From contig JABSOM010000013.1 of NCBI GenBank assembly GCA_013215945.1, forward strand, positions 48,355-112,354: a DNA stretch of 64,000 nt. Reading direction: 5' to 3'. This stretch comes from Campylobacteraceae bacterium. GTDB taxonomy: Bacteria; Campylobacterota; Campylobacteria; Campylobacterales; Arcobacteraceae. Position 1 is the first letter of the stretch; each line of letters opens with the position of its first letter. The notes under the pieces were generated by a model. The model was not told where the DNA came from, did no database searches, and saw only the letters and a program-made list of their open reading frames with translations. Shown here one piece after another: positions 1-64,000 of the stretch. The position numbers and the translations under genes are program-made.

Positions 1-933
1 ACTCCTATTAAATTCGGGTATTCAGATGATTTAAGAATTGGTGATATTATTTTCGCCATTGGAAATCCATTTGGAATTGGGGAGACTGTAACCCAAGGTA
101 TTATTTCTGCTTTAAATAAAAATAAAGTAGGTATAAATAAATATGAAAACTTTATTCAAACCGATGCTTCCATTAACCCAGGAAACTCAGGGGGCGCTCT
201 TGTAGATTCAAGAGGTGCTCTAATTGGATTAAATTCTGCGATTATTTCAAAATCGGGTGGAAATAATGGTATTGGTTTTGCTATTCCTGTTAATATGCTA
301 AAAGATGTGGTTCAAAAACTAATTAGCGATGGAAAAGTAACCAGAGGATATTTAGGGGTAGTAATTGATGATTTAAGTCTTAGTTTAGCAAAAGTTTATA
401 GCCATAAAAAAGGTGCTTTAGTTTTAGATGTAGCGCCTGATACACCTGCTTCTAAATATGGAATAAAACGTGGCGATTTAATTTATGCTATTAACAATAA
501 AAGCATTAAAGACATGAAAGCATTACAACATACTATTGCACAATTTAAGCCAAATTCAAAAATAAAACTTCAAATTGAGAGAAACAATAAAAACATTGAA
601 TTATCCATTATTTTAGGAAATCAAAATGTTATTGAAAGCATAAGTTCAAATAAGACTGTATTAGGGGGATTAAAACTCTCTTCAATAAATGATAATACTA
701 TTAAACAATACAGACTTAGTAAAACAGTAAAAGGCGCTTTAATTAAAAGTGTTGAACCAAAATCACGTGCAGAAAAAGTTGGATTTTTAGCAGGAGATGT
801 TATAATCCAAATAGAAGATATTGAAGTTACTTCAATTAAAAATATAAAAACAGCCCTAAATAAATACAAAAAAAGACATAAAAGAGTTTATATTAACAGA
901 TATGGTCAAACACTTTTACTGGTTATAAAATAA
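1..933 (+). CDS. htrA: HtrA/DegP-family periplasmic serine protease, 5'-truncated by the window edge
   Basis: Frame 1 is open from the first base, so the start lies outside the window; 310 codons are visible. The visible part begins in the C-terminal lobe of the trypsin-like domain with GNPFGIG and the catalytic-serine motif GNSGG (bases 181-195). Two PDZ domains follow, roughly visible residues 105-200 and 215-305. HtrA proteins degrade or refold misfolded envelope proteins in the periplasm. The next two genes are a response regulator and a kinase, the same order as htrA-cprR-cprS in Campylobacter jejuni, which suggests co-regulation with envelope stress. The family call is secure; the signal peptide and the other two catalytic residues cannot be seen. 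Confidence 0.95.
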   Translation, partial: TPIKFGYSDDLRIGDIIFAIGNPFGIGETVTQGIISALNKNKVGINKYENFIQTDASINPGNSGGALVDSRGALIGLNSAIISKSGGNNGIGFAIPVNMLKDVVQKLISDGKVTRGYLGVVIDDLSLSLAKVYSHKKGALVLDVAPDTPASKYGIKRGDLIYAINNKSIKDMKALQHTIAQFKPNSKIKLQIERNNKNIELSIILGNQNVIESISSNKTVLGGLKLSSINDNTIKQYRLSKTVKGALIKSVEPKSRAEKVGFLAGDVIIQIEDIEVTSIKNIKTALNKYKKRHKRVYINRYGQTLLLVIK

Positions 934-943
934 AGGATTTATT

Positions 944-1621
944 ATTACTAAAATATTAATGATAGAAGATGATTTAGAACTTGCGCAAATTATTACAGAT
1001 TATTTGGCTTCTTTTGATATGGAAGTCACCAATATAGATTCTCCTTATCAGGGTTTATCGACCCTTAAAGTTCATAAAGATTATGAGCTTTTAATTTTGG
1101 ATTTGACCTTGCCTGAAATTGATGGCCTTGAACTTATTCCAAAAATTAGAGAAATTTCGAATATCCCTATTATTATCTCTTCTGCAAGAGATGATATTTT
1201 AGACAAAGTAATGGGATTAGAGCGAGGCGCGGATGATTATTTACCAAAACCGTATAATCCAAGAGAGTTAAGTGCAAGAATCAAGTCAATTTTAAAACGT
1301 AGCCAAGGTCATTCAAATCAAGAGAAAAAAGAAAAAAAGATTTTTGATTTACGTATTGATGATTTACAAATATATTTTAAAGAAAAACTTCTAAATCTTA
1401 CTTTGGCTGAATTTGATATTTTAAGACTTTTAATTCAAAGAAACAATGGCGTAGTATCAAGAGAAGATTTCATTTATGATTCTATTCATATTGAAGATGA
1501 AAGTTCATTAAAAAACATTGATGTGATGATTTCACGAATACGAAATAAAATCGCAGCAGTTGATGAATCTGAAACCTTTATAAAATCAGTTAGAGGAATT
1601 GGTTATCAGTTAATAATATGA
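944..1621 (+). CDS. OmpR-family response regulator (CprR/ArsR-like), probable ATT start
   Basis: The receiver domain has acidic residues EDD, the phosphoacceptor Asp in LILDLTLPE and the conserved Lys in YLPKPYNP; a winged-helix Trans_reg_C domain follows (about residues 130-225, ending SVRGIGYQL). The first ATG, at 959, would remove most of the first beta strand and lies 21 bases past the only good ribosome-binding site (AAGGA, 933-937). An in-frame ATT at 944, six bases past that site, restores MTKILMIEDD, the usual start of the family, so ATT is chosen. The gene overlaps the kinase start by four bases (ATGA), indicating translational coupling. Family function: DNA-binding output of an envelope-stress or acid-type two-component system. 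The regulon is unknown. Confidence 0.9.
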   Translation: MTKILMIEDDLELAQIITDYLASFDMEVTNIDSPYQGLSTLKVHKDYELLILDLTLPEIDGLELIPKIREISNIPIIISSARDDILDKVMGLERGADDYLPKPYNPRELSARIKSILKRSQGHSNQEKKEKKIFDLRIDDLQIYFKEKLLNLTLAEFDILRLLIQRNNGVVSREDFIYDSIHIEDESSLKNIDVMISRIRNKIAAVDESETFIKSVRGIGYQLII

Positions 1622-2880
1622 GAAATATATCTATATCTACATTTATTAACTTTATTTTCTTTATTGCTTTTATAGCTATTAGTGCAGGATCTTTGCTTTT
1701 TGTTTCATTAGACAAAGAATCCTTTGAAATTGATAGACAAAAACGGCATGAAATAATTGCCAATAACTTTTTATCTATTTTCCAAAAATTCCCTACTTAT
1801 GAACAACTTAACTCTTTATATTCAAAGTTTAATACCAAACCCGTAATCAACAGAGAAATAAAACTTCACATTATTAACAATGCCGAAGAATTAGAACTGC
1901 ATAGAACCTATTTAGGAATATATAGAGTCTTAGAGTATGAAGAAAAAATATTTATTTATGTACAACAATACGGTTATAATATTATGCTGCAAGACTTAAA
2001 AGCAAAAACCTATAATTATCTCAAGGTTTTTATTGCTTTTTTAGCAGCTGTTTTTATTATCTTCTTTTTATTTTTTATTTTAAAGAAAAAACTCATGCCT
2101 TTAAAAAAACTCAATGATCAAATTAATGAGTTTTCAAAAGGGAATCTTAGCATTGATACCTCTTCTAAAAATGGTGATGAAATTGGAGAAATTGCGAATA
2201 ACTTTAACAATTCAAGAATCTATATCTCAAAACTTTTAAGCTCAAAAAACTTATTTATGAGAAATATGATGCATGAATTAAAAACCCCCATAACAAAAGC
2301 TATGTTTGCTATTGAAGTTTTAGAAGAATCAAAAAGCAAACAAATTTTAAACCGTGCATTTTTACGAATGAATGAGATTATTAAAGAATTGGCAACGGTT
2401 GAAAAACTCACTTCCAAAGTACAAACGCTAGATATTCAAAATACATGTTTTTTAAAAATATACGATACTTCTTTAAAAATTTTAATGCTTGAAAACAATA
2501 GTATTGATTCTAAAATAAAAGATTTTAAATTTGATGTAGATATTAATTTACTCTCCATCGCATTAAAAAATCTTTTAGACAATGCCATTAAATTTTCCAG
2601 TGAAAAAAGGGCTGTTTTACTTGCAAATAAAGACATTATTGAAGTTTGTTCAAAAGGAAGTAAACTAAAACATGAGCTTGATTATTACACCGAAGCTTTT
2701 TCTCAAGAAGAAAAAAGAAGTGACGGTTTTGGTTTGGGTTTGTATATTGTAAAAACCATTTGTGATTTACATGGTTTTAGCTTTGTTTATAAGTATGAAA
2801 AAGGAAACAATATTTTTTGTATTGTTTTAAAAAAATCCATAAAAAAAAGAAAAAAGAAAACGCTTTTACTTAAGGTGTAA
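1618..2880 (+). CDS. ArsS/CprS-type sensor histidine kinase
   Basis: A 420-residue membrane kinase. One membrane segment lies near residues 10-28, a periplasmic domain of about 105 residues follows, and a second segment is near 137-156. Then come HAMP, a dimerisation domain with the phospho-acceptor His in MMHELKTPI, and a short ATPase domain with the N box NLLDNAIKF and the G box GFGLGLYI. The shortened ATPase domain is typical of the ArsS group in Campylobacterota. It overlaps the upstream regulator by four bases and is its evident partner. The last bases overlap the end of the convergent Cys-rich gene. The stimulus cannot be read from sequence. Confidence 0.9.
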   Translation: MRNISISTFINFIFFIAFIAISAGSLLFVSLDKESFEIDRQKRHEIIANNFLSIFQKFPTYEQLNSLYSKFNTKPVINREIKLHIINNAEELELHRTYLGIYRVLEYEEKIFIYVQQYGYNIMLQDLKAKTYNYLKVFIAFLAAVFIIFFLFFILKKKLMPLKKLNDQINEFSKGNLSIDTSSKNGDEIGEIANNFNNSRIYISKLLSSKNLFMRNMMHELKTPITKAMFAIEVLEESKSKQILNRAFLRMNEIIKELATVEKLTSKVQTLDIQNTCFLKIYDTSLKILMLENNSIDSKIKDFKFDVDINLLSIALKNLLDNAIKFSSEKRAVLLANKDIIEVCSKGSKLKHELDYYTEAFSQEEKRSDGFGLGLYIVKTICDLHGFSFVYKYEKGNNIFCIVLKKSIKKRKKKTLLLKV

Positions 2881-3289
2881 CTTTTTTCATCACTTCAAAC
2901 CAATTTCTTTTGAATTTACTTTTTATGTATTTTTCTTTATGTGGTACTCCACACCCTGCACAGTTTTGATGAATATAGGTATCTCCAAAAAACTGTGCTC
3001 CGTCTTTTGAATCAATATTACAGTATGAAAATAATGTTTTATCATCTTGTAATCTAAAACCTTCATCATTAAACCTAAAGTTGGGACAGGCGCAAAAATA
3101 ACAATTCAAATCTTCTAAATCATGACACTTTTTATTGTCTTTGTATAAAGGACAAAAATCCACTTCATTTTTAACCATATTCTCAAAGACAAAATATTTA
3201 ATAACCTCATCAGGGCTTAAATGAGTCAAACGCTCCATTATTTTTGCATGTTTTTTTCCGTGGGCATCAAACCACTTTTTGTAAGACAT
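2870..3289 (-). CDS. Cysteine-rich small-domain protein of the cobalamin operon
   Basis: A 139-residue soluble protein with clustered cysteines: CPLY then C, CYFCAC, a single C, and NCAGCGVPH near the C-terminus. This layout fits the cysteine-rich small domain (zf-like, PF04071) often encoded beside cobalamin genes. It is the last gene of the operon and overlaps cbiB by 23 bases. The cysteines suggest a bound metal or cluster, but the activity is not known. The 3' end overlaps the convergent kinase gene by 11 bases, so the two transcripts are antisense there. Confidence 0.75.
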   Translation of the reverse strand: MSYKKWFDAHGKKHAKIMERLTHLSPDEVIKYFVFENMVKNEVDFCPLYKDNKKCHDLEDLNCYFCACPNFRFNDEGFRLQDDKTLFSYCNIDSKDGAQFFGDTYIHQNCAGCGVPHKEKYIKSKFKRNWFEVMKKVTP

Positions 3290-4160
3290 AAATTACTCCT
3301 AGAAATAGTATTATACAAAAATCCAGTTTGTATTTAATTGAAAGCGCTTTTAACACATCTTGCGTAGTGATATCTTTTTTGCCATCCCCGAAATAAGCTT
3401 TTTCTTTTATTTTTCCAAAATAAGAGGTAGGTCCACCTAAACTTACATTTATACTTAAAGCCATTGCTGCTATTGGATGTCCTGCATTAACACTCTCATG
3501 TTGAGCCCCATAAAAAGAAAAGCTGTTAAAAGCTTTGTAGGATTTAAACAAAATACAAATAAGGAAAGCCGTAAGTCTAGCAGGGATATAATTTAACAAA
3601 TCATCCATTCGTGCGGAGCTTCTTCCATAATTTAAATACCGTTCACTTTTATAGCCAACCATTGAATCTAAGGTATTTACTGCTTTATACACAAAAGCCC
3701 CAGCAAGGCCAAAAAAGAACATATAAAAAAGAGGAGCAATTACTCCATCACTTAAGTTTTCAGCATAAGTCTCAATAGCTGCTTTATTAACATCGCTCTC
3801 ATTCATAGAAGAAGTATCTCGTGAAACCAACATAGCGATTAAGTCTGTTTTATTTTCTTTTTGCGTAATTTCTTTTACTTTGTCATATAACATCTTATGC
3901 GATATTGCAAAAGAACATAAAAAGGCTTCTAGAATAAAAGAGTCCAAAAACATTATGCTTTTTGATATTGCATATACTGTGAGCATTAAAGAGAATAACA
4001 ATAATGTACCTCTTAGTACTGAATCTTGGTAAAATTTCTTTTCAAACCATGAGATATAAGATCCTATCATTACAATAGGATGTTTTATAAACTTGACATG
4101 CTCATACTCTGAAAATAACATATCAAAAATATAAGCAATAATAACTACTTCGTAATACAC
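3267..4160 (-). CDS. cbiB: Adenosylcobinamide-phosphate synthase
   Basis: A 297-residue multi-pass membrane protein of the CbiB/CobD family, which joins aminopropanol (or its phosphate) to adenosylcobyric acid. Diagnostic segments are the early HPIVMIGSYISWFEKKFY, the SRDTSS...AAIETYAENLSDGVIAPLFY region and NAGHPIAAMALS near the C-terminus. Its length is close to family norms. It overlaps cobQ upstream by 16 bases and the Cys-rich gene downstream, as expected in a translationally coupled operon. Its partner enzymes for the side chain are encoded directly upstream. Confidence 0.93.
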   Translation of the reverse strand: MYYEVVIIAYIFDMLFSEYEHVKFIKHPIVMIGSYISWFEKKFYQDSVLRGTLLLFSLMLTVYAISKSIMFLDSFILEAFLCSFAISHKMLYDKVKEITQKENKTDLIAMLVSRDTSSMNESDVNKAAIETYAENLSDGVIAPLFYMFFFGLAGAFVYKAVNTLDSMVGYKSERYLNYGRSSARMDDLLNYIPARLTAFLICILFKSYKAFNSFSFYGAQHESVNAGHPIAAMALSINVSLGGPTSYFGKIKEKAYFGDGKKDITTQDVLKALSIKYKLDFCIILFLGVIYVLQKVV

Positions 4161-5542
4161 TTTTTTATAAACTCCACATCTAAATTATTTTTCATCTCAT
4201 TAACAAAAGTATTAATTGTTTTTGTTTTATAAGCACTAAAAGAAAAACCCTTATACGCCCTATTGATTTTTTGTAAGTATTGTGTTCTAAATTCATCACT
4301 GTCTAAAATACCATGAACAAAAGTACCTTGTAATAATTTGTTCTCATAATACAAGGGATAAGAAGATGATCTTCCATGGTGAATCTCAAAACCCTTCATT
4401 TTTATTCCAAACAAGGTATATTCGCCTTTTTTTAGAATTTTTTCTTTTTCAAAAATAACTTCATCATCAATTTCATTAAAACCATCCATGCTTATACTTG
4501 TTTCGTTCTCTAAACAATAAGGGTCATGCAGTTTTTTAAACATCATTTCATAACCCCCACAAATACATAGAATATTTTTTTTATAGTCTTGTATTTGTTC
4601 GTATAAACCTACTTGTTTTAACCAAAGTAAATCTTTCATCACTAACTTAGAACCAGGAAGGATTATAAGATCAAACTTTTCCAAAGAGATATTAGAGCTT
4701 ACAAATTCTACAAAAACCTCTTCATCCGCTATTAAAGGCTCTATATCATTGTAATTACTCATATGAGGATAAGATATCACTGCTACATCTAATTTTTTCT
4801 TATTTTTGTGCTGAACAAAGTTTTGTAAAGAAGCAGAATCTTCAAAACCCAAATTAAAAGGCAGATAAGGAAGTACACCTAAAACTGGTATTTTAAAATC
4901 TTCTTCTATTATTCTTATGCCTTCATCAAATAATGTTCTATCCCCTCTAAACTTATTAACAATAACACCTATAATGTTATTTCTTAACTTTAAAGGAAGA
5001 AGATTATATACCCCATATATAGAAGCAAACACTCCTCCTTTTTCTATATCTGCTACTAAAATGATTTTGGTATTGTATTTTGTAGCGATAAAAATATTGG
5101 ATAAGTCTTTATCCATTAAATTAAGCTCCACAGGAGAGCCTGCACCTTCTGCTACTACACAATCATACTCTTGGTCTAAATATTCATAACAAGAGCTCAC
5201 AGAGGGTTTTAAACCATCAATATCTCTATAATATTCTCTTACATCTTTATTTTGTACTACTTTGCCTTCAACTATTAAAGAAGCACTGGAGCCCCGTCCC
5301 GATTTTAATAAAACAGGATTTAAATGATAAGAGGTTTTTACACCTAATACCTCAGCTTGAAAATACTGAGCAATAGCTATTTCAGAACCATCATCACAGA
5401 CCTTAGAATTATTAGAAACATTCTGGGCTTTAAAAGGCACAACAGAATATCCCATATCTTGTATGAGTTTTGCTATTACAAAAGTAAGAGTAGATTTACC
5501 AGCATCACTAGATGTTCCAAAGATAGAGATATTATGAATCAT
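4145..5542 (-). CDS. cobQ: Cobyric acid synthase (glutamine-dependent)
   Basis: A 465-residue protein of CobQ/CbiP type, which amidates the b, d, e and g side chains of adenosylcobyrinate a,c-diamide using glutamine and ATP. The N-terminal ATPase domain carries the P-loop variant GTSSDAGKS and AEGAGSPVELN. The C-terminal class I amidotransferase domain has the nucleophile region ICGGYEMM and the late His in EIHHGRSS. It overlaps its neighbours on both sides (10 bases with the aminotransferase, 16 with cbiB). No adenosylcobyrinate a,c-diamide synthase lies in the window, so ring synthesis or uptake must be encoded elsewhere. Confidence 0.95.
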   Translation of the reverse strand: MIHNISIFGTSSDAGKSTLTFVIAKLIQDMGYSVVPFKAQNVSNNSKVCDDGSEIAIAQYFQAEVLGVKTSYHLNPVLLKSGRGSSASLIVEGKVVQNKDVREYYRDIDGLKPSVSSCYEYLDQEYDCVVAEGAGSPVELNLMDKDLSNIFIATKYNTKIILVADIEKGGVFASIYGVYNLLPLKLRNNIIGVIVNKFRGDRTLFDEGIRIIEEDFKIPVLGVLPYLPFNLGFEDSASLQNFVQHKNKKKLDVAVISYPHMSNYNDIEPLIADEEVFVEFVSSNISLEKFDLIILPGSKLVMKDLLWLKQVGLYEQIQDYKKNILCICGGYEMMFKKLHDPYCLENETSISMDGFNEIDDEVIFEKEKILKKGEYTLFGIKMKGFEIHHGRSSSYPLYYENKLLQGTFVHGILDSDEFRTQYLQKINRAYKGFSFSAYKTKTINTFVNEMKNNLDVEFIKKCITK

Positions 5543-6554
5543 TGTTTATGCTTTCTAATGCCAGTTTTAATACCTGTAAGTTATCACTTGATTTAACAGC
5601 AATACGAACAAAACTATTATCTAAGAATTCAAAATTAGAACAATCTCTTATCATTATCTTGTATTTAGATAAGTGCTCTTGTAATACAGAAGCGTTAATA
5701 TCTTTTAATTTTACTAATACAAAATTTGCTGCACTTATAAATACTTCTTCTATATACGTGCTTTCATTTAATATTTGTTCTAAATAAGCTTTGTTTTTAG
5801 CGGTGATACTTCTGCTTAATTTTGGAAAGTGTGTGTCTTTTAGAGCTTCTTGTAAATACATACTATCAAAATGAGATATTTTCCATAAAGGTTCTTTTGC
5901 TTTTAGGGTTTTTATATTCTCTTTTGTACTTAGTATACTTCCTATACGAATAGAAGCAGACGAATAAAATTTTGTCATGGATTTTAAAATATATAATTTA
6001 TCATAAGAATTTAAATAACTTTTACACGATGTGGCAGATGTAAAATCTAAAAAACTCTCATCAATTAAAATTGTAGCATTTTTTGAAATCCAATACTTCA
6101 TTAAAACATCAATATCATAATACTTTCCATCAGGAGTAGAAGGGTTTACAAATATTACAAAGGTATTTTCTTCTATGTTTTCTTTGATATTATTAAGTCT
6201 GTTCACATAGTCCAAAGTATAAGAAAAATTTTTAGCCGCTTTTTTATATTCTAAATAAGCAGGGGCATAAATCGTACAATGTTTTAAACCCAAGGCTCTA
6301 AATAAAGAAAAAATAGCGCTGCTTCCGCCATTATATACTTCTATTTGATTTTCACTTATTTCATACTTTTTAGCCAACGCTTTGTATAAATCATCATAAG
6401 AGGGATATGCACTTATATCTAAAGCATTAAAATCAAGACTAATCTCTGGTTTAAGAAAATTAATATTAGAAGAGAGATCAATTACTTCACTTATTTCGCA
6501 TTTGTTTTTAAGGGCAAAAGATTTTACATCTCCCCCATGTTCATACATTTTCAT
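5532..6554 (-). CDS. cobC: Threonine-phosphate decarboxylase-like PLP enzyme of cobalamin synthesis
   Basis: A 340-residue class I/II aminotransferase-fold protein. The start EHGGDVKSFA and SSNINFLKP match the CobC/CobD family; the PLP lysine is in LKSMTKFYSSASIRIG, and FVNPSTPDG is the usual PLP-contact loop. In Salmonella the homologue (CobD) decarboxylates threonine-phosphate to aminopropanol phosphate for cobinamide. Placement between cobS and cobQ supports that role over a histidinol-phosphate aminotransferase, its closest relative by sequence. It overlaps cobS by four bases (ATGA). Naming differs between systems (cobC or cobD). Confidence 0.85.
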   Translation of the reverse strand: MKMYEHGGDVKSFALKNKCEISEVIDLSSNINFLKPEISLDFNALDISAYPSYDDLYKALAKKYEISENQIEVYNGGSSAIFSLFRALGLKHCTIYAPAYLEYKKAAKNFSYTLDYVNRLNNIKENIEENTFVIFVNPSTPDGKYYDIDVLMKYWISKNATILIDESFLDFTSATSCKSYLNSYDKLYILKSMTKFYSSASIRIGSILSTKENIKTLKAKEPLWKISHFDSMYLQEALKDTHFPKLSRSITAKNKAYLEQILNESTYIEEVFISAANFVLVKLKDINASVLQEHLSKYKIMIRDCSNFEFLDNSFVRIAVKSSDNLQVLKLALESINNDS

Positions 6555-7291
6555 AATAAAATAAATCCTAGGTTTAATATAATTAGCTCATTTACTTCAA
6601 GCGTAAAACCAATACAATCGCCATTTAAAAAAGAAAAGCGTTTTTTTAAAACATTTAAGACTAAAAAAAAGACAATAAGGGAAAGAACAAATAAAAACAA
6701 AGAACTGCTATCTATAAAAAACATCAACAAAACATACAATAAAGAAAACAAAAGAAGTTTAAAACTTGCATGCTCTTTAAGACTAAGTGCCATAAAGCTA
6801 TTTTTATGAAAAGTAAAATTACCCAAGGCAAAAATTACATTCAAGCGTGAAAAAATCAAAGCAAAAAACAATAAGGCAAAATGTTCTTCATATAAGATAT
6901 AAGCAATGATAGCTAGTTTTAACAAAATAAAAACAAAACAAAAAATCCCACCAATAGCGCCAATATGAGGTTCTTTCATGATTTCATAAACATCTTTATT
7001 CGAGTATTTCGCAAACCAAGCATCTACTACATCACATATAGCTTCTAAATGTAAAAATCCATATAAAAACAGATATATAATAGCTGCAACAAGAGCTGCA
7101 TACAAAGAATGGAAATATTCTTGCAAAGCAAGATAAATAAGTATTGTTAAAGAAGCCAAAATAGCCCCAATTAAGGGAAAAAACAAAAGCATGTATTTAT
7201 AAGTAGAAGAAACAATATTTATTTCTTTTTTAGAAGGTAAAACAGTAAAAAAAGACAGGGCTAAAAAAAAGCCATCTAAAATTATTTTCAT
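6551..7291 (-). CDS. cobS: Adenosylcobinamide-GDP ribazoletransferase
   Basis: A 246-residue, strongly hydrophobic protein with several membrane segments. The start, LDGFFLALSFFTVLPSK, and the acidic motif ICDVVDAWFAKYSNKDVYEIMKEP (read as DVVDAW and EIMKEPHIGAIG) are typical of CobS, the inner-membrane enzyme that joins adenosylcobinamide-GDP to alpha-ribazole (phosphate). It overlaps both cobU and the downstream aminotransferase gene by four bases. Confidence is high from the motifs and the operon. Confidence 0.93.
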   Translation of the reverse strand: MKIILDGFFLALSFFTVLPSKKEINIVSSTYKYMLLFFPLIGAILASLTILIYLALQEYFHSLYAALVAAIIYLFLYGFLHLEAICDVVDAWFAKYSNKDVYEIMKEPHIGAIGGIFCFVFILLKLAIIAYILYEEHFALLFFALIFSRLNVIFALGNFTFHKNSFMALSLKEHASFKLLLFSLLYVLLMFFIDSSSLFLFVLSLIVFFLVLNVLKKRFSFLNGDCIGFTLEVNELIILNLGFILL

Positions 7292-7779
7292 TTTATCTTT
7301 TTCTCAATGCCGTATTTTACTTCTATAACTTCATCACAGTTTTTTGCCAAAAATTGTCCTATTATTCCTGATAAATCAACAAAATCCCTTGATTGTTTAT
7401 CAAGGGGAATTACTCCAGAACCTACATCGTTTAAAATAAATACGATATTACAAGGAAGTAAAAAGAGTTTTTTTAGCTCTTTTATTAAATAGTCTTCTTT
7501 TTTGTCCATATTATTAAAAATCCACATCGTCATACAATCAATTAAATACGTATTGCCTTCTTTTATAACGGCATTTAAATCATATGCCTCTTCCAGTGTA
7601 AGGAAATCATTTTCTCTTTCTTTGATGTGTTTATAAATACGCTCATGCATAGCTTCATCATTGTAAGAGTTATCATAGGTTGCAAGATAATAAGGTTTAG
7701 TTCTACTTAAACTAAGTGCTTTTATAGAAGCTAAATTACTCTTTCCTGATTTTTGGCCTCCGTAATAAAAACTTTTCAT
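7288..7779 (-). CDS. cobU: Adenosylcobinamide kinase / guanylyltransferase
   Basis: The product phosphorylates adenosylcobinamide and transfers GMP to it. A P-loop (YYGGQKSGKSN) is right at the N-terminus, followed by YLATYD, IDCMTMWIFN and VLNDVGSGVIP, all CobU/CobP signatures. A longer open frame reaches 7815, but the ATG at 7779 gives MKSFYYGG, matches the family N-terminus and follows immediately after the marC stop codon, so it is chosen (163 residues). The canonical GARSGKS loop is GQKSGKS here, which keeps the Gly-Lys-Ser core. Confidence 0.92.
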   Translation of the reverse strand: MKSFYYGGQKSGKSNLASIKALSLSRTKPYYLATYDNSYNDEAMHERIYKHIKERENDFLTLEEAYDLNAVIKEGNTYLIDCMTMWIFNNMDKKEDYLIKELKKLFLLPCNIVFILNDVGSGVIPLDKQSRDFVDLSGIIGQFLAKNCDEVIEVKYGIEKKIK

Positions 7780-7780
7780 C

Positions 7781-8377
7781 TTAAGCCATAAAACTTTTAA
7801 TTCCAGAAAATACAAATTGGGCAGAAATTGCAGCTAAAAATAAGCCTGTAATTTTAGAAATAATAAGTAAACCTTGTTTTCCTACAAGTTTTTCAAAAAT
7901 ATTTGACATATATAACATCAATCCAATAGATACAACGGCACAAATTAATGCGCTTGCCCCTGTAAATAATTCTGTCGCATTTTCATACTCAGCACCCATA
8001 ACAAGTAAAATACCAATAGTACCTGGTCCAATAGTAACTGGTATTGCTAAAGGCACTACTGCCAAATCAGATACTTTTGTATTCTCAACTTTTATACCAT
8101 CTTTTGAACCATGTATTAACTCAACCGCCGTTAAAAACAATAAAGCCCCTGCACCTATTCTAAAAGCATCCAAAGTAACTCCAAAAACAGCAAAAATATT
8201 CTTTCCAAAAAACATAAAAACCAAAGACATTACAATAACAGATAAAGTAACTTTTATCGCCAATAAACGCTTTTCAGCAGTACTTGCATCTTTTGTTACG
8301 GTTATAAATACGGTTAATACAAAAAAGGGTGCCATCATAAAATATATTTTTAAAAAAGACGATATAAATAAATCCAT
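7781..8377 (-). CDS. MarC-family (UPF0056) integral membrane protein inside the cobalamin operon
   Basis: A 198-residue protein with about six hydrophobic segments. The family hallmarks are APFFVLTVFITVTKD near the start, DAFRIGAGALLFLTAVELI, and VPLAIPVTIGPGTIGILLV in the middle. MarC proteins have no established biochemical role; the old link to multiple antibiotic resistance was not upheld. Here the gene sits one base from cobT and one base before cobU, so it is surely co-transcribed with cobalamin genes. A role in moving a precursor (cobinamide, dimethylbenzimidazole, cobalt) is a guess from context only. Confidence 0.88.
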   Translation of the reverse strand: MDLFISSFLKIYFMMAPFFVLTVFITVTKDASTAEKRLLAIKVTLSVIVMSLVFMFFGKNIFAVFGVTLDAFRIGAGALLFLTAVELIHGSKDGIKVENTKVSDLAVVPLAIPVTIGPGTIGILLVMGAEYENATELFTGASALICAVVSIGLMLYMSNIFEKLVGKQGLLIISKITGLFLAAISAQFVFSGIKSFMA

Positions 8378-8378
8378 C

Positions 8379-9446
8379 TTACTCTCCTACAAAATGTTGT
8401 ATTTTTTCTAACAATTCTTCTTCTTTTATATTATTAATAGCAGCATAACATAAAGCTGCTCCTGCACCAACACCCTCTTTTGCTTCACCTTCATCGTATT
8501 TTTTTAAAACCTTTGAAGAAGAGTTTTGAAAATCAAAGGTGGAAGCATAAGCATTAATATTGAAATCCAAGAGTTTTAAAATTCCAATAAAATCAGAATT
8601 TTCATCTTTCTCTAACCACTTAGTTGTGCAAATTGCTAAATTACTTGCATCAAATGCTACATTCATTTCTTTTACTATTGAATTAACCAGTAATAAAACA
8701 GCGGCCATTTGAGTGCCCCCAGCTAAAATTAGTTTTTTATTTGTTGAACTCTGTCCTAAAACAAATCCTGCATTAAAAATCAACATATTATCTGCACTTT
8801 GTGCCGCTTTCTCAAAAATATCCACTTTCTTTTCACATAAAACTAAGGCTTCTTTTATAAGAGTATCTTTAATTTTATTGGGTGCATTTTTAAAAGATGA
8901 AGAAAATTTGTTCTCAACTTCATATCCTAAAGCCAAACACAAAGCATTAGCAGTAGTAGTTCCTGCAGGAACGCTTTCAGCTAAAATAGTGTACTCCCCA
9001 GGACTTTTATGTGTTTTTCCAAATTCTAAGCCTTTTTGGAAAATATCAAAAGCATTAATAGTAGTTTTTGTATTAATCGCATGAGAAAATGAAATATCAA
9101 AATTATGAATAGGGAAATGTTCTAGTTTTGGAAGTTTTTTTACCCCTAAGTCTAAAAACTCTAAAGATGCAAAAGCTTTGAGTGTATGTACTGCTCTTGT
9201 AATAATGGCAGGCGTAGGAATACCACTAGGAGTTACTGCGATATTTTCTAAAGAACGCACTTCTTGCACACATAAAAATTCAAAATCCAATACAGGGGTT
9301 AAATGCAGTAAACCTTTTAAGCCCGCTTGCGAGATACCTTCTATATCAGAGCTTTGTGTATAACTTGCACTTAAATAAAACGAGGCCGTTTTGCCTCTCA
9401 AACTTTCTAAAAAATCGCTTTTGCCTAAAAGAGTTTTATATGTCAC
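8379..9446 (-). CDS. cobT: Nicotinate-nucleotide--dimethylbenzimidazole phosphoribosyltransferase-like protein (CobT family)
   Basis: A 355-residue protein with LAESVPAGTTTANALCLALG, NAGFVLGQSS and LILAGGTQMAAVLLL, which match the divergent CobT branch (TIGR00303-like) better than the classical Salmonella CobT. The family activates the lower-ligand base by making alpha-ribazole phosphate from nicotinate mononucleotide. It is the first gene of the cobalamin operon, and the 76-base gap upstream is too short for a cobalamin riboswitch. The lower-ligand base used cannot be told from sequence. Confidence 0.82.
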   Translation of the reverse strand: MTYKTLLGKSDFLESLRGKTASFYLSASYTQSSDIEGISQAGLKGLLHLTPVLDFEFLCVQEVRSLENIAVTPSGIPTPAIITRAVHTLKAFASLEFLDLGVKKLPKLEHFPIHNFDISFSHAINTKTTINAFDIFQKGLEFGKTHKSPGEYTILAESVPAGTTTANALCLALGYEVENKFSSSFKNAPNKIKDTLIKEALVLCEKKVDIFEKAAQSADNMLIFNAGFVLGQSSTNKKLILAGGTQMAAVLLLVNSIVKEMNVAFDASNLAICTTKWLEKDENSDFIGILKLLDFNINAYASTFDFQNSSSKVLKKYDEGEAKEGVGAGAALCYAAINNIKEEELLEKIQHFVGE

Positions 9447-9522
9447 GATACTTCCTTATTTTCTAATTATGGAAGTATAACAAAAATAGATTATTTTGTC
9501 TTTTAGTCTTAAAGAGAATAGA

Positions 9523-11268
9523 TTATTTTACTTTATTTAAGGTCTCTAAAAAATCATCGGCATTTTTATACCCTACGATTTTAGCACTTTTTATTTCTTT
9601 TTTATTCCTGTCCCAAAAAATTAAACCAGGAGGTCCTACTATATTAAAGCGTTTTTGCAAAGCTTTATCATCTGCATTGTTTTTTGTCACATCTGCTTTT
9701 AATAATAAAAAATCATTTATTAAAATCTTTTTCACTCTCTCATCTTGAAAAGTAAAGTTTTCCAGTTCTTTACAAGAAATACACCAATCGGCATAAAAAT
9801 CAAGCATTATAGGTTTGCTTGAATTTTTAATCGCAGCATCTAATTCTTTTATGTTTTTTATATAGGTAAATTTAATTTCATTGTTTATTCCAATAATACT
9901 AGCAGAACTTGTAAATTTAACTAAAGGATTTAGTACATTTGTAGCTCCACTGCTAGCTCCTACAAAAACAAGTGCCCCATAAAGTAAAAGAAGCGCTGAG
10001 ATTAGACGAACAAGAATATGTTTATAAGCTTGAATATATAAAGCAGAAGCAAGCATTAAAACAGCCCATGCATACATAATAAGACTAGGATCAAGTACTC
10101 TGTCTAACATATAAATAGCAATACCTAACATCAATAATCCAAAGATTTTGGAAATACTGTCCATCCACTCGCCTGGTTTTGGCATGTATTTACCTGCTCC
10201 TAAACCAATTAACAATAAAGGAATACCCATTCCAAAAGACAGAACAAATAAAGCAAGCCCACCTAAAATAGCATCGCCTGTTTGCCCTATGTAAATCAAA
10301 GCTCCTGCTAGTGGTGCTGCTACGCAAGGCCCTACAATTAATGCAGATAAAAAGCCCATAATTGCAATTCCAACAAAACCTTGTTTTTCTTTTCCTTCAC
10401 TGCTTTTATTTATTTTATTTTGCAGACTTTGAGGCAATTCTAATTTAAAATATCCAAACATTGAAAAAGCCAAGAGTACAAAAACAAAAGCAAATATACT
10501 TAAAACATAGGGATTTTGTAAAGCAACTTGTAAATTAGAACCAAATAAACCAGCTAATACCCCCGCTATTGTATAAGCAAATGACATAGAAAGAACATAT
10601 ACAAAAGAGAGTAAAAAACCTTTTTTGGAAGAAAGTTTTTCTTTTGCACCCGCTTTTACAATTATAGAAGATAAAATAGGAATCATAGGAAAAATACAAG
10701 GGGTTAAAGACAGTAAAAGTCCAAAACCAAAAAAAGTAAGTAAAACAACAAAAATATTACCATCTCTTAATGAGTTGGTAATTAAATCACTTTCACTTAA
10801 ATCATCCTTGTCAATATTTGAAAACATAGGCACTTGATTATTATTTTCTAAAGTTCCTGCTCCTAAATCAAGCTCAACGGTACTGGTCATTGGTGCATAA
10901 CACAAACCATTGGTTGAACAGCCTTGATATTGCGCTTCAATAGTATAAAGTGTTTTTCCAAATTTGCTTATTAATAATTCATGAGGGATATCAATACGAA
11001 GCCCATTAAAATGAACAATAAACTCATGATACATTTCAGGTTTTTGAACACTTAATTCTTTTGTAATATCTAAAACAGAAGGTTTTATTATTGAGATTTT
11101 TAATTTTTCATCGTATAAGTAAATATCTTTTGCTAATACTAAATCAACAATAAGTTTATTGTCTTTTTTTTCAAAATTAAATTTTATTGCATCCGTGGGG
11201 CTTAAAAAATCTTGCTCAAGAGCAAATAAATTAACGATAAAAAAAAGTATTAATAGTATCTTTCTCAA
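9523..11268 (-). CDS. dsbD: Thiol:disulfide interchange protein DsbD
   Basis: A 581-residue inner-membrane reductant shuttle. After a signal peptide comes the periplasmic N-terminal domain with its Cys pair in GCSTNGLC (about residues 133-140). Eight or so membrane segments (about 175-440) carry the Cys motifs LTPCIFPM and VGPCVAAP. A C-terminal thioredoxin domain has FYADWCISCKELE. DsbD carries electrons from cytoplasmic thioredoxin to periplasmic thiol proteins. The start codon is TTG at 11268, seven bases after AAGGA. The gene lies downstream of, and on the same strand as, a secreted thioredoxin-like gene with an in-frame UGA, whose product is a plausible DsbD substrate. Confidence 0.95.
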   Translation of the reverse strand: MRKILLILFFIVNLFALEQDFLSPTDAIKFNFEKKDNKLIVDLVLAKDIYLYDEKLKISIIKPSVLDITKELSVQKPEMYHEFIVHFNGLRIDIPHELLISKFGKTLYTIEAQYQGCSTNGLCYAPMTSTVELDLGAGTLENNNQVPMFSNIDKDDLSESDLITNSLRDGNIFVVLLTFFGFGLLLSLTPCIFPMIPILSSIIVKAGAKEKLSSKKGFLLSFVYVLSMSFAYTIAGVLAGLFGSNLQVALQNPYVLSIFAFVFVLLAFSMFGYFKLELPQSLQNKINKSSEGKEKQGFVGIAIMGFLSALIVGPCVAAPLAGALIYIGQTGDAILGGLALFVLSFGMGIPLLLIGLGAGKYMPKPGEWMDSISKIFGLLMLGIAIYMLDRVLDPSLIMYAWAVLMLASALYIQAYKHILVRLISALLLLYGALVFVGASSGATNVLNPLVKFTSSASIIGINNEIKFTYIKNIKELDAAIKNSSKPIMLDFYADWCISCKELENFTFQDERVKKILINDFLLLKADVTKNNADDKALQKRFNIVGPPGLIFWDRNKKEIKSAKIVGYKNADDFLETLNKVK

Positions 11269-11285
11269 TAGTAAATCCTTCGTAT

Positions 11286-11306
11286 AGTAAGCCTTAAAGG
11301 CTTACT
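11286..11306. terminator. Hairpin between the thioredoxin-like gene and dsbD
   Basis: AGTAAGCC and GGCTTACT form a perfect 8-bp stem around a 5-base loop. There is no T-run on the minus strand, so it may be a weak terminator or a processing site that separates the two cistrons rather than a true Rho-independent terminator. Confidence 0.45.
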
Positions 11307-11344
11307 TGATAATTGTATACTAAGCTAAATTAGTAAACAATTCT

Positions 11345-11710
11345 TTAATGGAAATATTCTTCCACATTGGCTTTTATTTCATCTGGCGTTTTAACACCTC
11401 GCTCTAAAGCTAAAACTAAACCATTTTCTATATACGCTAAAGCAGGCATAACACTTGCTTTTAAACGTTTTGCTAATTCACTTTGTGCTTCAATGTCGAC
11501 TTTATAAATGGTAACACCATCATTGGGATTGCTTGTTTCATATTTTGTTAAGTTTTTACCTAAAACCTTACAAGCGTATCACCAAGAAGCGTAAAATTCT
11601 ATAATTACATTTTTATTGCTTATTTTTTGATCAAAATTTTCATTTGTCAAATCTTCAAATGCAAACAAAGATGAAACAAACAACAATAAAACAAGAAAAA
11701 ATTTCTTCAT
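11345..11710 (-). CDS. Candidate selenocysteine-containing secreted thioredoxin-like protein (UGA at 11579-11581)
   Basis: Read with UGA as an amino acid, this is a 121-residue protein: signal peptide (MKKFFLVLLLFVSSLFA), then a thioredoxin fold with NVIIEFYASW-U-YACKVLG, the strand YKVDIEAQ, the cis-proline segment ASVMPALAYIENG and a C-terminal helix. The UGA is codon 44, exactly where thioredoxins have the first Cys of CxxC, giving UxxC. ATG at 11708-11710 has an AAAGGA site seven bases upstream. Frame, length, cis-Pro and C-terminus are intact past the UGA, so decay is unlikely. A hairpin with an AGGT loop begins just after the UGA. DsbD, encoded next on the same strand, would reduce it in the periplasm. 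The alternative is a recent nonsense pseudogene. Incorporation also requires SelABC/SelD genes, which are not in this window. Confidence 0.82.
11545..11573 (-). promoter_or_regulatory. Candidate bacterial SECIS element
   Basis: In the minus-strand transcript, five bases after the UGA, TTGT-AAG-G-TTTT pairs with AAAA-A-CTT-A-ACAA around a loop of AGGT. There is one G/A mismatch and one bulged A. The loop starts 17 bases after the UGA and begins AGGT, the same spacing and loop start as in the Escherichia coli fdhF SECIS as recalled from the literature. Both features are what SelB is known to recognise. Energy and covariation were not computed. Confidence 0.7.
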
Positions 11711-11840
11711 TTTCTATCCTTTCGTAAATTCTTCATTATTAGTATACATTACTTATGTGTATTTTATGTTTAGCTAGTTATAACAAAATTTTAGAGCAAG
11801 CTTCGCTATAATTAGGAACTTAGAAAAACTTAGGATAAGA

Positions 11841-12182
11841 ATGAATAGATTAAAACTGGTACATCCAGATGACTTAGACATAAAAAATGACATAATAATT
11901 GATATCAGAAGAGAAGCCGAGTTTGCAGAAACTGGAATTATTAAAAACTCCATTAAACTAACATTTTTTGATGATTATGGACAATATGATTTATTATCCT
12001 GGATAAAAGAGTTTAAAAAACATGTTAAATCTCAAGACCAGAAGTTTGTTTTAGTATGTGCTCATGCACAAAGAACTGACATGTTAGGGAACTATTTATT
12101 GAATGAACTAGAATATAAAAACACTTCTCATTTAGAAGGTGGGATATCTTTATGGTTACGTTTAAACAAAAAAACGGTTTAG
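11841..12182 (+). CDS. Rhodanese-like single-domain protein with active-site Cys
   Basis: A 113-residue protein without a signal peptide, so cytoplasmic. The order IIDIRREAEFAETGIIKNS, then VLVCAHAQRTDMLGNYL and HLEGGISLWLRL is that of a rhodanese domain, with the catalytic Cys in the VCAHAQRT loop. Rhodaneses move sulfane sulfur; the acceptor is unknown. It is a paralogue of the convergent gene that follows, with matching DIRRE, TGII and VKS segments, and the stop codons of the two overlap. Confidence 0.82.
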   Translation: MNRLKLVHPDDLDIKNDIIIDIRREAEFAETGIIKNSIKLTFFDDYGQYDLLSWIKEFKKHVKSQDQKFVLVCAHAQRTDMLGNYLLNELEYKNTSHLEGGISLWLRLNKKTV

Positions 12183-12589
12183 TTAAATTCTCTTATTCTT
12201 TTGTCTTCTTTAATCCAAGCGTTAATTCCCTTAGATAAATAATAAACATTATGGTATTTCTTTTCTTCAAATAATATTTTAGCTAGTTTTTTTGATCTTG
12301 TAGTATCTGAAGAAACCAAAACAAAAGATTTTGTTCTGCTTTTAACCAAACGCGCAAAAATATACAACCAGCGTTTCATATTGTATTCATTGTCTTTATT
12401 ATAAAAAGTCAGACGATAGGAGTTAGGAATTATTCCTGTTTTCTGCCATTCATCTTCTCTTCTTATATCAATAACAACAATATTTTTAGCCAATAAAAAT
12501 TCAAGTTTAGCACTTGTTATTAACTCTTCTTTTGAGAATAAAAAAGAAGTAAAAAATAAAAAAATAAGCACTATTTTATATATATTCAT
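12179..12589 (-). CDS. Secreted rhodanese-like protein lacking the catalytic cysteine
   Basis: A 136-residue protein with a signal peptide (MNIYKIVLIFLFFTSFLFS) and a rhodanese fold: VVIDIRREDEWQKTGIIPNS, FVLVSSDTTRSKKLA, YYLSKGINAWIKED. The position of the active-site Cys is Ser (VSSDTTRS against VCAHAQRT in the neighbour), so classical sulfurtransfer is not expected. It may bind anions or act as a structural partner in the periplasm. It is convergent with its cytoplasmic paralogue, overlapping at the stop codons by four bases. Confidence 0.8.
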   Translation of the reverse strand: MNIYKIVLIFLFFTSFLFSKEELITSAKLEFLLAKNIVVIDIRREDEWQKTGIIPNSYRLTFYNKDNEYNMKRWLYIFARLVKSRTKSFVLVSSDTTRSKKLAKILFEEKKYHNVYYLSKGINAWIKEDKRIREFN

Positions 12590-12641
12590 TCAAGAACCTA
12601 TATATAAGTGTAACTTGCAAGATTACAAATAAACATACAGG

Positions 12642-12863
12642 CTATTTTTTTGCAGCTTTTGCTTTTTGTAAATGCTCAATTAATTCATCAATATTTTCAT
12701 AAGGAATATGTGCTTTCCAAGAAACATCAGAACCATTTAGAGTAATACCAATACTAACAACATCATTTGAACCCGCACCATAAGGTTCAACAATATCAGA
12801 GATTTTAATAATACCTTTTTTCGTACCATGTAAAGAAATTGTAGATAATTCAGTAGTAGACAT
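12642..12863 (-). CDS. Small conserved-looking protein of unknown function
   Basis: A 73-residue, soluble, single-domain protein with no Cys and no signal peptide. It has beta-rich segments (GIIKISDIVEPYG, DVVSIGITLNGSDVSWKAHIP) and a C-terminal amphipathic helix ending in Lys/Ala. It is transcribed alone, with a TATCCTTAAAAG-type upstream region. I do not recognise the family. Its codon use resembles that of its neighbours, and coding looks real from the clear alternation of strands and a helix, but function is open. Confidence 0.65.
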   Translation of the reverse strand: MSTTELSTISLHGTKKGIIKISDIVEPYGAGSNDVVSIGITLNGSDVSWKAHIPYENIDELIEHLQKAKAAKK

Positions 12864-12968
12864 TTTATATCCTTAAAAGTTATTTATATTCATTCTTACG
12901 AAATATTGCTTTGAGTCTAATAAATTAAATTTTGATAAAAACAATTTTATTTATTTAGAGATTAAATA

Positions 12969-13772
12969 TTATTTTGTAATTGCTTGTGAAAAAGAAACAT
13001 TTTGATCAAGTAAATCAACAATATCAACTAAGTCTTTTTCCCAAAACATTAAAACAGTGGAACCCATTTTAAAATAGCCCAAACATTCACCTTTTTGGAT
13101 ATGTAAATCTTCATATTCATATACTTGAATTTCTTTAACGTCTTTATTTGTTTCTACTTGTGGCTCAAAATTAAATACCATTTGCCCAACATTTAAGGCC
13201 CCCACAAATACCATATAAAAAAGTTTATTTTCTTTGGTATAACACTCTAAAATAACTCTTTCATTTTGAACAAATAAACCCACTTCTTTTTTTAAATAAG
13301 GAATATTTACAGGATAAAGTTTTCCAGGAACATGAATTAATTTTTTTACTGTACAAGACATTGAAGCATGATATCGGTGATAATCTTTAGGGGATAAATA
13401 AAAGTTCATATATTTACCATCTCTCATTTTACTTATGTTTGTACTTGCATGAAAAGTCAAAAGTTCTTCCAACGAATATGCCATACCCTTAATTTGTAAA
13501 GCTATATCCCCTTTTAAACTTCCTGCTTGTGTAATAAAAGAATCTGCTGGTGAAATAAAAACATCTTCATTTACATTGATTTCTCTGTTTATTGCTAATT
13601 CTCTTGTAAATAAATCGTTTAATGATTTATAATACTTTGCTTGTCTAAATTCACTCATATTTAAACCTAAAAATTTAACATATCCATTATTTATTATACT
13701 TTGAATAAAAGAAGGAAATTCTCTTTTGGCGAACTTCCCAAAAACTTGAGAAATGATATTTGTAATGTGCAT
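12969..13772 (-). CDS. psd: Phosphatidylserine decarboxylase
   Basis: A 267-residue proenzyme that makes phosphatidylethanolamine from phosphatidylserine at the inner membrane. Signatures are FTRELA, the ISPADSFI segment, YLSPKDYHRYH with its catalytic His, and the C-terminal self-cleavage site GST within YFKMGSTVLMFW, where the Ser becomes the pyruvoyl group. Residues around the site are MGST rather than the commoner LGST. The gene stands alone, between a small unknown gene and a divergent small Cys-rich gene. Confidence 0.94.
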   Translation of the reverse strand: MHITNIISQVFGKFAKREFPSFIQSIINNGYVKFLGLNMSEFRQAKYYKSLNDLFTRELAINREINVNEDVFISPADSFITQAGSLKGDIALQIKGMAYSLEELLTFHASTNISKMRDGKYMNFYLSPKDYHRYHASMSCTVKKLIHVPGKLYPVNIPYLKKEVGLFVQNERVILECYTKENKLFYMVFVGALNVGQMVFNFEPQVETNKDVKEIQVYEYEDLHIQKGECLGYFKMGSTVLMFWEKDLVDIVDLLDQNVSFSQAITK

Positions 13773-13919
13773 TCGTATCCTTAAACTATATTGTTGACAT
13801 TTTAGCTAAAAGTCACTTATTTTAAAATACCTCTGGGTAGTTAAGATTCTAATTAGAAATATTTTTGATAATTAAGCAAAATTTTGCTATTTTTAATATT
13901 ATACGTACTAAGGAAAAAA

Positions 13920-14162
13920 ATGCATAATATTACAATTACACACCAATGCGGTTGTGTTAAAAGAAGCGGTTTTGAAATTGAAACAAATATTGTTTCAAAA
14001 GATGATGCGTTAATGAAAGCTCTTGAAATGAAGAATACCATGAATGAAAAATTCTGTGGGAAACACAATTTTGATATTACAGAAGACAAAGAAAACTTTT
14101 TAATTTCATTTGCTGCTAAATCAAGTGTTTCTTCATCCTGTTGTGGGGGTACAAGCTGTTAG
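13920..14162 (+). CDS. Small cysteine-rich protein with a CCxGxxC tail, unknown function
   Basis: An 80-residue protein starting at the ATG at 13920, six bases after AAGGA (13910-13914); a longer open frame from 13884 lacks such a site and adds a hydrophobic stretch unlike the rest. Cysteines lie in HQCGCVKRSGF near the start, KFCGKHNF in the middle and SSSCCGGTSC at the extreme C-terminus. The layout suggests metal binding or metallochaperone work, for example copper, nickel or iron-sulfur, but I do not recognise the family. It is transcribed alone, and a bidirectional terminator follows. Confidence 0.75.
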   Translation: MHNITITHQCGCVKRSGFEIETNIVSKDDALMKALEMKNTMNEKFCGKHNFDITEDKENFLISFAAKSSVSSSCCGGTSC

Positions 14163-14194
14163 TTATTTTAAAATAATTACGCTTTGTATCCAAA

Positions 14195-14222
14195 AAATAA
14201 GTGATATCTTTATCACTTATTT
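14195..14222. terminator. Bidirectional hairpin between the Cys-rich gene and mltA
   Basis: A 12-bp perfect stem, AAATAAGTGATA with its complement, around TCTT. It has A-rich and T-rich flanks and separates two convergent genes. The stop codon of mltA (TGA) lies inside the stem. Confidence 0.75.
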
Positions 14223-15310
14223 GGTATTAATAAAATCAATTTACCTTTTTCTTTCATTCGCCCAGCGTGTGCTTCCGCTATTGGACCAAAACCATAAAAA
14301 AAGTCTGCTCTAATATCGCCTTTAATAGCTCCACCAGTATCAGCAGCTATCATTACTTGATTTACCTTAGACTTGCTTAGAGGATTTTTTGTTTGGATAA
14401 AAACAGGCATTCCTAGAGGAATATATTTTCTGTCCACTGCCAAATTTCGCTCAGCTACTAATTCAACACCTAAACTTCCTGTTGCTCCTCTTTTTGCTTT
14501 CGCAAAAAAGATAAAACTCTGGTTGTGATTTAAGGTGATATCGGTTAAATCTGGATTATTTACAAACCATTTTTTCATGCCTTGCATTGAAGCATCAATG
14601 CCATTTCCAATATAACCTTTTTTAATCATATATCTACCAACTGATTTATATTTTCTTCCATTTTGATTGGCATAAGAAATATTCACATAAGAACCGTCTC
14701 TTAATTCTACTTTTCCCGAGCCTTGAATGTGTAAAAAGAATAAATCCACTTTATTATCCACATATAAAATCACTTCTAATTTATCTTTTTTTATAATTTC
14801 TTCTCGTGTATCATAAGGTACAATTTTGTTTTTTACTATTTTACCTCGAAGCCTGTATTTTTTAAGCTCAGGATATTCACTGGAAAAATCTACAAAAAAC
14901 ATATCTTTAGGTACTTTGTAAATAGGGTATTTATAAATATTGGTTTTTTTAAGGCTTCCTTGTAATAAAGGTTCGTAATAACCTGTAATTGTACCTTCAT
15001 CCTTTTTATCTTTGCTAAGCAGTTTATAGGGAGTGAAGTTATTTTTAAAAAATGCTTTTGCATCCTTAGCAGTACTTGCTTTTTCACAAACATTTTTAAA
15101 AAGCTCTTTTCTTTTACTGCGTTTGCAGCCTTTGTTAAAAACATCTAGGGCTAAGCTCAGATTATCTTCTTCAAAACCTTCCAATTCAGAAAATTCCATT
15201 TTTTGCATCTTGGCTTTTGAAATATCTTTAAACGTATATAGTTTGGGGCTACAAGCTGTGAAAATAAAAAGAGGAAGTATTATTAGGGCGAGGGTTTTAA
15301 TTGATTTCAA
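14213..15310 (-). CDS. mltA: Membrane-bound lytic murein transglycosylase A (lipoprotein)
   Basis: A peptidoglycan lytic transglycosylase of about 365 residues. The signal peptide ends in a lipobox (FTAC-SPK), so it should be a lipoprotein. MltA-type segments include TGYYEPLLQGS, FFLHIQGSGKVELRDG, SLGVELVAERNLAVD and the C-terminal 3D domain with AADTGGAIKGDIRADFFYG, which holds the catalytic Asp. An ATG at 15316 overlaps its own AAAGGA site; the in-frame TTG at 15310 is five bases past that site and gives MKSIKTLALI, so TTG is favoured. Confidence 0.92.
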   Translation of the reverse strand: MKSIKTLALIILPLFIFTACSPKLYTFKDISKAKMQKMEFSELEGFEEDNLSLALDVFNKGCKRSKRKELFKNVCEKASTAKDAKAFFKNNFTPYKLLSKDKKDEGTITGYYEPLLQGSLKKTNIYKYPIYKVPKDMFFVDFSSEYPELKKYRLRGKIVKNKIVPYDTREEIIKKDKLEVILYVDNKVDLFFLHIQGSGKVELRDGSYVNISYANQNGRKYKSVGRYMIKKGYIGNGIDASMQGMKKWFVNNPDLTDITLNHNQSFIFFAKAKRGATGSLGVELVAERNLAVDRKYIPLGMPVFIQTKNPLSKSKVNQVMIAADTGGAIKGDIRADFFYGFGPIAEAHAGRMKEKGKLILLIPNK

Positions 15311-15395
15311 GCACATCCTTTATGGCAAATAATTTGTCATTGATTATGCACTAGTATATATAAAAAGTGGCTTATAAAATTTTCAAAAGTAAATT

Positions 15396-15680
15396 TTATC
15401 CTGCTCTTGTGTGGACTTCTTTTAGTTCACAACAATTACAAATATATTCGATTTCAACTACTCCTGAACAGCCATGATTTTTTAATATCTTTGCTTTAAT
15501 AACTTCTGTTTTAAAGGTGGTTCTTGTTTTTTCATCATAAAAAGTTTTCGTTTTTTCATGACAAGAAGGACATTCTCCCGCATTTAATAAATCCACTCTT
15601 GAATTCTTGTTTTTTAGATATAAAAGTGTTGAAAAAACAGTTAGTAAAAAAAATATACTTAATAAAATAATTGTTTGCAT
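15396..15680 (-). CDS. Membrane-anchored small protein with zinc-ribbon-like cysteines
   Basis: A 94-residue protein with one N-terminal membrane segment (about residues 3-21), then a soluble domain with CPSCH, an isolated Cys in NHGCSG and a final CNCCE. The pairs could bind one zinc, with the domain likely on the cytoplasmic side. It is downstream of dnaK on the same strand but separated from it by a strong terminator. The family is not recognised and function is unknown. Confidence 0.7.
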   Translation of the reverse strand: MQTIILLSIFFLLTVFSTLLYLKNKNSRVDLLNAGECPSCHEKTKTFYDEKTRTTFKTEVIKAKILKNHGCSGVVEIEYICNCCELKEVHTRAG

Positions 15681-15695
15681 TAAATTCTTTCAAAA

Positions 15696-15725
15696 AAAAA
15701 GCAAAGCACTTCTGCTTTGCTTTTT
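15696..15725. terminator. Rho-independent terminator after dnaK
   Basis: GCAAAGCA and TGCTTTGC form a perfect 8-bp stem extended by A/T pairs, with a TTCT-type loop. On the minus strand it ends in a long T-run. It lies just past the dnaK stop codon and closes the heat-shock operon. Confidence 0.88.
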
Positions 15726-15737
15726 AATAAATTGGAC

Positions 15738-17618
15738 TTATTCTACTTCAGCATCGATAACATCATCGTCATCTTTTTTTGCTTTAGCATCTGGTTTTGC
15801 ATTTGCATCGCCTTCTTTTTTATACATTGCTTCTGCTAATTTATGAGATTTTTCAGTTAAATCTTTTAATTTAGTTTCAATATCTTCTTTACTAGCATTT
15901 TCATCTTTTAATGTCTCTTCTAGTGCAGCTGCTGCATCAACAATTGCAGTTTTTTCTTCTTCAGATACAGCTTCTTCATTTTCTTCTAACGTTTTTTTAG
16001 TTTGGTGTAACATAGCATCTGCTTGGTTTCTTACTTCAATAACTTCTTTTTTCTTAGCATCTGCTTCTTTATTTGCTTCTGCTTCTTGAACCATTTTTTC
16101 AATTTCATCATCAGATAATCCTGAAGATCCAGAAATAGTAATTTTATTTTCTTTTCCAGTACCTTTATCTTTAGCAGATACATTTAAAACACCATTTGCA
16201 TCAATATCAAATGTTACTTCAATTTGAGGAACACCTCTTGGAGCTGCTGGAATATCAGATAATTCAAACATACCTAAAGATTTATTATCTTTAGCAAATT
16301 CTCTTTCACCTTGTGCTACATGAATAGAAACAGCAGGTTGATTGTCTTCAGCAGTTGAGAATGTTTGAGACTTTTTAACAGGAATAGTAGTACCTTTGTC
16401 AATTAATTTTGAAAGTACTCCACCTAGAGTTTCAATTCCCAGTGATAAAGGAGTTACATCTAATAAAAGAACATCTTTAACATCTCCTCTTAAAACTCCC
16501 GCTTGAATAGCAGCACCAGCAGCTACTACTTCATCAGGATTAACACCTTTATTTAAGTCTTTTCCAAAAAATTCTCTAACGATTTCATTTGCTTTTGGTA
16601 ATCTTGTAGAACCACCAACCATAATTACTTCATCAATTTCATCCTTATCAAGATCTGCATCTTTAAGTGCAGTTTTGATGTGCTCAAGCGTTTCTTTAAT
16701 TAAGTCTTCAGTCATAGATTCAAACTTAGCTCTTGTTAAAGATTTAACCAAGTGAACAGGACCAGCATTACCCATAGAAATAAATGGTAAGTTAATTTCT
16801 GTTGATTCAGCAGATGATAATTCTTTTTTAGCATTTTCAGCAGCATCTTTTAGTCTTTGAAGTGCCATTTTGTCATTTCTAACATCAAAACCATTCTCAG
16901 CTTCAAATTCGTTTGCAAGCCAATCAATAATTGCATTATCAAAATCATCTCCACCTAAGAAAGCATTTCCATCAGTAGATAATACTTCAAAAGTACCGTC
17001 ACCAATTTCTAATGTTGTAACATCAAATGTTCCTCCACCTAAATCATAAACAAGAACTTTTTCTTCACCTTTTTTATCTAAACCATAAGCTAAAGAAGCA
17101 GCAGTTGGTTCGTTAATGATTCTAAGAACATTTAAACCAGCAATAGTACCAGCTTCTTGAGTTGCTTTTCTTTGTGCATCATTAAAATAAGCAGGAACAG
17201 TAATAACAGCATCTGTTACTTCTCCACCTAAATATTCTTCTGCATCAGTTTTTAATTTTCCTAAAATTTTTGCTGAAATTTCTTGAGGCGTATATACTTT
17301 ATCAGCAATCTCTACAGCAGCAGAACCATTTCTATCAACGATTTTATATCCAACTTTAGATTGTGCATCTTTAGCATGTTCTTCGTCCATCATTAAACCC
17401 ATAATTCTTTTAATAGAATATATCGTTTTTTCTGGATTTGTGATTGCTTGTCTTTTTGCAGGATCTCCTACTAAAACTTCACCTTTATCTGTAAATGCTA
17501 CGATTGAAGGAGTTGTATTTTTCCCTTCTTTATTAGGGATAATTTTTGCTTCTCCCCCTTCATAAACTGCTATACACGAGTTTGTTGTACCTAAATCTAT
17601 TCCAATTACTTTACCCAT
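15738..17618 (-). CDS. dnaK: Chaperone DnaK (Hsp70)
   Basis: A 626-residue cytoplasmic chaperone. The ATPase domain opens with [17 protein letters not shown] and includes [12 protein letters not shown] and VGGSTRLPK. The substrate domain includes [14 protein letters not shown], and the lid ends in an acidic tail ([11 protein letters not shown]). Length is normal. It works with GrpE, encoded just upstream, and DnaJ, which is not in the window. The order hrcA-grpE-dnaK is the usual Campylobacterota arrangement. The 127-base gap before it holds a large hairpin and perhaps its own promoter. Confidence 0.98.
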
Positions 17619-17730
17619 AATTCTTCCTTATATTTATTATTAATTTTAATTTAATTTCAATAGTTTAATGACATGTCGGTCACTTTTTAGTATCTAGAAA
17701 ACTATGCTCTAAACACTATCCCTAGTCCCT

Positions 17731-17762
17731 GTATTTGTAAAAAGTTTACTTTTTACAAATAC
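17731..17762. terminator. Large perfect hairpin over the grpE stop codon
   Basis: GTATTTGTAAAAAG pairs perfectly with CTTTTTACAAATAC around TTTA (14 bp, loop 4). The minus-strand grpE stop codon lies in the loop and stem. Without a strong T-tract it may act as a processing or stabilising element between grpE and dnaK rather than a full terminator. Confidence 0.6.
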
Positions 17763-18336
17763 TAACCATAGCTGCTCTTAAAAGTCGCTCTTTGAATTTA
17801 TAACCTTTTTGCAATTGTTCTACAATAAAATTATCTTCATGATCAGGACTATCAATTTGCATTACAGCATTATGAAAATTAGGATCAAATTCCCCATCCG
17901 TTTCTACAAGTGTAATATCATGTTTTTCAAAAGCCGTATTAAAGTTTTTGATTGTTAAATCAATTCCTTCTTTAAGTTTCACTAATAGTTCTTCTGCACT
18001 TAGATCAGCATGTGAAGAAGCTAAAGCCATTTCAAGTGTATCAATTGATGTTAATAAATCTTTTGCAAATTTTTCACTGGCATAATCAATAGCTTGATAT
18101 TTTTCTTTTTCTAAACGTTTTTTAACGTTTTCAAAGTCTGCATGAACACGGTAATATTTGTCTTCACTTTCTTTTAGTTTTTCTTCTAAAAGTGCTACTT
18201 TCTCTTCTAAAGAATCTTCTTTTTTAGCTTCTTTAGTTTCAACTTCTACTTCACCCTCAACAAGTACTTCTTCTGGTGATGTTTCATTTAAATCAACAGT
18301 TACTTCTTCTGTAACTTTTTCATCTTTTTTACTCAA
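17746..18336 (-). CDS. grpE: Nucleotide exchange factor GrpE
   Basis: A 196-residue protein with an acidic, disordered N-terminus (about residues 1-45), a long coiled coil (DSLEEKVALLEEKLKESED onwards, with YYRVHADFENVKKRLEKEK) and the compact C-terminal beta domain (ITLVETDGEFDPNFHNAVMQ). It releases ADP from DnaK. It lies nine bases after hrcA. Its last codons form half of a perfect hairpin. Confidence 0.97.
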   Translation of the reverse strand: MSKKDEKVTEEVTVDLNETSPEEVLVEGEVEVETKEAKKEDSLEEKVALLEEKLKESEDKYYRVHADFENVKKRLEKEKYQAIDYASEKFAKDLLTSIDTLEMALASSHADLSAEELLVKLKEGIDLTIKNFNTAFEKHDITLVETDGEFDPNFHNAVMQIDSPDHEDNFIVEQLQKGYKFKERLLRAAMVSICKK

Positions 18337-18345
18337 TATATTCTC

Positions 18346-19137
18346 CTAATTCAATGTAATTGTATTGTAAAAAAATTCATAATCTTTGGATAGTTCTCCA
18401 ACTACAAACATTTTACTCTCTCGTCCATCAATTTTACAATTATGACAAATTGCGATATATCCTTCTGGTATTAAACCAGAAAAATATAAACCTTCTTCTA
18501 ATCCTTCTAGGATTTTACCTTTTAAAAAATTATTAATTATTATGTCGTCGTAGTCATATTGTAATGCCAATGATAAAAATTCTTTTATGTTAAAAATATT
18601 AAAATCACTGTTTTGCAAATAAACATTAATAGCATTATAAACGTCCATCGCTCCAACTTGTTGAGATATTTTCACTATTGATTTTAAGTCAATGCTTATC
18701 ATATCTTTAAGAAATCGGAATAAAGGATCAGAATACTTAACAGTAATCTCAAAAGAAGTGAATTCCAATAACATATACTTATTTTGTATGTTTATTAAAT
18801 CCACAAGCACATCTGATTTATCTTCCAAAACAAAAACACTCACTCCAATTTTAGTAGCAAGATGCTCTATTGATTTTGAAAACACTGAGTCAAGTTTAAA
18901 ATCCAGTTTACTTGTCCAATATTGTTTTAATGCTTCAGATGTGGGTGTTCTTCCAGAACTTACGTGTTCTTGTGCTAAATAACCTTCATCTCCTAACTTT
19001 TTAAAATACCCTCTAATTGTGGCAGGTGAATATCTAATATCGTACATAGATTTTAGTTGGGTTGAACCAATTGGTTCTAAGTGCTCGATATAAGCTTTAA
19101 TAATAGATTGTAATAAAAATTCTTTTTTGTCTACCAT
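18346..19137 (-). CDS. hrcA: Heat-shock repressor HrcA family
   Basis: A 263-residue repressor, shorter than the roughly 340 residues of Bacillus HrcA, as is usual in Campylobacterota. The winged helix at the N-terminus has YIEHLEPIGSTQLKSMYDIRYSPATIRGYFKKL (read as EPIGS, SPATIR), followed by GYLAQEHVSSGRTPT. HrcA binds CIRCE operators and represses chaperone operons. Two CIRCE-like repeats lie 20-115 bases upstream, consistent with autoregulation of hrcA-grpE-dnaK. Confidence 0.93.
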   Translation of the reverse strand: MVDKKEFLLQSIIKAYIEHLEPIGSTQLKSMYDIRYSPATIRGYFKKLGDEGYLAQEHVSSGRTPTSEALKQYWTSKLDFKLDSVFSKSIEHLATKIGVSVFVLEDKSDVLVDLINIQNKYMLLEFTSFEITVKYSDPLFRFLKDMISIDLKSIVKISQQVGAMDVYNAINVYLQNSDFNIFNIKEFLSLALQYDYDDIIINNFLKGKILEGLEEGLYFSGLIPEGYIAICHNCKIDGRESKMFVVGELSKDYEFFYNTITLN

Positions 19138-19157
19138 TGTACCCTGCTTTTATTATT

Positions 19158-19184
19158 TTAGCACTTATATTCATATACTGCTAA
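19158..19184. promoter_or_regulatory. CIRCE-like operator 1 upstream of hrcA
   Basis: TTAGCACTT, nine bases, TACTGCTAA. The known consensus is TTAGCACTC-N9-GAGTGCTAA. Arm spacing is exact and the left arm differs at one base; the right arm keeps only TGCTAA fully plus a T. It lies 21 bases upstream of the hrcA start. Confidence 0.7.
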
Positions 19185-19224
19185 AAATATTATACCAATT
19201 GAGTGTTTAATTGTCAAGTATATT

Positions 19225-19251
19225 TTAGCAAAGCAGATAGAAAAGTGCTAA
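19225..19251. promoter_or_regulatory. CIRCE-like operator 2 upstream of hrcA
   Basis: TTAGCAAAG, nine bases, AAGTGCTAA. Here the right arm is near-perfect and the left arm keeps TTAGCA. The spacing again equals the CIRCE consensus. It lies 67 bases from operator 1, so two HrcA dimers could bind the same promoter region. Confidence 0.65.
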
Positions 19252-19367
19252 TTCTCTTTTTTTCTATAGTTAGGTACGTTAATATGGGACTTTTGAAAGT
19301 TATAGTTTGATACAAAGAAGTATTAAAATGAGCCAATCAAAAGACAAACTCATTATAATTTGTATTT

Positions 19368-19946
19368 TTAAAAAGAAACGGGAGTAATAACAGAGATATA
19401 AGAAGCGTGAATTTGCCCTTTATTCTCAATTTTATGAGGAATATCTGGGTTGAAACGAATACAATCACCTTTTTCTAAAATAAATTCTTTTTTATCCAAA
19501 GTAACTACAATTTCACCTTCTAATACATAATTACATTCTTCTCCACCTTTAGTATGAGGAATAAGTACTTCAGTAATACGATTAGGCTCTAAATTAACAA
19601 GAACCAATTCAACATCTCCTTGTAAATCTGGAACCAAAAGTTCACAAGAGTATAAAGGATCAGGAAAAGAAATTGTTTTTCTTTTATTTTTTCTTACTAC
19701 ATAAGCAGACTCATTATTTGTATTCATCTGAGTTTCTTCATCATTTGTAAATAAATGGGCTAAGGTAGTATTTAAAACTTTTGCAATTTTTCTTAGAGTT
19801 TCAACAGAACCCGAAGTAGAGCCATTTTCTAATAAGGATAACATAGCAACAGAAATAAGCGATTCTTTCGCTAATTGTCTTGCTGTCATTTTTTTTTGTT
19901 TTCTTAAAAGTTTTATTTTTTGTCCAACGTCCATCTCTTTTGGCAT
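19368..19946 (-). CDS. XRE-family regulator with C-terminal cupin domain
   Basis: A 192-residue protein: helix-turn-helix at about residues 8-65 (IKLLRKQKKMTARQLAKES, SVAMLSLLENG) and a cupin at about 105-190 (EVLIPHTKGGEECNYVLEGE, FILEKGDCIRFNPDIPHKIENKG). Such proteins usually sense a small amino-acid or polyamine-type ligand through the cupin. It is divergent from alanine dehydrogenase, with 264 bases between containing two palindromes, so control of that gene is likely. The predicted ligand (alanine or a relative) is inference. Confidence 0.88.
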   Translation of the reverse strand: MPKEMDVGQKIKLLRKQKKMTARQLAKESLISVAMLSLLENGSTSGSVETLRKIAKVLNTTLAHLFTNDEETQMNTNNESAYVVRKNKRKTISFPDPLYSCELLVPDLQGDVELVLVNLEPNRITEVLIPHTKGGEECNYVLEGEIVVTLDKKEFILEKGDCIRFNPDIPHKIENKGQIHASYISVITPVSF

Positions 19947-20117
19947 TAAAACCCCTTTTTAAGAAACTTGTATAAGTGAATAGTTTAAGTATATATCTAC
20001 TTTAGGGTAGTTAAAAGCCGATTATTACTAAATTAATTTAATAAAATTAAACTTTTACTTTCTTATTTTGCAATTTTTGTTACTAATTGTATCAGCATAG
20101 TGGACATGGATTATTAT

Positions 20118-20145
20118 TTTAGTTTAATTAAATAATTTAACTAAA
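20118..20145. promoter_or_regulatory. Inverted repeat in the ald promoter region
   Basis: TTTAGTTTAA and TTTAACTAAA flank eight bases. Arms match at nine of ten positions. A 13-base piece of it, TTTAGTTTAATTA, recurs in front of the aapJ-type gene (30278-30290, opposite strand), suggesting a shared operator. The region is very A/T-rich, so chance is a real alternative. Confidence 0.45.
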
Positions 20146-20157
20146 CTATGTGCTAAA

Positions 20158-20174
20158 GTTTAATCAGATTAAAC
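20158..20174. promoter_or_regulatory. Perfect 17-base palindrome upstream of ald
   Basis: GTTTAATC-A-GATTAAAC is a perfect inverted repeat with a single central base, 37 bases before the ald start codon. Size and position fit a dimeric helix-turn-helix operator, and the divergent XRE-cupin gene is the obvious candidate. Confidence 0.55.
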
Positions 20175-20210
20175 AAATAAGTATTTTGTATAAAGATTAA
20201 AGGAAAAAAG

Positions 20211-21320
20211 ATGACAATAGGTTTAGTAAAAGAAATTAAAGTTCATGAATATAGAGTTGGTTTAACACCAGATGATGTTGAGTCTTATGTAAATACAGGA
20301 AATATTGTTTATGTTGAAAAAGGTGCTGGAGAAGGTGCTGGCTTTGATGATGCTTTATACATTGAAGCAGGTGGATCTATTGTTGAAGACAAACAAAAAC
20401 TTTTTGATGATTCTGAAATGATTATAAAAGTTAAAGAACCTTTACCAGAAGAATATGATTTTTTTCATGAAGGTCAAATTCTTTATACTTATTTACATAT
20501 AGCAGCAGATAAACCCCAAGCGTTAGCATTATTAGCTAAAAAAGTAAAAGCCATTGCATATGAAACCATTACTAGCCCTGAGGGTGGATTACCTTGTTTA
20601 ACACCAATGAGTGAGATTGCAGGAAGATTAGCAGCTCAAGAAGGTGCTAAGTACCTAGAAAAACCTTTTGGAGGACGTGGTGTATTATTAGGTGGAGTTC
20701 CTGGTGTTCAACGTGGTAATGTTGTTATTATTGGAGGAGGAATTGTTGGTCTTAATGCTTGTAAAATGGTAGTAGGATTAGGTGCGAATGTAACTGTATT
20801 AGATATTTCAGCTTCTAGACTTGCTTATTACGATGATTTATTTTCTTCAAAAGTAACTACCTTGTTTTCTAACAGAGCTAATATATTAAAATCAATCAAA
20901 GAAGCCGATTTAGTTATTGGTGCTGTTTTAATTCCAGGAGCTGCTGCGCCTAAATTAATATCAAAAGATGATTTAAAATTAATGAAAAAAGCTTCTGTTA
21001 TAGTAGATGTTGCAATTGATCAAGGTGGGTGTTTTGAAACTTCACATGCAACCTACCATGATGATCCTACTTTTGTAGTAAATGATGTTTTACATTATTG
21101 TGTTGCTAATATGCCAGGTGCTGTTTCTTTAACATCTACCTTGGCATTAACGTCTACTACTTTAAGACATGGTTTAAATATTGCTAATAAAGGTCTTGAA
21201 AAAGCTTTAGCAGATGATATTCACTTATTAAATGGACTTAATACTTATGATGGTAAATTAACCAATGAACCAGTTGCTAAAAGTCTTGGTATACCTTACG
21301 AACCAGTTACTTTTTCTTAA
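20211..21320 (+). CDS. ald: Alanine dehydrogenase
   Basis: A 369-residue NAD-dependent enzyme interconverting L-alanine with pyruvate and ammonia. It starts MTIGLVKEIKVHEYRVGLTP. It has the substrate Lys in IIKVKEPLPEEY, the catalytic His in YTYLHIAADK, and the dinucleotide fold VVIIGGGIVGLNACKMV. The late VNDVLHYCVANMPGAVS is also diagnostic. AAAGGAAAAAAG precedes the start. The neighbouring genes handle amino-acid export, uptake and serine breakdown, so it probably serves alanine catabolism. Confidence 0.96.
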   Translation: MTIGLVKEIKVHEYRVGLTPDDVESYVNTGNIVYVEKGAGEGAGFDDALYIEAGGSIVEDKQKLFDDSEMIIKVKEPLPEEYDFFHEGQILYTYLHIAADKPQALALLAKKVKAIAYETITSPEGGLPCLTPMSEIAGRLAAQEGAKYLEKPFGGRGVLLGGVPGVQRGNVVIIGGGIVGLNACKMVVGLGANVTVLDISASRLAYYDDLFSSKVTTLFSNRANILKSIKEADLVIGAVLIPGAAAPKLISKDDLKLMKKASVIVDVAIDQGGCFETSHATYHDDPTFVVNDVLHYCVANMPGAVSLTSTLALTSTTLRHGLNIANKGLEKALADDIHLLNGLNTYDGKLTNEPVAKSLGIPYEPVTFS

Positions 21321-21321
21321 A

Positions 21322-21353
21322 AACTAAGCCAATATTAAAATATTGGCTTAGTT
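21322..21353. terminator. Terminator after ald
   Basis: AACTAAGCCAATATT pairs perfectly with AATATTGGCTTAGTT (15 bp, two-base centre), followed by a T-rich stretch (TATATTTTATTTT). It directly follows the ald stop codon. Confidence 0.85.
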
Positions 21354-21561
21354 ATATTTTATTTTAAAAGTATTCTTGTGGAGTTTCTTTATAATCTTCT
21401 ACACTTGTGCTTTTTAAAAAGAATATTTTTCTTAAGATATAAACAATACCCAAATTCTTTTATTCGAAGTACTTTTTATAAGATAAAATCACGTCAATTT
21501 TATTCTATTATTTTATAAGACTTTTATGTATAATGCCTGCATTAATACATAAAGGAATCTT

Positions 21562-22185
21562 ATGGATTTTATCAATTTATCAATTTTAGCCATTTTTATT
21601 CCCACTTTCTTTTTTGTTTCGATTACGCCTGGTATGTGCATGACCTTATCATTAAGCATGGGACTTAGTATTGGTATTAGAAAAACAATGTTTATGATGT
21701 ACGGAGAGCTTGTTGGAGTTGGATTAGTTGCAACTGCCTCTGTTATTGGAGTAGCTACAGTTATGCTTAAATATCCCAGCATTTTTATGGTTTTAAAATA
21801 CGCTGGTGGCGCATATTTAATTTACCTAGGTATTTCAATGTGGCTTTCCCGCGGTAAAATGGCCTTAAGTTTGGATGGTAATTATAATATATCGAATAAA
21901 GACTTAGCGCTACAGGGATTTGTTACAGCTATTGCTAATCCAAAAGGCTGGGCATTTTTTGTAGCCCTTCTACCACCTTTTATTGATAAAACACTTCCTT
22001 TAGCTCCACAATTAAGTGTTTTAATCTTTTTCATTTTATCTTTAGAATTTTTATGTTTGATTATTTATGCCAGTGGAGGAAATGGTTTACGAAAATTATT
22101 ATCACAATCCTCTAATGTAAAACTTTTAAATAAGATTGCAGGTTCAATGATGATATTAATTGGGATTTGGTTAGCAAGTACTTAA
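21562..22185 (+). CDS. LysE/RhtB-family amino-acid exporter
   Basis: A 207-residue inner-membrane protein with about six hydrophobic segments. LysE-family marks are SITPGMCMTLSLSMGLSIG near the start, GGAYLIYLGISMW, and FVTAIANPKGWAFFVALLPPFI in the middle. The family exports amino acids such as lysine, threonine or homoserine; the substrate here is not determined. A start at ATG 21562 follows AAGGAATCTT. Its stop codon is buried in a perfect hairpin. Confidence 0.9.
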   Translation: MDFINLSILAIFIPTFFFVSITPGMCMTLSLSMGLSIGIRKTMFMMYGELVGVGLVATASVIGVATVMLKYPSIFMVLKYAGGAYLIYLGISMWLSRGKMALSLDGNYNISNKDLALQGFVTAIANPKGWAFFVALLPPFIDKTLPLAPQLSVLIFFILSLEFLCLIIYASGGNGLRKLLSQSSNVKLLNKIAGSMMILIGIWLAST

Positions 22186-22196
22186 AAAGTACTTGC
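22174..22196. terminator. Hairpin over the lysE-family stop codon
   Basis: GCAAGTACTT and AAGTACTTGC form a perfect 10-bp stem around AAA. The TAA stop of the exporter gene is inside it, and the convergent chemoreceptor gene ends 22 bases further on. Confidence 0.55.
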
Positions 22197-22217
22197 GCCT
22201 AGATATGAAAAACGTAC

Positions 22218-24452
22218 TTATTTCCCTCTAAATTCACTTTTATTTACATTTTGGACAACTCCAATTGCAATGGTTTTTATTTCAGAAGAAATAATATTGG
22301 TTTCATCTGCAACATTTGCATTTTCTTGTGTAAATTTATCTAAAGAATTAATAGTATCACTAATGTGATGCATCACAGTTGTTTGCTCTTGTGCCGCATT
22401 TGCTACATCATCAATAATTAGATTAGTTTCATTGATTTCATTCTCTAAATTCTCAAAACCATCAATCATATTTGAAGTAATCTTTTTTCCTTCTTGGGCT
22501 TTGATTGAAGCAGAAACAACTAATTCTGTTATCTCTTTTGCAGCTTCTGCTGATCTACTTGCTAAGTTTCTTACTTCTTGCGCAACTACTGCAAAACCTT
22601 TACCTGCTTCACCAGCAGTAGCAGCCTCAACAGCAGCATTTAAAGAAAGAATATTCGTTTGAAATGCAATTTGATCTATTATGGCAATAGATTCATTAAT
22701 AGTTTGCACTTTTTCATTGATTTCATCCATAGCATCAACTGTTTGATTGGCAAGTTTTTTCCCTGCTTCTGAAGATTTTTTAGTATTTGAAGATAAAGTA
22801 AACATACTTTGTGCTTTTTGACTTGTTTGATTAATATTTTCTGTTATTTCAGTTATTGAAGCAGCTACTTCCTCCAGCGAAGCGGCTTGGTTGGTTGCAT
22901 TTTGGGATAAGATATTAACATTAGAGGAAAGATTTCTTGAACTGTGTTCTAAGTTAATTCCATCATTTTTATTGTCAAGCAACATTTGATTAATCATTTC
23001 ATTCATACTTATAATTTCTTTACCAATTAAACCCGAATTATTCGCATCTAATATTTTTGTAAAATCTCTTTGTGAATAAGATTCTAATACAGAAGCAAGA
23101 GTGTTAATGTCATTGCCAACAAAAGCTTCTAATTTATCCAGCATATTATTAATAAGCTCTTTTAATTCATTTAAAGAGTTTGTTGAACAGCTTTCTTCAA
23201 TTCTTTTTGTTAAATAACCTGAACTGACATCATTAACAACAAGTTTTACATTTTCGATTAAAATATTGTCTTCGTTAATATGGCTTTTTATATCTTCAAT
23301 ATTATCATTAATAAGTTCTGCCATCTTACCTATTTCATCATTGGAAGTAACATCGATTTTTTCAACGCTGTTTTTAGATTTATTTAAATATGCGAAAAAG
23401 TCTAAAAGACCATTTTGGAATTTTTCTAAAGGATTAGAAACAATTTTATTCACTAAAATAAAGATTACTCCCAGAATAATTAATGTTAAGATAATACTCG
23501 CAATAATAAATTCTTTTTGAACATCTTTTGATATTTTTAAAAATTCTTCTTCATAAGAACCTGCAATAATAATCCAATCCCATTTTTTATAACTTACAAA
23601 AGCAGCCACTTTATTTCTTACTTCATTTTTTTCTTCATAGTTGTATCTTATGGTTCCCACTTTTTGTTTAATCATATTAGATACAAAAGTATTGCCATTA
23701 GCATCTTTTAATTTCAAGATATTTTTACCCTCTAAAGAAGGGTGTAATAAAACTTTTCCAGATGAATTTACAACATATATATAACCTGTTTTTCCAATCA
23801 CTACTTTTTTAAGTCTTTCACTTAAGGTTTCTAAACCTTTTGTAAAATCATATCCAATATACAAAGCACCAATTATTTCCCCCTTAGAAACAATAGGAGA
23901 ATATACAGACATATAACTTTTTCCAGCTATGCTTTCAAGCCCAACAAAACGCTCACCTTTTTCTATATTTTCAACAATCTCACTGCTTGGAGTAATAATA
24001 TCAAGCATTATTCGTTTATCTTCTTCATCTTTTAAAGAAGATGAAATTCTTAAGTACTCACCCTTATCTTTTACATAAATAGCGGCAGCAGCACCCGTTT
24101 GTTTCGTAAAAAAATCCACAGGTTCAAAGTTTTTATTTAATCTTGAAAAACCATCAAATAAAGCTAAGGTATCTCTGCCATCTATTTTAACCGTTCGCTC
24201 ACCTTTTAAACGTAAGTTACGAAAAGTACGCTCAAAAACATTCATTAGTACCAAAGAATTCTTTTCCAAAGTATCATTGTATATTTGTGCAGTTTGGTAA
24301 TAACTGTTCACTTGAATCGCTAAGTTGGACTCCAACTCTTTAATTAAATTTTTGTTAATATTACTGATCATAATCGCTGTGAAAATAGTCATTAAAATCA
24401 AAATAGTGATTCCTATTAAAATAGAAAACTTTTTATTTATACTGTTAATCAT
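22218..24452 (-). CDS. Methyl-accepting chemotaxis protein with large Cache sensor domain
   Basis: A 744-residue receptor. Membrane segments are near residues 10-30 and 318-340. Between them is a periplasmic region of about 285 residues resembling the Cache3-Cache2 fusion type ([67 protein letters not shown]). A HAMP-like region and a long cytoplasmic coiled coil follow, with the signalling tip [28 protein letters not shown] (read as NAAVEAA, GFAVVA). Such domains often bind amino acids or carboxylates; nearby genes favour amino acids. No C-terminal CheR-binding pentapeptide is seen. Confidence 0.93.
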
Positions 24453-24551
24453 TTGATAATCCTGTATTTATTTATTCTATATTCTAGAATAAATAACTTT
24501 TTAAGTACCTTAGTAATGGTACAACACAAAAAATATAACTTTGATTTAAGT

Positions 24552-25934
24552 TTAACACTCAACTGCATTAACAGCTAAACCACCTAAAGAAGTTTCTTTG
24601 TATTTGTGCATCATATCTTTACCTGTTTCAAACATGGTTTTTATAACAGAGTCTAAGGAAACATGATGTTTTCCATCTCCATTTATTGCCATTCTAGCCG
24701 CATTCACCGCTTTCATTGACGCCATTGCATTTCTTTCAATACAAGGAATTTGAACATAACCCCCAATAGGATCACAGGTCAAACCTAAGTTATGTTCCAT
24801 TCCAATTTCTGCTGCATTTTCTACCTTATCAACATTTCCACCCATTGCTTCTGCTAACGCTCCTGCAGCCATTGAACAGGCCACTCCTACTTCTCCTTGA
24901 CATCCTACATCAGCTCCTGAGATAGAGGCATTTTTTTGATATAACATACCAATAGCACCCGCTGTTAATAAAAATTTATTAATAGCTTTCATATCGTATT
25001 CATCTAAATTTTTATTAATAAATCTGTTCATATAATGCATCACAGCAGGTACAATACCTGCAGCTCCATTAGTAGGCGCAGTAACAACTCTCCCACCACA
25101 GGCATTTTCTTCATTTACTGCAAGCGCATATAAATCAATCCAATCCATTACTTCCAAAGGATCAATCATAGAAAAATTAGCTTTTTTAGAAAGTTTTTCA
25201 TAGAGTTTTTTTGCACGTCTTGGTACTTTTAAGCGTCCGGGCATTAAACCATCATGTTTGCAACCATCTTCTACACATTTTTCCATTACATTCCATATTT
25301 CTTTTAACTTTATGTTAATTTCTTCTTCACTACGATAGGCTTTTTCATTTTCTAAAATCAGCTCAGAAATACTTAAAGAATGTTTTTTACATAAAGAAAT
25401 AAGTTCTTTAGAAGAATTAAATTCATAAGGAATATTGACAGAATTGTCGTCTTCTTTTTTATTTATCTCATCTTCGCAAAGAACAAAACCCCCACCAATA
25501 GAATAATAGGTTTTTTCTATTAAAAGTTTTCCATCTTCGTAAGCATAAAAAGTAATTGCATTAGAATGAAAAGGTAAAAACTCCATTTTCATAATTAAGT
25601 CTTTGTCATAATCAAAGTCTATACTCACGCCATCAAGTAAACGAAGTCGCTTGTTTTTTTTAATATTTATTACTTCTTCATTCATCATATCTGTATCGAC
25701 GTTTTGTGGTGTTTTTCCACATAAACCTAGAAGGACTGCTACATCACTTGCATGTCCTAAACCAGTTGCCGCCAAAGAACCATACAAAACAATACTAAGT
25801 TTATTAATTTTGTTTAAATACTTTTTTGTTTTTAAAAGTGATGAAAATTGATTTGAAATAACCATAGGACCTACGGTATGTGAACTAGAGGGACCAATCC
25901 CTATTTTAAAGATATCAAAGATACTAGCTTTCAT
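24552..25934 (-). CDS. sdaA: L-serine ammonia-lyase (iron-sulfur type)
   Basis: A 460-residue single-chain enzyme converting L-serine to pyruvate and ammonia. It begins with the beta-domain motif [14 protein letters not shown] and has the iron-sulfur cysteines in [19 protein letters not shown] and [20 protein letters not shown]. Length is normal for the fused alpha/beta form. Serine is a main carbon source in this phylum. The gene lies between the chemoreceptor and an amino-acid ABC transporter, on the same strand as both, so the three probably form one functional unit. Confidence 0.96.
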
Positions 25935-26034
25935 ATTTTTCCTTAAAAATAATTTTTATTCATAAATATCAATTTAACAAAATATTTATATCTATACTAA
26001 ATTGTACTATTCAAAAGGGGCATAAAAGTGGCAT

Positions 26035-26062
26035 AAAATGCGAAGTTTTAGCTTCACATTTT
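26035..26062. terminator. Terminator-like hairpin after the ABC transporter operon
   Basis: AAAATG-C-GAAG pairs with CTTC-A-CATTTT across a six-base loop, with one C/A mismatch. It lies just past the stop codon of the ATPase gene on the minus strand. Confidence 0.6.
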
Positions 26063-26071
26063 AAGATAAGA

Positions 26072-26818
26072 TTAGTGGTCTAAAATTTGTTCTAAGAAAT
26101 GTTTTAAGCGTGGAGATTTAGGATTGTCAAAAAATTCATGAGGTTCATTTTCTTCAACAATTTGCCCTTCATCCATAAAAATTACTCGGTCTGCTACTTT
26201 TTTAGCAAAACCCATTTCATGTGTTACTACAACCATTGTAATACCTTCATCCGCAAGGCCAACCATAACATCTAATACTTCTGATACCATTTCAGGATCA
26301 AGAGCAGATGTTGGTTCATCAAATAACATTATTTCAGGATTTTTACATAAACATCTAGCAATTGCAACACGTTGTTGTTGCCCACCAGATAACTGATTAG
26401 GATATTTATGTGCTTGATCCGCAATCTTAACTCTTTCTAAATGTTTCATAGCAATTTCAATTGCTAATTTTCTTGGTTTTTTATATACCCACGTTGGAGC
26501 TAGAATTAAGTTCTCCAAAATAGAAAGATGGGGAAAAAGATTAAAATGTTGAAATACCATTCCAATTTGAGATCGAATATGTCTTACAATTTTCACATCA
26601 TCAATTAAATCTGTACCATTAATATGAATAGTACCTTCTTGAAAATGTTCAAGATGATTCATACATCGAATAGTAGTAGATTTACCAGAACCAGAAGGCC
26701 CACAAATTACAAGTTTTTCGCCTTTTTTAATATTTAAATCAATGCCTTTTAATACATGAAAATCACCGTACCACTTATTAACACCTTGCATCTTAATCAT
26801 ATATTCTACTTCACTCAT
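26072..26818 (-). CDS. aapP: Polar amino-acid ABC transporter ATPase
   Basis: A 248-residue ATP-binding subunit. Walker A is [10 protein letters not shown], the Q-loop is [12 protein letters not shown], the signature is [15 protein letters not shown], Walker B is [15 protein letters not shown] and the switch His is [10 protein letters not shown]. The family drives uptake of glutamate, glutamine or broad L-amino acids. It is the last gene of a four-gene operon with two permeases and a binding protein, which matches the Aap/Bzt type. Confidence 0.93.
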
Positions 26819-26866
26819 TACATTTCCTTTATAGTAAGAAAGAGACTTTATTCGCCTCTTATTCTT

Positions 26867-27952
26867 TTATTTATTTTCTGTATTAAATCTTCGTTCAATG
26901 GATTTAGAATATTGTGACATTGAAAAACAAATTGCCCAATAAATCATAGTTACAAATACATAACCTTCCACTTCAAAACCTAACCATTGTGTATCACTAT
27001 TGGTTAATGTAACCATTGCGAGAATATCAAATAAACCAATAATTAAAATCAAGGTTGTATCTTTAAATAATGCAATAAAAGAACCTACAATATTTGGAAT
27101 TGATATTTTTAAAGCTTGTGGTAAAATAATTAAAAACATTGCTTGCCAATACGTCAAACCTAAAGCATCTGCTGCTTCATATTGACCTCTTGGAATTGCT
27201 TGCAATCCACCTCTAATAACTTCTGCAATATAAGCAGATTGAAACAGAGTAATACCTATTAAAGCACGTAATAACTTATCAAAATCTATACCTTCATGAA
27301 AAAACATTGGTAAAACAACGGATGCCATAAATAAAAGAGTAATTAAAGGTACCCCTCTAATAAACTCAATAAAACCAATACATAAGGTTCTAATTAAAGG
27401 CATTTTAGATTGCCGCCCAAGGGCTAACATAATTCCAATAGGAAAAGAAGCAATAATACCTACAGATGCAACAACAATAGTTAACATCAAACCACCCCAT
27501 TTATGGGTTTCTACATGCATTAATCCAAAAATATTTCCAGATATTAATATAAAAGAAACAATTGGAAATGCTATTAATAAAGCCAATTTTGCTTTTGGAG
27601 TTTTTAATACATACTTAAATAAAACAATAGATATAGGGAAAAGTACAACAATTGTTAATATACGCCAATGTTCACTTTCAGGGTAAAAACCATACATAAA
27701 TTGATCAAATTTTTCAATAATAAAAATCCATCTAGCACCATCTTTTGTAATCTCAGCTTTAGTACCTGACCACGTTGCATCAAAAATCATCCAATCCAAT
27801 AAAGGAGGAATAGTCATATATACCAAATAAAAACCAAGCAAGGTTAAAATAGTATTCCCAATAGAAGAAAATAGTTTCTCTTTTGCCCAATGAATTGGAC
27901 CCTTAGAACCTGAAGGAGCTTCTCTTACTTCTTTTAATTCAAAAATAGCCAT
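26867..27952 (-). CDS. aapM: General L-amino-acid ABC transporter permease (AapM-like)
   Basis: A 361-residue inner-membrane permease, longer than the 220 or so of simple His/Glu permeases because of an N-terminal extension with two extra membrane segments, as in AapM. The core has GIMLALGRQSKMPLIRTLCIG, FIEFIRGVPLITLLFM and the ATPase contact loop EAADALGLTYWQAMFLIILPQALK. It is separated by one base from the next permease gene. Together the two permeases form the heterodimeric channel. Confidence 0.92.
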   Translation of the reverse strand: MAIFELKEVREAPSGSKGPIHWAKEKLFSSIGNTILTLLGFYLVYMTIPPLLDWMIFDATWSGTKAEITKDGARWIFIIEKFDQFMYGFYPESEHWRILTIVVLFPISIVLFKYVLKTPKAKLALLIAFPIVSFILISGNIFGLMHVETHKWGGLMLTIVVASVGIIASFPIGIMLALGRQSKMPLIRTLCIGFIEFIRGVPLITLLFMASVVLPMFFHEGIDFDKLLRALIGITLFQSAYIAEVIRGGLQAIPRGQYEAADALGLTYWQAMFLIILPQALKISIPNIVGSFIALFKDTTLILIIGLFDILAMVTLTNSDTQWLGFEVEGYVFVTMIYWAICFSMSQYSKSIERRFNTENK

Positions 27953-27953
27953 C

Positions 27954-29141
27954 TTATCTCCCCTTTAATTGAATTTTGGCGTTGACCCAGTTAAGAGCAA
28001 CGGATATTATAATTGAAAATGTCAAATACACAGCCATTGTCATTAAAATAATCTCAATAGCTTGACCCACTTGATTTAGTGCCGTCCCTGAAAACAAGGT
28101 TACTATCTCTGGATATCCAATAGCTGTTGCTAAAGATGAATTCTTTACCAGGTTAAGATATTGATTTATAACAGGAGGAATAATAACTCTTAACGCTTGA
28201 GGAAGAACTACTTTTTGTAAAATAATATGATCTTTTAATCCCAAAGACTTAGCCGCTTCTTTTTGTCCTACTGGTACAGATTCAATTCCTGCTCGAACAG
28301 CTTCTGCAATATAGGTTGCAGTATAAATACTTAACGCAAAAGCAAGAGCTAATAACTCAGGAATAATAGTGAATCCACCTTTAAAATTAAAGCCACTTAA
28401 AGCAGGATAATCAGCTGATATTGGTTGTCCTGATACAAAATACACAAGAACAGGAGCAAAAACTAAAATTGCTATTGATACTTTGTAAATAGGAAATTCT
28501 TCTCCTGTTTCATCGTGTCTTTTTTTAGACCATCGTACTAAATAAAAGACAGAAGCAATAGCAATTAGTATCGAAATACCAATAAAGATTGCGTTTGATT
28601 CCATAATAGGTTTTGGAAGTATAAAACCTCTGTTATTTAAAAATGCATGCTCAAAAAAGACCATACTTTTTCTAGGGCTTGGAAGTGCCGCTAATACAAC
28701 GTTATACCAAAATAATATTTGTAATAAAATAGGAATATTTCTAAATATTTCTACATATACCATACACAATTTTGAAATCAACCAGTTGTTTGATAAACGT
28801 CCAATTCCTATCATAAGACCTATAATAGTAGTAAATACTAATGCAATTACAGATACTAAAAGTGTATTTAAAACACCAACTAAAAATACTCTTCCATACG
28901 TTGAACTTACATCATCGTATGGGATTAAATTTTGACTTACTCCAAAACCAGCTACTTCATCTAAAAAAGCGAATCCTGTTGTAATACCTCTTTTTTCAAC
29001 ATTGTCAAATAGGTTTCCTACTAAATACATAGTAATAAGAACAACTATTCCCAATGTAACAATTTGATAAATAACTGCTCTATTTTCTGGATTGTTAAAA
29101 AATCCTTTAGAAAAGAGAGCAGTTTTTTTGTTATTTTTCAT
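27954..29141 (-). CDS. aapQ: General L-amino-acid ABC transporter permease (AapQ-like)
   Basis: A 395-residue permease with an N-terminal membrane segment, the core start TLLVSVIALVFTTIIGLMIGIGRL, a long insertion (about residues 155-255) typical of AapQ, and the ATPase contact loop EAAKSLGLKDHIILQKVVLPQALR. It pairs with the permease encoded one base downstream. A hairpin separates it from the binding-protein gene upstream. Confidence 0.92.
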   Translation of the reverse strand: MKNNKKTALFSKGFFNNPENRAVIYQIVTLGIVVLITMYLVGNLFDNVEKRGITTGFAFLDEVAGFGVSQNLIPYDDVSSTYGRVFLVGVLNTLLVSVIALVFTTIIGLMIGIGRLSNNWLISKLCMVYVEIFRNIPILLQILFWYNVVLAALPSPRKSMVFFEHAFLNNRGFILPKPIMESNAIFIGISILIAIASVFYLVRWSKKRHDETGEEFPIYKVSIAILVFAPVLVYFVSGQPISADYPALSGFNFKGGFTIIPELLALAFALSIYTATYIAEAVRAGIESVPVGQKEAAKSLGLKDHIILQKVVLPQALRVIIPPVINQYLNLVKNSSLATAIGYPEIVTLFSGTALNQVGQAIEIILMTMAVYLTFSIIISVALNWVNAKIQLKGR

Positions 29142-29183
29142 GTTTTACCTCGAAGATATAAATTTGTTATTAATATATACAAA

Positions 29184-29206
29184 AAAAAAGGGCAAAGCCC
29201 TTTTTT
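29184..29206. terminator. Partial terminator between the binding-protein and permease genes
   Basis: AAAAAAGGGC and GCCCTTTTTT form a 10-bp stem around AAA, followed by a T-run on the minus strand. Position just after the aapJ-type stop codon suggests attenuation, so that more binding protein than permease is made. Confidence 0.75.
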
Positions 29207-29216
29207 CTCAAATCAA

Positions 29217-30233
29217 TTATCTAATTGGCATAGGGTACATTAAACCACCCTTGTTCCATAATTTATTTAATCCTCTAGGAATATCTAAAGGAGAATCTTT
29301 ACCAACATGCATATCATATGATTGACCGTAATTTCCAATTTGTTTAACAATTCGGTAAGCCCAAGCATTATCTAAACCTAAGTTTTCACCTGTTTTACCA
29401 GAAACACCTAATAATCTTTGAATTGAAGGATTTTTAGATTTAAGTTGTGCATCAACATTTTCTTTAGTAACACCAGACTCTTCAGCTTGAAGTGTTGCAT
29501 ACATAGTCCATTTAACAATATTAAACCATTTATCATCACCTTGTCTAACAACAGGTCCTAAAGGCTCTTTAGAAATAATATCAGATAAAATCACATATCC
29601 AGCAGGATTATCCATTTTAGATCTAATACCAGCTAATTGAGATGCATCAGAAGTAATAGCATCACATCTACCTTTTTTAAATCCATCACCAGTTTGTCCT
29701 GAAGTATCATAAGTAACTGCTTTATATTCCATATTATTTGATTTAAAATAATCTGTTAAGTTAAGCTCAGTCGTAGTTCCAGCTTGGATACAAAATGTAG
29801 CACCATCTAATTCAGAAGCTTTAGTAACACCCAATTTTTTATTAACTAAAAAACCTTGACCATCAAAATAATTTACACCAGCAAAAGTAACACCCAAAGA
29901 AGTATCTCTAGTTGCAGTCCACGTAGATGCACGAGCAAGTAAGTCAATTTCACCAGATGCTAATGCTACAAATCTTTCTTTAGCAGTCATTGGAATATAT
30001 TTAACTTTAGAAGCATCACCTAAAACAGCAGCAGCTACTGATTTACAAAAATCAACATCTAACCCTTTCCAAACACCTTTTGAATCAGTAGTAGAAAAAC
30101 CTGGGATTCCAGTAGAAACACCACAATTTAAAACACCTTTACTTTTAACATTCGATAAAGTATCTGCACTAGATACTGTAGCAGCTAGAGCTAGAGAAGC
30201 TACACTTAAAGAAGCAATTTTTAATACGTTCAT
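29217..30233 (-). CDS. aapJ: Amino-acid ABC transporter periplasmic binding protein (AapJ-like)
   Basis: A 338-residue secreted protein with a signal peptide (about residues 1-23, ending SSADT). The type 2 periplasmic-binding fold shows GVSTGIPGFSTTDSKGVWKGLDVDFC (read as GIPGFS, GLDVDFC), ASGEIDLLARASTWTATRD and a later GRCDAITSDASQLA, which match the AapJ/BztA group that takes broad L-amino acids. AAAGGACAAAAA precedes the ATG. Its upstream region shares an A/T-rich motif with the ald promoter. Confidence 0.92.
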   Translation of the reverse strand: MNVLKIASLSVASLALAATVSSADTLSNVKSKGVLNCGVSTGIPGFSTTDSKGVWKGLDVDFCKSVAAAVLGDASKVKYIPMTAKERFVALASGEIDLLARASTWTATRDTSLGVTFAGVNYFDGQGFLVNKKLGVTKASELDGATFCIQAGTTTELNLTDYFKSNNMEYKAVTYDTSGQTGDGFKKGRCDAITSDASQLAGIRSKMDNPAGYVILSDIISKEPLGPVVRQGDDKWFNIVKWTMYATLQAEESGVTKENVDAQLKSKNPSIQRLLGVSGKTGENLGLDNAWAYRIVKQIGNYGQSYDMHVGKDSPLDIPRGLNKLWNKGGLMYPMPIR

Positions 30234-30277
30234 TTTTTGTCCTTTTGAATTATGTTGGTAATTTAATATGATTTAAA

Positions 30278-30290
30278 TAATTAAACTAAA
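30278..30290. promoter_or_regulatory. Motif shared with the ald inverted repeat
   Basis: On the minus strand this reads TTTAGTTTAATTA, identical over 13 bases to 20118-20130. It lies 45-57 bases before the aapJ-type start codon. A neighbouring GTTTAAT repeat extends the similarity. Shared control by the XRE-cupin protein is inferred; base composition makes chance possible. Confidence 0.35.
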
Positions 30291-30481
30291 TTAAACTTTC
30301 AATAACTAGTATATAAGTTAAGCGTAGCATTAACATAGCAATTTTATTATATTTACAAATTTTTTTATTAAAAATAATGAAGGGTTTTTCTTAATATTTC
30401 TTGGTGTTTAAGGATTATTTATACAACTTAAATCTTATATAAGATAAGATAATATAATTATAAAAATAACGAGGAGAAAGT

Positions 30482-31426
30482 ATGACAAAACTTGGCGCAA
30501 TTGCAATCTTAAGTTTAATATCACATCCTTCTTTTGCTTTGGAGAGAATTACCATTGGAACAGGTGGATTAACAGGAACGTATTACCCAACAGGAGCAGC
30601 CATTTGTAGAATGGTAAATAAACTTAGCAAAGATGTCAAAATCAGATGCTCGGTTGAAGCGACTCAAGCTTCTGTTTACAATATAAACAGCATTAATAAT
30701 TCTGAACTTGATTTGGGAATTGCGCAAAGTGATGTTGTATACCAAGCGTCCCGTGGAAATGGTCAATTTAAGGGTAAACAAGTAAAAAAACTTCGCTCTG
30801 TAATGGCTATATATCCAGAGTTATTGACTTTCGTAACAAGAACCGATTCTAATATTAAATCACTAAAAGATATAAAAAACAAGCGTATAAATATTGGAAA
30901 TAAAGGTTCAGGAACAGAAGGTACAGTTCTTACTCTTTTTAAAGAAAATAATATTAAAAAATCACAGCTGAAATATGCAGGTTCTTTAAATGCAGTTTCT
31001 ATGCCTGATGCATTAAGAGACAATAAAATTGATGCTTATTTTTATATAGTAGGACACCCAAATGCGAATATAAAAATTGCGACAGATGCAAGTGATGCTA
31101 AAATCATACCTTTAAAAGGTCAAACAATTAATTCTTTATTAAAAAAATATCCTTATTTTGCAAAAGCAAGTATTCCAGCAGGTATGTATAAAAATAACAA
31201 TAAAAAAATTGAAACGTTTGGAGTTAAAGCAGTTTTAGTTGCAAGTACCGATGTAAAAGATGAAACCATTTATGAATTGGTAAAAGTTATTTTAGAAAAC
31301 TTTGAATCTTTTAAAAAACTACACCCTGTATATGCCAACATTACCAAAGCGTCATTGTTAGATGGATTATCTGCGCCCTTACATAAAGGTGCAAAAAAAT
31401 ATTTTAAAGAAGCAGGACTTTTATAA
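30482..31426 (+). CDS. TAXI-family solute-binding protein (TRAP-associated), no permease nearby
   Basis: A 314-residue secreted protein; signal peptide to about residue 19 (SHPSFALE). The start RITIGTGGLTGTYYPTGAAICRMVN and SELDLGIAQSDVVYQAS are typical of the TAXI group, which feeds TRAP transporters with carboxylates such as glutamate. A good site (GGAG) lies upstream. The membrane partners are absent on both sides; downstream, convergent and behind a terminator, is a two-component pair. It may serve a distant TRAP permease or act as a sensor protein. Confidence 0.9.
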   Translation: MTKLGAIAILSLISHPSFALERITIGTGGLTGTYYPTGAAICRMVNKLSKDVKIRCSVEATQASVYNINSINNSELDLGIAQSDVVYQASRGNGQFKGKQVKKLRSVMAIYPELLTFVTRTDSNIKSLKDIKNKRINIGNKGSGTEGTVLTLFKENNIKKSQLKYAGSLNAVSMPDALRDNKIDAYFYIVGHPNANIKIATDASDAKIIPLKGQTINSLLKKYPYFAKASIPAGMYKNNNKKIETFGVKAVLVASTDVKDETIYELVKVILENFESFKKLHPVYANITKASLLDGLSAPLHKGAKKYFKEAGLL

Positions 31427-31440
31427 AATATTCAGGACAT

Positions 31441-31476
31441 AAAAAAAGGTAGAAACATTTGTTTCTACCTTTTTTT
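31441..31476. terminator. Strong bidirectional terminator
   Basis: A 16-bp perfect stem (AAAAAAAGGTAGAAAC and its complement) around ATTT, with A- and T-runs at its ends. It lies between the convergent TAXI and response-regulator genes. Confidence 0.9.
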
Positions 31477-31493
31477 ATCACAAAAATTTTGCC

Positions 31494-32198
31494 TTATAAA
31501 GGTAAATCTATAATATAACCATAACCTTTATGTGAAACAATAAAATCGTTGTCTTTGATTTTATCTTTTAATCTTTTCATTACTGTTCTAAATGCACTAT
31601 CAGAAGTAGTAAGATCGTCCCAAACTTTTAATTTAAAAGAATCAACAGAAATAACTTCTCCAATATCTGAAATTAACGTTACTAGTATTTGACTTTCTTT
31701 ATTAGAAAGTTTAACACTTTCTCCATTTCGATATAAAATATTTCTACCTTTTTTATAAGAATAGGTTTTATTTAATTTAACAATCTCGTCATTGTCTTTT
31801 TTATCTTGTCCCGCTTTATCTTCTAAAAGTTCCGTTTTTGCTTTTTGAAGCATATCCATCATATCGTCAATATTAAGAGGTTTAACAAAATAACCCAATA
31901 CTTTTAAATTAATTAATTTTAATAAGTCATCTTCGTTTTTATAAGCAGATACAATAATAAATCGTTGATCACTAACAAGAGTCAACATTTCATCAATCAT
32001 TGTAATACCATCTTTATTAGGCATTCTAATATCTGTTAATACCAAATCAAAGCTTTGCTCTTTGAAAAGGTTAATACCTTCTTCTCCATCGCAAGCAACT
32101 AAAACTTCATCAAAGATCGTATTTAAATAAAAAGACAGAGTTTTTCTTGCAAGTTCTTCATCTTCTACTAATAAAACCCTAGTTTTATAATCACTCAT
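31494..32198 (-). CDS. Response regulator with winged-helix output
   Basis: A receiver domain (RVLLVEDEE, phospho-Asp in LVLTDIRMPNKDG, Lys in YFVKPLN) followed by a DNA-binding domain (SNKESQILVTLIS ... VVMKRLKDKI-type recognition helix, ending HKGYGYII). The longer frame opens at 32222, but the ATG at 32198 lies seven bases after GGAG and gives MSDYKTRVLLVEDEE, so it is chosen (234 residues). It is the partner of the PAS kinase encoded just upstream. Targets are unknown. Confidence 0.9.
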   Translation of the reverse strand: MSDYKTRVLLVEDEELARKTLSFYLNTIFDEVLVACDGEEGINLFKEQSFDLVLTDIRMPNKDGITMIDEMLTLVSDQRFIIVSAYKNEDDLLKLINLKVLGYFVKPLNIDDMMDMLQKAKTELLEDKAGQDKKDNDEIVKLNKTYSYKKGRNILYRNGESVKLSNKESQILVTLISDIGEVISVDSFKLKVWDDLTTSDSAFRTVMKRLKDKIKDNDFIVSHKGYGYIIDLPL

Positions 32199-32248
32199 AC
32201 ATACTCTCCATATTTTTATCATTTAAAAGTATTATAACTAAAAATTAC

Positions 32249-34780
32249 CTATTTAGGTAAAACAATAATAAATTTCATCCCATCTTGTGTATTAAATGCA
32301 TCAATTGAGCCTTTAATGTTTTTTTCAATAATAACTTTACACATATAAAGACCAATTCCTGTTCCTTGACTTTCGAACTTTGTAGTAAAATAGGGTTCAA
32401 ACATTCGTTTAATGACCTCAGTACTTGCACTTCCACAATTATTTTGTATTTCTACTTTAATGTTTTCTTTCATTTCTTCAATATTAATCTTAACAAAAGG
32501 AGAAAAGGTCTCATTTTTTAATTTTTCTATTGCTGCATCATGACTGTTGCTTAAAATATTTACAATCACTTGTTGGAACTCATTTTTATAAGTATTAACT
32601 TCTATATCAAAAGTGTTAAATATTAATTTTGTATTCGAACTATCAAACTCTGATTTAACAATTTTATAAGCTGTTTGAATAGACTCTTGAATCCAAAAAG
32701 AATTTTTACTCTTAGTTGGTAAATAAAAATTTCTAAAATCATCAATGGTATTTGACATAAAATCCAATTGAAACTTAATGTGATCTATGTTTTCATTTAA
32801 TTCTTTTTTTGTAAACTCTTTTTTAAAATAATGATCACGTACAAAATAGATTAATAAAGAAATATTATTTAATGGCTGTCTCCATTGATGGGCGATATTT
32901 CCTAACATTTTACCCATAGATGCCAGCTTATTTTGATGCACCAATAATCTGTCTTTTTCAATATTTTTATCAACTTCTTTTTTAATCTTTTCTTTTAACT
33001 CTTTTTCATTGAGTTTTAATTGGGTTATATCATTTATATATCCATAAAATTCTGTGACTGTATTCAAGTGATCTTTAATTAAAACAATACGAGAAAAAAC
33101 CCATTTAATGGAACCAGATTTTTCTTTCACTCTGTAGATGGTAGAAAAAGCGCTTAAGTTTCGAACTATTGCATCTTTTAATGAAGCTTTAAAATCCATT
33201 AGGTCTTCTTCAAAAATAAAATCAAAGTACTTAATTTTGTGTTCAATAAAATCTTTTTTATCATAACCATAAGAGGAAATACTTGAGGAAATAGTTTTTA
33301 AAAGAAATTTATTATCGTTTGAACATCTAAAAATTACGATTCTTCCTGATTCTACAAGCCTCTCAACATTGGAAAGTTCTTTAAAAAGATTCTTTCTTTC
33401 ATCTATATCCATAAGTGTCATTAACATTCTAATATTTTTATTTTTTTTATTTTTAAATATTTCTCCACGTGCTAAAACCCATTTATACATTCCATCTTTA
33501 TGTTTAATTCTGTATTCAACAACAAACTTTTTATTTTTTCCTTCTAAATGCTCAGTAAAAAGTTGTTTAACTACTTCTTTGTCTTCTTCATGAATTAATT
33601 CATGCCAAGCATCAATCGAATTAATTTTATTTTTATCGTAAAAAAAAGTATCTTCCCATTTTTTTGAAAAAAAGATTATATTCTTTTCTAAATCTATATC
33701 GCATAAACTGTCATTTGAAGCAATAATAGCAAGGGCATATCTGTCTTTTAATTGTTTATATAAGTTAGTTTTACCTTTTGATCGTAAATCATACAAATAA
33801 AATACTCTGGATAAAAAACGCGTAAAAAAGATTGTAAAAAGAAATAACAATAAAGTGATAATAAAAATTACGATTCCCGCATAACTTAGAGAATTATAGA
33901 ACTTTTCTTTTAGTAAAAATAAAGAAGAAGGAAGATATTCTTTTTTAAGTAACAAACTTAGAGAATAAGCTTCAAAAAGATGAACATTATTTTTATCATA
34001 AGTAAAATCATATATATTTTTTATTAATATTTCTTTGTTTTGATTGTAATAATTATAAACACTTTTTTTATTATGATTTAATAAAACAAAATGACCTTCT
34101 ATTTTTTTGCTTCTTTTATATATGCTTTTTTCAAAAATTTTCAAAAATTGCATTCTTTTATCTAAGAGCGGCGAGAAAAAAGCAAGTTCCCAGGATAAAG
34201 AATTTACAGAAGAAAAAGAAGACAATAAAAGATGTTCTTTATTTTCATATATCAAAATATCTTTTTTCTTATTTTTTAACGTTTGTTTGAAAAAATCTTT
34301 TGAAAAAGTAAAAGAACTTTTGTTCTTAAAATATTCATCCTTTATTGTTTTAAGAATTTCTTCTCCATACAACAAAGAATATTTTTCTTTGTCAAATAAA
34401 AGCAAAGAAATGTTTTTTTTATTTTCTAAATAATGGATATAAGAATAAAGATCTTGCAAAACAAAAGATTGACTTCCTTTTTTTGCATTAATAAAACCAA
34501 TTAATTCATAATTTGATTCTTTTAAATCATTTTGTACGTTTTCATACTTTAACGCTAAGTTTTTTTCTATACTTAAAGTAAAATCTTTTAACTCTTCTTG
34601 GATTACAATGTTGTTTTGTTTTTCTACATTATAAATATCTTCTGCTAATTTAGTTTTTAAAAAATATCCAGATACTACAATAGAAGCAACAGTAAAAAAA
34701 CCTATAAAAAATAAAGGAATTAAGGTAATTCGTTTTTTAATATCATTTAAGGTATAAAATTTATTTTTTTTAAAAAACAT
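32249..34780 (-). CDS. PAS-domain membrane sensor histidine kinase
   Basis: An 843-residue kinase. Membrane segments near residues 17-37 and 296-322 flank a large periplasmic sensor. Two PAS/PAC domains follow (about 345-465 and 470-595; MYKWVLARGEIF and SIKWVFSRIVLI are PAC ends). The His box is LGNIAHQWRQPLNNI, and the ATPase domain ends GTGIGLYMCKVIIE. The 'HQWRQPL' form is common in Campylobacterota. It begins one base after truA and is co-transcribed with it. The ligand is unknown; the nearby TAXI protein is one candidate partner. Confidence 0.92.
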   Translation of the reverse strand: MFFKKNKFYTLNDIKKRITLIPLFFIGFFTVASIVVSGYFLKTKLAEDIYNVEKQNNIVIQEELKDFTLSIEKNLALKYENVQNDLKESNYELIGFINAKKGSQSFVLQDLYSYIHYLENKKNISLLLFDKEKYSLLYGEEILKTIKDEYFKNKSSFTFSKDFFKQTLKNKKKDILIYENKEHLLLSSFSSVNSLSWELAFFSPLLDKRMQFLKIFEKSIYKRSKKIEGHFVLLNHNKKSVYNYYNQNKEILIKNIYDFTYDKNNVHLFEAYSLSLLLKKEYLPSSLFLLKEKFYNSLSYAGIVIFIITLLLFLFTIFFTRFLSRVFYLYDLRSKGKTNLYKQLKDRYALAIIASNDSLCDIDLEKNIIFFSKKWEDTFFYDKNKINSIDAWHELIHEEDKEVVKQLFTEHLEGKNKKFVVEYRIKHKDGMYKWVLARGEIFKNKKNKNIRMLMTLMDIDERKNLFKELSNVERLVESGRIVIFRCSNDNKFLLKTISSSISSYGYDKKDFIEHKIKYFDFIFEEDLMDFKASLKDAIVRNLSAFSTIYRVKEKSGSIKWVFSRIVLIKDHLNTVTEFYGYINDITQLKLNEKELKEKIKKEVDKNIEKDRLLVHQNKLASMGKMLGNIAHQWRQPLNNISLLIYFVRDHYFKKEFTKKELNENIDHIKFQLDFMSNTIDDFRNFYLPTKSKNSFWIQESIQTAYKIVKSEFDSSNTKLIFNTFDIEVNTYKNEFQQVIVNILSNSHDAAIEKLKNETFSPFVKINIEEMKENIKVEIQNNCGSASTEVIKRMFEPYFTTKFESQGTGIGLYMCKVIIEKNIKGSIDAFNTQDGMKFIIVLPK

Positions 34781-34781
34781 T

Positions 34782-35507
34782 TTAGTAAATCACTTTAGAT
34801 AAATAAAGACCATAAGGATCTGCAGGTTTTTTGAAAAAACAGTGTTTATTTTGAATTTGAAGTTTCAAATCCTCTATACCTAACTTACCTCTAGATATTT
34901 CTAATAAAAAACCCACCATTAACCTAATTTGAGAACGTAAATAAGAATTTGCTGTAAATTTAAAAACATAAATATCTTTGTATTTATAAAAACTTGTTTT
35001 AAAAATTTCTCGTACTAAATATTCTTTATCACTTCCAAGTTTATGAAACAAAGAAAAATCATGAATACCTACAAAAACTTTTATTGCTTCTTTTATTAAG
35101 TCTTCATTGATCTCTTTGACATAAGAAATATATTTATAAGAAAAAGCATTCTTTTCTTTTGTACTTATTAAATACCTATATACACGCTTTTTTGCATCAA
35201 AGCGCGAATGAAAGTCTGTATTGACTTCAACAAGATTCTTAATTCTTATACTCAAAGGCAATTGTTGATTTAATACTTTTTGTAATTTTATAAAATTGTT
35301 TTTCCAATGAAGTGGAATATTAGTATTAAATACTTGTCCAGAAGCATGCACTTCTTTATCTGTTCTCCCTGAAAGAATGATTTTAGTATCGATATTAATT
35401 TTCAAAAATGCTTTTAAGAGTGCATTTTCAATAGTATGTTTATTGGGCTGTTTTTGAGAACCAAAAAAATCTGTTCCATCGTATTGGATGGTGAATTTAA
35501 CATTCAT
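34782..35507 (-). CDS. truA: tRNA pseudouridine(38-40) synthase
   Basis: The enzyme makes pseudouridine in the anticodon arm of tRNAs. It has KFTIQYDGTDFFGSQKQ at the start, the catalytic Asp in SGRTDKEVHASGQV (usual form GRTDKGVHA) and a C-terminal RSQIRLMVGFLLEISRG. An open frame continues to 35561, but the ATG at 35507 overlaps the stop codon of the upstream gene (TAATG) and gives the family N-terminus, so it is chosen (241 residues). Confidence 0.94.
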   Translation of the reverse strand: MNVKFTIQYDGTDFFGSQKQPNKHTIENALLKAFLKINIDTKIILSGRTDKEVHASGQVFNTNIPLHWKNNFIKLQKVLNQQLPLSIRIKNLVEVNTDFHSRFDAKKRVYRYLISTKEKNAFSYKYISYVKEINEDLIKEAIKVFVGIHDFSLFHKLGSDKEYLVREIFKTSFYKYKDIYVFKFTANSYLRSQIRLMVGFLLEISRGKLGIEDLKLQIQNKHCFFKKPADPYGLYLSKVIY

Positions 35508-36523
35508 TAATACAAGGCTTTTATTTTTTTCACGTATATAAAATAACTCATAATAATCCAAAAAGAAGGTACTACAAATAAAGACAATAAAAAAAGTTTA
35601 TCACTTGCATTTTGGGCAAATACATAAAACAAAACAACAAAAGAAACAGAATATGCCAAGGATTTATTTTTATCATACCGTGGGTTAAAATAACCAAAAG
35701 CAATAACTAAATATAAAGACATTAAAGGAAAAAAAGACACAAGAATATAAAAAGAAAGTTTATCCACATCTTTGTTATTCTTGATATTATTTTTCCAGTA
35801 AAGATATGAATTTATAAAGATATCGTTTTTATTCTTTCCTAAAGAATCTGAAATATTCATTACTTCAAAATCTATTTGATTAATTGTTTTTTCTTCAATA
35901 TAAAAAGAACGTCCCTCATTAAGTATAAAAGACAAAGTTCCTTTGTCATTTTGTAATACTGCATTTTTTGAAACAATAAACTGATCTGTATTATTTTGTG
36001 TTTTAAACAAACGCACTTCTTTAAACTTATTGTCTTTTTTTTCATCAATATAAATCAACCAATCGCCAAATTTTTGACCAAATTCGGAAGCTTTAATATT
36101 AAAATTGGCTTCTTTCTTTTTTTGATTTAACAAAACAGAACTTAAATGTTCTGCTTTTGGAATTAAACCAACAGATACAACCAATAAAGCAAAAGACAAT
36201 AAAAAACAAATGGGAAAAAGCATTTTAATAATACGCGTGGGATTAAAACCAAAAGATGTAATAACAATAAGCTCATATTCATTTGATAGTCTGGCCATCG
36301 ACATTACAAGTGAGATAAAAAATGAAATAGGAATAGTATAAAAAAATATTTTAGGAACAACATATAAATATAAGGTCATCAACTCCCAGACATTTAAAGT
36401 AATAATTGATGTTAAGGAAGCGATTTTTACTAAAAATATAATTGAAGTAATAAAAAATAATCCAAATATTATAGGAAAAAATGTACTTGCTATATTGGAG
36501 TATAGATATTGTTTAATTTTCAC
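35507..36523 (-). CDS. LptF/LptG-family lipopolysaccharide export permease
   Basis: A 338-residue protein with membrane segments near residues 12-32, 50-70 and 95-120, a periplasmic beta-jellyroll region of about 130 residues, and three C-terminal membrane segments. FSMARLS-like (SMARLSNEYELIVITSFGFNP; read as SMARLSNEYEL) is the family motif. LptF and LptG form the membrane channel that pulls LPS from the inner membrane; which of the two this is cannot be told. The start overlaps the prepilin peptidase stop by one base. Confidence 0.88.
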   Translation of the reverse strand: MKIKQYLYSNIASTFFPIIFGLFFITSIIFLVKIASLTSIITLNVWELMTLYLYVVPKIFFYTIPISFFISLVMSMARLSNEYELIVITSFGFNPTRIIKMLFPICFLLSFALLVVSVGLIPKAEHLSSVLLNQKKKEANFNIKASEFGQKFGDWLIYIDEKKDNKFKEVRLFKTQNNTDQFIVSKNAVLQNDKGTLSFILNEGRSFYIEEKTINQIDFEVMNISDSLGKNKNDIFINSYLYWKNNIKNNKDVDKLSFYILVSFFPLMSLYLVIAFGYFNPRYDKNKSLAYSVSFVVLFYVFAQNASDKLFLLSLFVVPSFWIIMSYFIYVKKIKALY

Positions 36524-37314
36524 TAAAAAACCTTTGATATATTAAAAACAAACTCACATATTAATCCTAAAAATAAAAAGGGAATAAAAGGTGTTTGATA
36601 TTCTTTACATTTGATATGTAAATAGAGTGCTGGAAGTATAGCAAAAATACTGGCTAAAAAAATAGCAAATAAACCTGCTTTTACGCCTAGGATTATTCCA
36701 ATGATAGCAAAAATTACTATATCACCTTCACCAAGGGCTTCTTGTGTTTTCAGCTCCTCTTTTTTTAAAAATTTAGCTTTGATATTTTGTATGTAAAAGT
36801 TTAAAAAAACAAGCAATAAAGATATTGCTCCTGCAAATAAGAAGGCATTTTTAAAAGCCTCTATCAGATTATCAGACTTTACAAAAAGAGACAAGAGTAA
36901 AACAATAATTAAAAGGTAATCAGGAACCGCTTTGTATTTTAAATCAATAAAAGATAAAACAAGCAAGGTATAAAAAAGTAGAAGCAAAAAAACACTGTTT
37001 AGGGACAAGCCATAAATAACAATTATATATAAAGCCAAACATGCAGAAAATAATTCAACAAAAAAGTAAACAAAAGAATATCTAGCTTTACAATAAGCAC
37101 ATTTACCTTTTAAAAAAAGATAAGAAAGAATAGGAATATTATGATAAAATTTTATTTTTCTTTTACAGCATAATGTTTTAGAAGAAGGATAAACAACAGA
37201 GATATTTAAAGGCAATCGAACAATTAATACATTTAAAAAAGAGCCAAATACTGCTCCTAATATAAAGACAAAACTATATTCCACCAAAACGTCTTTCACG
37301 ATTGTCAAAATCAC
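36523..37314 (-). CDS. Type 4 prepilin peptidase-like protein
   Basis: A 263-residue membrane aspartic protease of the PilD/GspO family, which cleaves and methylates pilin-like precursors. It has FGSFLNVLIVRLP, HNIPILSYLFLKGKCAYC, and the catalytic Asp residues in FIDLKYKAVPD and GEGDIV. Of the usual two CxxC pairs only the second (CAYC) is intact; the first is CCKRK. The GTG at 37314 overlaps uppS by 41 bases; a second GTG, 30 bases further in, is an alternative start. Confidence 0.88.
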   Translation of the reverse strand: MILTIVKDVLVEYSFVFILGAVFGSFLNVLIVRLPLNISVVYPSSKTLCCKRKIKFYHNIPILSYLFLKGKCAYCKARYSFVYFFVELFSACLALYIIVIYGLSLNSVFLLLLFYTLLVLSFIDLKYKAVPDYLLIIVLLLSLFVKSDNLIEAFKNAFLFAGAISLLLVFLNFYIQNIKAKFLKKEELKTQEALGEGDIVIFAIIGIILGVKAGLFAIFLASIFAILPALYLHIKCKEYQTPFIPFLFLGLICEFVFNISKVF

Positions 37315-37966
37315 TTAACATATCATCTAATTCTAAACTTGTAAATTCTGGCCAATACGTAGAAGTAAAAAACATCTCAGAATAAGCATTTTGCCAAAGT
37401 AAGTAGTTAGATAATCGAACTTCCCCTGATGTTCTAATTAACATATCAACATCTGGCATAAAAGAAGTATCTAAAGAAGCAGAAATATTTTCTTCTGTAA
37501 TGTCAAGTTTGTTATCAACAAGTTTTTGCAGAGCTCTTGTAATTTCATTTCTTGAACCATAATTAAGCGCCAGTACTTGAGTAAGTCCTGTACACTTTTT
37601 AGTTTTATTTTGTGTTTCTTGTATTGTGTTTTGTAAAGATTTAGAAAATCTGCTTAAATCACCAATGGCTTTAAATCTAATATTGTTTTCTAAATACACT
37701 ACCAGTTCTTTTTTTAAATGTTTATTCAATAAACGCATTAAAAATTCCACTTCTAAAATAGGTCTGTTCCAATTTTCAGTTGAAAATGCATATAAAGTCA
37801 AAAACTTAATATCTAGTTTTGCACAGTGTTTTGTAATACGTCTTACTGTATTGGCACCTTCTTCATGACCTGCTGTTCTTTTAAGATTTCGCTCTTTTGC
37901 CCATCTTCCATTACCATCCATAATAATAGCAATATGAGCTGGCAGTTCTTTTTTAAGACTTATCAT
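37274..37966 (-). CDS. uppS: Undecaprenyl diphosphate synthase
   Basis: A 230-residue cis-prenyltransferase that makes the C55 lipid carrier for cell-wall and surface sugars. It has HIAIIMDGNGRWAKER (catalytic Asp), RTAGHEEGANTVRRI, LYAFSTENW and the late LIRTSGEVRLSNYLLWQ. The order coaBC-uppS with 14 bases of overlap points to translational coupling. It ends in FDNRERRFGGI, usual for the family. Confidence 0.96.
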   Translation of the reverse strand: MISLKKELPAHIAIIMDGNGRWAKERNLKRTAGHEEGANTVRRITKHCAKLDIKFLTLYAFSTENWNRPILEVEFLMRLLNKHLKKELVVYLENNIRFKAIGDLSRFSKSLQNTIQETQNKTKKCTGLTQVLALNYGSRNEITRALQKLVDNKLDITEENISASLDTSFMPDVDMLIRTSGEVRLSNYLLWQNAYSEMFFTSTYWPEFTSLELDDMLSDFDNRERRFGGI

Positions 37967-39170
37967 TAAAAAGCTTCTTTAAAGAGGTAATTAAATCAAA
38001 AGAGATATCCAGTTTACTGCCTTTAAAGGAATAGGCTTCGTTTTTTAATAAAAGTTCAATTTCATTATTATTTCCACCAAAAGGGTTGTTCTCATTAATA
38101 ATATTTAAACACACAGCATCAAGATTTTTATTTTCTAACATAGAAAGAGCATTCTTTTTTGCTGTTTTTTTATTGGTTTCTGCTTTAAAACCAATAGAAT
38201 ATACTTTTTCTTTATTTAATTGGTTTAAGATATCTAAGTTTTGATTTAACAAAAGATTCCACTCATTTCCTAGGTCTTCTTTTTTTAGTTTACCAGAAAT
38301 CTCAAGGCTTGGAAGATAATCACTAACAGCTGCCACCATAAATAAATACGGTTTTTTTAAACTTTCATCAATGTTTAATTCTTGTTCTAAGTGTTCATGC
38401 ATTTCTTTACTTGAAGTAACTTCTTTAATATTAAGACCCAAGGGTAAGTTTTCGTACCCTCTTGTTGTTACTAAAACAACATTTGCCCCTTTTAAATATA
38501 AAGCCAAAGCCAAAGATGCAGCCATTTTCCCAGAAGAAAAATTAGAGATGTACCTTACATCATCTATTTTTTCAACAGTTCCCCCTCCAGATATTACAAC
38601 TTTTCTATTCTTCCAGTATTCATCTTCTTTTAAAATTTTGATACTTTCATAATAAATATCAGAAATATCAGCTAAAGCACCTTTTCCAATATCTCTGCAG
38701 GCCAATTCTTTTACCAAAGGTTCAACTATAGTCATGCCATTGTTTTTTAGTTTTTTTAAACTTTCACGTGTAATAGGATTTTCAAGCATATTGGTATTAG
38801 CAGCAGGGCAAAGCAGGATTTTTTTATTATAAGCAAGGACAGTTTGACTTAGAATATTATCTGCAATTCCATTGCTTAATTTATTAATAGTATTAGCACT
38901 TAAAGGACACAGTATAAATATATCTGCCCATTTTCCAATTGTTATGTGATTGTATAGTGAGTCTTTATCCCAATCTTCATTTGTATCATCTAATATTTTG
39001 GCTTGTGAAATAGTCTCAAAACTTAAAGCAGAAACAAATTTTTGCGAGGCTTGTGTCATGATTACTTTTACGTTTGCGCCTGCTTTAATATACAAGCGGA
39101 TAAGCTCCAGACTTTTATAAACAGAAATGGATCCTGTAATTCCAATTAAAATATTTTTATTTTTTAACAT
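37953..39170 (-). CDS. coaBC: Bifunctional phosphopantothenoylcysteine decarboxylase / synthase
   Basis: A 405-residue enzyme for two steps of coenzyme A synthesis. The N-terminal flavoprotein part has ILIGITGSISVYKSLEL, the His in YNHITIGKWAD and CPAANTNM. The C-terminal CTP-dependent ligase has VVISGGGTVEKIDDVRYISN (read as SGGGTVE, DDVRYISN) and FSSGKMAASLALAL. It starts one base after glmU and overlaps uppS. Confidence 0.96.
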   Translation of the reverse strand: MLKNKNILIGITGSISVYKSLELIRLYIKAGANVKVIMTQASQKFVSALSFETISQAKILDDTNEDWDKDSLYNHITIGKWADIFILCPLSANTINKLSNGIADNILSQTVLAYNKKILLCPAANTNMLENPITRESLKKLKNNGMTIVEPLVKELACRDIGKGALADISDIYYESIKILKEDEYWKNRKVVISGGGTVEKIDDVRYISNFSSGKMAASLALALYLKGANVVLVTTRGYENLPLGLNIKEVTSSKEMHEHLEQELNIDESLKKPYLFMVAAVSDYLPSLEISGKLKKEDLGNEWNLLLNQNLDILNQLNKEKVYSIGFKAETNKKTAKKNALSMLENKNLDAVCLNIINENNPFGGNNNEIELLLKNEAYSFKGSKLDISFDLITSLKKLFNDKS

Positions 39171-39171
39171 A

Positions 39172-40473
39172 CTAAGACTTTACTTTATTAAAAAATTTAT
39201 AAAAAAAGCCTTTAATGTTTTTGGCTTTCGCTCTTGTAATTGCTAATTCGCCCTCTTTTACATCAGAACTAATAGTACTACCAGCTGCTATCATACAATT
39301 GTCTTCTAAAACAATGGGTGCAATTAATTGAGTAGCTGAACCTATAAAAACATTTTTACCAATAAGTGTTTTGTGTTTATTCATACCGTCATAATTACAA
39401 GTAATCGTACCACAACCAATATTTGTACCTTCATTGATTTCACAATCCCCTAAGTAAGACAAATGACCTGCTTTTACACCCGTAAGTTTAGCTTTTTTGG
39501 TCTCAACAAAATTACCAATATGGGTATTAATTAAAACAGACCCAGGTCTGATTCTAGCCATGGGACCAGCATCTGAGTTCTCAAGTATTGCATTCTCTAT
39601 TACAGTATGTGCTTTAATATGAGAAGAAATAATACTGGTATTTCCTAAAAGAGTCACTCCGTTCTCAAGAATACTCTCACCTTCAATCTTAACACTTTCT
39701 TCTATATAAATAGTATCACGCAAGCGCATAATAACCCCTGCTTTTAAAAATTCATTTTTAATTCTATTTTGATGAATAATTTCTGCATCGCATAAATCTA
39801 ATTTTGAATTAACCCCTTTAAAATTCTCTTCATTTACAAAAAGAGGTTTTAATGTTTTATTTAAAGAAAGTGCTATTTCTACAAGGTCTGTAATATAATA
39901 TTCTTTTTGAGCATTGTTATTTGAAAGTTTAGGTAAAGCATCTAATAAAAACGCTGTTTCAAAAAGATAAATTCCTGCATTAGCAGTTTTTACAGCTAAT
40001 TCTTCGACATTGGCATCTTTTTGTTCTACAATTTTTGTAATTTTGTCATTTTCCATAATGACTCTTCCATAACCACTTGCATCATTAAGTTCTAAAACAC
40101 TCATAACAATACAAGCATCTAAGTCAAATTTTTCTAATTCACTTGCTTGAATAAGGGGCATATCTCCATTTAGAACCAATGTTTTTGAATACTTAGGACT
40201 AATTCCTCTAACAGCTCCACCCGTACCTGGATAATTTTTAACATCTTGAAGCACATATTTTATTTTTAAAGGAAAATATTCCTCCATACATTTTTGTACT
40301 TTTTGTGCATCATGGTATAAAATAACAGTGATGTCATCGCTTAATTTTAAGGCTTCTTTTATTGAATAATACAACATCTCTTTACCAGATATTTTGTGTA
40401 AAACTTTTGGCAAAGAAGATTTCATTCTACTGCCAGCACCTGCTGCTAAAATTATTATGGAAGTATTATTCAT
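39172..40473 (-). CDS. glmU: Bifunctional GlcNAc-1-phosphate uridyltransferase / acetyltransferase
   Basis: A 433-residue enzyme making UDP-GlcNAc, the precursor of peptidoglycan and many surface sugars. The N-terminal part has IIILAAGAGSRMKSSLPKVLH and LNGDMPLI. The C-terminal left-handed beta helix has GPMARIRPGSV, THIGNFVETKKAKL and NYDGMNKHKTLIG. The length is a little below the Escherichia coli form, as usual in this phylum. It lies 14 bases after the ankyrin gene, in one operon. Confidence 0.97.
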   Translation of the reverse strand: MNNTSIIILAAGAGSRMKSSLPKVLHKISGKEMLYYSIKEALKLSDDITVILYHDAQKVQKCMEEYFPLKIKYVLQDVKNYPGTGGAVRGISPKYSKTLVLNGDMPLIQASELEKFDLDACIVMSVLELNDASGYGRVIMENDKITKIVEQKDANVEELAVKTANAGIYLFETAFLLDALPKLSNNNAQKEYYITDLVEIALSLNKTLKPLFVNEENFKGVNSKLDLCDAEIIHQNRIKNEFLKAGVIMRLRDTIYIEESVKIEGESILENGVTLLGNTSIISSHIKAHTVIENAILENSDAGPMARIRPGSVLINTHIGNFVETKKAKLTGVKAGHLSYLGDCEINEGTNIGCGTITCNYDGMNKHKTLIGKNVFIGSATQLIAPIVLEDNCMIAAGSTISSDVKEGELAITRAKAKNIKGFFYKFFNKVKS

Positions 40474-40487
40474 TCTTATTTTTATCC

Positions 40488-42434
40488 TTATTTTAAAGCG
40501 TTTTGAATCTCATTTTTAAGATTTTCAACCACTTGTTTCATTGCTTGTTTCATTTTTTCATCATTTAGATTTGTTTTAACTAAACGCTCTAAACCTTCTT
40601 CTTTATCTTTAAAGTATTGTGCAATTTTTTGAGATTTTTTACTTTTGTTATACATTAAAACACCAGAAGCAATAAGAGCAACAACTAAACGTGTATGTCC
40701 TAAGATAGCAGCGTAATTTAAAAGAGAAAACCCAGCATTATCACTGATATCTAGATTAGCCCCAGCTGCTATTAAAAGTCTGGCAATTTTATAATTACCC
40801 TTCCATTGTGTATGATGTAAAGCAGTTCTGCCTTGTTTGTCTTTTATATTTAAATCTGTTTTTTTACTTAAGAGTTTTTCAACTACATCAATATCATCTG
40901 CAAGTACTGCTTTATGAAATACTGTTCTTCCATTTTTATCTGTGATATCCATAGCAATTCGAAATTTAAGGAAAAATACCAATTTCTCTAAAAAGAGCTC
41001 TTTTTTACGAACTTTTTCAATAAGTAAACCATCATCAACCAAAACAGATAAGGGAGTATTTCTCTCGTTATCGATAATATTGGCATCAATACCTGCATTA
41101 AAGAATAATTTTAATAATTCTAAGTTATTAAAAATAATAATATCGAATAAAATAGTTCGACCATCTTTTCTTGCTCGATTAATTGCAGGCCGGTAAATTA
41201 AAAAATGTTTTAAAAGCGCATAATAATCAGCCCCAGCATCAATACTTAAAAACCTTCTTGAGCTTGGTTTTTTATTATTGTCTTGGATTAAAATAACCTC
41301 AGCCAATTCATCTACAATTGTTTTTTCATTATTGTCTCTGTGATCATAATCGGCATTATTTTCAATCAAATAATCAATCATTTTTTGATTATTAGGCCCT
41401 TTTAATACAGCATCAAAAAGTACCGTTTTACCTTCTTTATCCACAGCATTAATATTAGCACCCGCTTTTAATAAAAAATCAATGGCTTCATAGTTTTTAA
41501 CATCTACTTCTTTTTTTAATAAGGTTTTACCACTTTGTGTAATTCGGTTTACGGCTAAACCAGAATCAATTAAAAAACTAGTAAGTCTTAAATAGTCCCG
41601 CTCACCATTGATATATTTGTACTTATTATCAAACTTTTTATCTCCGTCTTTCATTGTTTTTAAAATACTTAGTATTTTTAGTATTTCAACCAAAATATTT
41701 TTTCCATGAATGTCTTTTTGATTGAGTTTAATATTATGTTCAACCAAAGAATAAATAATCTCCATATGAGAAGAGCCCATAACAATAGCGTTAAATAAAA
41801 CATTTTGTCTGTTAACATCCAAAATATTTACATCAACCCCATAATCAATTAAATATTGACAAATACTGGTATCTTCTTTAAAAACAGCATTAAAAAGAAC
41901 ACTTTGTCCTTCTTCATTTAAAACATTAATATCTTCGATATTATTAAGGATTTCTTTTACAATATCTAAGTTTCCACCCTCAACTGCATCAAAAAGAACT
42001 GTTTTACCATAAGAATCTTTTAGTTCTAAATTGGGATTATATTTCATAAGAATTCTAAAAACACGCGAATTACCTTCTAGGGCAATATCTTGCATAAGCG
42101 TTCGACCAGAAGAATTGTATTTATCTAAAGAAGCACCTTCTTCTAAGATAAAACGAATCATCATATTATCATCTTTATATATGGCTTCATCTAAGACTGT
42201 TTTACCATACTTGTCTTCAAGATTTATATCCATACCATTTTTTAGAAGGATTTTAATAGCAGAGATTTTTCCTTTGGCTACAAAAGAAAATAAAATAGTT
42301 CTGCCTTTATTGTCTTTTTGATTAATATCAATATCAGAAGCAATTAATTTAGCAATTTTATCTTCATTCAGGGTCTCTTTTAAGAGCTCTTTTTGTAATT
42401 GTTCAAAACCATCTGTCTTAAAAATGCCAAGCAT
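40488..42434 (-). CDS. Large ankyrin-repeat protein
   Basis: A protein of about 648 residues made almost wholly of ankyrin repeats; I count at least 12 with the NxxDxxGxTxLxxAxxxG pattern (for example INQKDNKGRTILFSFVAKG and LNIKDKQGRTALHHTQWKG). The C-terminal 60 residues form a charged helix. There is no signal peptide or membrane segment, so a cytoplasmic scaffold is likely. The frame opens at 42452, but the ATG at 42434 follows AAGGA by about eight bases and is preferred. Partners are unknown; the operon (glmU, coaBC, uppS) gives no clear hint. Confidence 0.88.
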   Translation of the reverse strand: MLGIFKTDGFEQLQKELLKETLNEDKIAKLIASDIDINQKDNKGRTILFSFVAKGKISAIKILLKNGMDINLEDKYGKTVLDEAIYKDDNMMIRFILEEGASLDKYNSSGRTLMQDIALEGNSRVFRILMKYNPNLELKDSYGKTVLFDAVEGGNLDIVKEILNNIEDINVLNEEGQSVLFNAVFKEDTSICQYLIDYGVDVNILDVNRQNVLFNAIVMGSSHMEIIYSLVEHNIKLNQKDIHGKNILVEILKILSILKTMKDGDKKFDNKYKYINGERDYLRLTSFLIDSGLAVNRITQSGKTLLKKEVDVKNYEAIDFLLKAGANINAVDKEGKTVLFDAVLKGPNNQKMIDYLIENNADYDHRDNNEKTIVDELAEVILIQDNNKKPSSRRFLSIDAGADYYALLKHFLIYRPAINRARKDGRTILFDIIIFNNLELLKLFFNAGIDANIIDNERNTPLSVLVDDGLLIEKVRKKELFLEKLVFFLKFRIAMDITDKNGRTVFHKAVLADDIDVVEKLLSKKTDLNIKDKQGRTALHHTQWKGNYKIARLLIAAGANLDISDNAGFSLLNYAAILGHTRLVVALIASGVLMYNKSKKSQKIAQYFKDKEEGLERLVKTNLNDEKMKQAMKQVVENLKNEIQNALK

Positions 42435-42480
42435 TCTTTTCTTCCTTCTCATTCTCTTTTAACTATTATATCGAAGTTTA

Positions 42481-44058
42481 TTAAAACTTGGGACCAGATC
42501 TTTCTCTTCTTCTATGGTTTCTTTTTGGATTTAAGTCCAAACGTTTATAATCTTTATTCCTATTATTCGTTCTGTTTTTATTGAATTCTTCTTTTAAATT
42601 TGTATTTTGCAAAGACTTCTCTATAAACTGATTTAATACATTTCTTTGAAGTACGGCTTTAATTGCATCCGGAAATAATTCTGGCATTTTATGCCCTAAC
42701 CATAAGTATAAAGATATCTTCTTAATCTCATCTTCAACTAATAATAAATCTTTTGTAGTCACTGCTTTTTTAGGAAGAGTAATTGAGGGTTTATATCGTG
42801 AGACTTTATTTTTAATTACTGTTGCTATATATGCACTGTATGCTTGAAGAATTAAAGGTGATTTTGTAGTCATAGGCGCTTGTGCTAATAAATATTTATC
42901 TTCTAATTTTAAATTGAATTTTTCATCCACTATTTTTGCTGCACTTAACATTGAAGAAATATTAGCCGCTCTAAAAGGTCCTGAGAATTTCATGTTTTTT
43001 GCAAAATAACTAAGTACTTTTGTTAAAGACTGGGTTTGTAAATGTGACGCCAGACTTTCTAATTGGGCATTGTTTATTTTTACATTAAAAGGAGGTTTGA
43101 TTGTTTTTACTGGTTTTTTAAATTCTTCTGTAATATACTCAAGCGTATCTTTATATGTTGCACCTAAATAACCCACTTCATGTAAACCATAACGACCAGC
43201 GCGTCCTGCTAATTGAACAATCTCATTTACTAGTAAACCGCGTTTTGAAATACCATCAAATTTTTTATGATTGGAGAATAAAATAGTTTTAATAGGAAGA
43301 TTTAAACCCATAGCAATAGCATCCGTTGCTATTAAAATAGTTGTTTCTCCTTCTCTAAAACGTCTGGCTTCATCCCGTCTTACTTCAGGAGAAAGATTTC
43401 CATAAATCACAGAGACCTTATGTTTTTTATTTAGCCTTGATTTTAGTTTTAATACTTCTGCTCTTGAAAAAGCGATAATGGCAGTGCCAGGCTCAAGAGA
43501 GTTTAAAGAAGTATGTTTTGTCATTACTTCTAAAGGATTTTTCCGCTGGAATTTAACAATTTCTAGGTCTTCATCTAAATACGCTGCAATTGTTTTAATA
43601 GCATCTAGGGCATTTACAGAACCTGTCATAATAATAGTAGAAGCAGGACAACCAATAATGGCATTCACCCAAGCCCAACCTCTATCAATATCAGCTAACA
43701 TTTGAACTTCATCAATGACAGCAATATCAACATCCAAATCAAAATCCATCATTTCAATAGTGGAACATACATGAGCAGCATCTTCATTAAAAAGCTGTTC
43801 TTCTCCTGTAATTAAAGAAACATCAATGTTATTTTTCTTTAAGTCCTCATAACCTTCAAGCGCTAATAAACGCAAAGGGGCTAAATAAAGACCTGAGTTT
43901 GAAGCTTTAAGCTCAGTCATAGCAGCATAAGTTTTACCAGAATTTGTAGGTCCTACAAAAAACTTTAATTTTCTCTTCATGCTACGTGCTAGGGGGTATA
44001 ATTCTTTTAAATCACAATTTAAAAGACTGTGTAATTGATCTTGCCATTTGTTTTTCAT
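42481..44058 (-). CDS. SUV3-like RNA/DNA helicase
   Basis: A 525-residue superfamily 2 helicase. Motif I is FFVGPTNSGKTYAAM, motif II is IAVIDEVQML (DEVQ), motif VI is QLAGRAGRYG. The DEVQ box and order resemble mitochondrial SUV3 and its bacterial relatives rather than DEAD-box proteins; SUV3 unwinds RNA for degradation. The C-terminus is very basic (KRNHRRRERSGPKF), which suits RNA binding. It stands 40 bases upstream of the ankyrin gene on the same strand. Substrate is inferred from the family only. Confidence 0.88.
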   Translation of the reverse strand: MKNKWQDQLHSLLNCDLKELYPLARSMKRKLKFFVGPTNSGKTYAAMTELKASNSGLYLAPLRLLALEGYEDLKKNNIDVSLITGEEQLFNEDAAHVCSTIEMMDFDLDVDIAVIDEVQMLADIDRGWAWVNAIIGCPASTIIMTGSVNALDAIKTIAAYLDEDLEIVKFQRKNPLEVMTKHTSLNSLEPGTAIIAFSRAEVLKLKSRLNKKHKVSVIYGNLSPEVRRDEARRFREGETTILIATDAIAMGLNLPIKTILFSNHKKFDGISKRGLLVNEIVQLAGRAGRYGLHEVGYLGATYKDTLEYITEEFKKPVKTIKPPFNVKINNAQLESLASHLQTQSLTKVLSYFAKNMKFSGPFRAANISSMLSAAKIVDEKFNLKLEDKYLLAQAPMTTKSPLILQAYSAYIATVIKNKVSRYKPSITLPKKAVTTKDLLLVEDEIKKISLYLWLGHKMPELFPDAIKAVLQRNVLNQFIEKSLQNTNLKEEFNKNRTNNRNKDYKRLDLNPKRNHRRRERSGPKF

Positions 44059-44165
44059 AAGCGTATTATATTGAATTGTATATAATAGAGTATTAAAACA
44101 ATAAAAAGTTTATAAATTACATTTAAATATGTAAACATTTGTAATAAAACAGAACAAGGGACAAA

Positions 44166-45284
44166 ATGAATTGTGAGTATTTTTCAAAATGTGGGAGCTG
44201 TACCCTACATGATAAAAATTATGAAGAACAACTAAATTATAAAATAAATAGAGAAAAAGAGCGTTTTTCTGATATCACTTCTTTAGAATTTGATATTGTA
44301 AAATCAAAAGATGAAAATTTTAGAAACAGAGCAGAGTTTAGATTCTGGAGAAACTTTGATGAAGGAGATATACCTACTCTTTCTTATGCTATGAACGATT
44401 ATGACAGACGGGCCTTAGAAATCACGACCTGTTCTATTGTATCAATGGATATTAAAAACTTAATGCCAAAACTATTAGAAAAAATAGTAAACAATGAAAA
44501 ACTAAAATTCAAGATTTATGCCTGTGAGTTCTTAAATGCGACAACGGGAGATATGTTGGTTACTTTGATTTATCACAAAAAATTAGATGAAGAATGGTTA
44601 GAGTTAGCAACAAGATTAGAAAAAGAGCTTAGTATTAAAATAATAGGACGAAGCAGAGGACAGAAAGTAATTGTATCAAACGATTATATTGAAGAAACAC
44701 TCACTATTAATAATAAAGCGTTTCATTTTGAATACCAAGAAGGCGGTTTCACCCAACCCAATGCAAAAGTAAACGAAAAAATGATTGAATGGGTCTTAAA
44801 CAATGCTAGTACTAAAGGGGATTTATGTGAGCTGTATTGTGGGGGAGGAAATTTCACCATTCCTTTTTCAAAAGTATTTGATAAAATAATAGCAACTGAA
44901 ATCTCAAAAACATCTATTAAATCCGCAAAAAGAAACTGTGAGTTAAATGATGTTTCTAATATTGATTTTGTAAGAATGAGTGCAGAAGATTTTGTAAAAG
45001 CATTGGAATCAAAAAGAGAATTTAGACGCTTAGAAGGTTTGGATGTAAATTCTTTTTCAAAAGAGAGTATTTTTGTAGATCCTCCACGTGCTGGATTAGA
45101 TGATACAACAAGAGCTTTATGTAAAGAATATCAACAAATAATTTATGTATCCTGTAATCCAGAGACGCTTCATAGAGATTTACTTGCTTTGAAAGAAACG
45201 CATAACATTACACACTTTGCATTGTTTGACCAATTTGCCTATACTAAGCATATTGAATCCGGCGTGATATTAGTAAAAAAATAA
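44166..45284 (+). CDS. trmA: tRNA (uracil-5-)-methyltransferase
   Basis: A 372-residue SAM-dependent enzyme making m5U54 in tRNA. It has the SAM motif DLCELYCGGGNFTIPFS, FVDPPRAGLDD, and the catalytic Cys and Glu in IIYVSCNPETLHRDL. N-terminal cysteines (CEYFSKCGSC) resemble the iron-sulfur ligands of RlmC/RlmD relatives, but overall length and the FRNRAEFR region fit TrmA. AAGGGACAAA precedes the ATG. The downstream small gene overlaps it (TAATG). Confidence 0.92.
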   Translation: MNCEYFSKCGSCTLHDKNYEEQLNYKINREKERFSDITSLEFDIVKSKDENFRNRAEFRFWRNFDEGDIPTLSYAMNDYDRRALEITTCSIVSMDIKNLMPKLLEKIVNNEKLKFKIYACEFLNATTGDMLVTLIYHKKLDEEWLELATRLEKELSIKIIGRSRGQKVIVSNDYIEETLTINNKAFHFEYQEGGFTQPNAKVNEKMIEWVLNNASTKGDLCELYCGGGNFTIPFSKVFDKIIATEISKTSIKSAKRNCELNDVSNIDFVRMSAEDFVKALESKREFRRLEGLDVNSFSKESIFVDPPRAGLDDTTRALCKEYQQIIYVSCNPETLHRDLLALKETHNITHFALFDQFAYTKHIESGVILVKK

Positions 45285-45550
45285 TGTCCTCCCATAAAAC
45301 ATTTAAACAAAAGAACAAAGTTAAAGAAAGGAAAAGATATTTGGAAAATAAAACAGCTTCAATACCAGAAGATATACTTAAAATACAAAAAAAATTAGCT
45401 ACTTTTGAAAAAGATTCAAGAAACTATAAAAAGTATTCCAAAATCTTATCCAAGCATATAAAAAAACACTCTATGTTAAGGCGTTTAAACTCTCATATTA
45501 ATACCATTGAAAAAATGGACCAAATAAAAGATATAAAAACAGAAAAATAA
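45284..45550 (+). CDS. Small basic coiled-coil-like protein of unknown function
   Basis: An 88-residue, lysine-rich, mostly helical protein. Its ATG shares a base with the trmA stop codon (TAATG), so it is translationally coupled. Basic charge (KQKNKVKERKRYLENK at the start) suggests RNA or ribosome contact, but there is no recognised domain. The ORF is intact and in operon with a tRNA enzyme, which supports it being real. Confidence 0.65.
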   Translation: MSSHKTFKQKNKVKERKRYLENKTASIPEDILKIQKKLATFEKDSRNYKKYSKILSKHIKKHSMLRRLNSHINTIEKMDQIKDIKTEK

Positions 45551-45605
45551 TCCATAATTTAATCTAATTTTAAGAATTGGTGTGTCATACTCTTTGTCTA
45601 AATTA

Positions 45606-45621
45606 GGTATTAATTAATACC
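45606..45621. promoter_or_regulatory. Perfect 16-base palindrome upstream of flagellin
   Basis: GGTATTAA-TTAATACC is a perfect inverted repeat about 93 bases before the flagellin start codon. It may be an operator or part of the promoter; TAAA precedes it and CCGAAG overlaps its end, a weak resemblance to a sigma-28 promoter with wrong spacing. Confidence 0.45.
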
Positions 45622-45666
45622 GAAGAGTTTGAACTCTATGCTCAGTAAGATGAGAACGTTAGCGGA

Positions 45667-45686
45667 TGTGAGAAACTTTTTTCACA
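45667..45686 (+). promoter_or_regulatory. Hairpin in the flagellin 5' leader
   Basis: TGTGAGAAA and TTTTTCACA can pair (one G/T) around a short loop, about 28 bases before the start codon and just upstream of the AAAGGATT ribosome-binding site. It could affect mRNA stability or translation of this highly expressed gene. Confidence 0.4.
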
Positions 45687-45713
45687 ATGTGTCATAATTA
45701 AAAGGATTTTATT

Positions 45714-47924
45714 ATGAGAATAAATACTAACGTTGCTTCCCTTGTAGCACAAGAAAATGCAGCAAACACACAATTTAAATTAAGTTCTTCTTTAGAAAAA
45801 CTATCTTCTGGTCTTAAAATTAATAAAGCAGCTGATGATGCTTCTGGTTTAGCAATTGCTGATAAACTTAGAACTCAAGGTACTTCTATTGATCAAGGTA
45901 TTGCAAATGGTAACTCAGCAGTTACATTATTACAAATTGCTGATAAATCAATGTCTGAGCAATCAAATATTCTTGATACAATTAAAGCTAAATTAATTCA
46001 AGCTAATACTGATACTACATCTGATGATGGTAGAGAATCAATTAGAAAAGATATTTCTAAATTATTAGAACAACTAGATAATATTGCAGAACAAACAAAC
46101 TACAATGGTAATGTTTTATTACAAAGTGGTGCTGGAGATTCAGTAACGGATAGAGCTGTTTCTGCTGATTTAAACTTCCAAATTGGTGAGTCTAAAAATG
46201 ATATTATTTCTAATACTTCGGTTCAATCTAATACAGATGGATTAGGTTCAAAAGAATCCTATAGTGACGGATCTTTAGTTGCACAAGGTGCTACACTTAC
46301 TATTGCAAGTGCCGGTTCAATTACTATTAAAGGTACAGATGCCTCTGGTACAGTTGCAACTGAAAATGTTACGTTAACAGGAGATGTTGATGCGTTAACA
46401 TTAACTGCAGGAATGACCATTAAAGATGTAAATGCTGATACTAAAGTGGTATTAGATCTACTTGTTACTGCTGGAGATTTAACTCATGCTTCTGGAACAT
46501 ATACGGTAACTACACAAGGTACAACTGCGTCAGATGTTAATTTTAGTACGGTTGATGCTGTACAAGCTACTGTAGAAATTTCTACTTCTGGTAGTGCAGG
46601 AACTTCTCAAGTAATTGCTACGGGACAAATGGTTAACTTGGATTCGGGTGTTACATCTGGAGCTTTATTTGACAAATTAAATGATGCGTCTAAATTTGCA
46701 AAAGGTACTGATGGAGATTTCAGAGCACTTAGTTCAGAAACACTAGATATTAGCCTTGGTGAAACAATTACGGTAACAACATTAAATAATCTTGCTTCTG
46801 GAACAAGTGGTGGAACATTTGATGCAGGTGATACTATTACAGCAACAAATGTAACAACAGGTTCTTTATTAGACCTTGAATTAAAAGATACTAGTAAGTT
46901 TTCTACAGGTGCGACTACAGGTACTTACGTTGTTAAAAAAGACTTTACAGCAGGTGATTTAAATATTGGACTAAACGAATCAATTAAAATCACTCAAGGT
47001 ATTGCAGTAACCAATGCTGCAATTACTACTGGTCTTACAGAATCTGCAATTAGTGTTGATGGAACTACTGTCTTCAGATTAACAGGTACAACTACAATTA
47101 TTGATGTAGCTGCAACAGGTGATCAAGTTAATGCAACAAATAAAGATATATTTAAATTCACAGTAACTGGAGCTACTGGTACTACTGGTACTACAGTCAG
47201 CCAAACAATTCTAGCAGGAGATATTATTACTTTTTCTGATGATACAACTGCAACTGGTGGGGGAGATACTTTATCCCAAGAAATTTTATCATCAGGAAAC
47301 TTCCTTAATCTTGGAGGATCAAAGTATCAATTAAAAGATACTCTAGGTACAGGAAGTGTTACTCTTTCTATGGGACTAGCCGATGTTGTTAATGTTGAAA
47401 GACAATTAATTTCTGCTGGTGGAGATACTACAGTTAGTGGTAATGCAGGGAATGTTGTTGCAGGTGCAGGTAGTGCAGCTGCAGAAATTAAACTTTCAAC
47501 AAATACAACGTTAAGTGTTGAAAATAAAGATACTACAACTGGAAATACATTAGCTATTTCAAGTGATGGTACGAATACCATGGATAATGGAAAACTTCAA
47601 TTAAGTGCTTTAGCTGCTCTTGGTGAAGGTGAGTTAACAAAAGCGTTAGCCGATTCATTCCAAAGTGTAGTTGATGATGCTATTACAGTACTGAATGGTT
47701 ATAGAGGGGACGTAGGGTCAACACAAAATCAAGTTGAATCTGCTGTTAGAAACTTAATGACACAATCAACCAATGTAAAAGCTGCTGAGTCTATTATTAG
47801 AGATGTTGATTATGCAAAAGAATCTGCAAACTTCAACAAACAAAATATTATTTCTCAAGCAGGAACATATGCGATGAGTCAAGCTAATTCCGCTGCTCAA
47901 AATGTTTTAAGATTATTACAATAA
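45714..47924 (+). CDS. Flagellin with long, internally repeated central domain
   Basis: A 736-residue flagellin, well above the 500-570 usual in this phylum. The conserved N-terminal D0/D1 part is residues 1-145 (MRINTNVASLVAQENA, ADDASGLAIADKLRTQ) and the C-terminal D1/D0 part about 640-736 (NVKAAESIIRDVDYAKES, ending NVLRLLQ). The 490 residues between are rich in Thr, Ser, Gly and Ala and hold degenerate 45-55-residue repeats. That region is surface-exposed and is where glycans are attached. The TLR5-contact stretch (IADKSMSEQS) differs from enterobacterial flagellin. AAAGGATTTT precedes the ATG. The facing Maf and sugar operon presumably glycosylates it. Confidence 0.95.
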   Translation: MRINTNVASLVAQENAANTQFKLSSSLEKLSSGLKINKAADDASGLAIADKLRTQGTSIDQGIANGNSAVTLLQIADKSMSEQSNILDTIKAKLIQANTDTTSDDGRESIRKDISKLLEQLDNIAEQTNYNGNVLLQSGAGDSVTDRAVSADLNFQIGESKNDIISNTSVQSNTDGLGSKESYSDGSLVAQGATLTIASAGSITIKGTDASGTVATENVTLTGDVDALTLTAGMTIKDVNADTKVVLDLLVTAGDLTHASGTYTVTTQGTTASDVNFSTVDAVQATVEISTSGSAGTSQVIATGQMVNLDSGVTSGALFDKLNDASKFAKGTDGDFRALSSETLDISLGETITVTTLNNLASGTSGGTFDAGDTITATNVTTGSLLDLELKDTSKFSTGATTGTYVVKKDFTAGDLNIGLNESIKITQGIAVTNAAITTGLTESAISVDGTTVFRLTGTTTIIDVAATGDQVNATNKDIFKFTVTGATGTTGTTVSQTILAGDIITFSDDTTATGGGDTLSQEILSSGNFLNLGGSKYQLKDTLGTGSVTLSMGLADVVNVERQLISAGGDTTVSGNAGNVVAGAGSAAAEIKLSTNTTLSVENKDTTTGNTLAISSDGTNTMDNGKLQLSALAALGEGELTKALADSFQSVVDDAITVLNGYRGDVGSTQNQVESAVRNLMTQSTNVKAAESIIRDVDYAKESANFNKQNIISQAGTYAMSQANSAAQNVLRLLQ
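46640..47410 (+). repeat. Degenerate protein repeats in the flagellin variable domain
   Basis: Three copies can be aligned by eye: one starting near residue 312 (TSGALFDKLNDASKF, then LDISLGETITVTTL), one near 381 (TTGSLLDLELKDTSKF, then LNIGLNESIKITQ) and a weaker one near 519 (LSQEILSSGNFLNLG, then VTLSMGLADVVNVE). An even weaker copy may lie near 250. They look like repeated beta-domains of the D2/D3 region. Confidence 0.6.
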
Positions 47925-47932
47925 TCGATAAA

Positions 47933-47952
47933 GTAGTAGCGTAAGCTGCTAC
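47933..47952 (+). terminator. Hairpin after flagellin
   Basis: GTAGTAGC and GCTGCTAC pair (one G/T) around GTAA, nine bases after the flagellin stop codon. No clear T-run follows, so termination efficiency is uncertain. Confidence 0.5.
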
Positions 47953-47967
47953 GATAAAGGTTTCCTT

Positions 47968-47994
47968 GAAAATGTTCTTAGATTACTTCAATAG
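47968..47994 (+). pseudogene. Remnant of a second flagellin gene (last eight codons and stop)
   Basis: Reads E-N-V-L-R-L-L-Q-stop. The last seven residues and the stop position equal the end of the intact flagellin 44 bases upstream. The two Leu codons that differ (TTA to CTT) are synonymous and the stop is TAG instead of TAA, so this is an independent flagellin 3' end, not a fresh copy. Nothing flagellin-like is seen between, so recombination between tandem flagellin genes probably removed the rest. Confidence 0.7.
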
Positions 47995-48040
47995 TAATCA
48001 AAAATAGTAAAATAAGCTATTATTTTAGCTTGTTAAAAAA

Positions 48041-48070
48041 TTCTTAGATTACTCAAAAGTAATCTAAGAA
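48041..48070. terminator. Perfect 13-bp hairpin downstream of the flagellin remnant
   Basis: TTCTTAGATTACT pairs perfectly with AGTAATCTAAGAA around CAAA. The left arm repeats the sequence found in the flagellin remnant (47975-47987). It probably ended the lost second flagellin gene. The rest of 47995-48222 is A/T-rich with no gene seen. Confidence 0.6.
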
Positions 48071-48222
48071 CACTAAATTAAATAGTAAAATATCTTTTAT
48101 AAAGTCTTATTATCTTACTACTATAATTTGTAAAACCGAGTCCCATGTAACTATTTTTAATTTTATTAAAAATGTGTATTAATAAATTCCAAATTTAATC
48201 CCAATTAATTACCCTTCTAAAC

Positions 48223-50226
48223 TTACACCTTTAGATTTAAAATTTCAATATACGCTAAAATAATTTTATCCACTTGTGTGTAAAAAATTTTATGTAAACT
48301 TTTAATATGCTTTTTTGGATTGGGTACATCTTTTAAATTAATAAAATAGAATATATAATGAATATTATGGCAAAAGTAACTGTTTATTATTCTATATAAA
48401 TCATTACACGCACTTTCCTCACATAATTTACTATGCATTAATAATAATACATCATTAAACTTGGTCATACTTGAATATTTTCTACCTATATAAAAAGAAT
48501 CAAATACTTCTTTAAGTTTATAGGCAGCCTCCATTTTTTCACTGTTCTTTTTCTTTTCAGCTGAAGAAAACTCACATGAAGAAACTTTCTCTAAATCGAA
48601 TAACAAATCATCTCGTAATTTATCTTTATTAATTAAGATTAAATTATCTGTATTTATATCTGAAGTATTTAAGGGTTTTACATTATCAAAAAAGGCACCA
48701 TTTGATAAATTATACATCTTTGCACCTGAGAATTTTTTATATTTATTACTTACATCATTAATTGAGTCTATAGAAACTTTAAATACTGCTAAAGTCTCTA
48801 CTAGTTCTTGAAAATTTCCTTTCACGCTAAAGGTACTTTTTCTAAGGCTATAATTATTATTTGTTTTATTTTTATCTTCTCCAATAAAAGACTGATCATT
48901 ATCATATCCATCAAAATGACTTTTACCTGTGTCTGGATCAAAAGCCATATCTAGACCTAATAAATAAACTAAATTTGCACCTAAAATTTGAAGAAGTGAA
49001 TAAGTTATATCACCTATAGAAGGAGAAGTGAGCCGTCCATAGTCAATTTTTGCTTCATGCATTGCCTGAAAGATAAAAATATTCTTTTTATCAAAACTAT
49101 GAAGAAGGTTACTACTAATATGTGAAGAAAATAAAAAGATTGTTTTATTAAAAAAATCGATATTCTTAATTTCTTTGATTGCTCTCATTGTTTCTTCTTC
49201 TGATTCATCATACTGAACCATAATATCAGGAACAATATTATTTTCTTCTAAAAATGCTATTATTCCATAAATAGCTACTATAAAGAACTTATCTTTGTTT
49301 TTCATTACAAAATCAATATTTTTCTTTAAAGAAGGACCAGCCGCTAAAAGTAGTATTGCTTTGTCCTTAAAAGAAGCTAGTTTTTGCTGCTTCGATATGT
49401 CAATAAAAGCAAAATTTTTGCGTGCATAAGTATAAGTTCTTAAAAGACTTTTTAATTCCCTATCATAAGAAAATAATAAATGGGGCTGGGTTACAAAAGA
49501 TTTTTGGATTATATTAACATACATATCACAGTTATTAGAAAACATATGAAATTTTATATAATGCGTGTAAAAATTACCCTTCAATAAAAAAGAAGCAAAA
49601 TGTTTATTAAATTCATTACTATTTTTTGATATAGCAAAATGTAATTGGGAAGATTTAGAGAGTTCTGAGTAATTAACTGTAAATAAGGACAGCCTAAATA
49701 TCTCTAAGGAAGGTTCAATAATATAAAGCAATTTTGCTTTTGTTTTATTTTGAAGTAAAGGAATATGAAGTCCCAGCCCCACACCAAAAATTAAATAAAC
49801 AAAAATTTCTTTCATTTCTTCTTTTGAAGGAAGATGTCTATTCACATAATCAATTATAGGAGCATTACCAAAAGTAGAACTTGATAACATAGATATATCT
49901 TTAGTTCTTGAAACAATTTCATCACCATATTCAACGCCATAAAATGTTTTAAAAGTATTTTTTTTTGACTCTTGACTTAAATTATCTAAGATTTTGGAAG
50001 AATATAAAACAGAATCAGTATTATAAAACCAGCTGTTCTCTTTTTTATCATATATATCAAAATACTTATCTTTATATTCAAGCTCATACCTTGCTTCTAT
50101 TTCAGCTATATTTAAACCCGTATCAAAAAGTTGAACTTTCTCAAACAAGTCTTTTTGATGTTCTTTTAAGTACTCTAAATTCATATTATACGTCAAAATG
50201 GCATTATTTTGTATTTCTTCTAACAT
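48223..50226 (-). CDS. Motility accessory factor (Maf) family, flagellin glycosylation
   Basis: A 667-residue protein of the Maf/DUF115 family. It has the central motif KAILLLAAGPSLKKNIDFV, VPDIMVQYDESEEE, and NLVYLLGLDMAFDPDTGKSHFDGYD (read as LLGLDMAF, SHFDGYD), which belong to the GT-like MAF domain. Maf proteins are thought to transfer pseudaminic, legionaminic or related acids onto flagellin Ser/Thr before export. It is the last gene of the sugar operon and converges on the flagellin gene, which makes that flagellin the obvious target. Confidence 0.92.
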   Translation of the reverse strand: MLEEIQNNAILTYNMNLEYLKEHQKDLFEKVQLFDTGLNIAEIEARYELEYKDKYFDIYDKKENSWFYNTDSVLYSSKILDNLSQESKKNTFKTFYGVEYGDEIVSRTKDISMLSSSTFGNAPIIDYVNRHLPSKEEMKEIFVYLIFGVGLGLHIPLLQNKTKAKLLYIIEPSLEIFRLSLFTVNYSELSKSSQLHFAISKNSNEFNKHFASFLLKGNFYTHYIKFHMFSNNCDMYVNIIQKSFVTQPHLLFSYDRELKSLLRTYTYARKNFAFIDISKQQKLASFKDKAILLLAAGPSLKKNIDFVMKNKDKFFIVAIYGIIAFLEENNIVPDIMVQYDESEEETMRAIKEIKNIDFFNKTIFLFSSHISSNLLHSFDKKNIFIFQAMHEAKIDYGRLTSPSIGDITYSLLQILGANLVYLLGLDMAFDPDTGKSHFDGYDNDQSFIGEDKNKTNNNYSLRKSTFSVKGNFQELVETLAVFKVSIDSINDVSNKYKKFSGAKMYNLSNGAFFDNVKPLNTSDINTDNLILINKDKLRDDLLFDLEKVSSCEFSSAEKKKNSEKMEAAYKLKEVFDSFYIGRKYSSMTKFNDVLLLMHSKLCEESACNDLYRIINSYFCHNIHYIFYFINLKDVPNPKKHIKSLHKIFYTQVDKIILAYIEILNLKV

Positions 50227-50235
50227 TTAATTCCT

Positions 50236-51018
50236 TTATATGATTGTTTTGTATAATTCGATTTTTCTATCTTTTTTAGCATTAAAATTATTTTCATATT
50301 CTAATATGTCTTTTTTTAACAATGTATATATTTTCATTTTTGAAAAGTTTTCTGACTTTATTTTCTTTCCGAGTGCATTGTAAAATAAACTGCTTTCATT
50401 ATACTTTAGCTTATTTCCATCAATCCCTGTTCTATTTACCCCTATAACATAGAGTTGATTCTCTATAGCACGAGCTTTTAAAAGTGTTCTCCAGTGATTT
50501 ATTCTCTTTTTAGGCCAACTGGCAATATTAATAATAATATCACTTTTTTTTGCTAAAGCTGAGTAAAGTTCTGGAAATCTTAAGTCGTAACATATACTTA
50601 AACCTATTTTAAAATCATTAAAACTAATAATACTAATTTTCTTACCAGAAGCAAAATATTTGTCTTCTTGGGCATAAGAAAAAGAGTGAATTTTAGAATA
50701 ATCACCTAAAATTTTTCCTTCTTTATTTATAAAAACACATTGATTATATATTTTTGACTTAATTTTAATAACCACTCCAAAAACAATGGCAATTTTAAAT
50801 TTTTTAGAAAGTTTTGAAAATTTTAAGATGCTTGAACTATTATCTTTTTCTTCAGCAAGTAACTTGACATTATTTGAAAAACCAGTAAGTGTCATTTCTG
50901 GAAAAATAATCAAATCCACACTTTTTTTAGATGCTTGTTTTATATATTTATGACATAAATCAAAACTTGATTTTTTATCTTGCCAAAATGGATTTAAAGA
51001 AATACTAGCAATTTTCAT
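50236..51018 (-). CDS. Nitrilase-superfamily carbon-nitrogen hydrolase
   Basis: About 260 residues. The catalytic triad is visible: Glu in IIFPEMTLTGF, Lys in DYSKIHSFSY, and Cys in IGLSICYDLRFPELY. Such enzymes hydrolyse amides, nitriles or N-acyl groups, and some act in reverse as N-acyltransferases or glutamine-dependent amidases. The frame opens at 51084, but the ATG at 51018 overlaps the previous stop (ATGA), follows GGAAG and gives MKIASISLNPFW, so it is used. In this operon it probably adjusts an amide or N-acyl group of the sugar; that is inference. Confidence 0.88.
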   Translation of the reverse strand: MKIASISLNPFWQDKKSSFDLCHKYIKQASKKSVDLIIFPEMTLTGFSNNVKLLAEEKDNSSSILKFSKLSKKFKIAIVFGVVIKIKSKIYNQCVFINKEGKILGDYSKIHSFSYAQEDKYFASGKKISIISFNDFKIGLSICYDLRFPELYSALAKKSDIIINIASWPKKRINHWRTLLKARAIENQLYVIGVNRTGIDGNKLKYNESSLFYNALGKKIKSENFSKMKIYTLLKKDILEYENNFNAKKDRKIELYKTII

Positions 51019-51842
51019 ATTATAGATCTTCCACCATCCATATTTAATGTCGCTCCATTCATATAAGAACTTGCAGGTGAACATAAAAATACAATTGTAG
51101 CTTCATATTCATCCAATTTTGCCATTCTTTTCATTGGGATTAGGCTTGCAATTTTATTTAAGAACTCTTCCGAATGATTGTTAAATACTCCACCTGGAGC
51201 AAATGCATTACATCGTACACCTTTATGCGCCCAATAGGTTGCAGTATACTTCGTAAGCCCAATTAAAGCATGTTTAATAACAGAATAGGTCACTGGTTTA
51301 ACATTTTGTTCTTCTTCTTTTAAATTATCTTGCTCATACAATCTCTGATCAGGGGCAATTACACCTAAGTCTGATGAAATATTTAAGATAACACCTTTAT
51401 TCATTTTGGCCATCTCGGTACCAAATATTTTACTACAAAGCATGGCACCTGTAAGGCCAACAGATATTTCTAAGTCCCATTGTTTAAGTTCAAAATTTTC
51501 TAATCGTGATTTATTAATTTTACTATTTTCTTCAAATTTTGGGTCAATGGCTGCATTATTTATTAAAATACTTGGATATTTATTTAATTTTTTAAAAATC
51601 TTTTTTTTCTTTTTTAAAATTTCTTTTTCTTTTGTTATATCAACTTTATAAGTAAATAATTTGTTCTTATATTTATTTTTAAATTTATCTTTGACATCTT
51701 TTAATGCTGTTTTATTAATATCAAATAAAATAACTGTAGCATTGGCCTCTAAAAGAGCTTTTGTATATCTAGCTCCTAATAAACCCGCACCTCCCGTAAT
51801 TACAATAAGTTCATCTTTTAAATCAAATTTATTAAGTATCAT
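51015..51842 (-). CDS. Short-chain dehydrogenase/reductase (PtmA-like)
   Basis: A 275-residue Rossmann enzyme. It has the cofactor motif VITGGAGLLGARYTKAL, LINNAAIDP, the catalytic Ser in ILNISSDLG and YSVIKHALIG (YxxxK), and ends NMDGGRSII. The extra segment around residues 100-120 and SDLGVIAPDQRLYE resemble PtmA of the C. jejuni legionaminic/flagellin glycan locus, by recollection. The substrate is probably a nucleotide-linked or free sugar keto group. It overlaps the next gene by four bases. Confidence 0.85.
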   Translation of the reverse strand: MILNKFDLKDELIVITGGAGLLGARYTKALLEANATVILFDINKTALKDVKDKFKNKYKNKLFTYKVDITKEKEILKKKKKIFKKLNKYPSILINNAAIDPKFEENSKINKSRLENFELKQWDLEISVGLTGAMLCSKIFGTEMAKMNKGVILNISSDLGVIAPDQRLYEQDNLKEEEQNVKPVTYSVIKHALIGLTKYTATYWAHKGVRCNAFAPGGVFNNHSEEFLNKIASLIPMKRMAKLDEYEATIVFLCSPASSYMNGATLNMDGGRSII

Positions 51843-51850
51843 TTTTCATC

Positions 51851-52567
51851 CTATATTATTTTTTGTATTTGCCCACCATCAATAACAATATTCGAACCAG
51901 TAATCACCTTGCTTTTTTCCAAAAACATAACTGCTTTTGCTATATCGTTTGCTTTTACAAACGCATTTAAAGGAACGTTGTTTTTAATATACTCTTTTGT
52001 TTCTTTTTCATTTTCTTGTATCTTTTTATCCCAGGTACTATTTTTAAACATAACATTACCAGGAGAAATACAATTAACGCGTATGTTATATTTTGCTACT
52101 TCAAAGGATAAAGCTTTTGAAAAACTCAAAAGTGCCGTTTTTGCAAGAGTGTATGGAAGTGGAGCTCCTAAATATTCACATCCTGCAATAGAAGAAATAA
52201 AAATTATATTTCCATTTGTTTGTTTTAAAAATTCAATTGATTTTGTAGCTAAACATATAGAAGAAAACAAATTAATGTCAAATACTCTTTTATACTCGTT
52301 AATATTTACATCATATCCGGAAATACTCTTTCCTGAACCTAAATTTGCAACAATTAAATCTAGTCGTCCTTCTTTTTGAGCGATTTTGTTTAAACTTTTT
52401 TCTATTTCTTTTTCATTTGTCATATCCGCACAAATATACATAGAACTTAGATTTTCATCTTTTTTTAGGCCGTTTGAATATACAATATAATTTTTTTTCA
52501 ATAATTTTTTAACTATTTTTTTTCCAATTCCAGTACGAGAAGCAGTGACAAAGGCAACTTTTTTCAT
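51851..52567 (-). CDS. Short-chain dehydrogenase/reductase
   Basis: A 238-residue SDR. It has AFVTASRTGIGKKIVKKL (TASxxGIG instead of TGxxxGIG), ADMTNEKEIE, the catalytic Ser in IIFISSIAG and YTLAKTALLSF (YxxxK). The C-terminus ITGSNIVIDGGQIQ is typical. It begins one base before the isomerase-like gene ends and ends eight bases before the other SDR. Two SDRs in series suggest oxidation and re-reduction at one or two carbons of the sugar. Confidence 0.85.
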   Translation of the reverse strand: MKKVAFVTASRTGIGKKIVKKLLKKNYIVYSNGLKKDENLSSMYICADMTNEKEIEKSLNKIAQKEGRLDLIVANLGSGKSISGYDVNINEYKRVFDINLFSSICLATKSIEFLKQTNGNIIFISSIAGCEYLGAPLPYTLAKTALLSFSKALSFEVAKYNIRVNCISPGNVMFKNSTWDKKIQENEKETKEYIKNNVPLNAFVKANDIAKAVMFLEKSKVITGSNIVIDGGQIQKII

Positions 52568-53395
52568 TTATAAATACTTGTTTATATATTTAGTAATAAA
52601 CTTTTTTTGTTTTTTCACTAGTGTTAAATCTTTTATATACTCTTCGTCCTTGGCAGCCTGCATAACAATATTACCTGCGAACTTATATTTTTTAAGAAGT
52701 TTAAAAACTGTTTTAAACTTGGCATTACCTGTTCCTAGTTCAACAGAAGCTCCATGTAATAGCCTATCTTTTATATGTAAATCAGAAATATACTCACCAT
52801 ATGCTTCAAACTCTTCTATAGGGTCATATCCTAAAGAAGAGGAATTACCAATATCGTAATTTACTTTTATATTTTTAGAATTAAAATTTTCAAGAAGCTT
52901 TTTAAAGTTTTTTGGATTCAAATCTGTTTCAAAATTTATGTTAATATTCAACTCTTCAGCTAAAGGCAAAACACTTTTTATAGCTTGCACAAAAGATTTC
53001 ATATCTTTTTGCGATTTTAAACTAGATTGATCTACACAAGGAATAACAATATCAATAATATTTAATTCTTTTGCATTAAGAATCAGATTTTTAAGTACTT
53101 TTAAGCTTTTTTCTTTATGAGAGGAATGTAAAGGAGCCTCCATAAAATAATCAGCACAAATAGATTTTACTTCAATTCCAGTATCTTTTATAATATTCAT
53201 TATTTCTTTAATTCCAGACTTATTCAGTAAAGGATTTAATTCAACATCATTAAAGTCTAAAATAAATTCTATTTGATTAAAACCTAAATCTCTCGCAATA
53301 TAGAATTCTGCTTGCCAATAATTTACTGGATGAGCCTGATATCTACCTTTGTATTTAGGAAGTAATCTACCTTGCATTATTCCTATAGTACTCAT
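52568..53395 (-). CDS. Sugar phosphate isomerase/epimerase-like TIM-barrel protein
   Basis: A 275-residue protein of the xylose-isomerase-like (AP endonuclease 2) superfamily. It has STIGIMQGRLLPKYKGRYQ at the start, NQIEFILDFND, INFETDLNP, KVNYDIGNSSSLG, and DLHIKDRL, with the metal-binding Glu, Asp, His positions of the fold visible. Members isomerise or epimerise sugars or act as dehydratases. The exact reaction is not predictable. It overlaps the methyltransferase upstream by four bases. Confidence 0.85.
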   Translation of the reverse strand: MSTIGIMQGRLLPKYKGRYQAHPVNYWQAEFYIARDLGFNQIEFILDFNDVELNPLLNKSGIKEIMNIIKDTGIEVKSICADYFMEAPLHSSHKEKSLKVLKNLILNAKELNIIDIVIPCVDQSSLKSQKDMKSFVQAIKSVLPLAEELNININFETDLNPKNFKKLLENFNSKNIKVNYDIGNSSSLGYDPIEEFEAYGEYISDLHIKDRLLHGASVELGTGNAKFKTVFKLLKKYKFAGNIVMQAAKDEEYIKDLTLVKKQKKFITKYINKYL

Positions 53396-54327
53396 TTTTT
53401 TACTACTATTAAGATATTAGATGTTTTTTTAGCTTTTGAAAGTTTTTCTATATATTTTTTATTTAATATATTCATTTCTTCATTTATCCATGAGACTATT
53501 TCTTTGTCTTTTCCCTTTAGTTGAGGAACAGAAAGACCAATTTTACAATTATCTTGAGGTTTATCATTCATAATCCAATTTAAATGATTAAGGATATTAT
53601 AATCTTGAGTAAAAGATATATCAAGGATTTCAAAACCTGCCTCTTTTACTAATTTCGACAAAGATTTTTCTGAAAAATAAAAACTATGAGCACTGTGGTA
53701 ATAAAAACTATTATAAGAAGGAACGTCCCAAACGGATAATAAGGGATCATACAAATTAGGAACCTCCACATAAGCAATTCCTCCTTTTTTAAGAACATGA
53801 TAAATATCTTTTAAAAAGCTCCGAGGATTAGAAGTATGCTCTAAAACCTGATATGCGCTAACAGCACTATAATGATTTTCTTTATAGAATCTAGAATTTT
53901 CCAAGTATCTTTCATCGCAAGAAATATTTAATTTATTTTTAAGAAATTCACAACAATTTGAATCCAATTCAATTGCATTGATTTCTTTAAACTTGTCTTT
54001 AAGATGATAAAGGAATTGTCCTGCAGATGCACCTATTTCAAGAATTGACTCTTTATCATTACTGAATTTCTCTAAAAATACAAGTCTTTGCTCTTGATAA
54101 TTTACATAAATATCAAACATTTCTTGTGCATTTGTTTGATTAAGTTCTGCTTTATGCGAATATTCTTTTCTATATTCTTTATCATAATAATCTTTTGCAT
54201 CAACTATCATTTTTTGCAAGAAACCCAAGTCACAACTTTTGCAAAAATGGACCTTTCCATTTCCTCTTCTTAATTTATTTGTTAAAAGTTCTGTATTAGA
54301 ACTTTCGCAAATAGGGCATAAACTCAT
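53392..54327 (-). CDS. SAM-dependent methyltransferase with N-terminal zinc knuckle
   Basis: A 311-residue protein. The N-terminus has CPIC and CKSC pairs (about residues 4-30), probably one zinc. A class I methyltransferase fold follows (ESILEIGASAGQFLYHLKDKF; read as LEIGASAGQF, then AYQVLEHTSNP). This pairing is typical of sugar C- or O-methyltransferases in surface-polysaccharide loci. It overlaps its neighbours by one and four bases. Confidence 0.87.
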   Translation of the reverse strand: MSLCPICESSNTELLTNKLRRGNGKVHFCKSCDLGFLQKMIVDAKDYYDKEYRKEYSHKAELNQTNAQEMFDIYVNYQEQRLVFLEKFSNDKESILEIGASAGQFLYHLKDKFKEINAIELDSNCCEFLKNKLNISCDERYLENSRFYKENHYSAVSAYQVLEHTSNPRSFLKDIYHVLKKGGIAYVEVPNLYDPLLSVWDVPSYNSFYYHSAHSFYFSEKSLSKLVKEAGFEILDISFTQDYNILNHLNWIMNDKPQDNCKIGLSVPQLKGKDKEIVSWINEEMNILNKKYIEKLSKAKKTSNILIVVKK

Positions 54328-54755
54328 TATAACTCCTCCACTATTTCTAAAATTGTGCCATCAATATCATGTGCATACATAACTTTTACTTTTCCATCGG
54401 GAGAAAGAAGGGGTTCACTGTTACATTTACAGTTATACGACAAAAGTTTTTTATATGTTTCATCTATATTCTTAACTGAAACAGCAATATGTGAACATCC
54501 CAATCTATTTGATGTATAATTATCTTTTTCTTTATGTTCATTATTTTTGTATTCTAATAATTCAATTATTGTTCCATCTTTTGCCTCTAATTTAGCCCAA
54601 TGTATAGATGCATTTTTAATTCCAACTAAATTTTCAACATATTTTCCTTCTTCAATCATTTGTTTATTTATAACTAAAGAAAATAAATCTTGATAAAACA
54701 ATATAGATTCTGATAAGTTTCGAACAACTATACCAATATGTCTTAATTTAAGCAT
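54327..54755 (-). CDS. VOC (glyoxalase-fold) metalloprotein
   Basis: A 142-residue protein with two beta-alpha-beta-beta-beta repeats: LRHIGIVVRNLSESILFYQ with the first His, IELLEYKN with a Glu, SHIAVSVKNIDETYKKL with a second His and the final TILEIVEEL with a second Glu. These are the four metal ligands of the family. Members act as epimerases, lyases or dioxygenases. In a sugar operon, a 2-epimerisation or a ring-opening step is plausible, but not shown. Confidence 0.85.
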   Translation of the reverse strand: MLKLRHIGIVVRNLSESILFYQDLFSLVINKQMIEEGKYVENLVGIKNASIHWAKLEAKDGTIIELLEYKNNEHKEKDNYTSNRLGCSHIAVSVKNIDETYKKLLSYNCKCNSEPLLSPDGKVKVMYAHDIDGTILEIVEEL

Positions 54756-56130
54756 TCTTTTTTTCTTCTAAAATTTCAATTAAACACTCTTTATATACAT
54801 TAATCGCTTCTATTAAAGCATCAACAGGAATACTTAAAGGAGGTCCTATCTTAATAGTTCCACTTAATGTTCTCACAGAGTTAACTCCTTTTAACATTGC
54901 TTTATAAATGAGTTGATCTACTAATTCAATATCAAGTTCATTACTTCCTTCTTTTACAAAGAATATCGCAGATAATAGACCTCTTGTACTTATATAAGAA
55001 ATTATTTCAGGAAATTCTTTCTGCCAGTCAAGTAATTCTTCATGTAAGATTATACCTTTTTCATAGGATTGTTGTACTAAATTTTCATCTATAAGAACAT
55101 TTAAAGCTGCTAAAGATGCTGCACAAGCGAGTGGATTACCTCCATGAGTGCTATTTAAAGAAGCATCAATGTTAAGAAGCTCTTCTCTTCCTACAATAGC
55201 AGAGAGGGGTAAACTTGATGATATTGCTTTTCCCATACAAACTAAATCTGGTTTGAAATCATAATGTTCAAAACCAAATAGTTTACCAGTTCGTCCAAAA
55301 CCAGCTTGCACTTCATCTACTGTAATTATTACTTGATTCTCTTTTGCCCATTTAGCCATTTCACTTATATACTCTTTAGGATAAAAAAGTGCTCCCCATC
55401 CTTGATAAGGCTCCATAATAATACCCGCAATATTTTTAAGAACTATTCCTTTGTTTTCTAATTTCTTCATATCTCTTCTAAATAATTCTTCTGGACTTAA
55501 ACCACTATCTTCTAGATACCATGACGTTGGGAAAGGTAGATGAACAATATTAGTATCTAAATTTTTAATCCAATTTTTTCCACCTGTTTTTCCTCCAAGT
55601 TGTTGGGAACCAGTAGTTTTTCCATGAAAAGATCCATCAAAACTTAAAATTGTTATTTTTTCTTTATTTATTGAATGACCATACTGACGCATTATTTTAA
55701 ATGAAGCTTCTGTAGTTTCTGCTCCTGTGGAATAAAGAATTACTCTATTTAAATGATCTGGCATGATAGATAATAATTTTTTGACAAAATCTTTTCTTTC
55801 ATGTGATGGATAATAATAATTGTTTATTAAAGATTTATCACAAGTATCTTTTATTGCTTTGGTTACTTTGGGATGCGAATGTCCTATATTTGCAATAAAA
55901 ATACTTGCAGTTAAATCAATGAAAATATTTCCATAACCATCAAAAATCTGATAATCGATTGCACTATTCCATAAAAGAGGTAACTGATCATGCATTGAAT
56001 CACTTTCATATTCTCTTAACTCTTCTATAATTTTTATTGAATTAGGATGGGGTATAGAAGAACATATTTTTCTGTGTTTTGTTTCAATTAACGTAACATC
56101 TTTTGATTCTAGATCATATTTAACTTTCAT
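54748..56130 (-). CDS. Class III PLP-dependent aminotransferase
   Basis: A 460-residue enzyme. It has YSTGAETTEASFKIMRQ (PLP phosphate loop), SFDGSFHGKTTGSQ, VDEVQAGFGRTGKLFGFEH (read as VDEVQAGFGRTG) and the PLP Lys in VCMGKAISSSLPLSAIVG. Class III enzymes use omega-amino or semialdehyde substrates, unlike the DegT/PseC type usual in sugar loci. It may aminate a terminal aldehyde or keto group of the sugar or make an amino-acid-like acyl substituent. It overlaps both neighbours. Confidence 0.9.
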   Translation of the reverse strand: MKVKYDLESKDVTLIETKHRKICSSIPHPNSIKIIEELREYESDSMHDQLPLLWNSAIDYQIFDGYGNIFIDLTASIFIANIGHSHPKVTKAIKDTCDKSLINNYYYPSHERKDFVKKLLSIMPDHLNRVILYSTGAETTEASFKIMRQYGHSINKEKITILSFDGSFHGKTTGSQQLGGKTGGKNWIKNLDTNIVHLPFPTSWYLEDSGLSPEELFRRDMKKLENKGIVLKNIAGIIMEPYQGWGALFYPKEYISEMAKWAKENQVIITVDEVQAGFGRTGKLFGFEHYDFKPDLVCMGKAISSSLPLSAIVGREELLNIDASLNSTHGGNPLACAASLAALNVLIDENLVQQSYEKGIILHEELLDWQKEFPEIISYISTRGLLSAIFFVKEGSNELDIELVDQLIYKAMLKGVNSVRTLSGTIKIGPPLSIPVDALIEAINVYKECLIEILEEKKNA

Positions 56131-56947
56131 TTACTAACTCCTGTTTTTTTGCAACAACAATATATTCATCTTTTTCACAATCATCTTCTTTATCCCAAGA
56201 ATCATATATTTTGATATCCTTGAAATTATGTTTTTTTAATATCTCTACGATTAAATCCTTAGAATAAGGCTTTAAAATATTATTGAAAAAAGATTCACCA
56301 TGAGAATCTCTTTTTATAAACTTTTTATTCCAAATAATATTTTTATCTTTATCTATTGATAAGTCTGAAAGAACATATTTAAAGGGGTCAGAAACTGCAA
56401 ATTCAGACCAAATATGAAGCACATTATCATTCATATGTAATTGTTTAATTATACTTTCAAAACTCCACAATTCAAGAATTAAATATCCATTTTCATCTAA
56501 ATTATTGTCTATCCATGACAATAATTTTTCTTCATAGCCATTTTGAATTGCTGTAATTAGTTGAAATACAATATCAACTCCAACTATTATTTGAAATTTC
56601 TTTTCAAAAGTAACATTAAATATATTTTTATTTATATTAGTAACTTTTTCACTTTTTACATATTTTTTAAACTTTTCTGCAAATAAATATCTAGATCTAC
56701 TAATTTCTATACCAATAGCATTATTAATCATATTATTTTGTTCTAGTTTATACAATAACTTTGAATTTCCTGATCCAATTTCACATATATCAATCTTTTC
56801 ATTTTTAGGAAACATTTTTTTTATAAAAGCTAAGTGTTTTTCACACAAAAATAATTTTTCATCACAATAGTTCATAAATTCTAAGTCTGTAAAATTATCT
56901 AATTTTTCAACGTCATCATATGAAGTTAGGTTTACATGTTTATTCAT
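56120..56947 (-). CDS. SAM-dependent methyltransferase-like protein
   Basis: A 275-residue protein. The SAM motif is IDICEIGSGNSKLLYKLE, followed by NAIGIEISRSRYLFAEKF and NGYLILELWSFES. Overall it looks like a class I methyltransferase of the kind found in glycan clusters. It starts one base before the CMP-sugar synthetase gene ends and overlaps the aminotransferase gene by 11 bases. Target unknown; a sugar hydroxyl, amine or acyl group is likely. Confidence 0.82.
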   Translation of the reverse strand: MNKHVNLTSYDDVEKLDNFTDLEFMNYCDEKLFLCEKHLAFIKKMFPKNEKIDICEIGSGNSKLLYKLEQNNMINNAIGIEISRSRYLFAEKFKKYVKSEKVTNINKNIFNVTFEKKFQIIVGVDIVFQLITAIQNGYEEKLLSWIDNNLDENGYLILELWSFESIIKQLHMNDNVLHIWSEFAVSDPFKYVLSDLSIDKDKNIIWNKKFIKRDSHGESFFNNILKPYSKDLIVEILKKHNFKDIKIYDSWDKEDDCEKDEYIVVAKKQELVNES

Positions 56948-57649
56948 TTAAGTAGCCTTTTTCATTAAATATTCAATATAATCAAAATCTTCTATTGAGT
57001 CAATTTCATAGCTCAGTGGAGTAATGTAGCTAAGAATATCTGTTCCATATAAATCCGCATCACTAAAAGTAGAATTAAGAACATCTACATATCCATTTGG
57101 CAAATAAACATCATCAAAATATTGTCTTGGTTTATTTGTATCTTCTAAAGAAAATTCATTACAAATAGGTTCAAAACAATCATTTTTTATTTTAAACCAT
57201 TTAAATGGTGATTCAGGAACTAAATGAGCAGACCGTAAACTGCTAGCGGAAGTTGCATCTATAAATTTATTTATTGCTTCATCAACTAAAGTATAATTTC
57301 TAAGAGGAGTTGTTGGTCTTAATAAAACAATATAATTTGGCACATAACCTTCTTTGTCTTTTAAATATTTAAGAGTGTGTTTTATATAGTCTTTATCAGT
57401 AGAATTATCTTGTGAAAATTCGGAAGGTCTTATAAAAGGGGCATATACTATATCTTTATTCACTAAATCAACAATATCTTTAGAATCACTTGTCACAATT
57501 ATTTTATTTATTAATTTTGATTCTTGTGCAACCTCTAAGCTATAAGAAATAAGTGGCTTATTATTTATTAATTTTATGTTTTTTTTAGGAACGCCTTTGC
57601 TTCCTGCTCTTGCTGGAATAATACAAAGGATTTTCAAATCATTACTCAC
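56948..57649 (-). CDS. CMP-nonulosonate cytidylyltransferase (NeuA/PtmB-like)
   Basis: About 233 residues. It has LCIIPARAGSKGVPKKNIKLI, the cytidylyltransferase signature, then KIIVTSDSKDI, LLRPTTPLRN and a late YEIDSIEDFDYIEYL. These enzymes activate nonulosonic acids as CMP-sugars for transfer. An open frame continues to 57685, but the GTG at 57649 shares its G with the TAG stop of the synthase gene and has AAGGA eight bases upstream, so it is used. It is adjacent to the NeuB-type gene, the expected source of its substrate. Confidence 0.9.
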   Translation of the reverse strand: MSNDLKILCIIPARAGSKGVPKKNIKLINNKPLISYSLEVAQESKLINKIIVTSDSKDIVDLVNKDIVYAPFIRPSEFSQDNSTDKDYIKHTLKYLKDKEGYVPNYIVLLRPTTPLRNYTLVDEAINKFIDATSASSLRSAHLVPESPFKWFKIKNDCFEPICNEFSLEDTNKPRQYFDDVYLPNGYVDVLNSTFSDADLYGTDILSYITPLSYEIDSIEDFDYIEYLMKKAT

Positions 57650-59538
57650 TAAAGTTTTCCTTCCATTCTCTCTAAGCTTATCCAAAAACCTTCCCCATTA
57701 TTTTTATGCCCTTGCCAGACTTCTGGTATAAATGAAGCATTAGGAGATAAACTATTAATAACAGGATAAATGTTCTCAAAATCCACATTTCCTTCTCCTA
57801 CTTGTATTCCTTCTCCATCAACACCTGTTCCATCAGAAATATGATAATGATTTGTATAAGGAGCTAACTTTCTTGTATATTCAACATGATCCCAAGAAAA
57901 TTTATTACATGCTAAATGAGAATGTGAAATATCTTGACAAATTCTTAAACCTGTTTCTTCACAAAAAGCAATGATTTCTTCTGGATCAATGAAAATATTT
58001 TGATATCGTTGACCTCCAAATAACCAAGGAAAAGGAGCCATATTTTCAGGCAATAATTCTATTCCTGTTAAATCTAGTTCCTTAATTGAAGCTATCAAGT
58101 TTTTATAATGAAGAGGTCTTTCCTCTTTTGGCATAATTTCATCTTTTGTAAAACCTCCACAATGAACAACAACTTGAGGAACTTTTGTTTTAGGGAAATA
58201 TTTTTTCATGCTTAGTGTTTTATCAATTACTCTTTGCAAATGAGAAATAGATAGTTTTCTATACGCTTCATTAGTTGAGCACAAATTAAGTAAGTGATCA
58301 TTCTCAAATAATTCTGGAGCATGAACAATATATTCACAAGCATATTCTCGTGTCAAAAATTGTGATAAGTCTTCAGTTAAATCTTTAAAACTCATATGAA
58401 ATTCAATCGAATCTGGTCTAGTATTTTCCATCAAAGCATTAATATCATGAAATCGTACAGGTAATGCCCAAGTCCTATTAAAATTATAAGTCTTTTTCGC
58501 TCTTATTAATCCACCTAAATCAGATTTAAAAAGAGCTTTTCCTTTTTTTATATCTCGTAATGCTTTATATCCAATGATTTTGTTTAAATATTGTGGACTT
58601 AATCCCTGCCCTGGACTTTTTATTTCAAACATGTCTTTTATAAAAACTTCACCATCTTTAATATCTCTTTTTGCATAAATACTTTTTGCTAGGTTTTCTC
58701 TATTAATCAATTCACCTTGAGTAATAACTCTATCTTTTGAAGTCCCCAAAGATATTTCAACTTCACGAATACCATTAACTAATCTTTTAAAATCATCAAA
58801 TTCCAAACTAGCCGTATGATCAGGACCTTCCATATTTCTATCCAAGGTAAAGTGCCTCTCAATAATACAAGCACCCATAGCAACAGCTGCAATAGATACA
58901 GCAATTCCTCGTTCATGCCCAGAATAACCTACTGGAATATTGTATTGTTTTAATTTATCTATATATCGAAGGTTTATATCTTTAAAGGGGGCTGGGTAAG
59001 TAGAGTTACAATGTAATAGTGCAAAATCAGCCTCATGTCTTGTTAAAAACTCAACTGTTTCATCAATTTCTTCTTTTGTACTCATACCGGTTGAAAGAAT
59101 CAAAGGCAATTTTTTATTAATCAAATATTCTAGTAAATCGAAATTTGTCATATCTGCTGATGCAGTTTTAAATGCAGGTACCCCAATTGTTTCAATTAAA
59201 TCTGCACTTGATTTGTCCCAAGGAGTACACATGAAAATAAGATTTTTACTTTTTGAATAAACTGCTAGTTCTTTATACTGCTCAAAGTTCAATTCAAACT
59301 TTTCCAATAAACCCATTGTATATTGAGTAGATAGATCACTACTTGTCATATCAAGCGCATCTTGTGTATATAACTCTTTTAAATTTCTCATTTGAAATTT
59401 TACACAATCAACACCAAGTTCACTCGCTTGATTTATCATTTTAATTGCATTTTTGAAAGAACCATTGTGATTTGTTCCAATTTCTGCAATTATAAATACT
59501 TTGTCATTCTTTCCAATTTTATGATTATTAATTGTCAT
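57649..59538 (-). CDS. NeuB-type nonulosonate synthase fused to a TIM-barrel isomerase-like domain
   Basis: A 629-residue fusion. Residues 1-280 are a NeuB barrel (VFIIAEIGTNHNGSFKNAIKMI, VDCVKFQ, LHCNSTYP, GYSGHERGIAVSIAAVAMGA); 285-345 are the SAF domain (ENLAKSIYAKRDIKDGEVF, SPGQGLSP). NeuB proteins join phosphoenolpyruvate to a sugar aldehyde. Residues 360-629 are a second, xylose-isomerase-like barrel (CEYIVHAPELFEND, VVVHCGGF, GIELLPENMAPFPW, ICQDISHSHLACN). The second domain may supply or trim the substrate; its reaction is unknown. The stop codon overlaps the next start by one base. Confidence 0.9.
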   Translation of the reverse strand: MTINNHKIGKNDKVFIIAEIGTNHNGSFKNAIKMINQASELGVDCVKFQMRNLKELYTQDALDMTSSDLSTQYTMGLLEKFELNFEQYKELAVYSKSKNLIFMCTPWDKSSADLIETIGVPAFKTASADMTNFDLLEYLINKKLPLILSTGMSTKEEIDETVEFLTRHEADFALLHCNSTYPAPFKDINLRYIDKLKQYNIPVGYSGHERGIAVSIAAVAMGACIIERHFTLDRNMEGPDHTASLEFDDFKRLVNGIREVEISLGTSKDRVITQGELINRENLAKSIYAKRDIKDGEVFIKDMFEIKSPGQGLSPQYLNKIIGYKALRDIKKGKALFKSDLGGLIRAKKTYNFNRTWALPVRFHDINALMENTRPDSIEFHMSFKDLTEDLSQFLTREYACEYIVHAPELFENDHLLNLCSTNEAYRKLSISHLQRVIDKTLSMKKYFPKTKVPQVVVHCGGFTKDEIMPKEERPLHYKNLIASIKELDLTGIELLPENMAPFPWLFGGQRYQNIFIDPEEIIAFCEETGLRICQDISHSHLACNKFSWDHVEYTRKLAPYTNHYHISDGTGVDGEGIQVGEGNVDFENIYPVINSLSPNASFIPEVWQGHKNNGEGFWISLERMEGKL

Positions 59539-60889
59539 ATTTTTCCTTTGTAATCCAAGATCTTAATCCTACTTCATCAAAAGTAAAAGTATCAATCTCG
59601 TAACCCTTGTTTTTTAAAAGAGCCATAAATTTTAATTTTTTGAAAGTAGGTACATAAAATAAAAAATATCCCCCACCTCCAGCACCTAAAAGTTTTCCAC
59701 CTAAGGCACCATTTTTTAAAGCAAAACTATAAATATCATCTAGGTATTTATTGCTAATCTTTGAGGAGAAATGCTTTTTAGCCGTCCAAGCTGTGTGCAA
59801 GAGTTCACCAAAATCATCAAGCCTTCCTTTTAAAAGTCTTGATTTCATTTTATATGCAATTTCTTTTGTAATTTCAGCAAATTCTTTTTCTTTTTTCATA
59901 TTTTCTTTTTGACTATCATGAATATCAGCTGAATTATGGCTCATCCCTGAATAACAAAGTACTAAAGAATCTTCTAACTCATTTAATATATCTTCTGAAA
60001 TTCTTAAAGGATTAATAATATTTTCTTCTTCTGTAAATTCCATAAAGTTAAAGCCACCAAAAACAGTAGAATATTGGTCTTGCCAGCCTCCACTTAAACC
60101 AAGTTCTATTCTTTCCGCTTGGAAAGCTAATTCCGCAATGTCATGAGAATTTAGTTTATTAATTCTAAAATTATTAAATGTTCCAATTATTGCAGATAAA
60201 ACAACCGCTGAGCCACCTAAGCCAGAGCCAGTAGGAACATCACTATAAGTTACTAACTCAAAGCCAAAATTAGGATTTAGCAATTTTATCACCGATTTTA
60301 TTAAATCTAGTTCGCCATTGTATTCAATCTCTTTTATATTCTTAAAACGCAAACAAATATCAAAATCATAAGAATGGATTACGATTTTTTTATCTTTTCT
60401 TTTTTGTAAAATCGCATGAGAGAATTTATTAATTGTTGTGTTAAGTACTACTCCATCCTCACGAGTAAAATAAGTTGTTAAATCTGTACCCCCACCTGCA
60501 AAACTTATTCTTACTGGAGATTTAGCTTTTGATATTATTTTATAATCATTGTTCCAATCTATATTTTTTTCAGATGCAATAGAAACCAATTCCAATTCAT
60601 TATTTAATATGGGGATTACCTTTATATTTGTATCTAGTAGTTTTAAAATATTTTCTCTTGAGGCATTTTCTTTTAATAAATATACAAAATCTCTATTCAT
60701 TACATTTTTAATTGGTGTGTTAATTCCTTTATCTTTTAAAACTTCGTTTCTCATGTCACCATCAGTAGCTGAGCCTATAATTTTATTATTTTTTGTTATA
60801 AATACAATCCCATTTGTATTTAACATAATCTGCTTTATCGCAACTTCTATCGATTCCTTTTCATCTATTAAAAAATTATTTTTTATCAT
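59528..60889 (-). CDS. CBS-domain / GHMP sugar kinase fusion (HddA-like)
   Basis: About 453 residues. Residues 1-120 are a pair of CBS repeats (IVFITKNNKIIGSATDGDMR, FVYLLKENASRENILKLL, VIPILNNELELVSIAS). From about 128 a GHMP kinase follows: SPVRISFAGGGTDLTTYF, VPTGSGLGGSAVVLSA and GALGGKLLGAGGGGYFLFY. The kinase part resembles D-glycero-D-manno-heptose 7-phosphate 1-kinase and fucokinase-type enzymes. CBS pairs usually bind nucleotides and regulate; in C. jejuni PtmE they are attached to a nucleotidyltransferase instead. The GTG at 60898 is a possible alternative start; ATG 60889 is used. Confidence 0.88.
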   Translation of the reverse strand: MIKNNFLIDEKESIEVAIKQIMLNTNGIVFITKNNKIIGSATDGDMRNEVLKDKGINTPIKNVMNRDFVYLLKENASRENILKLLDTNIKVIPILNNELELVSIASEKNIDWNNDYKIISKAKSPVRISFAGGGTDLTTYFTREDGVVLNTTINKFSHAILQKRKDKKIVIHSYDFDICLRFKNIKEIEYNGELDLIKSVIKLLNPNFGFELVTYSDVPTGSGLGGSAVVLSAIIGTFNNFRINKLNSHDIAELAFQAERIELGLSGGWQDQYSTVFGGFNFMEFTEEENIINPLRISEDILNELEDSLVLCYSGMSHNSADIHDSQKENMKKEKEFAEITKEIAYKMKSRLLKGRLDDFGELLHTAWTAKKHFSSKISNKYLDDIYSFALKNGALGGKLLGAGGGGYFLFYVPTFKKLKFMALLKNKGYEIDTFTFDEVGLRSWITKEKYDN

Positions 60890-61577
60890 GTTTAGCACTC
60901 ATATACTTTTTCATTTTTTCATAGTCATTTGGTATTCCAATATCAATAAAAACTCCTTCGTATTTACAAACCCCAATTTTATTGTTTTTTAAGTATTCTT
61001 GAAACTCATTTTCTATTGAAAATGAATTCCTTTTGTTTTTAATTTTTGAAAAAAAATTTAGATTTTTAAAGAAATAGCATCCTGCATTTATATATTCATT
61101 TTTTGTGTGAATTATTTTTTCCTTAAACTCTTTAATTTCATTTTTTGAAACAATAAGACTCCCATATCGACTACAATCTTTTTGAAAAGAAGCGAGGAGT
61201 GTCACATCATAAAATGATTTATTTACAATTTTATAAAAATCCACTTCTAAAAAAGTATCACCATTGAGTATTAGCAAAGTCTCATTTATATTCAAATTTA
61301 GTATTTTTATTGCATTGAGTATACTTCCACCAGTACCTAATGGATCTTTTTCTTCTATAACTCTAATCTTATTATCTTCTTGAAAATACTCTTGAATGAT
61401 TTCTGATTTATAATGTGTTAATAAATATATAGATTCCTGAGGGTAATAGCGTCTAATCGCATCTATTTGGTAAGTTAAAAAGGGTTTTCCACATATATCC
61501 GCCATTGGTTTTGGGACATTGGCAACTACTTTCTTTAATCTTGTTCCAAAACCACCTGCAAGGATTAATATTGTCAT
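60876..61577 (-). CDS. Sugar-1-phosphate nucleotidyltransferase (HddC-like)
   Basis: A 233-residue Rossmann-like enzyme. It has ILILAGGFGTRLKKVVANVPKPMADICGKPF (read as AGGFGTRL, PKPMADICGKP), LLILNGDTFLEVD and FIDIGIPNDYEKMKKYM. It resembles HddC, which makes GDP-heptose from heptose-1-phosphate, and works naturally with the HddA-like kinase that overlaps it by 14 bases. It is the first full gene of the glycan operon. The nucleotide (GTP, CTP or dTTP) cannot be assigned. Confidence 0.88.
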   Translation of the reverse strand: MTILILAGGFGTRLKKVVANVPKPMADICGKPFLTYQIDAIRRYYPQESIYLLTHYKSEIIQEYFQEDNKIRVIEEKDPLGTGGSILNAIKILNLNINETLLILNGDTFLEVDFYKIVNKSFYDVTLLASFQKDCSRYGSLIVSKNEIKEFKEKIIHTKNEYINAGCYFFKNLNFFSKIKNKRNSFSIENEFQEYLKNNKIGVCKYEGVFIDIGIPNDYEKMKKYMSAKHDKK

Positions 61578-61636
61578 AATATTATCTTAGAAAAATTTAT
61601 ACAAATTTCATATCCAATATCTAGTTTATCACTCAT
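61574..61636 (-). CDS. Possible 20-residue leader peptide or gene remnant
   Basis: ATG at 61634-61636 follows AGGA by eight bases, and the 20-codon frame (MSDKLDIGYEICINFSKIIL) ends in TGA that overlaps the nucleotidyltransferase ATG (ATGA). This is the same coupling seen throughout the operon. It may be a leader that helps translation of the first gene or the start of a lost gene. The composition is not informative. Confidence 0.35.
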   Translation of the reverse strand: MSDKLDIGYEICINFSKIIL

Positions 61637-61772
61637 TTAATTTATCCTGTAAATATTTTGATTTCAATCTATATAATTTTTTACTGCATGTCTAAAAAAT
61701 ATTATATACATTTTTGCCTTAAGCTAAATGTTAAAGATTAGATATACTATATAATAGGTTTGATGTACATAT

Positions 61773-62465
61773 TTAATCTTTTATTAAATAGTACTTTCCT
61801 GCTAAACTAACTTTTAAATTTGCTATTCTTTCTCCAAAGAAATCATTTACTGCTTGTCGTGCTCCGGGGAAACAATCAGCCTGTCCATCTACAGCCTGAA
61901 AGTCGTCAAAAACCACAATTCCTCCAGTTTCTACCAAAGGATAAAGATGAGTAAGTGTATCTATATAGGAATTATATAAATCTCCATCGACATGTAAAAT
62001 AGCAATCTTTCTTTTAGGATGATGAATTAACGATTCGTTGAAATATCCTTTTGTAATAACTATATTCTCAAAATTTGTAACTCCTGCTTCTCTTAATACA
62101 TTTTCAGTAAATTCAACCGAATACTTATATTTTCCACTAACAGAATGTGACCATTCTTTTTCTTTAGGATTTCTTTTTGAAGTATCTTCTTTTGAAGGTA
62201 CAGGAAAACCTTCAAAGCTGTCATATGCATAAATTCTTCGATTTCCACCTTCATCATTACTTAAAAATTCATTTAATGTTGCAATCGTTAGTAATGAACG
62301 GCCTCTACCTACTCCACATTCAACGACATCACCTTTAACACTTTTTGCTTTAGAAAAAAAATCTAGCCAGTAAACAACATTTCCAATATTTTCTATATTG
62401 TATTGATGAAAAACTTCATCTATTTTAGGGTTATGATTCATAATATAGTTATTTAGATTTTCCAA
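61773..62465 (-). CDS. TylF/MycF-family O-methyltransferase
   Basis: A 230-residue enzyme. SAM motif: GDVVECGVGRGRSLLTIA; then IYAYDSFEGFP, AILHVDGDLYNSYIDTL and ETGGIVVFDDFQA. The HVDGDLYNS and VVFDDF residues bind metal and act as base in the macrocin O-methyltransferase group, which methylates sugar hydroxyls. It is 136 bases upstream of the glycan operon and on its strand, and probably methylates the same glycan. The gap contains a small coupled open frame. Confidence 0.88.
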   Translation of the reverse strand: MENLNNYIMNHNPKIDEVFHQYNIENIGNVVYWLDFFSKAKSVKGDVVECGVGRGRSLLTIATLNEFLSNDEGGNRRIYAYDSFEGFPVPSKEDTSKRNPKEKEWSHSVSGKYKYSVEFTENVLREAGVTNFENIVITKGYFNESLIHHPKRKIAILHVDGDLYNSYIDTLTHLYPLVETGGIVVFDDFQAVDGQADCFPGARQAVNDFFGERIANLKVSLAGKYYLIKD

Positions 62466-62643
62466 AAATTACCTTTTAGTTTTATTTAATTAAATGATTA
62501 TATCATAAATTATTTTTTACAACTCACCATGTTCTCTTAATTAACTGAAAGACTAAAAACATAACAAATTGTAATATAAATACAGGCTTTAGAAAAAACT
62601 TGTTAGAATTACAACAAAAAAAGAATTAATAATAGGAAACATA

Positions 62644-63672
62644 ATGGATGACAATCAGAAAAAATCTTTAGACTTGGCTATTAAACAAATTGATAAAGCA
62701 TTTGGTAAAGGGATGCTGGTACGATTAGGGGATAAAGATATTGAACCTATTGAAGTAATATCTACTGGATCTTTGGGTTTAGATATGGCTTTAGGTGTTC
62801 ATGGATTGCCTCGTGGTAGAGTTGTTGAGATTTATGGACCTGAGAGTTCTGGTAAAACTACTTTGACGCTTCATGCTATTGCAGAGTGTCAAAAACAAGG
62901 TGGTGTTTGTGCTTTTATTGATGCAGAGCATGCTTTGGATGTGGCTTATGCTAAAAACTTAGGTGTTGATACAGATAACCTTTTAGTTTCTCAACCTGAT
63001 TATGGTGAACAAGCATTAGACATACTTGAAACGCTTATTCGTTCAGGTGCAGTTGATTTAATAATTATAGATTCTGTTGCTGCTTTAACTCCTAAAGTTG
63101 AAATTGATGGAGATATGGATGATATTCAAGTAGGTCTTCAAGCAAGACTAATGTCAAAAGCTTTGAGAAAAATAACCAGTATATTGCATAAAATGAATGT
63201 AACCGTTATTTTTATTAATCAAATTAGAATGAAAATTGGAATGACTGGATATGGAAGTCCTGAAACTACTACGGGTGGAAATGCATTAAAATTTTATGCA
63301 ACTGTTCGTTTAGACATTAGAAGAATAGCTACACTTAAACAAGGTGAAAATTCTATTGGAAACCGGGTAAAAGTAAAAGTTGTTAAAAATAAAGTAGCAC
63401 CTCCTTTTAAAATTGCTGAATTTGATATTATGTTTGGTGAGGGTATATCTAAATTAGGGGAACTTATTGATTATGGGGTTAAACTTGATATTGTTGATAA
63501 ATCAGGTTCTTGGTTCTCTTATGGTGACCATAAAATGGGGCAAGGAAAAGAAAATTCCAAACTATTTTTAAAAGACAATCCAGAAATTGCAGAAGAAATT
63601 GAAAAAAGAATTCTTGATGCTATGGGTGTTAATGGGGAATCTCTACCTGTTGATGATAACGAAGACGACTAA
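62644..63672 (+). CDS. recA: Recombinase RecA
   Basis: A 342-residue recombinase for homologous repair. It has the Walker A motif [30 protein letters not shown] (Walker B), the L2 region [18 protein letters not shown] and the acidic C-terminus (DDNEDD). AATAGGAAACATA precedes the ATG. It stands alone on its strand after the glycan operon and is followed by eno, as in Campylobacter. Confidence 0.98.
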
Positions 63673-63694
63673 TATATACTCCTAATTTATTCTA

Positions 63695-63720
63695 AAAACG
63701 AAGTTTAAAAACTTCGTTTT
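63695..63720 (+). terminator. Terminator after recA
   Basis: AAAACGAAGTT pairs perfectly with AACTTCGTTTT around TAAA, 22 bases after the recA stop codon, with Ts at the end of the stem. Confidence 0.8.
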
Positions 63721-63859
63721 ACCTACTTAAAAATACTCCTTCAACACTTTTTTATGAATTTTTATTTGTTATGTCATTATGATGATATAAACTCTTAACT
63801 ACATATCAGTTACATTTAGATACAATGCATAAAATTACAGCTATATTTAGGGAGAACAC

Positions 63860-64000
63860 ATGGTATTTATTGATAATGTATACGCAGACGAAGTTTTAGA
63901 CAGCAGAGGAAACCCAACAGTACGAGCTACTGTTGTTTTAAGTGATGGAACAAAACAAAGTGCAATTGTACCAAGTGGTGCTAGTACTGGAAAAAGAGAA
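63860..64000 (+). CDS. eno: Enolase, 3'-truncated by the window edge
   Basis: The first 47 codons are visible: [29 protein letters not shown], then [21 protein letters not shown] and PSGASTG are the family's N-terminal signatures; the latter is the mobile catalytic loop. The enzyme converts 2-phosphoglycerate to phosphoenolpyruvate. A GGGAG site lies six bases upstream of ATG 63860. The 187 bases after recA hold a terminator and presumably its promoter. Confidence 0.95.

Follow-up and report, generated by a model that had tools for sequence, protein, structure and literature searches.

A candidate selenocysteine thioredoxin encoded beside dsbD in a Campylobacteraceae bacterium

Is the UGA found within a thioredoxin-like gene beside dsbD of a Campylobacteraceae bacterium the end of this gene or a codon for selenocysteine (Sec)? 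The gene is located in the window, by which we mean the whole stretch of 64,000 nucleotides that was analysed, and the UGA is its only in-frame stop (Table 1). A sequence-only reading of this DNA had proposed that the UGA replaces the first Cys of a thioredoxin CxxC site. When TGA was read as U, the product contained ...IIEFYASW-U-YACKVLGK... with U as residue 44, and the U44-Y-A-C47 site was thus present as proposed. The results described below support, with a probability of about 0.75, that the gene encodes a secreted selenothioredoxin in which Sec44 is inserted through a conserved hairpin and electrons pass from DsbD to oxidised periplasmic proteins. Sec insertion at the UGA is in itself almost certain as judged from the comparison of sequences.

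Table 1. Positions of the features of the selenothioredoxin locus in the window.
Feature	Position	Strand	Basis or remark
Sec-thioredoxin gene	11345..11710	minus	121 aa with UGA read through; ATG at 11710, UGA at 11581-11579, TAA at 11347-11345; PF00085; family comparison; fold model
In-frame UGA, predicted Sec44, first residue of UxxC	11579..11581	minus	conserved across family
Cys47, second redox residue	11570..11572	minus	invariant in 41 rows (alignment A2)
P89, cis-proline position	11444..11446	minus	invariant in 41 rows (alignment A2)
Ribosome-binding-site-like AAAGGA	11717..11722	minus	sequence
Signal-peptide-like N-terminus MKKFFLVLLLFVSSLFA	11660..11710	minus	judged by eye
Putative SECIS hairpin, full 11-pair form (columns 9-37 of alignment A1)	11545..11573	minus	lower helix less supported
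Putative SECIS core, 5-bp stem and AGGUA loop, loop G at 11560	11552..11566	minus	RNAalifold from alignment, unprompted
dsbD, 581 aa, TTG start	9523..11268	minus	NF001419, 518 bits against 330; directly downstream of Sec-thioredoxin gene
Rhodanese-like protein, conserved neighbour of dsbD locus	11841..12182	plus	domain match, synteny
Second rhodanese-like protein	12179..12589	minus	domain match, synteny

The gene, its product and the Sec decoding capacity of the genome

The window protein matched the thioredoxin domain PF00085 with 66 bits against a curated cut-off of 23.5, and its AlphaFold2 model, which was made from a 41-row alignment, had a mean pLDDT of 90.7 and thioredoxins as its top PDB structure matches. 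The domain match together with the invariant P89 bears out the earlier claim that the rest of the fold, including the cis-Pro, is intact, and the claimed good translation signals correspond to the AAAGGA upstream of the ATG start. The protein did not reach the equivalog cut-off of the NCBIfam thioredoxin TIGR01068 (65.1 against 96.8) or that of DsbE/CcmG TIGR00385 (20.2 against 123.15). SaoT (NF040730), HUIPC (NF047660) and the other Sec thioredoxin-like models of NCBIfam, which are named in the available portion of PMC13188914, were absent among the nine models matched at E ≤ 0.001, and the only selenoprotein model among these nine was TsoB (19.6 against a cut-off of 805). In the signal-like region, F16 is invariant and A17 nearly invariant across the 41 rows of A2, and the window thioredoxin is predicted to be exported to the periplasm. 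A mechanical ORF list showed no ORF of 80 aa or more at this place, which agrees with the expectation that gene callers would split or drop the gene.

The adjoining protein contains the FYADWCISCK motif that had been ascribed to a neighbouring DsbD. Between the stop of the thioredoxin gene and the start of dsbD, at 11,286–11,306, lies a perfect 10-bp palindrome (AGTAAGCCTT-T-AAGGCTTACT, minus strand) without a T-run, which may act on the dicistronic RNA. The two rhodanese genes are arranged end to end, and the second has a signal-like start and a Ser (FVLVSSDTTR) at the position where the first has its likely catalytic Cys (FVLVCAHAQR).

The sequence-only reading had called for a search for selA, selB, selC (tRNA-Sec) and selD, with a lack of Sec machinery counting against it, and the full set was found in the own genome of this bacterium (G000; 3.24 Mb, 98.67% complete). 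A tRNA-Sec with anticodon TCA shares one contig with selA (561 bits against a cut-off of 267.9), selB (336 against 242) and selD (351 against 125). The SelD (L010:12183-13220) carries Cys and not Sec in AAGCAAK, which we take to be its active-site loop, and a resolvase-domain gene (L010:10421-11044) is located near selA and tRNA-Sec. The genome also has two FdhA-like genes (L085 and L086) with one internal TGA each; these are partial matches to the model, and their scores of 448 and 444 bits do not reach its cut-off of 666.

Conservation of the UGA and of the hairpin that follows it

Among the 104 genomes of the same family, 78 matched the window protein at E ≤ 1e-8. The best 81 family matches (E ≤ 4.2e-23) comprised 59 without a stop and 22 with exactly one stop, and in each of the 22 this sole stop was TGA and took the place of the first Cys of CxxC. 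The UGA genes are spread over 20 genomes, G091 and G093 having two each. The homologue check suggested earlier, that is, whether relatives carry Cys or UGA at position 44, therefore returned both forms, 59 of the Cys type and 22 with UGA. The closest named relative, the metagenome-assembled Arcobacter sp. NORP36 (G087), is 96% identical and keeps the same UGA with no further stop, and the combination of Cys in close relatives with other lesions, which had been held to speak against Sec, was therefore not found. SelB was above the cut-off in 19 of the 20 family genomes with a UGA gene. In G096 (86% complete), which has a UGA gene, neither selB nor selA was found, and its best SelB-model match (E 2.2e-32) was weaker than the EF-Tu-like matches seen in most other genomes. 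A search of the order (398 genomes) gave, among the matches listed, at least two more UGA forms, G315 and G389, from another family and both with selA, and TGA is the only stop in the G315 copy. Two other candidates were rejected: the TGA-bearing order match G286, whose stop precedes its start, and L012 (Oscillospiraceae) are both ordinary CGPC thioredoxins. L013 is a partial match, and L011, L015 and L044 are one and the same record, which was counted once.

Cys and UGA copies are kept together in 7 of the 20 UGA genomes, the Cys copy being of the CPPC type, and a Cys copy is also missing from 35 of the 84 family genomes that have no UGA gene. A rule that the UGA gene entails loss of the CPPC copy was therefore given up, as no clean exclusion exists. 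In G091, four paralogues were observed, namely two UGA copies, one of which stands in tandem with a CDIC Cys copy (L049:6445-7228), and a CPPC copy linked to dsbD.

The earlier reading had placed the start of a SECIS-like hairpin five bases past the UGA and its loop 17 bases past it, and this geometry was recovered with the loop AGGUA. When the window hairpin was folded singly, it gave −6.2 kcal/mol with a z of −1.08, which is weak, as 26 of 200 shuffles were as good; an Rfam scan of the window gave no match at gathering scores. Because the single-sequence fold is weak, the strength of the SECIS case comes from comparison. By criteria drawn from the Sec-thioredoxin family itself (a 5-bp stem, a loop G at column 22 and an open frame of 40 codons or more both before and after the UGA), the UGA of the window gene is the sole one on both strands of the window. 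Alignment A1 of the 22 family UGA genes (19 distinct) had 91.9% of its cells paired in the 11-pair structure against 34–63% when the structure was slid. Cells with changes on both sides numbered 18, where shuffles gave 7.2 and none of 500 came as high, and neither the pairs with both-side changes (3 against 3.0) nor the further pair types (7 against 9.1) were above shuffles in A1. RNAalifold, unprompted, returned the apical 5-bp hairpin and nothing else, and three of the five pairs of this hairpin showed compensatory changes.

Of the 20 distinct UGA sequences (from 24 genes), 19 had the core fully paired, for which synonymous-codon shuffles gave an expectation of 4.4 and a maximum of 10 in 400 sets; L063 had three of the five core columns paired. 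The mean hairpin energy of the UGA sequences was −7.3 kcal/mol against −4.1 kcal/mol in synonymous-codon shuffles, and the hairpin of L050 was not more stable than its own codon shuffles (p 0.62). The G at column 22 occurred in 20 of 20 distinct UGA sequences but was shared by 25 of the 40 distinct Cys sequences, and all five core pairs occurred in 5 of these 40, one being the apparent reversion L065 described below; parts of the hairpin are thus not Sec-specific. In both FdhA-like genes of G000, the UGA is likewise followed by a hairpin with its loop G at column 22. A SECIS model (R1) built from the 22 family UGA genes found the window gene, L046 and the apparent reversion L065 at 66–74 bits (L065: 65.8). 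Its matches to CPPC loci were weak (19–32 bits) in 8 of 18 and absent from the others. R1 did not find the hairpins of the two FdhA-like genes, which indicates that it is specific to the Sec-thioredoxin gene and is not a general SECIS finder.

At positions +6/+7 after the Sec, 22 of the 24 UGA genes encode LG and the other two LE, and in 41 Cys genes LG occurs in two (one being L065) and LE in one; the SECIS loop thus seems to have written Leu-Gly/Glu into the protein. The residue before the second Cys is Ala or Ser in all 24 UGA genes (UxA/SC) and Pro in 37 of the 41 Cys genes (CxPC). The apparent reversions, with CPSC and CSAC, have Ser or Ala in the Pro position. Since loss of the CxPC proline makes a thioredoxin less reducing and Se-S bonds are more reducing than S-S bonds, the change of Pro to Ala or Ser may be a compensatory tuning.

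The dsbD slot, the history of the gene and the rival readings

A CPPC gene adjoins dsbD in 18 of 18 loci examined (L066-L083), with a rhodanese gene on the other side in 17. In G000 and G087, the Sec gene occupies exactly this dsbD-linked slot of the CPPC paralogue, and a second homologue was not found in either genome at E ≤ 1e-8. The slot is empty, with the rhodanese gene and dsbD adjacent and the UGA gene elsewhere, in G056, G062, G092, G093, G094 and G099, and the dsbD surroundings are different in G042, G315 and G389. G089, of the same genus, has a 290-aa gene upstream of dsbD in place of the thioredoxin (L093), and no thioredoxin homologue was found in its genome at E ≤ 1e-8. All 22 genomes with a UGA gene also have dsbD, but as DsbD is widespread this speaks only weakly for a partnership. 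Synteny, the empty slots and the fold together make DsbD the probable electron donor.

The strongest rival holds that the protein is a selenoprotein with a donor or role outside the DsbD path, such as a peroxidase-like or sulfur-handling periplasmic enzyme linked to rhodaneses or SelO. Only two of the 22 family UGA genes adjoin dsbD, the other 20 are away from it, and rhodanese genes flank the dsbD locus. SelO (PF02696), a predicted protein adenylyltransferase, is the divergent neighbour of nine of the 22 and lies one gene from a tenth (L049), and the apparent reversion L065 also diverges from it; these SelO-linked loci are L049, L051-L054, L056-L059, L064 and L065, with Pfam confirmation for L057 and L065 only. 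We nevertheless regard this role as unlikely, at roughly one chance in four by the weight of the thioredoxin domain and fold, of the Sec gene in the dsbD slot of the CPPC paralogue in G000 and G087, and of the empty slot in six other UGA genomes.

The trees sampled 30 of the 59 family Cys homologues and 11 from other families. In the main tree (24 UGA and 39 Cys rows, U/C column masked), all 24 UGA rows and two Cys rows were placed on one side of a branch with support of 100/95, and three changes of state were needed (3 at the 5% and 95% points of 200 bootstrap trees). Gain and loss were read with the rooting of an earlier outgroup-rooted tree, and the branch, the three changes and this rooting together indicate that one gain of Sec and two reversions to Cys are likely. 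When SECIS-coding residues were also masked, the clade was not recovered and the best tree had four changes, with one Sec clade not rejected (p-AU 0.44). The first tree, with a midpoint root, set apart two Cys rows on long branches (the tandem Cys copy of G091 and the row of G077), the next tree placed them inside the Sec clade, and both were omitted from the main tree and the topology tests. In the first apparent reversion, L065 (G092), the codon is UGU and the hairpin core is fully paired, and in the second, L118 (G094), the codon is again UGU and the loop is changed; selB is present in both genomes.

A Cys codon could instead have changed to Sec in place at the dsbD slot in the lineage of G000 and G087, separately from the other Sec genes. 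The CPPC gene's slot is indeed the one occupied, and a test at the 5% level did not reject grouping of the G000/G087 gene with family Cys genes, whether all columns were used (p-AU 0.073) or the SECIS-coding residues were masked (0.088). The log-likelihood of this arrangement was, however, 19.5–19.7 lower, the best tree put the gene in the Sec clade at 100/95, and the gene has UxA/SC and LG/LE in common with the other Sec genes, which makes a change in place improbable.

A nonsense mutation in a dying gene would require that the UGA is a true stop, and UGA does terminate 7 of the 55 window ORFs of at least 100 aa, with read-through of no more than 18 codons beyond each; the G389 copy of the other family also has a second stop, an in-frame TAA in the signal-like region, near a contig end, and this copy may be damaged or misassembled. 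Against this, the same codon with no other stop recurs in 22 genes of 20 genomes and in G315, and G000 and G087 differ by 5 synonymous and 2 nonsynonymous codons after the UGA with the same numbers before it, so that decay of the gene is very hard to credit. The reading of UGA as tryptophan (code 4) can be dismissed almost outright: all 17 protein-database homologues (P0002-P0018) show W at the site, but P0002 is identical letter for letter to the NORP36 protein with W in place of TGA and was thus translated with a Trp-reading code, as the other 16 presumably were, the 30 family Cys homologues that were read, out of 59, have no Trp at the site, the tRNA with anticodon TCA is the tRNA-Sec, and the UGA stops of the window ORFs speak against table 4.

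For the secreted selenothioredoxin fed by DsbD, which we prefer, the following course can be suggested. SelB, together with Sec-tRNA, would bind to the loop of the hairpin, and Sec would be inserted at the UGA. After export, the Sec selenolate would attack a substrate disulfide (or a sulfenate), Cys47 would resolve the adduct with formation of an Se-S bond, which would in turn be reduced by the C-terminal domain of DsbD (WCISC). Non-native or oxidised periplasmic Cys residues would be the default substrates for such a fold. The longer history is more tentative, and we put it forward as somewhat less than an even bet: a single-origin Campylobacterales selenothioredoxin would have displaced the CPPC thioredoxin as DsbD partner, by takeover or deletion of the slot; Pro to Ala/Ser would have tuned the site and kept a more reducing Se-S centre matched to DsbD; Leu-Gly/Glu would have been forced into the protein by the SECIS loop; and two lineages would have gone back to Cys, one with the SECIS intact.

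Significance and comparison with known systems

One small single-domain enzyme family thus combines an apparent single gain of Sec and two reversions with selB genomes and with CPPC paralogues alongside, and because of this it offers a natural set of matched Sec and Cys enzymes with which the contribution of selenium in the periplasm could be measured. It is also an example of a gene that is cut at the UGA by mechanical ORF listing and written with Trp in a protein database. No description of the UGA thioredoxin family in Arcobacteraceae was found in the passages of open-access full text that were consulted.

The earlier statement that Sec thioredoxin-like proteins are known in other bacteria is in line with the literature. 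Sec-containing thioredoxins (PF00085, UxxC) are listed for Geobacter, Anaeromyxobacter, Carboxydothermus and Treponema denticola in the available portion of PMC1794560, and WP_010956703.1 is the Sec-containing thioredoxin of PMC9312934 and PMC13188914 in the portions available. The window family is like these in the PF00085 domain, the Sec at the first redox position and the bacterial SECIS, and may differ from them in its signal-peptide-like start, UxA/SC motif, synteny with the dsbD slot and two nested Cys genes, which we read as Sec-to-Cys reversions. For its seven thioredoxins, Table 1 of PMC1794560, in the portion available, gives no Sec/Cys conversion in either direction, and the same portion records remnant SECIS elements after Cys codons in other families. 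According to the available portion of a 2026 review, bacterial Sec-to-Cys changes are rare and mainly those of FdhA and SelD (PMC13188914). The hairpin resembles the minimal bacterial SECIS of epsilonproteobacteria, as described in the available portion of Cravedi 2015 (PMC4607533), in being a hairpin of 5/6 bp a few bases past the UGA with an invariant loop G, and differs from it in the AU-rich stem of the window family. That portion counts one annotated Sec "thioredoxin (Tr)", which may or may not belong to the window family.

Another comparison is with the CPPC thioredoxin beside dsbD in other genomes of the family (L066-L082), which has the same slot, length and signal-like start and is 43–49% identical to the window protein. 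It differs in that Cys stands in place of Sec and Pro in place of Ala/Ser, in that LG is mostly missing, and in its R1 scores of 19–32 bits or none against 66–74. SoxW and the CcmG/ResA-type proteins are periplasmic thioredoxins fed by CcdA/DsbD-type transporters. The window protein is unlike CcmG in its low score with the DsbE model, and is like the SoxW or CcmG/ResA type in being, by prediction, a periplasmic thioredoxin fold that is fed across the membrane.
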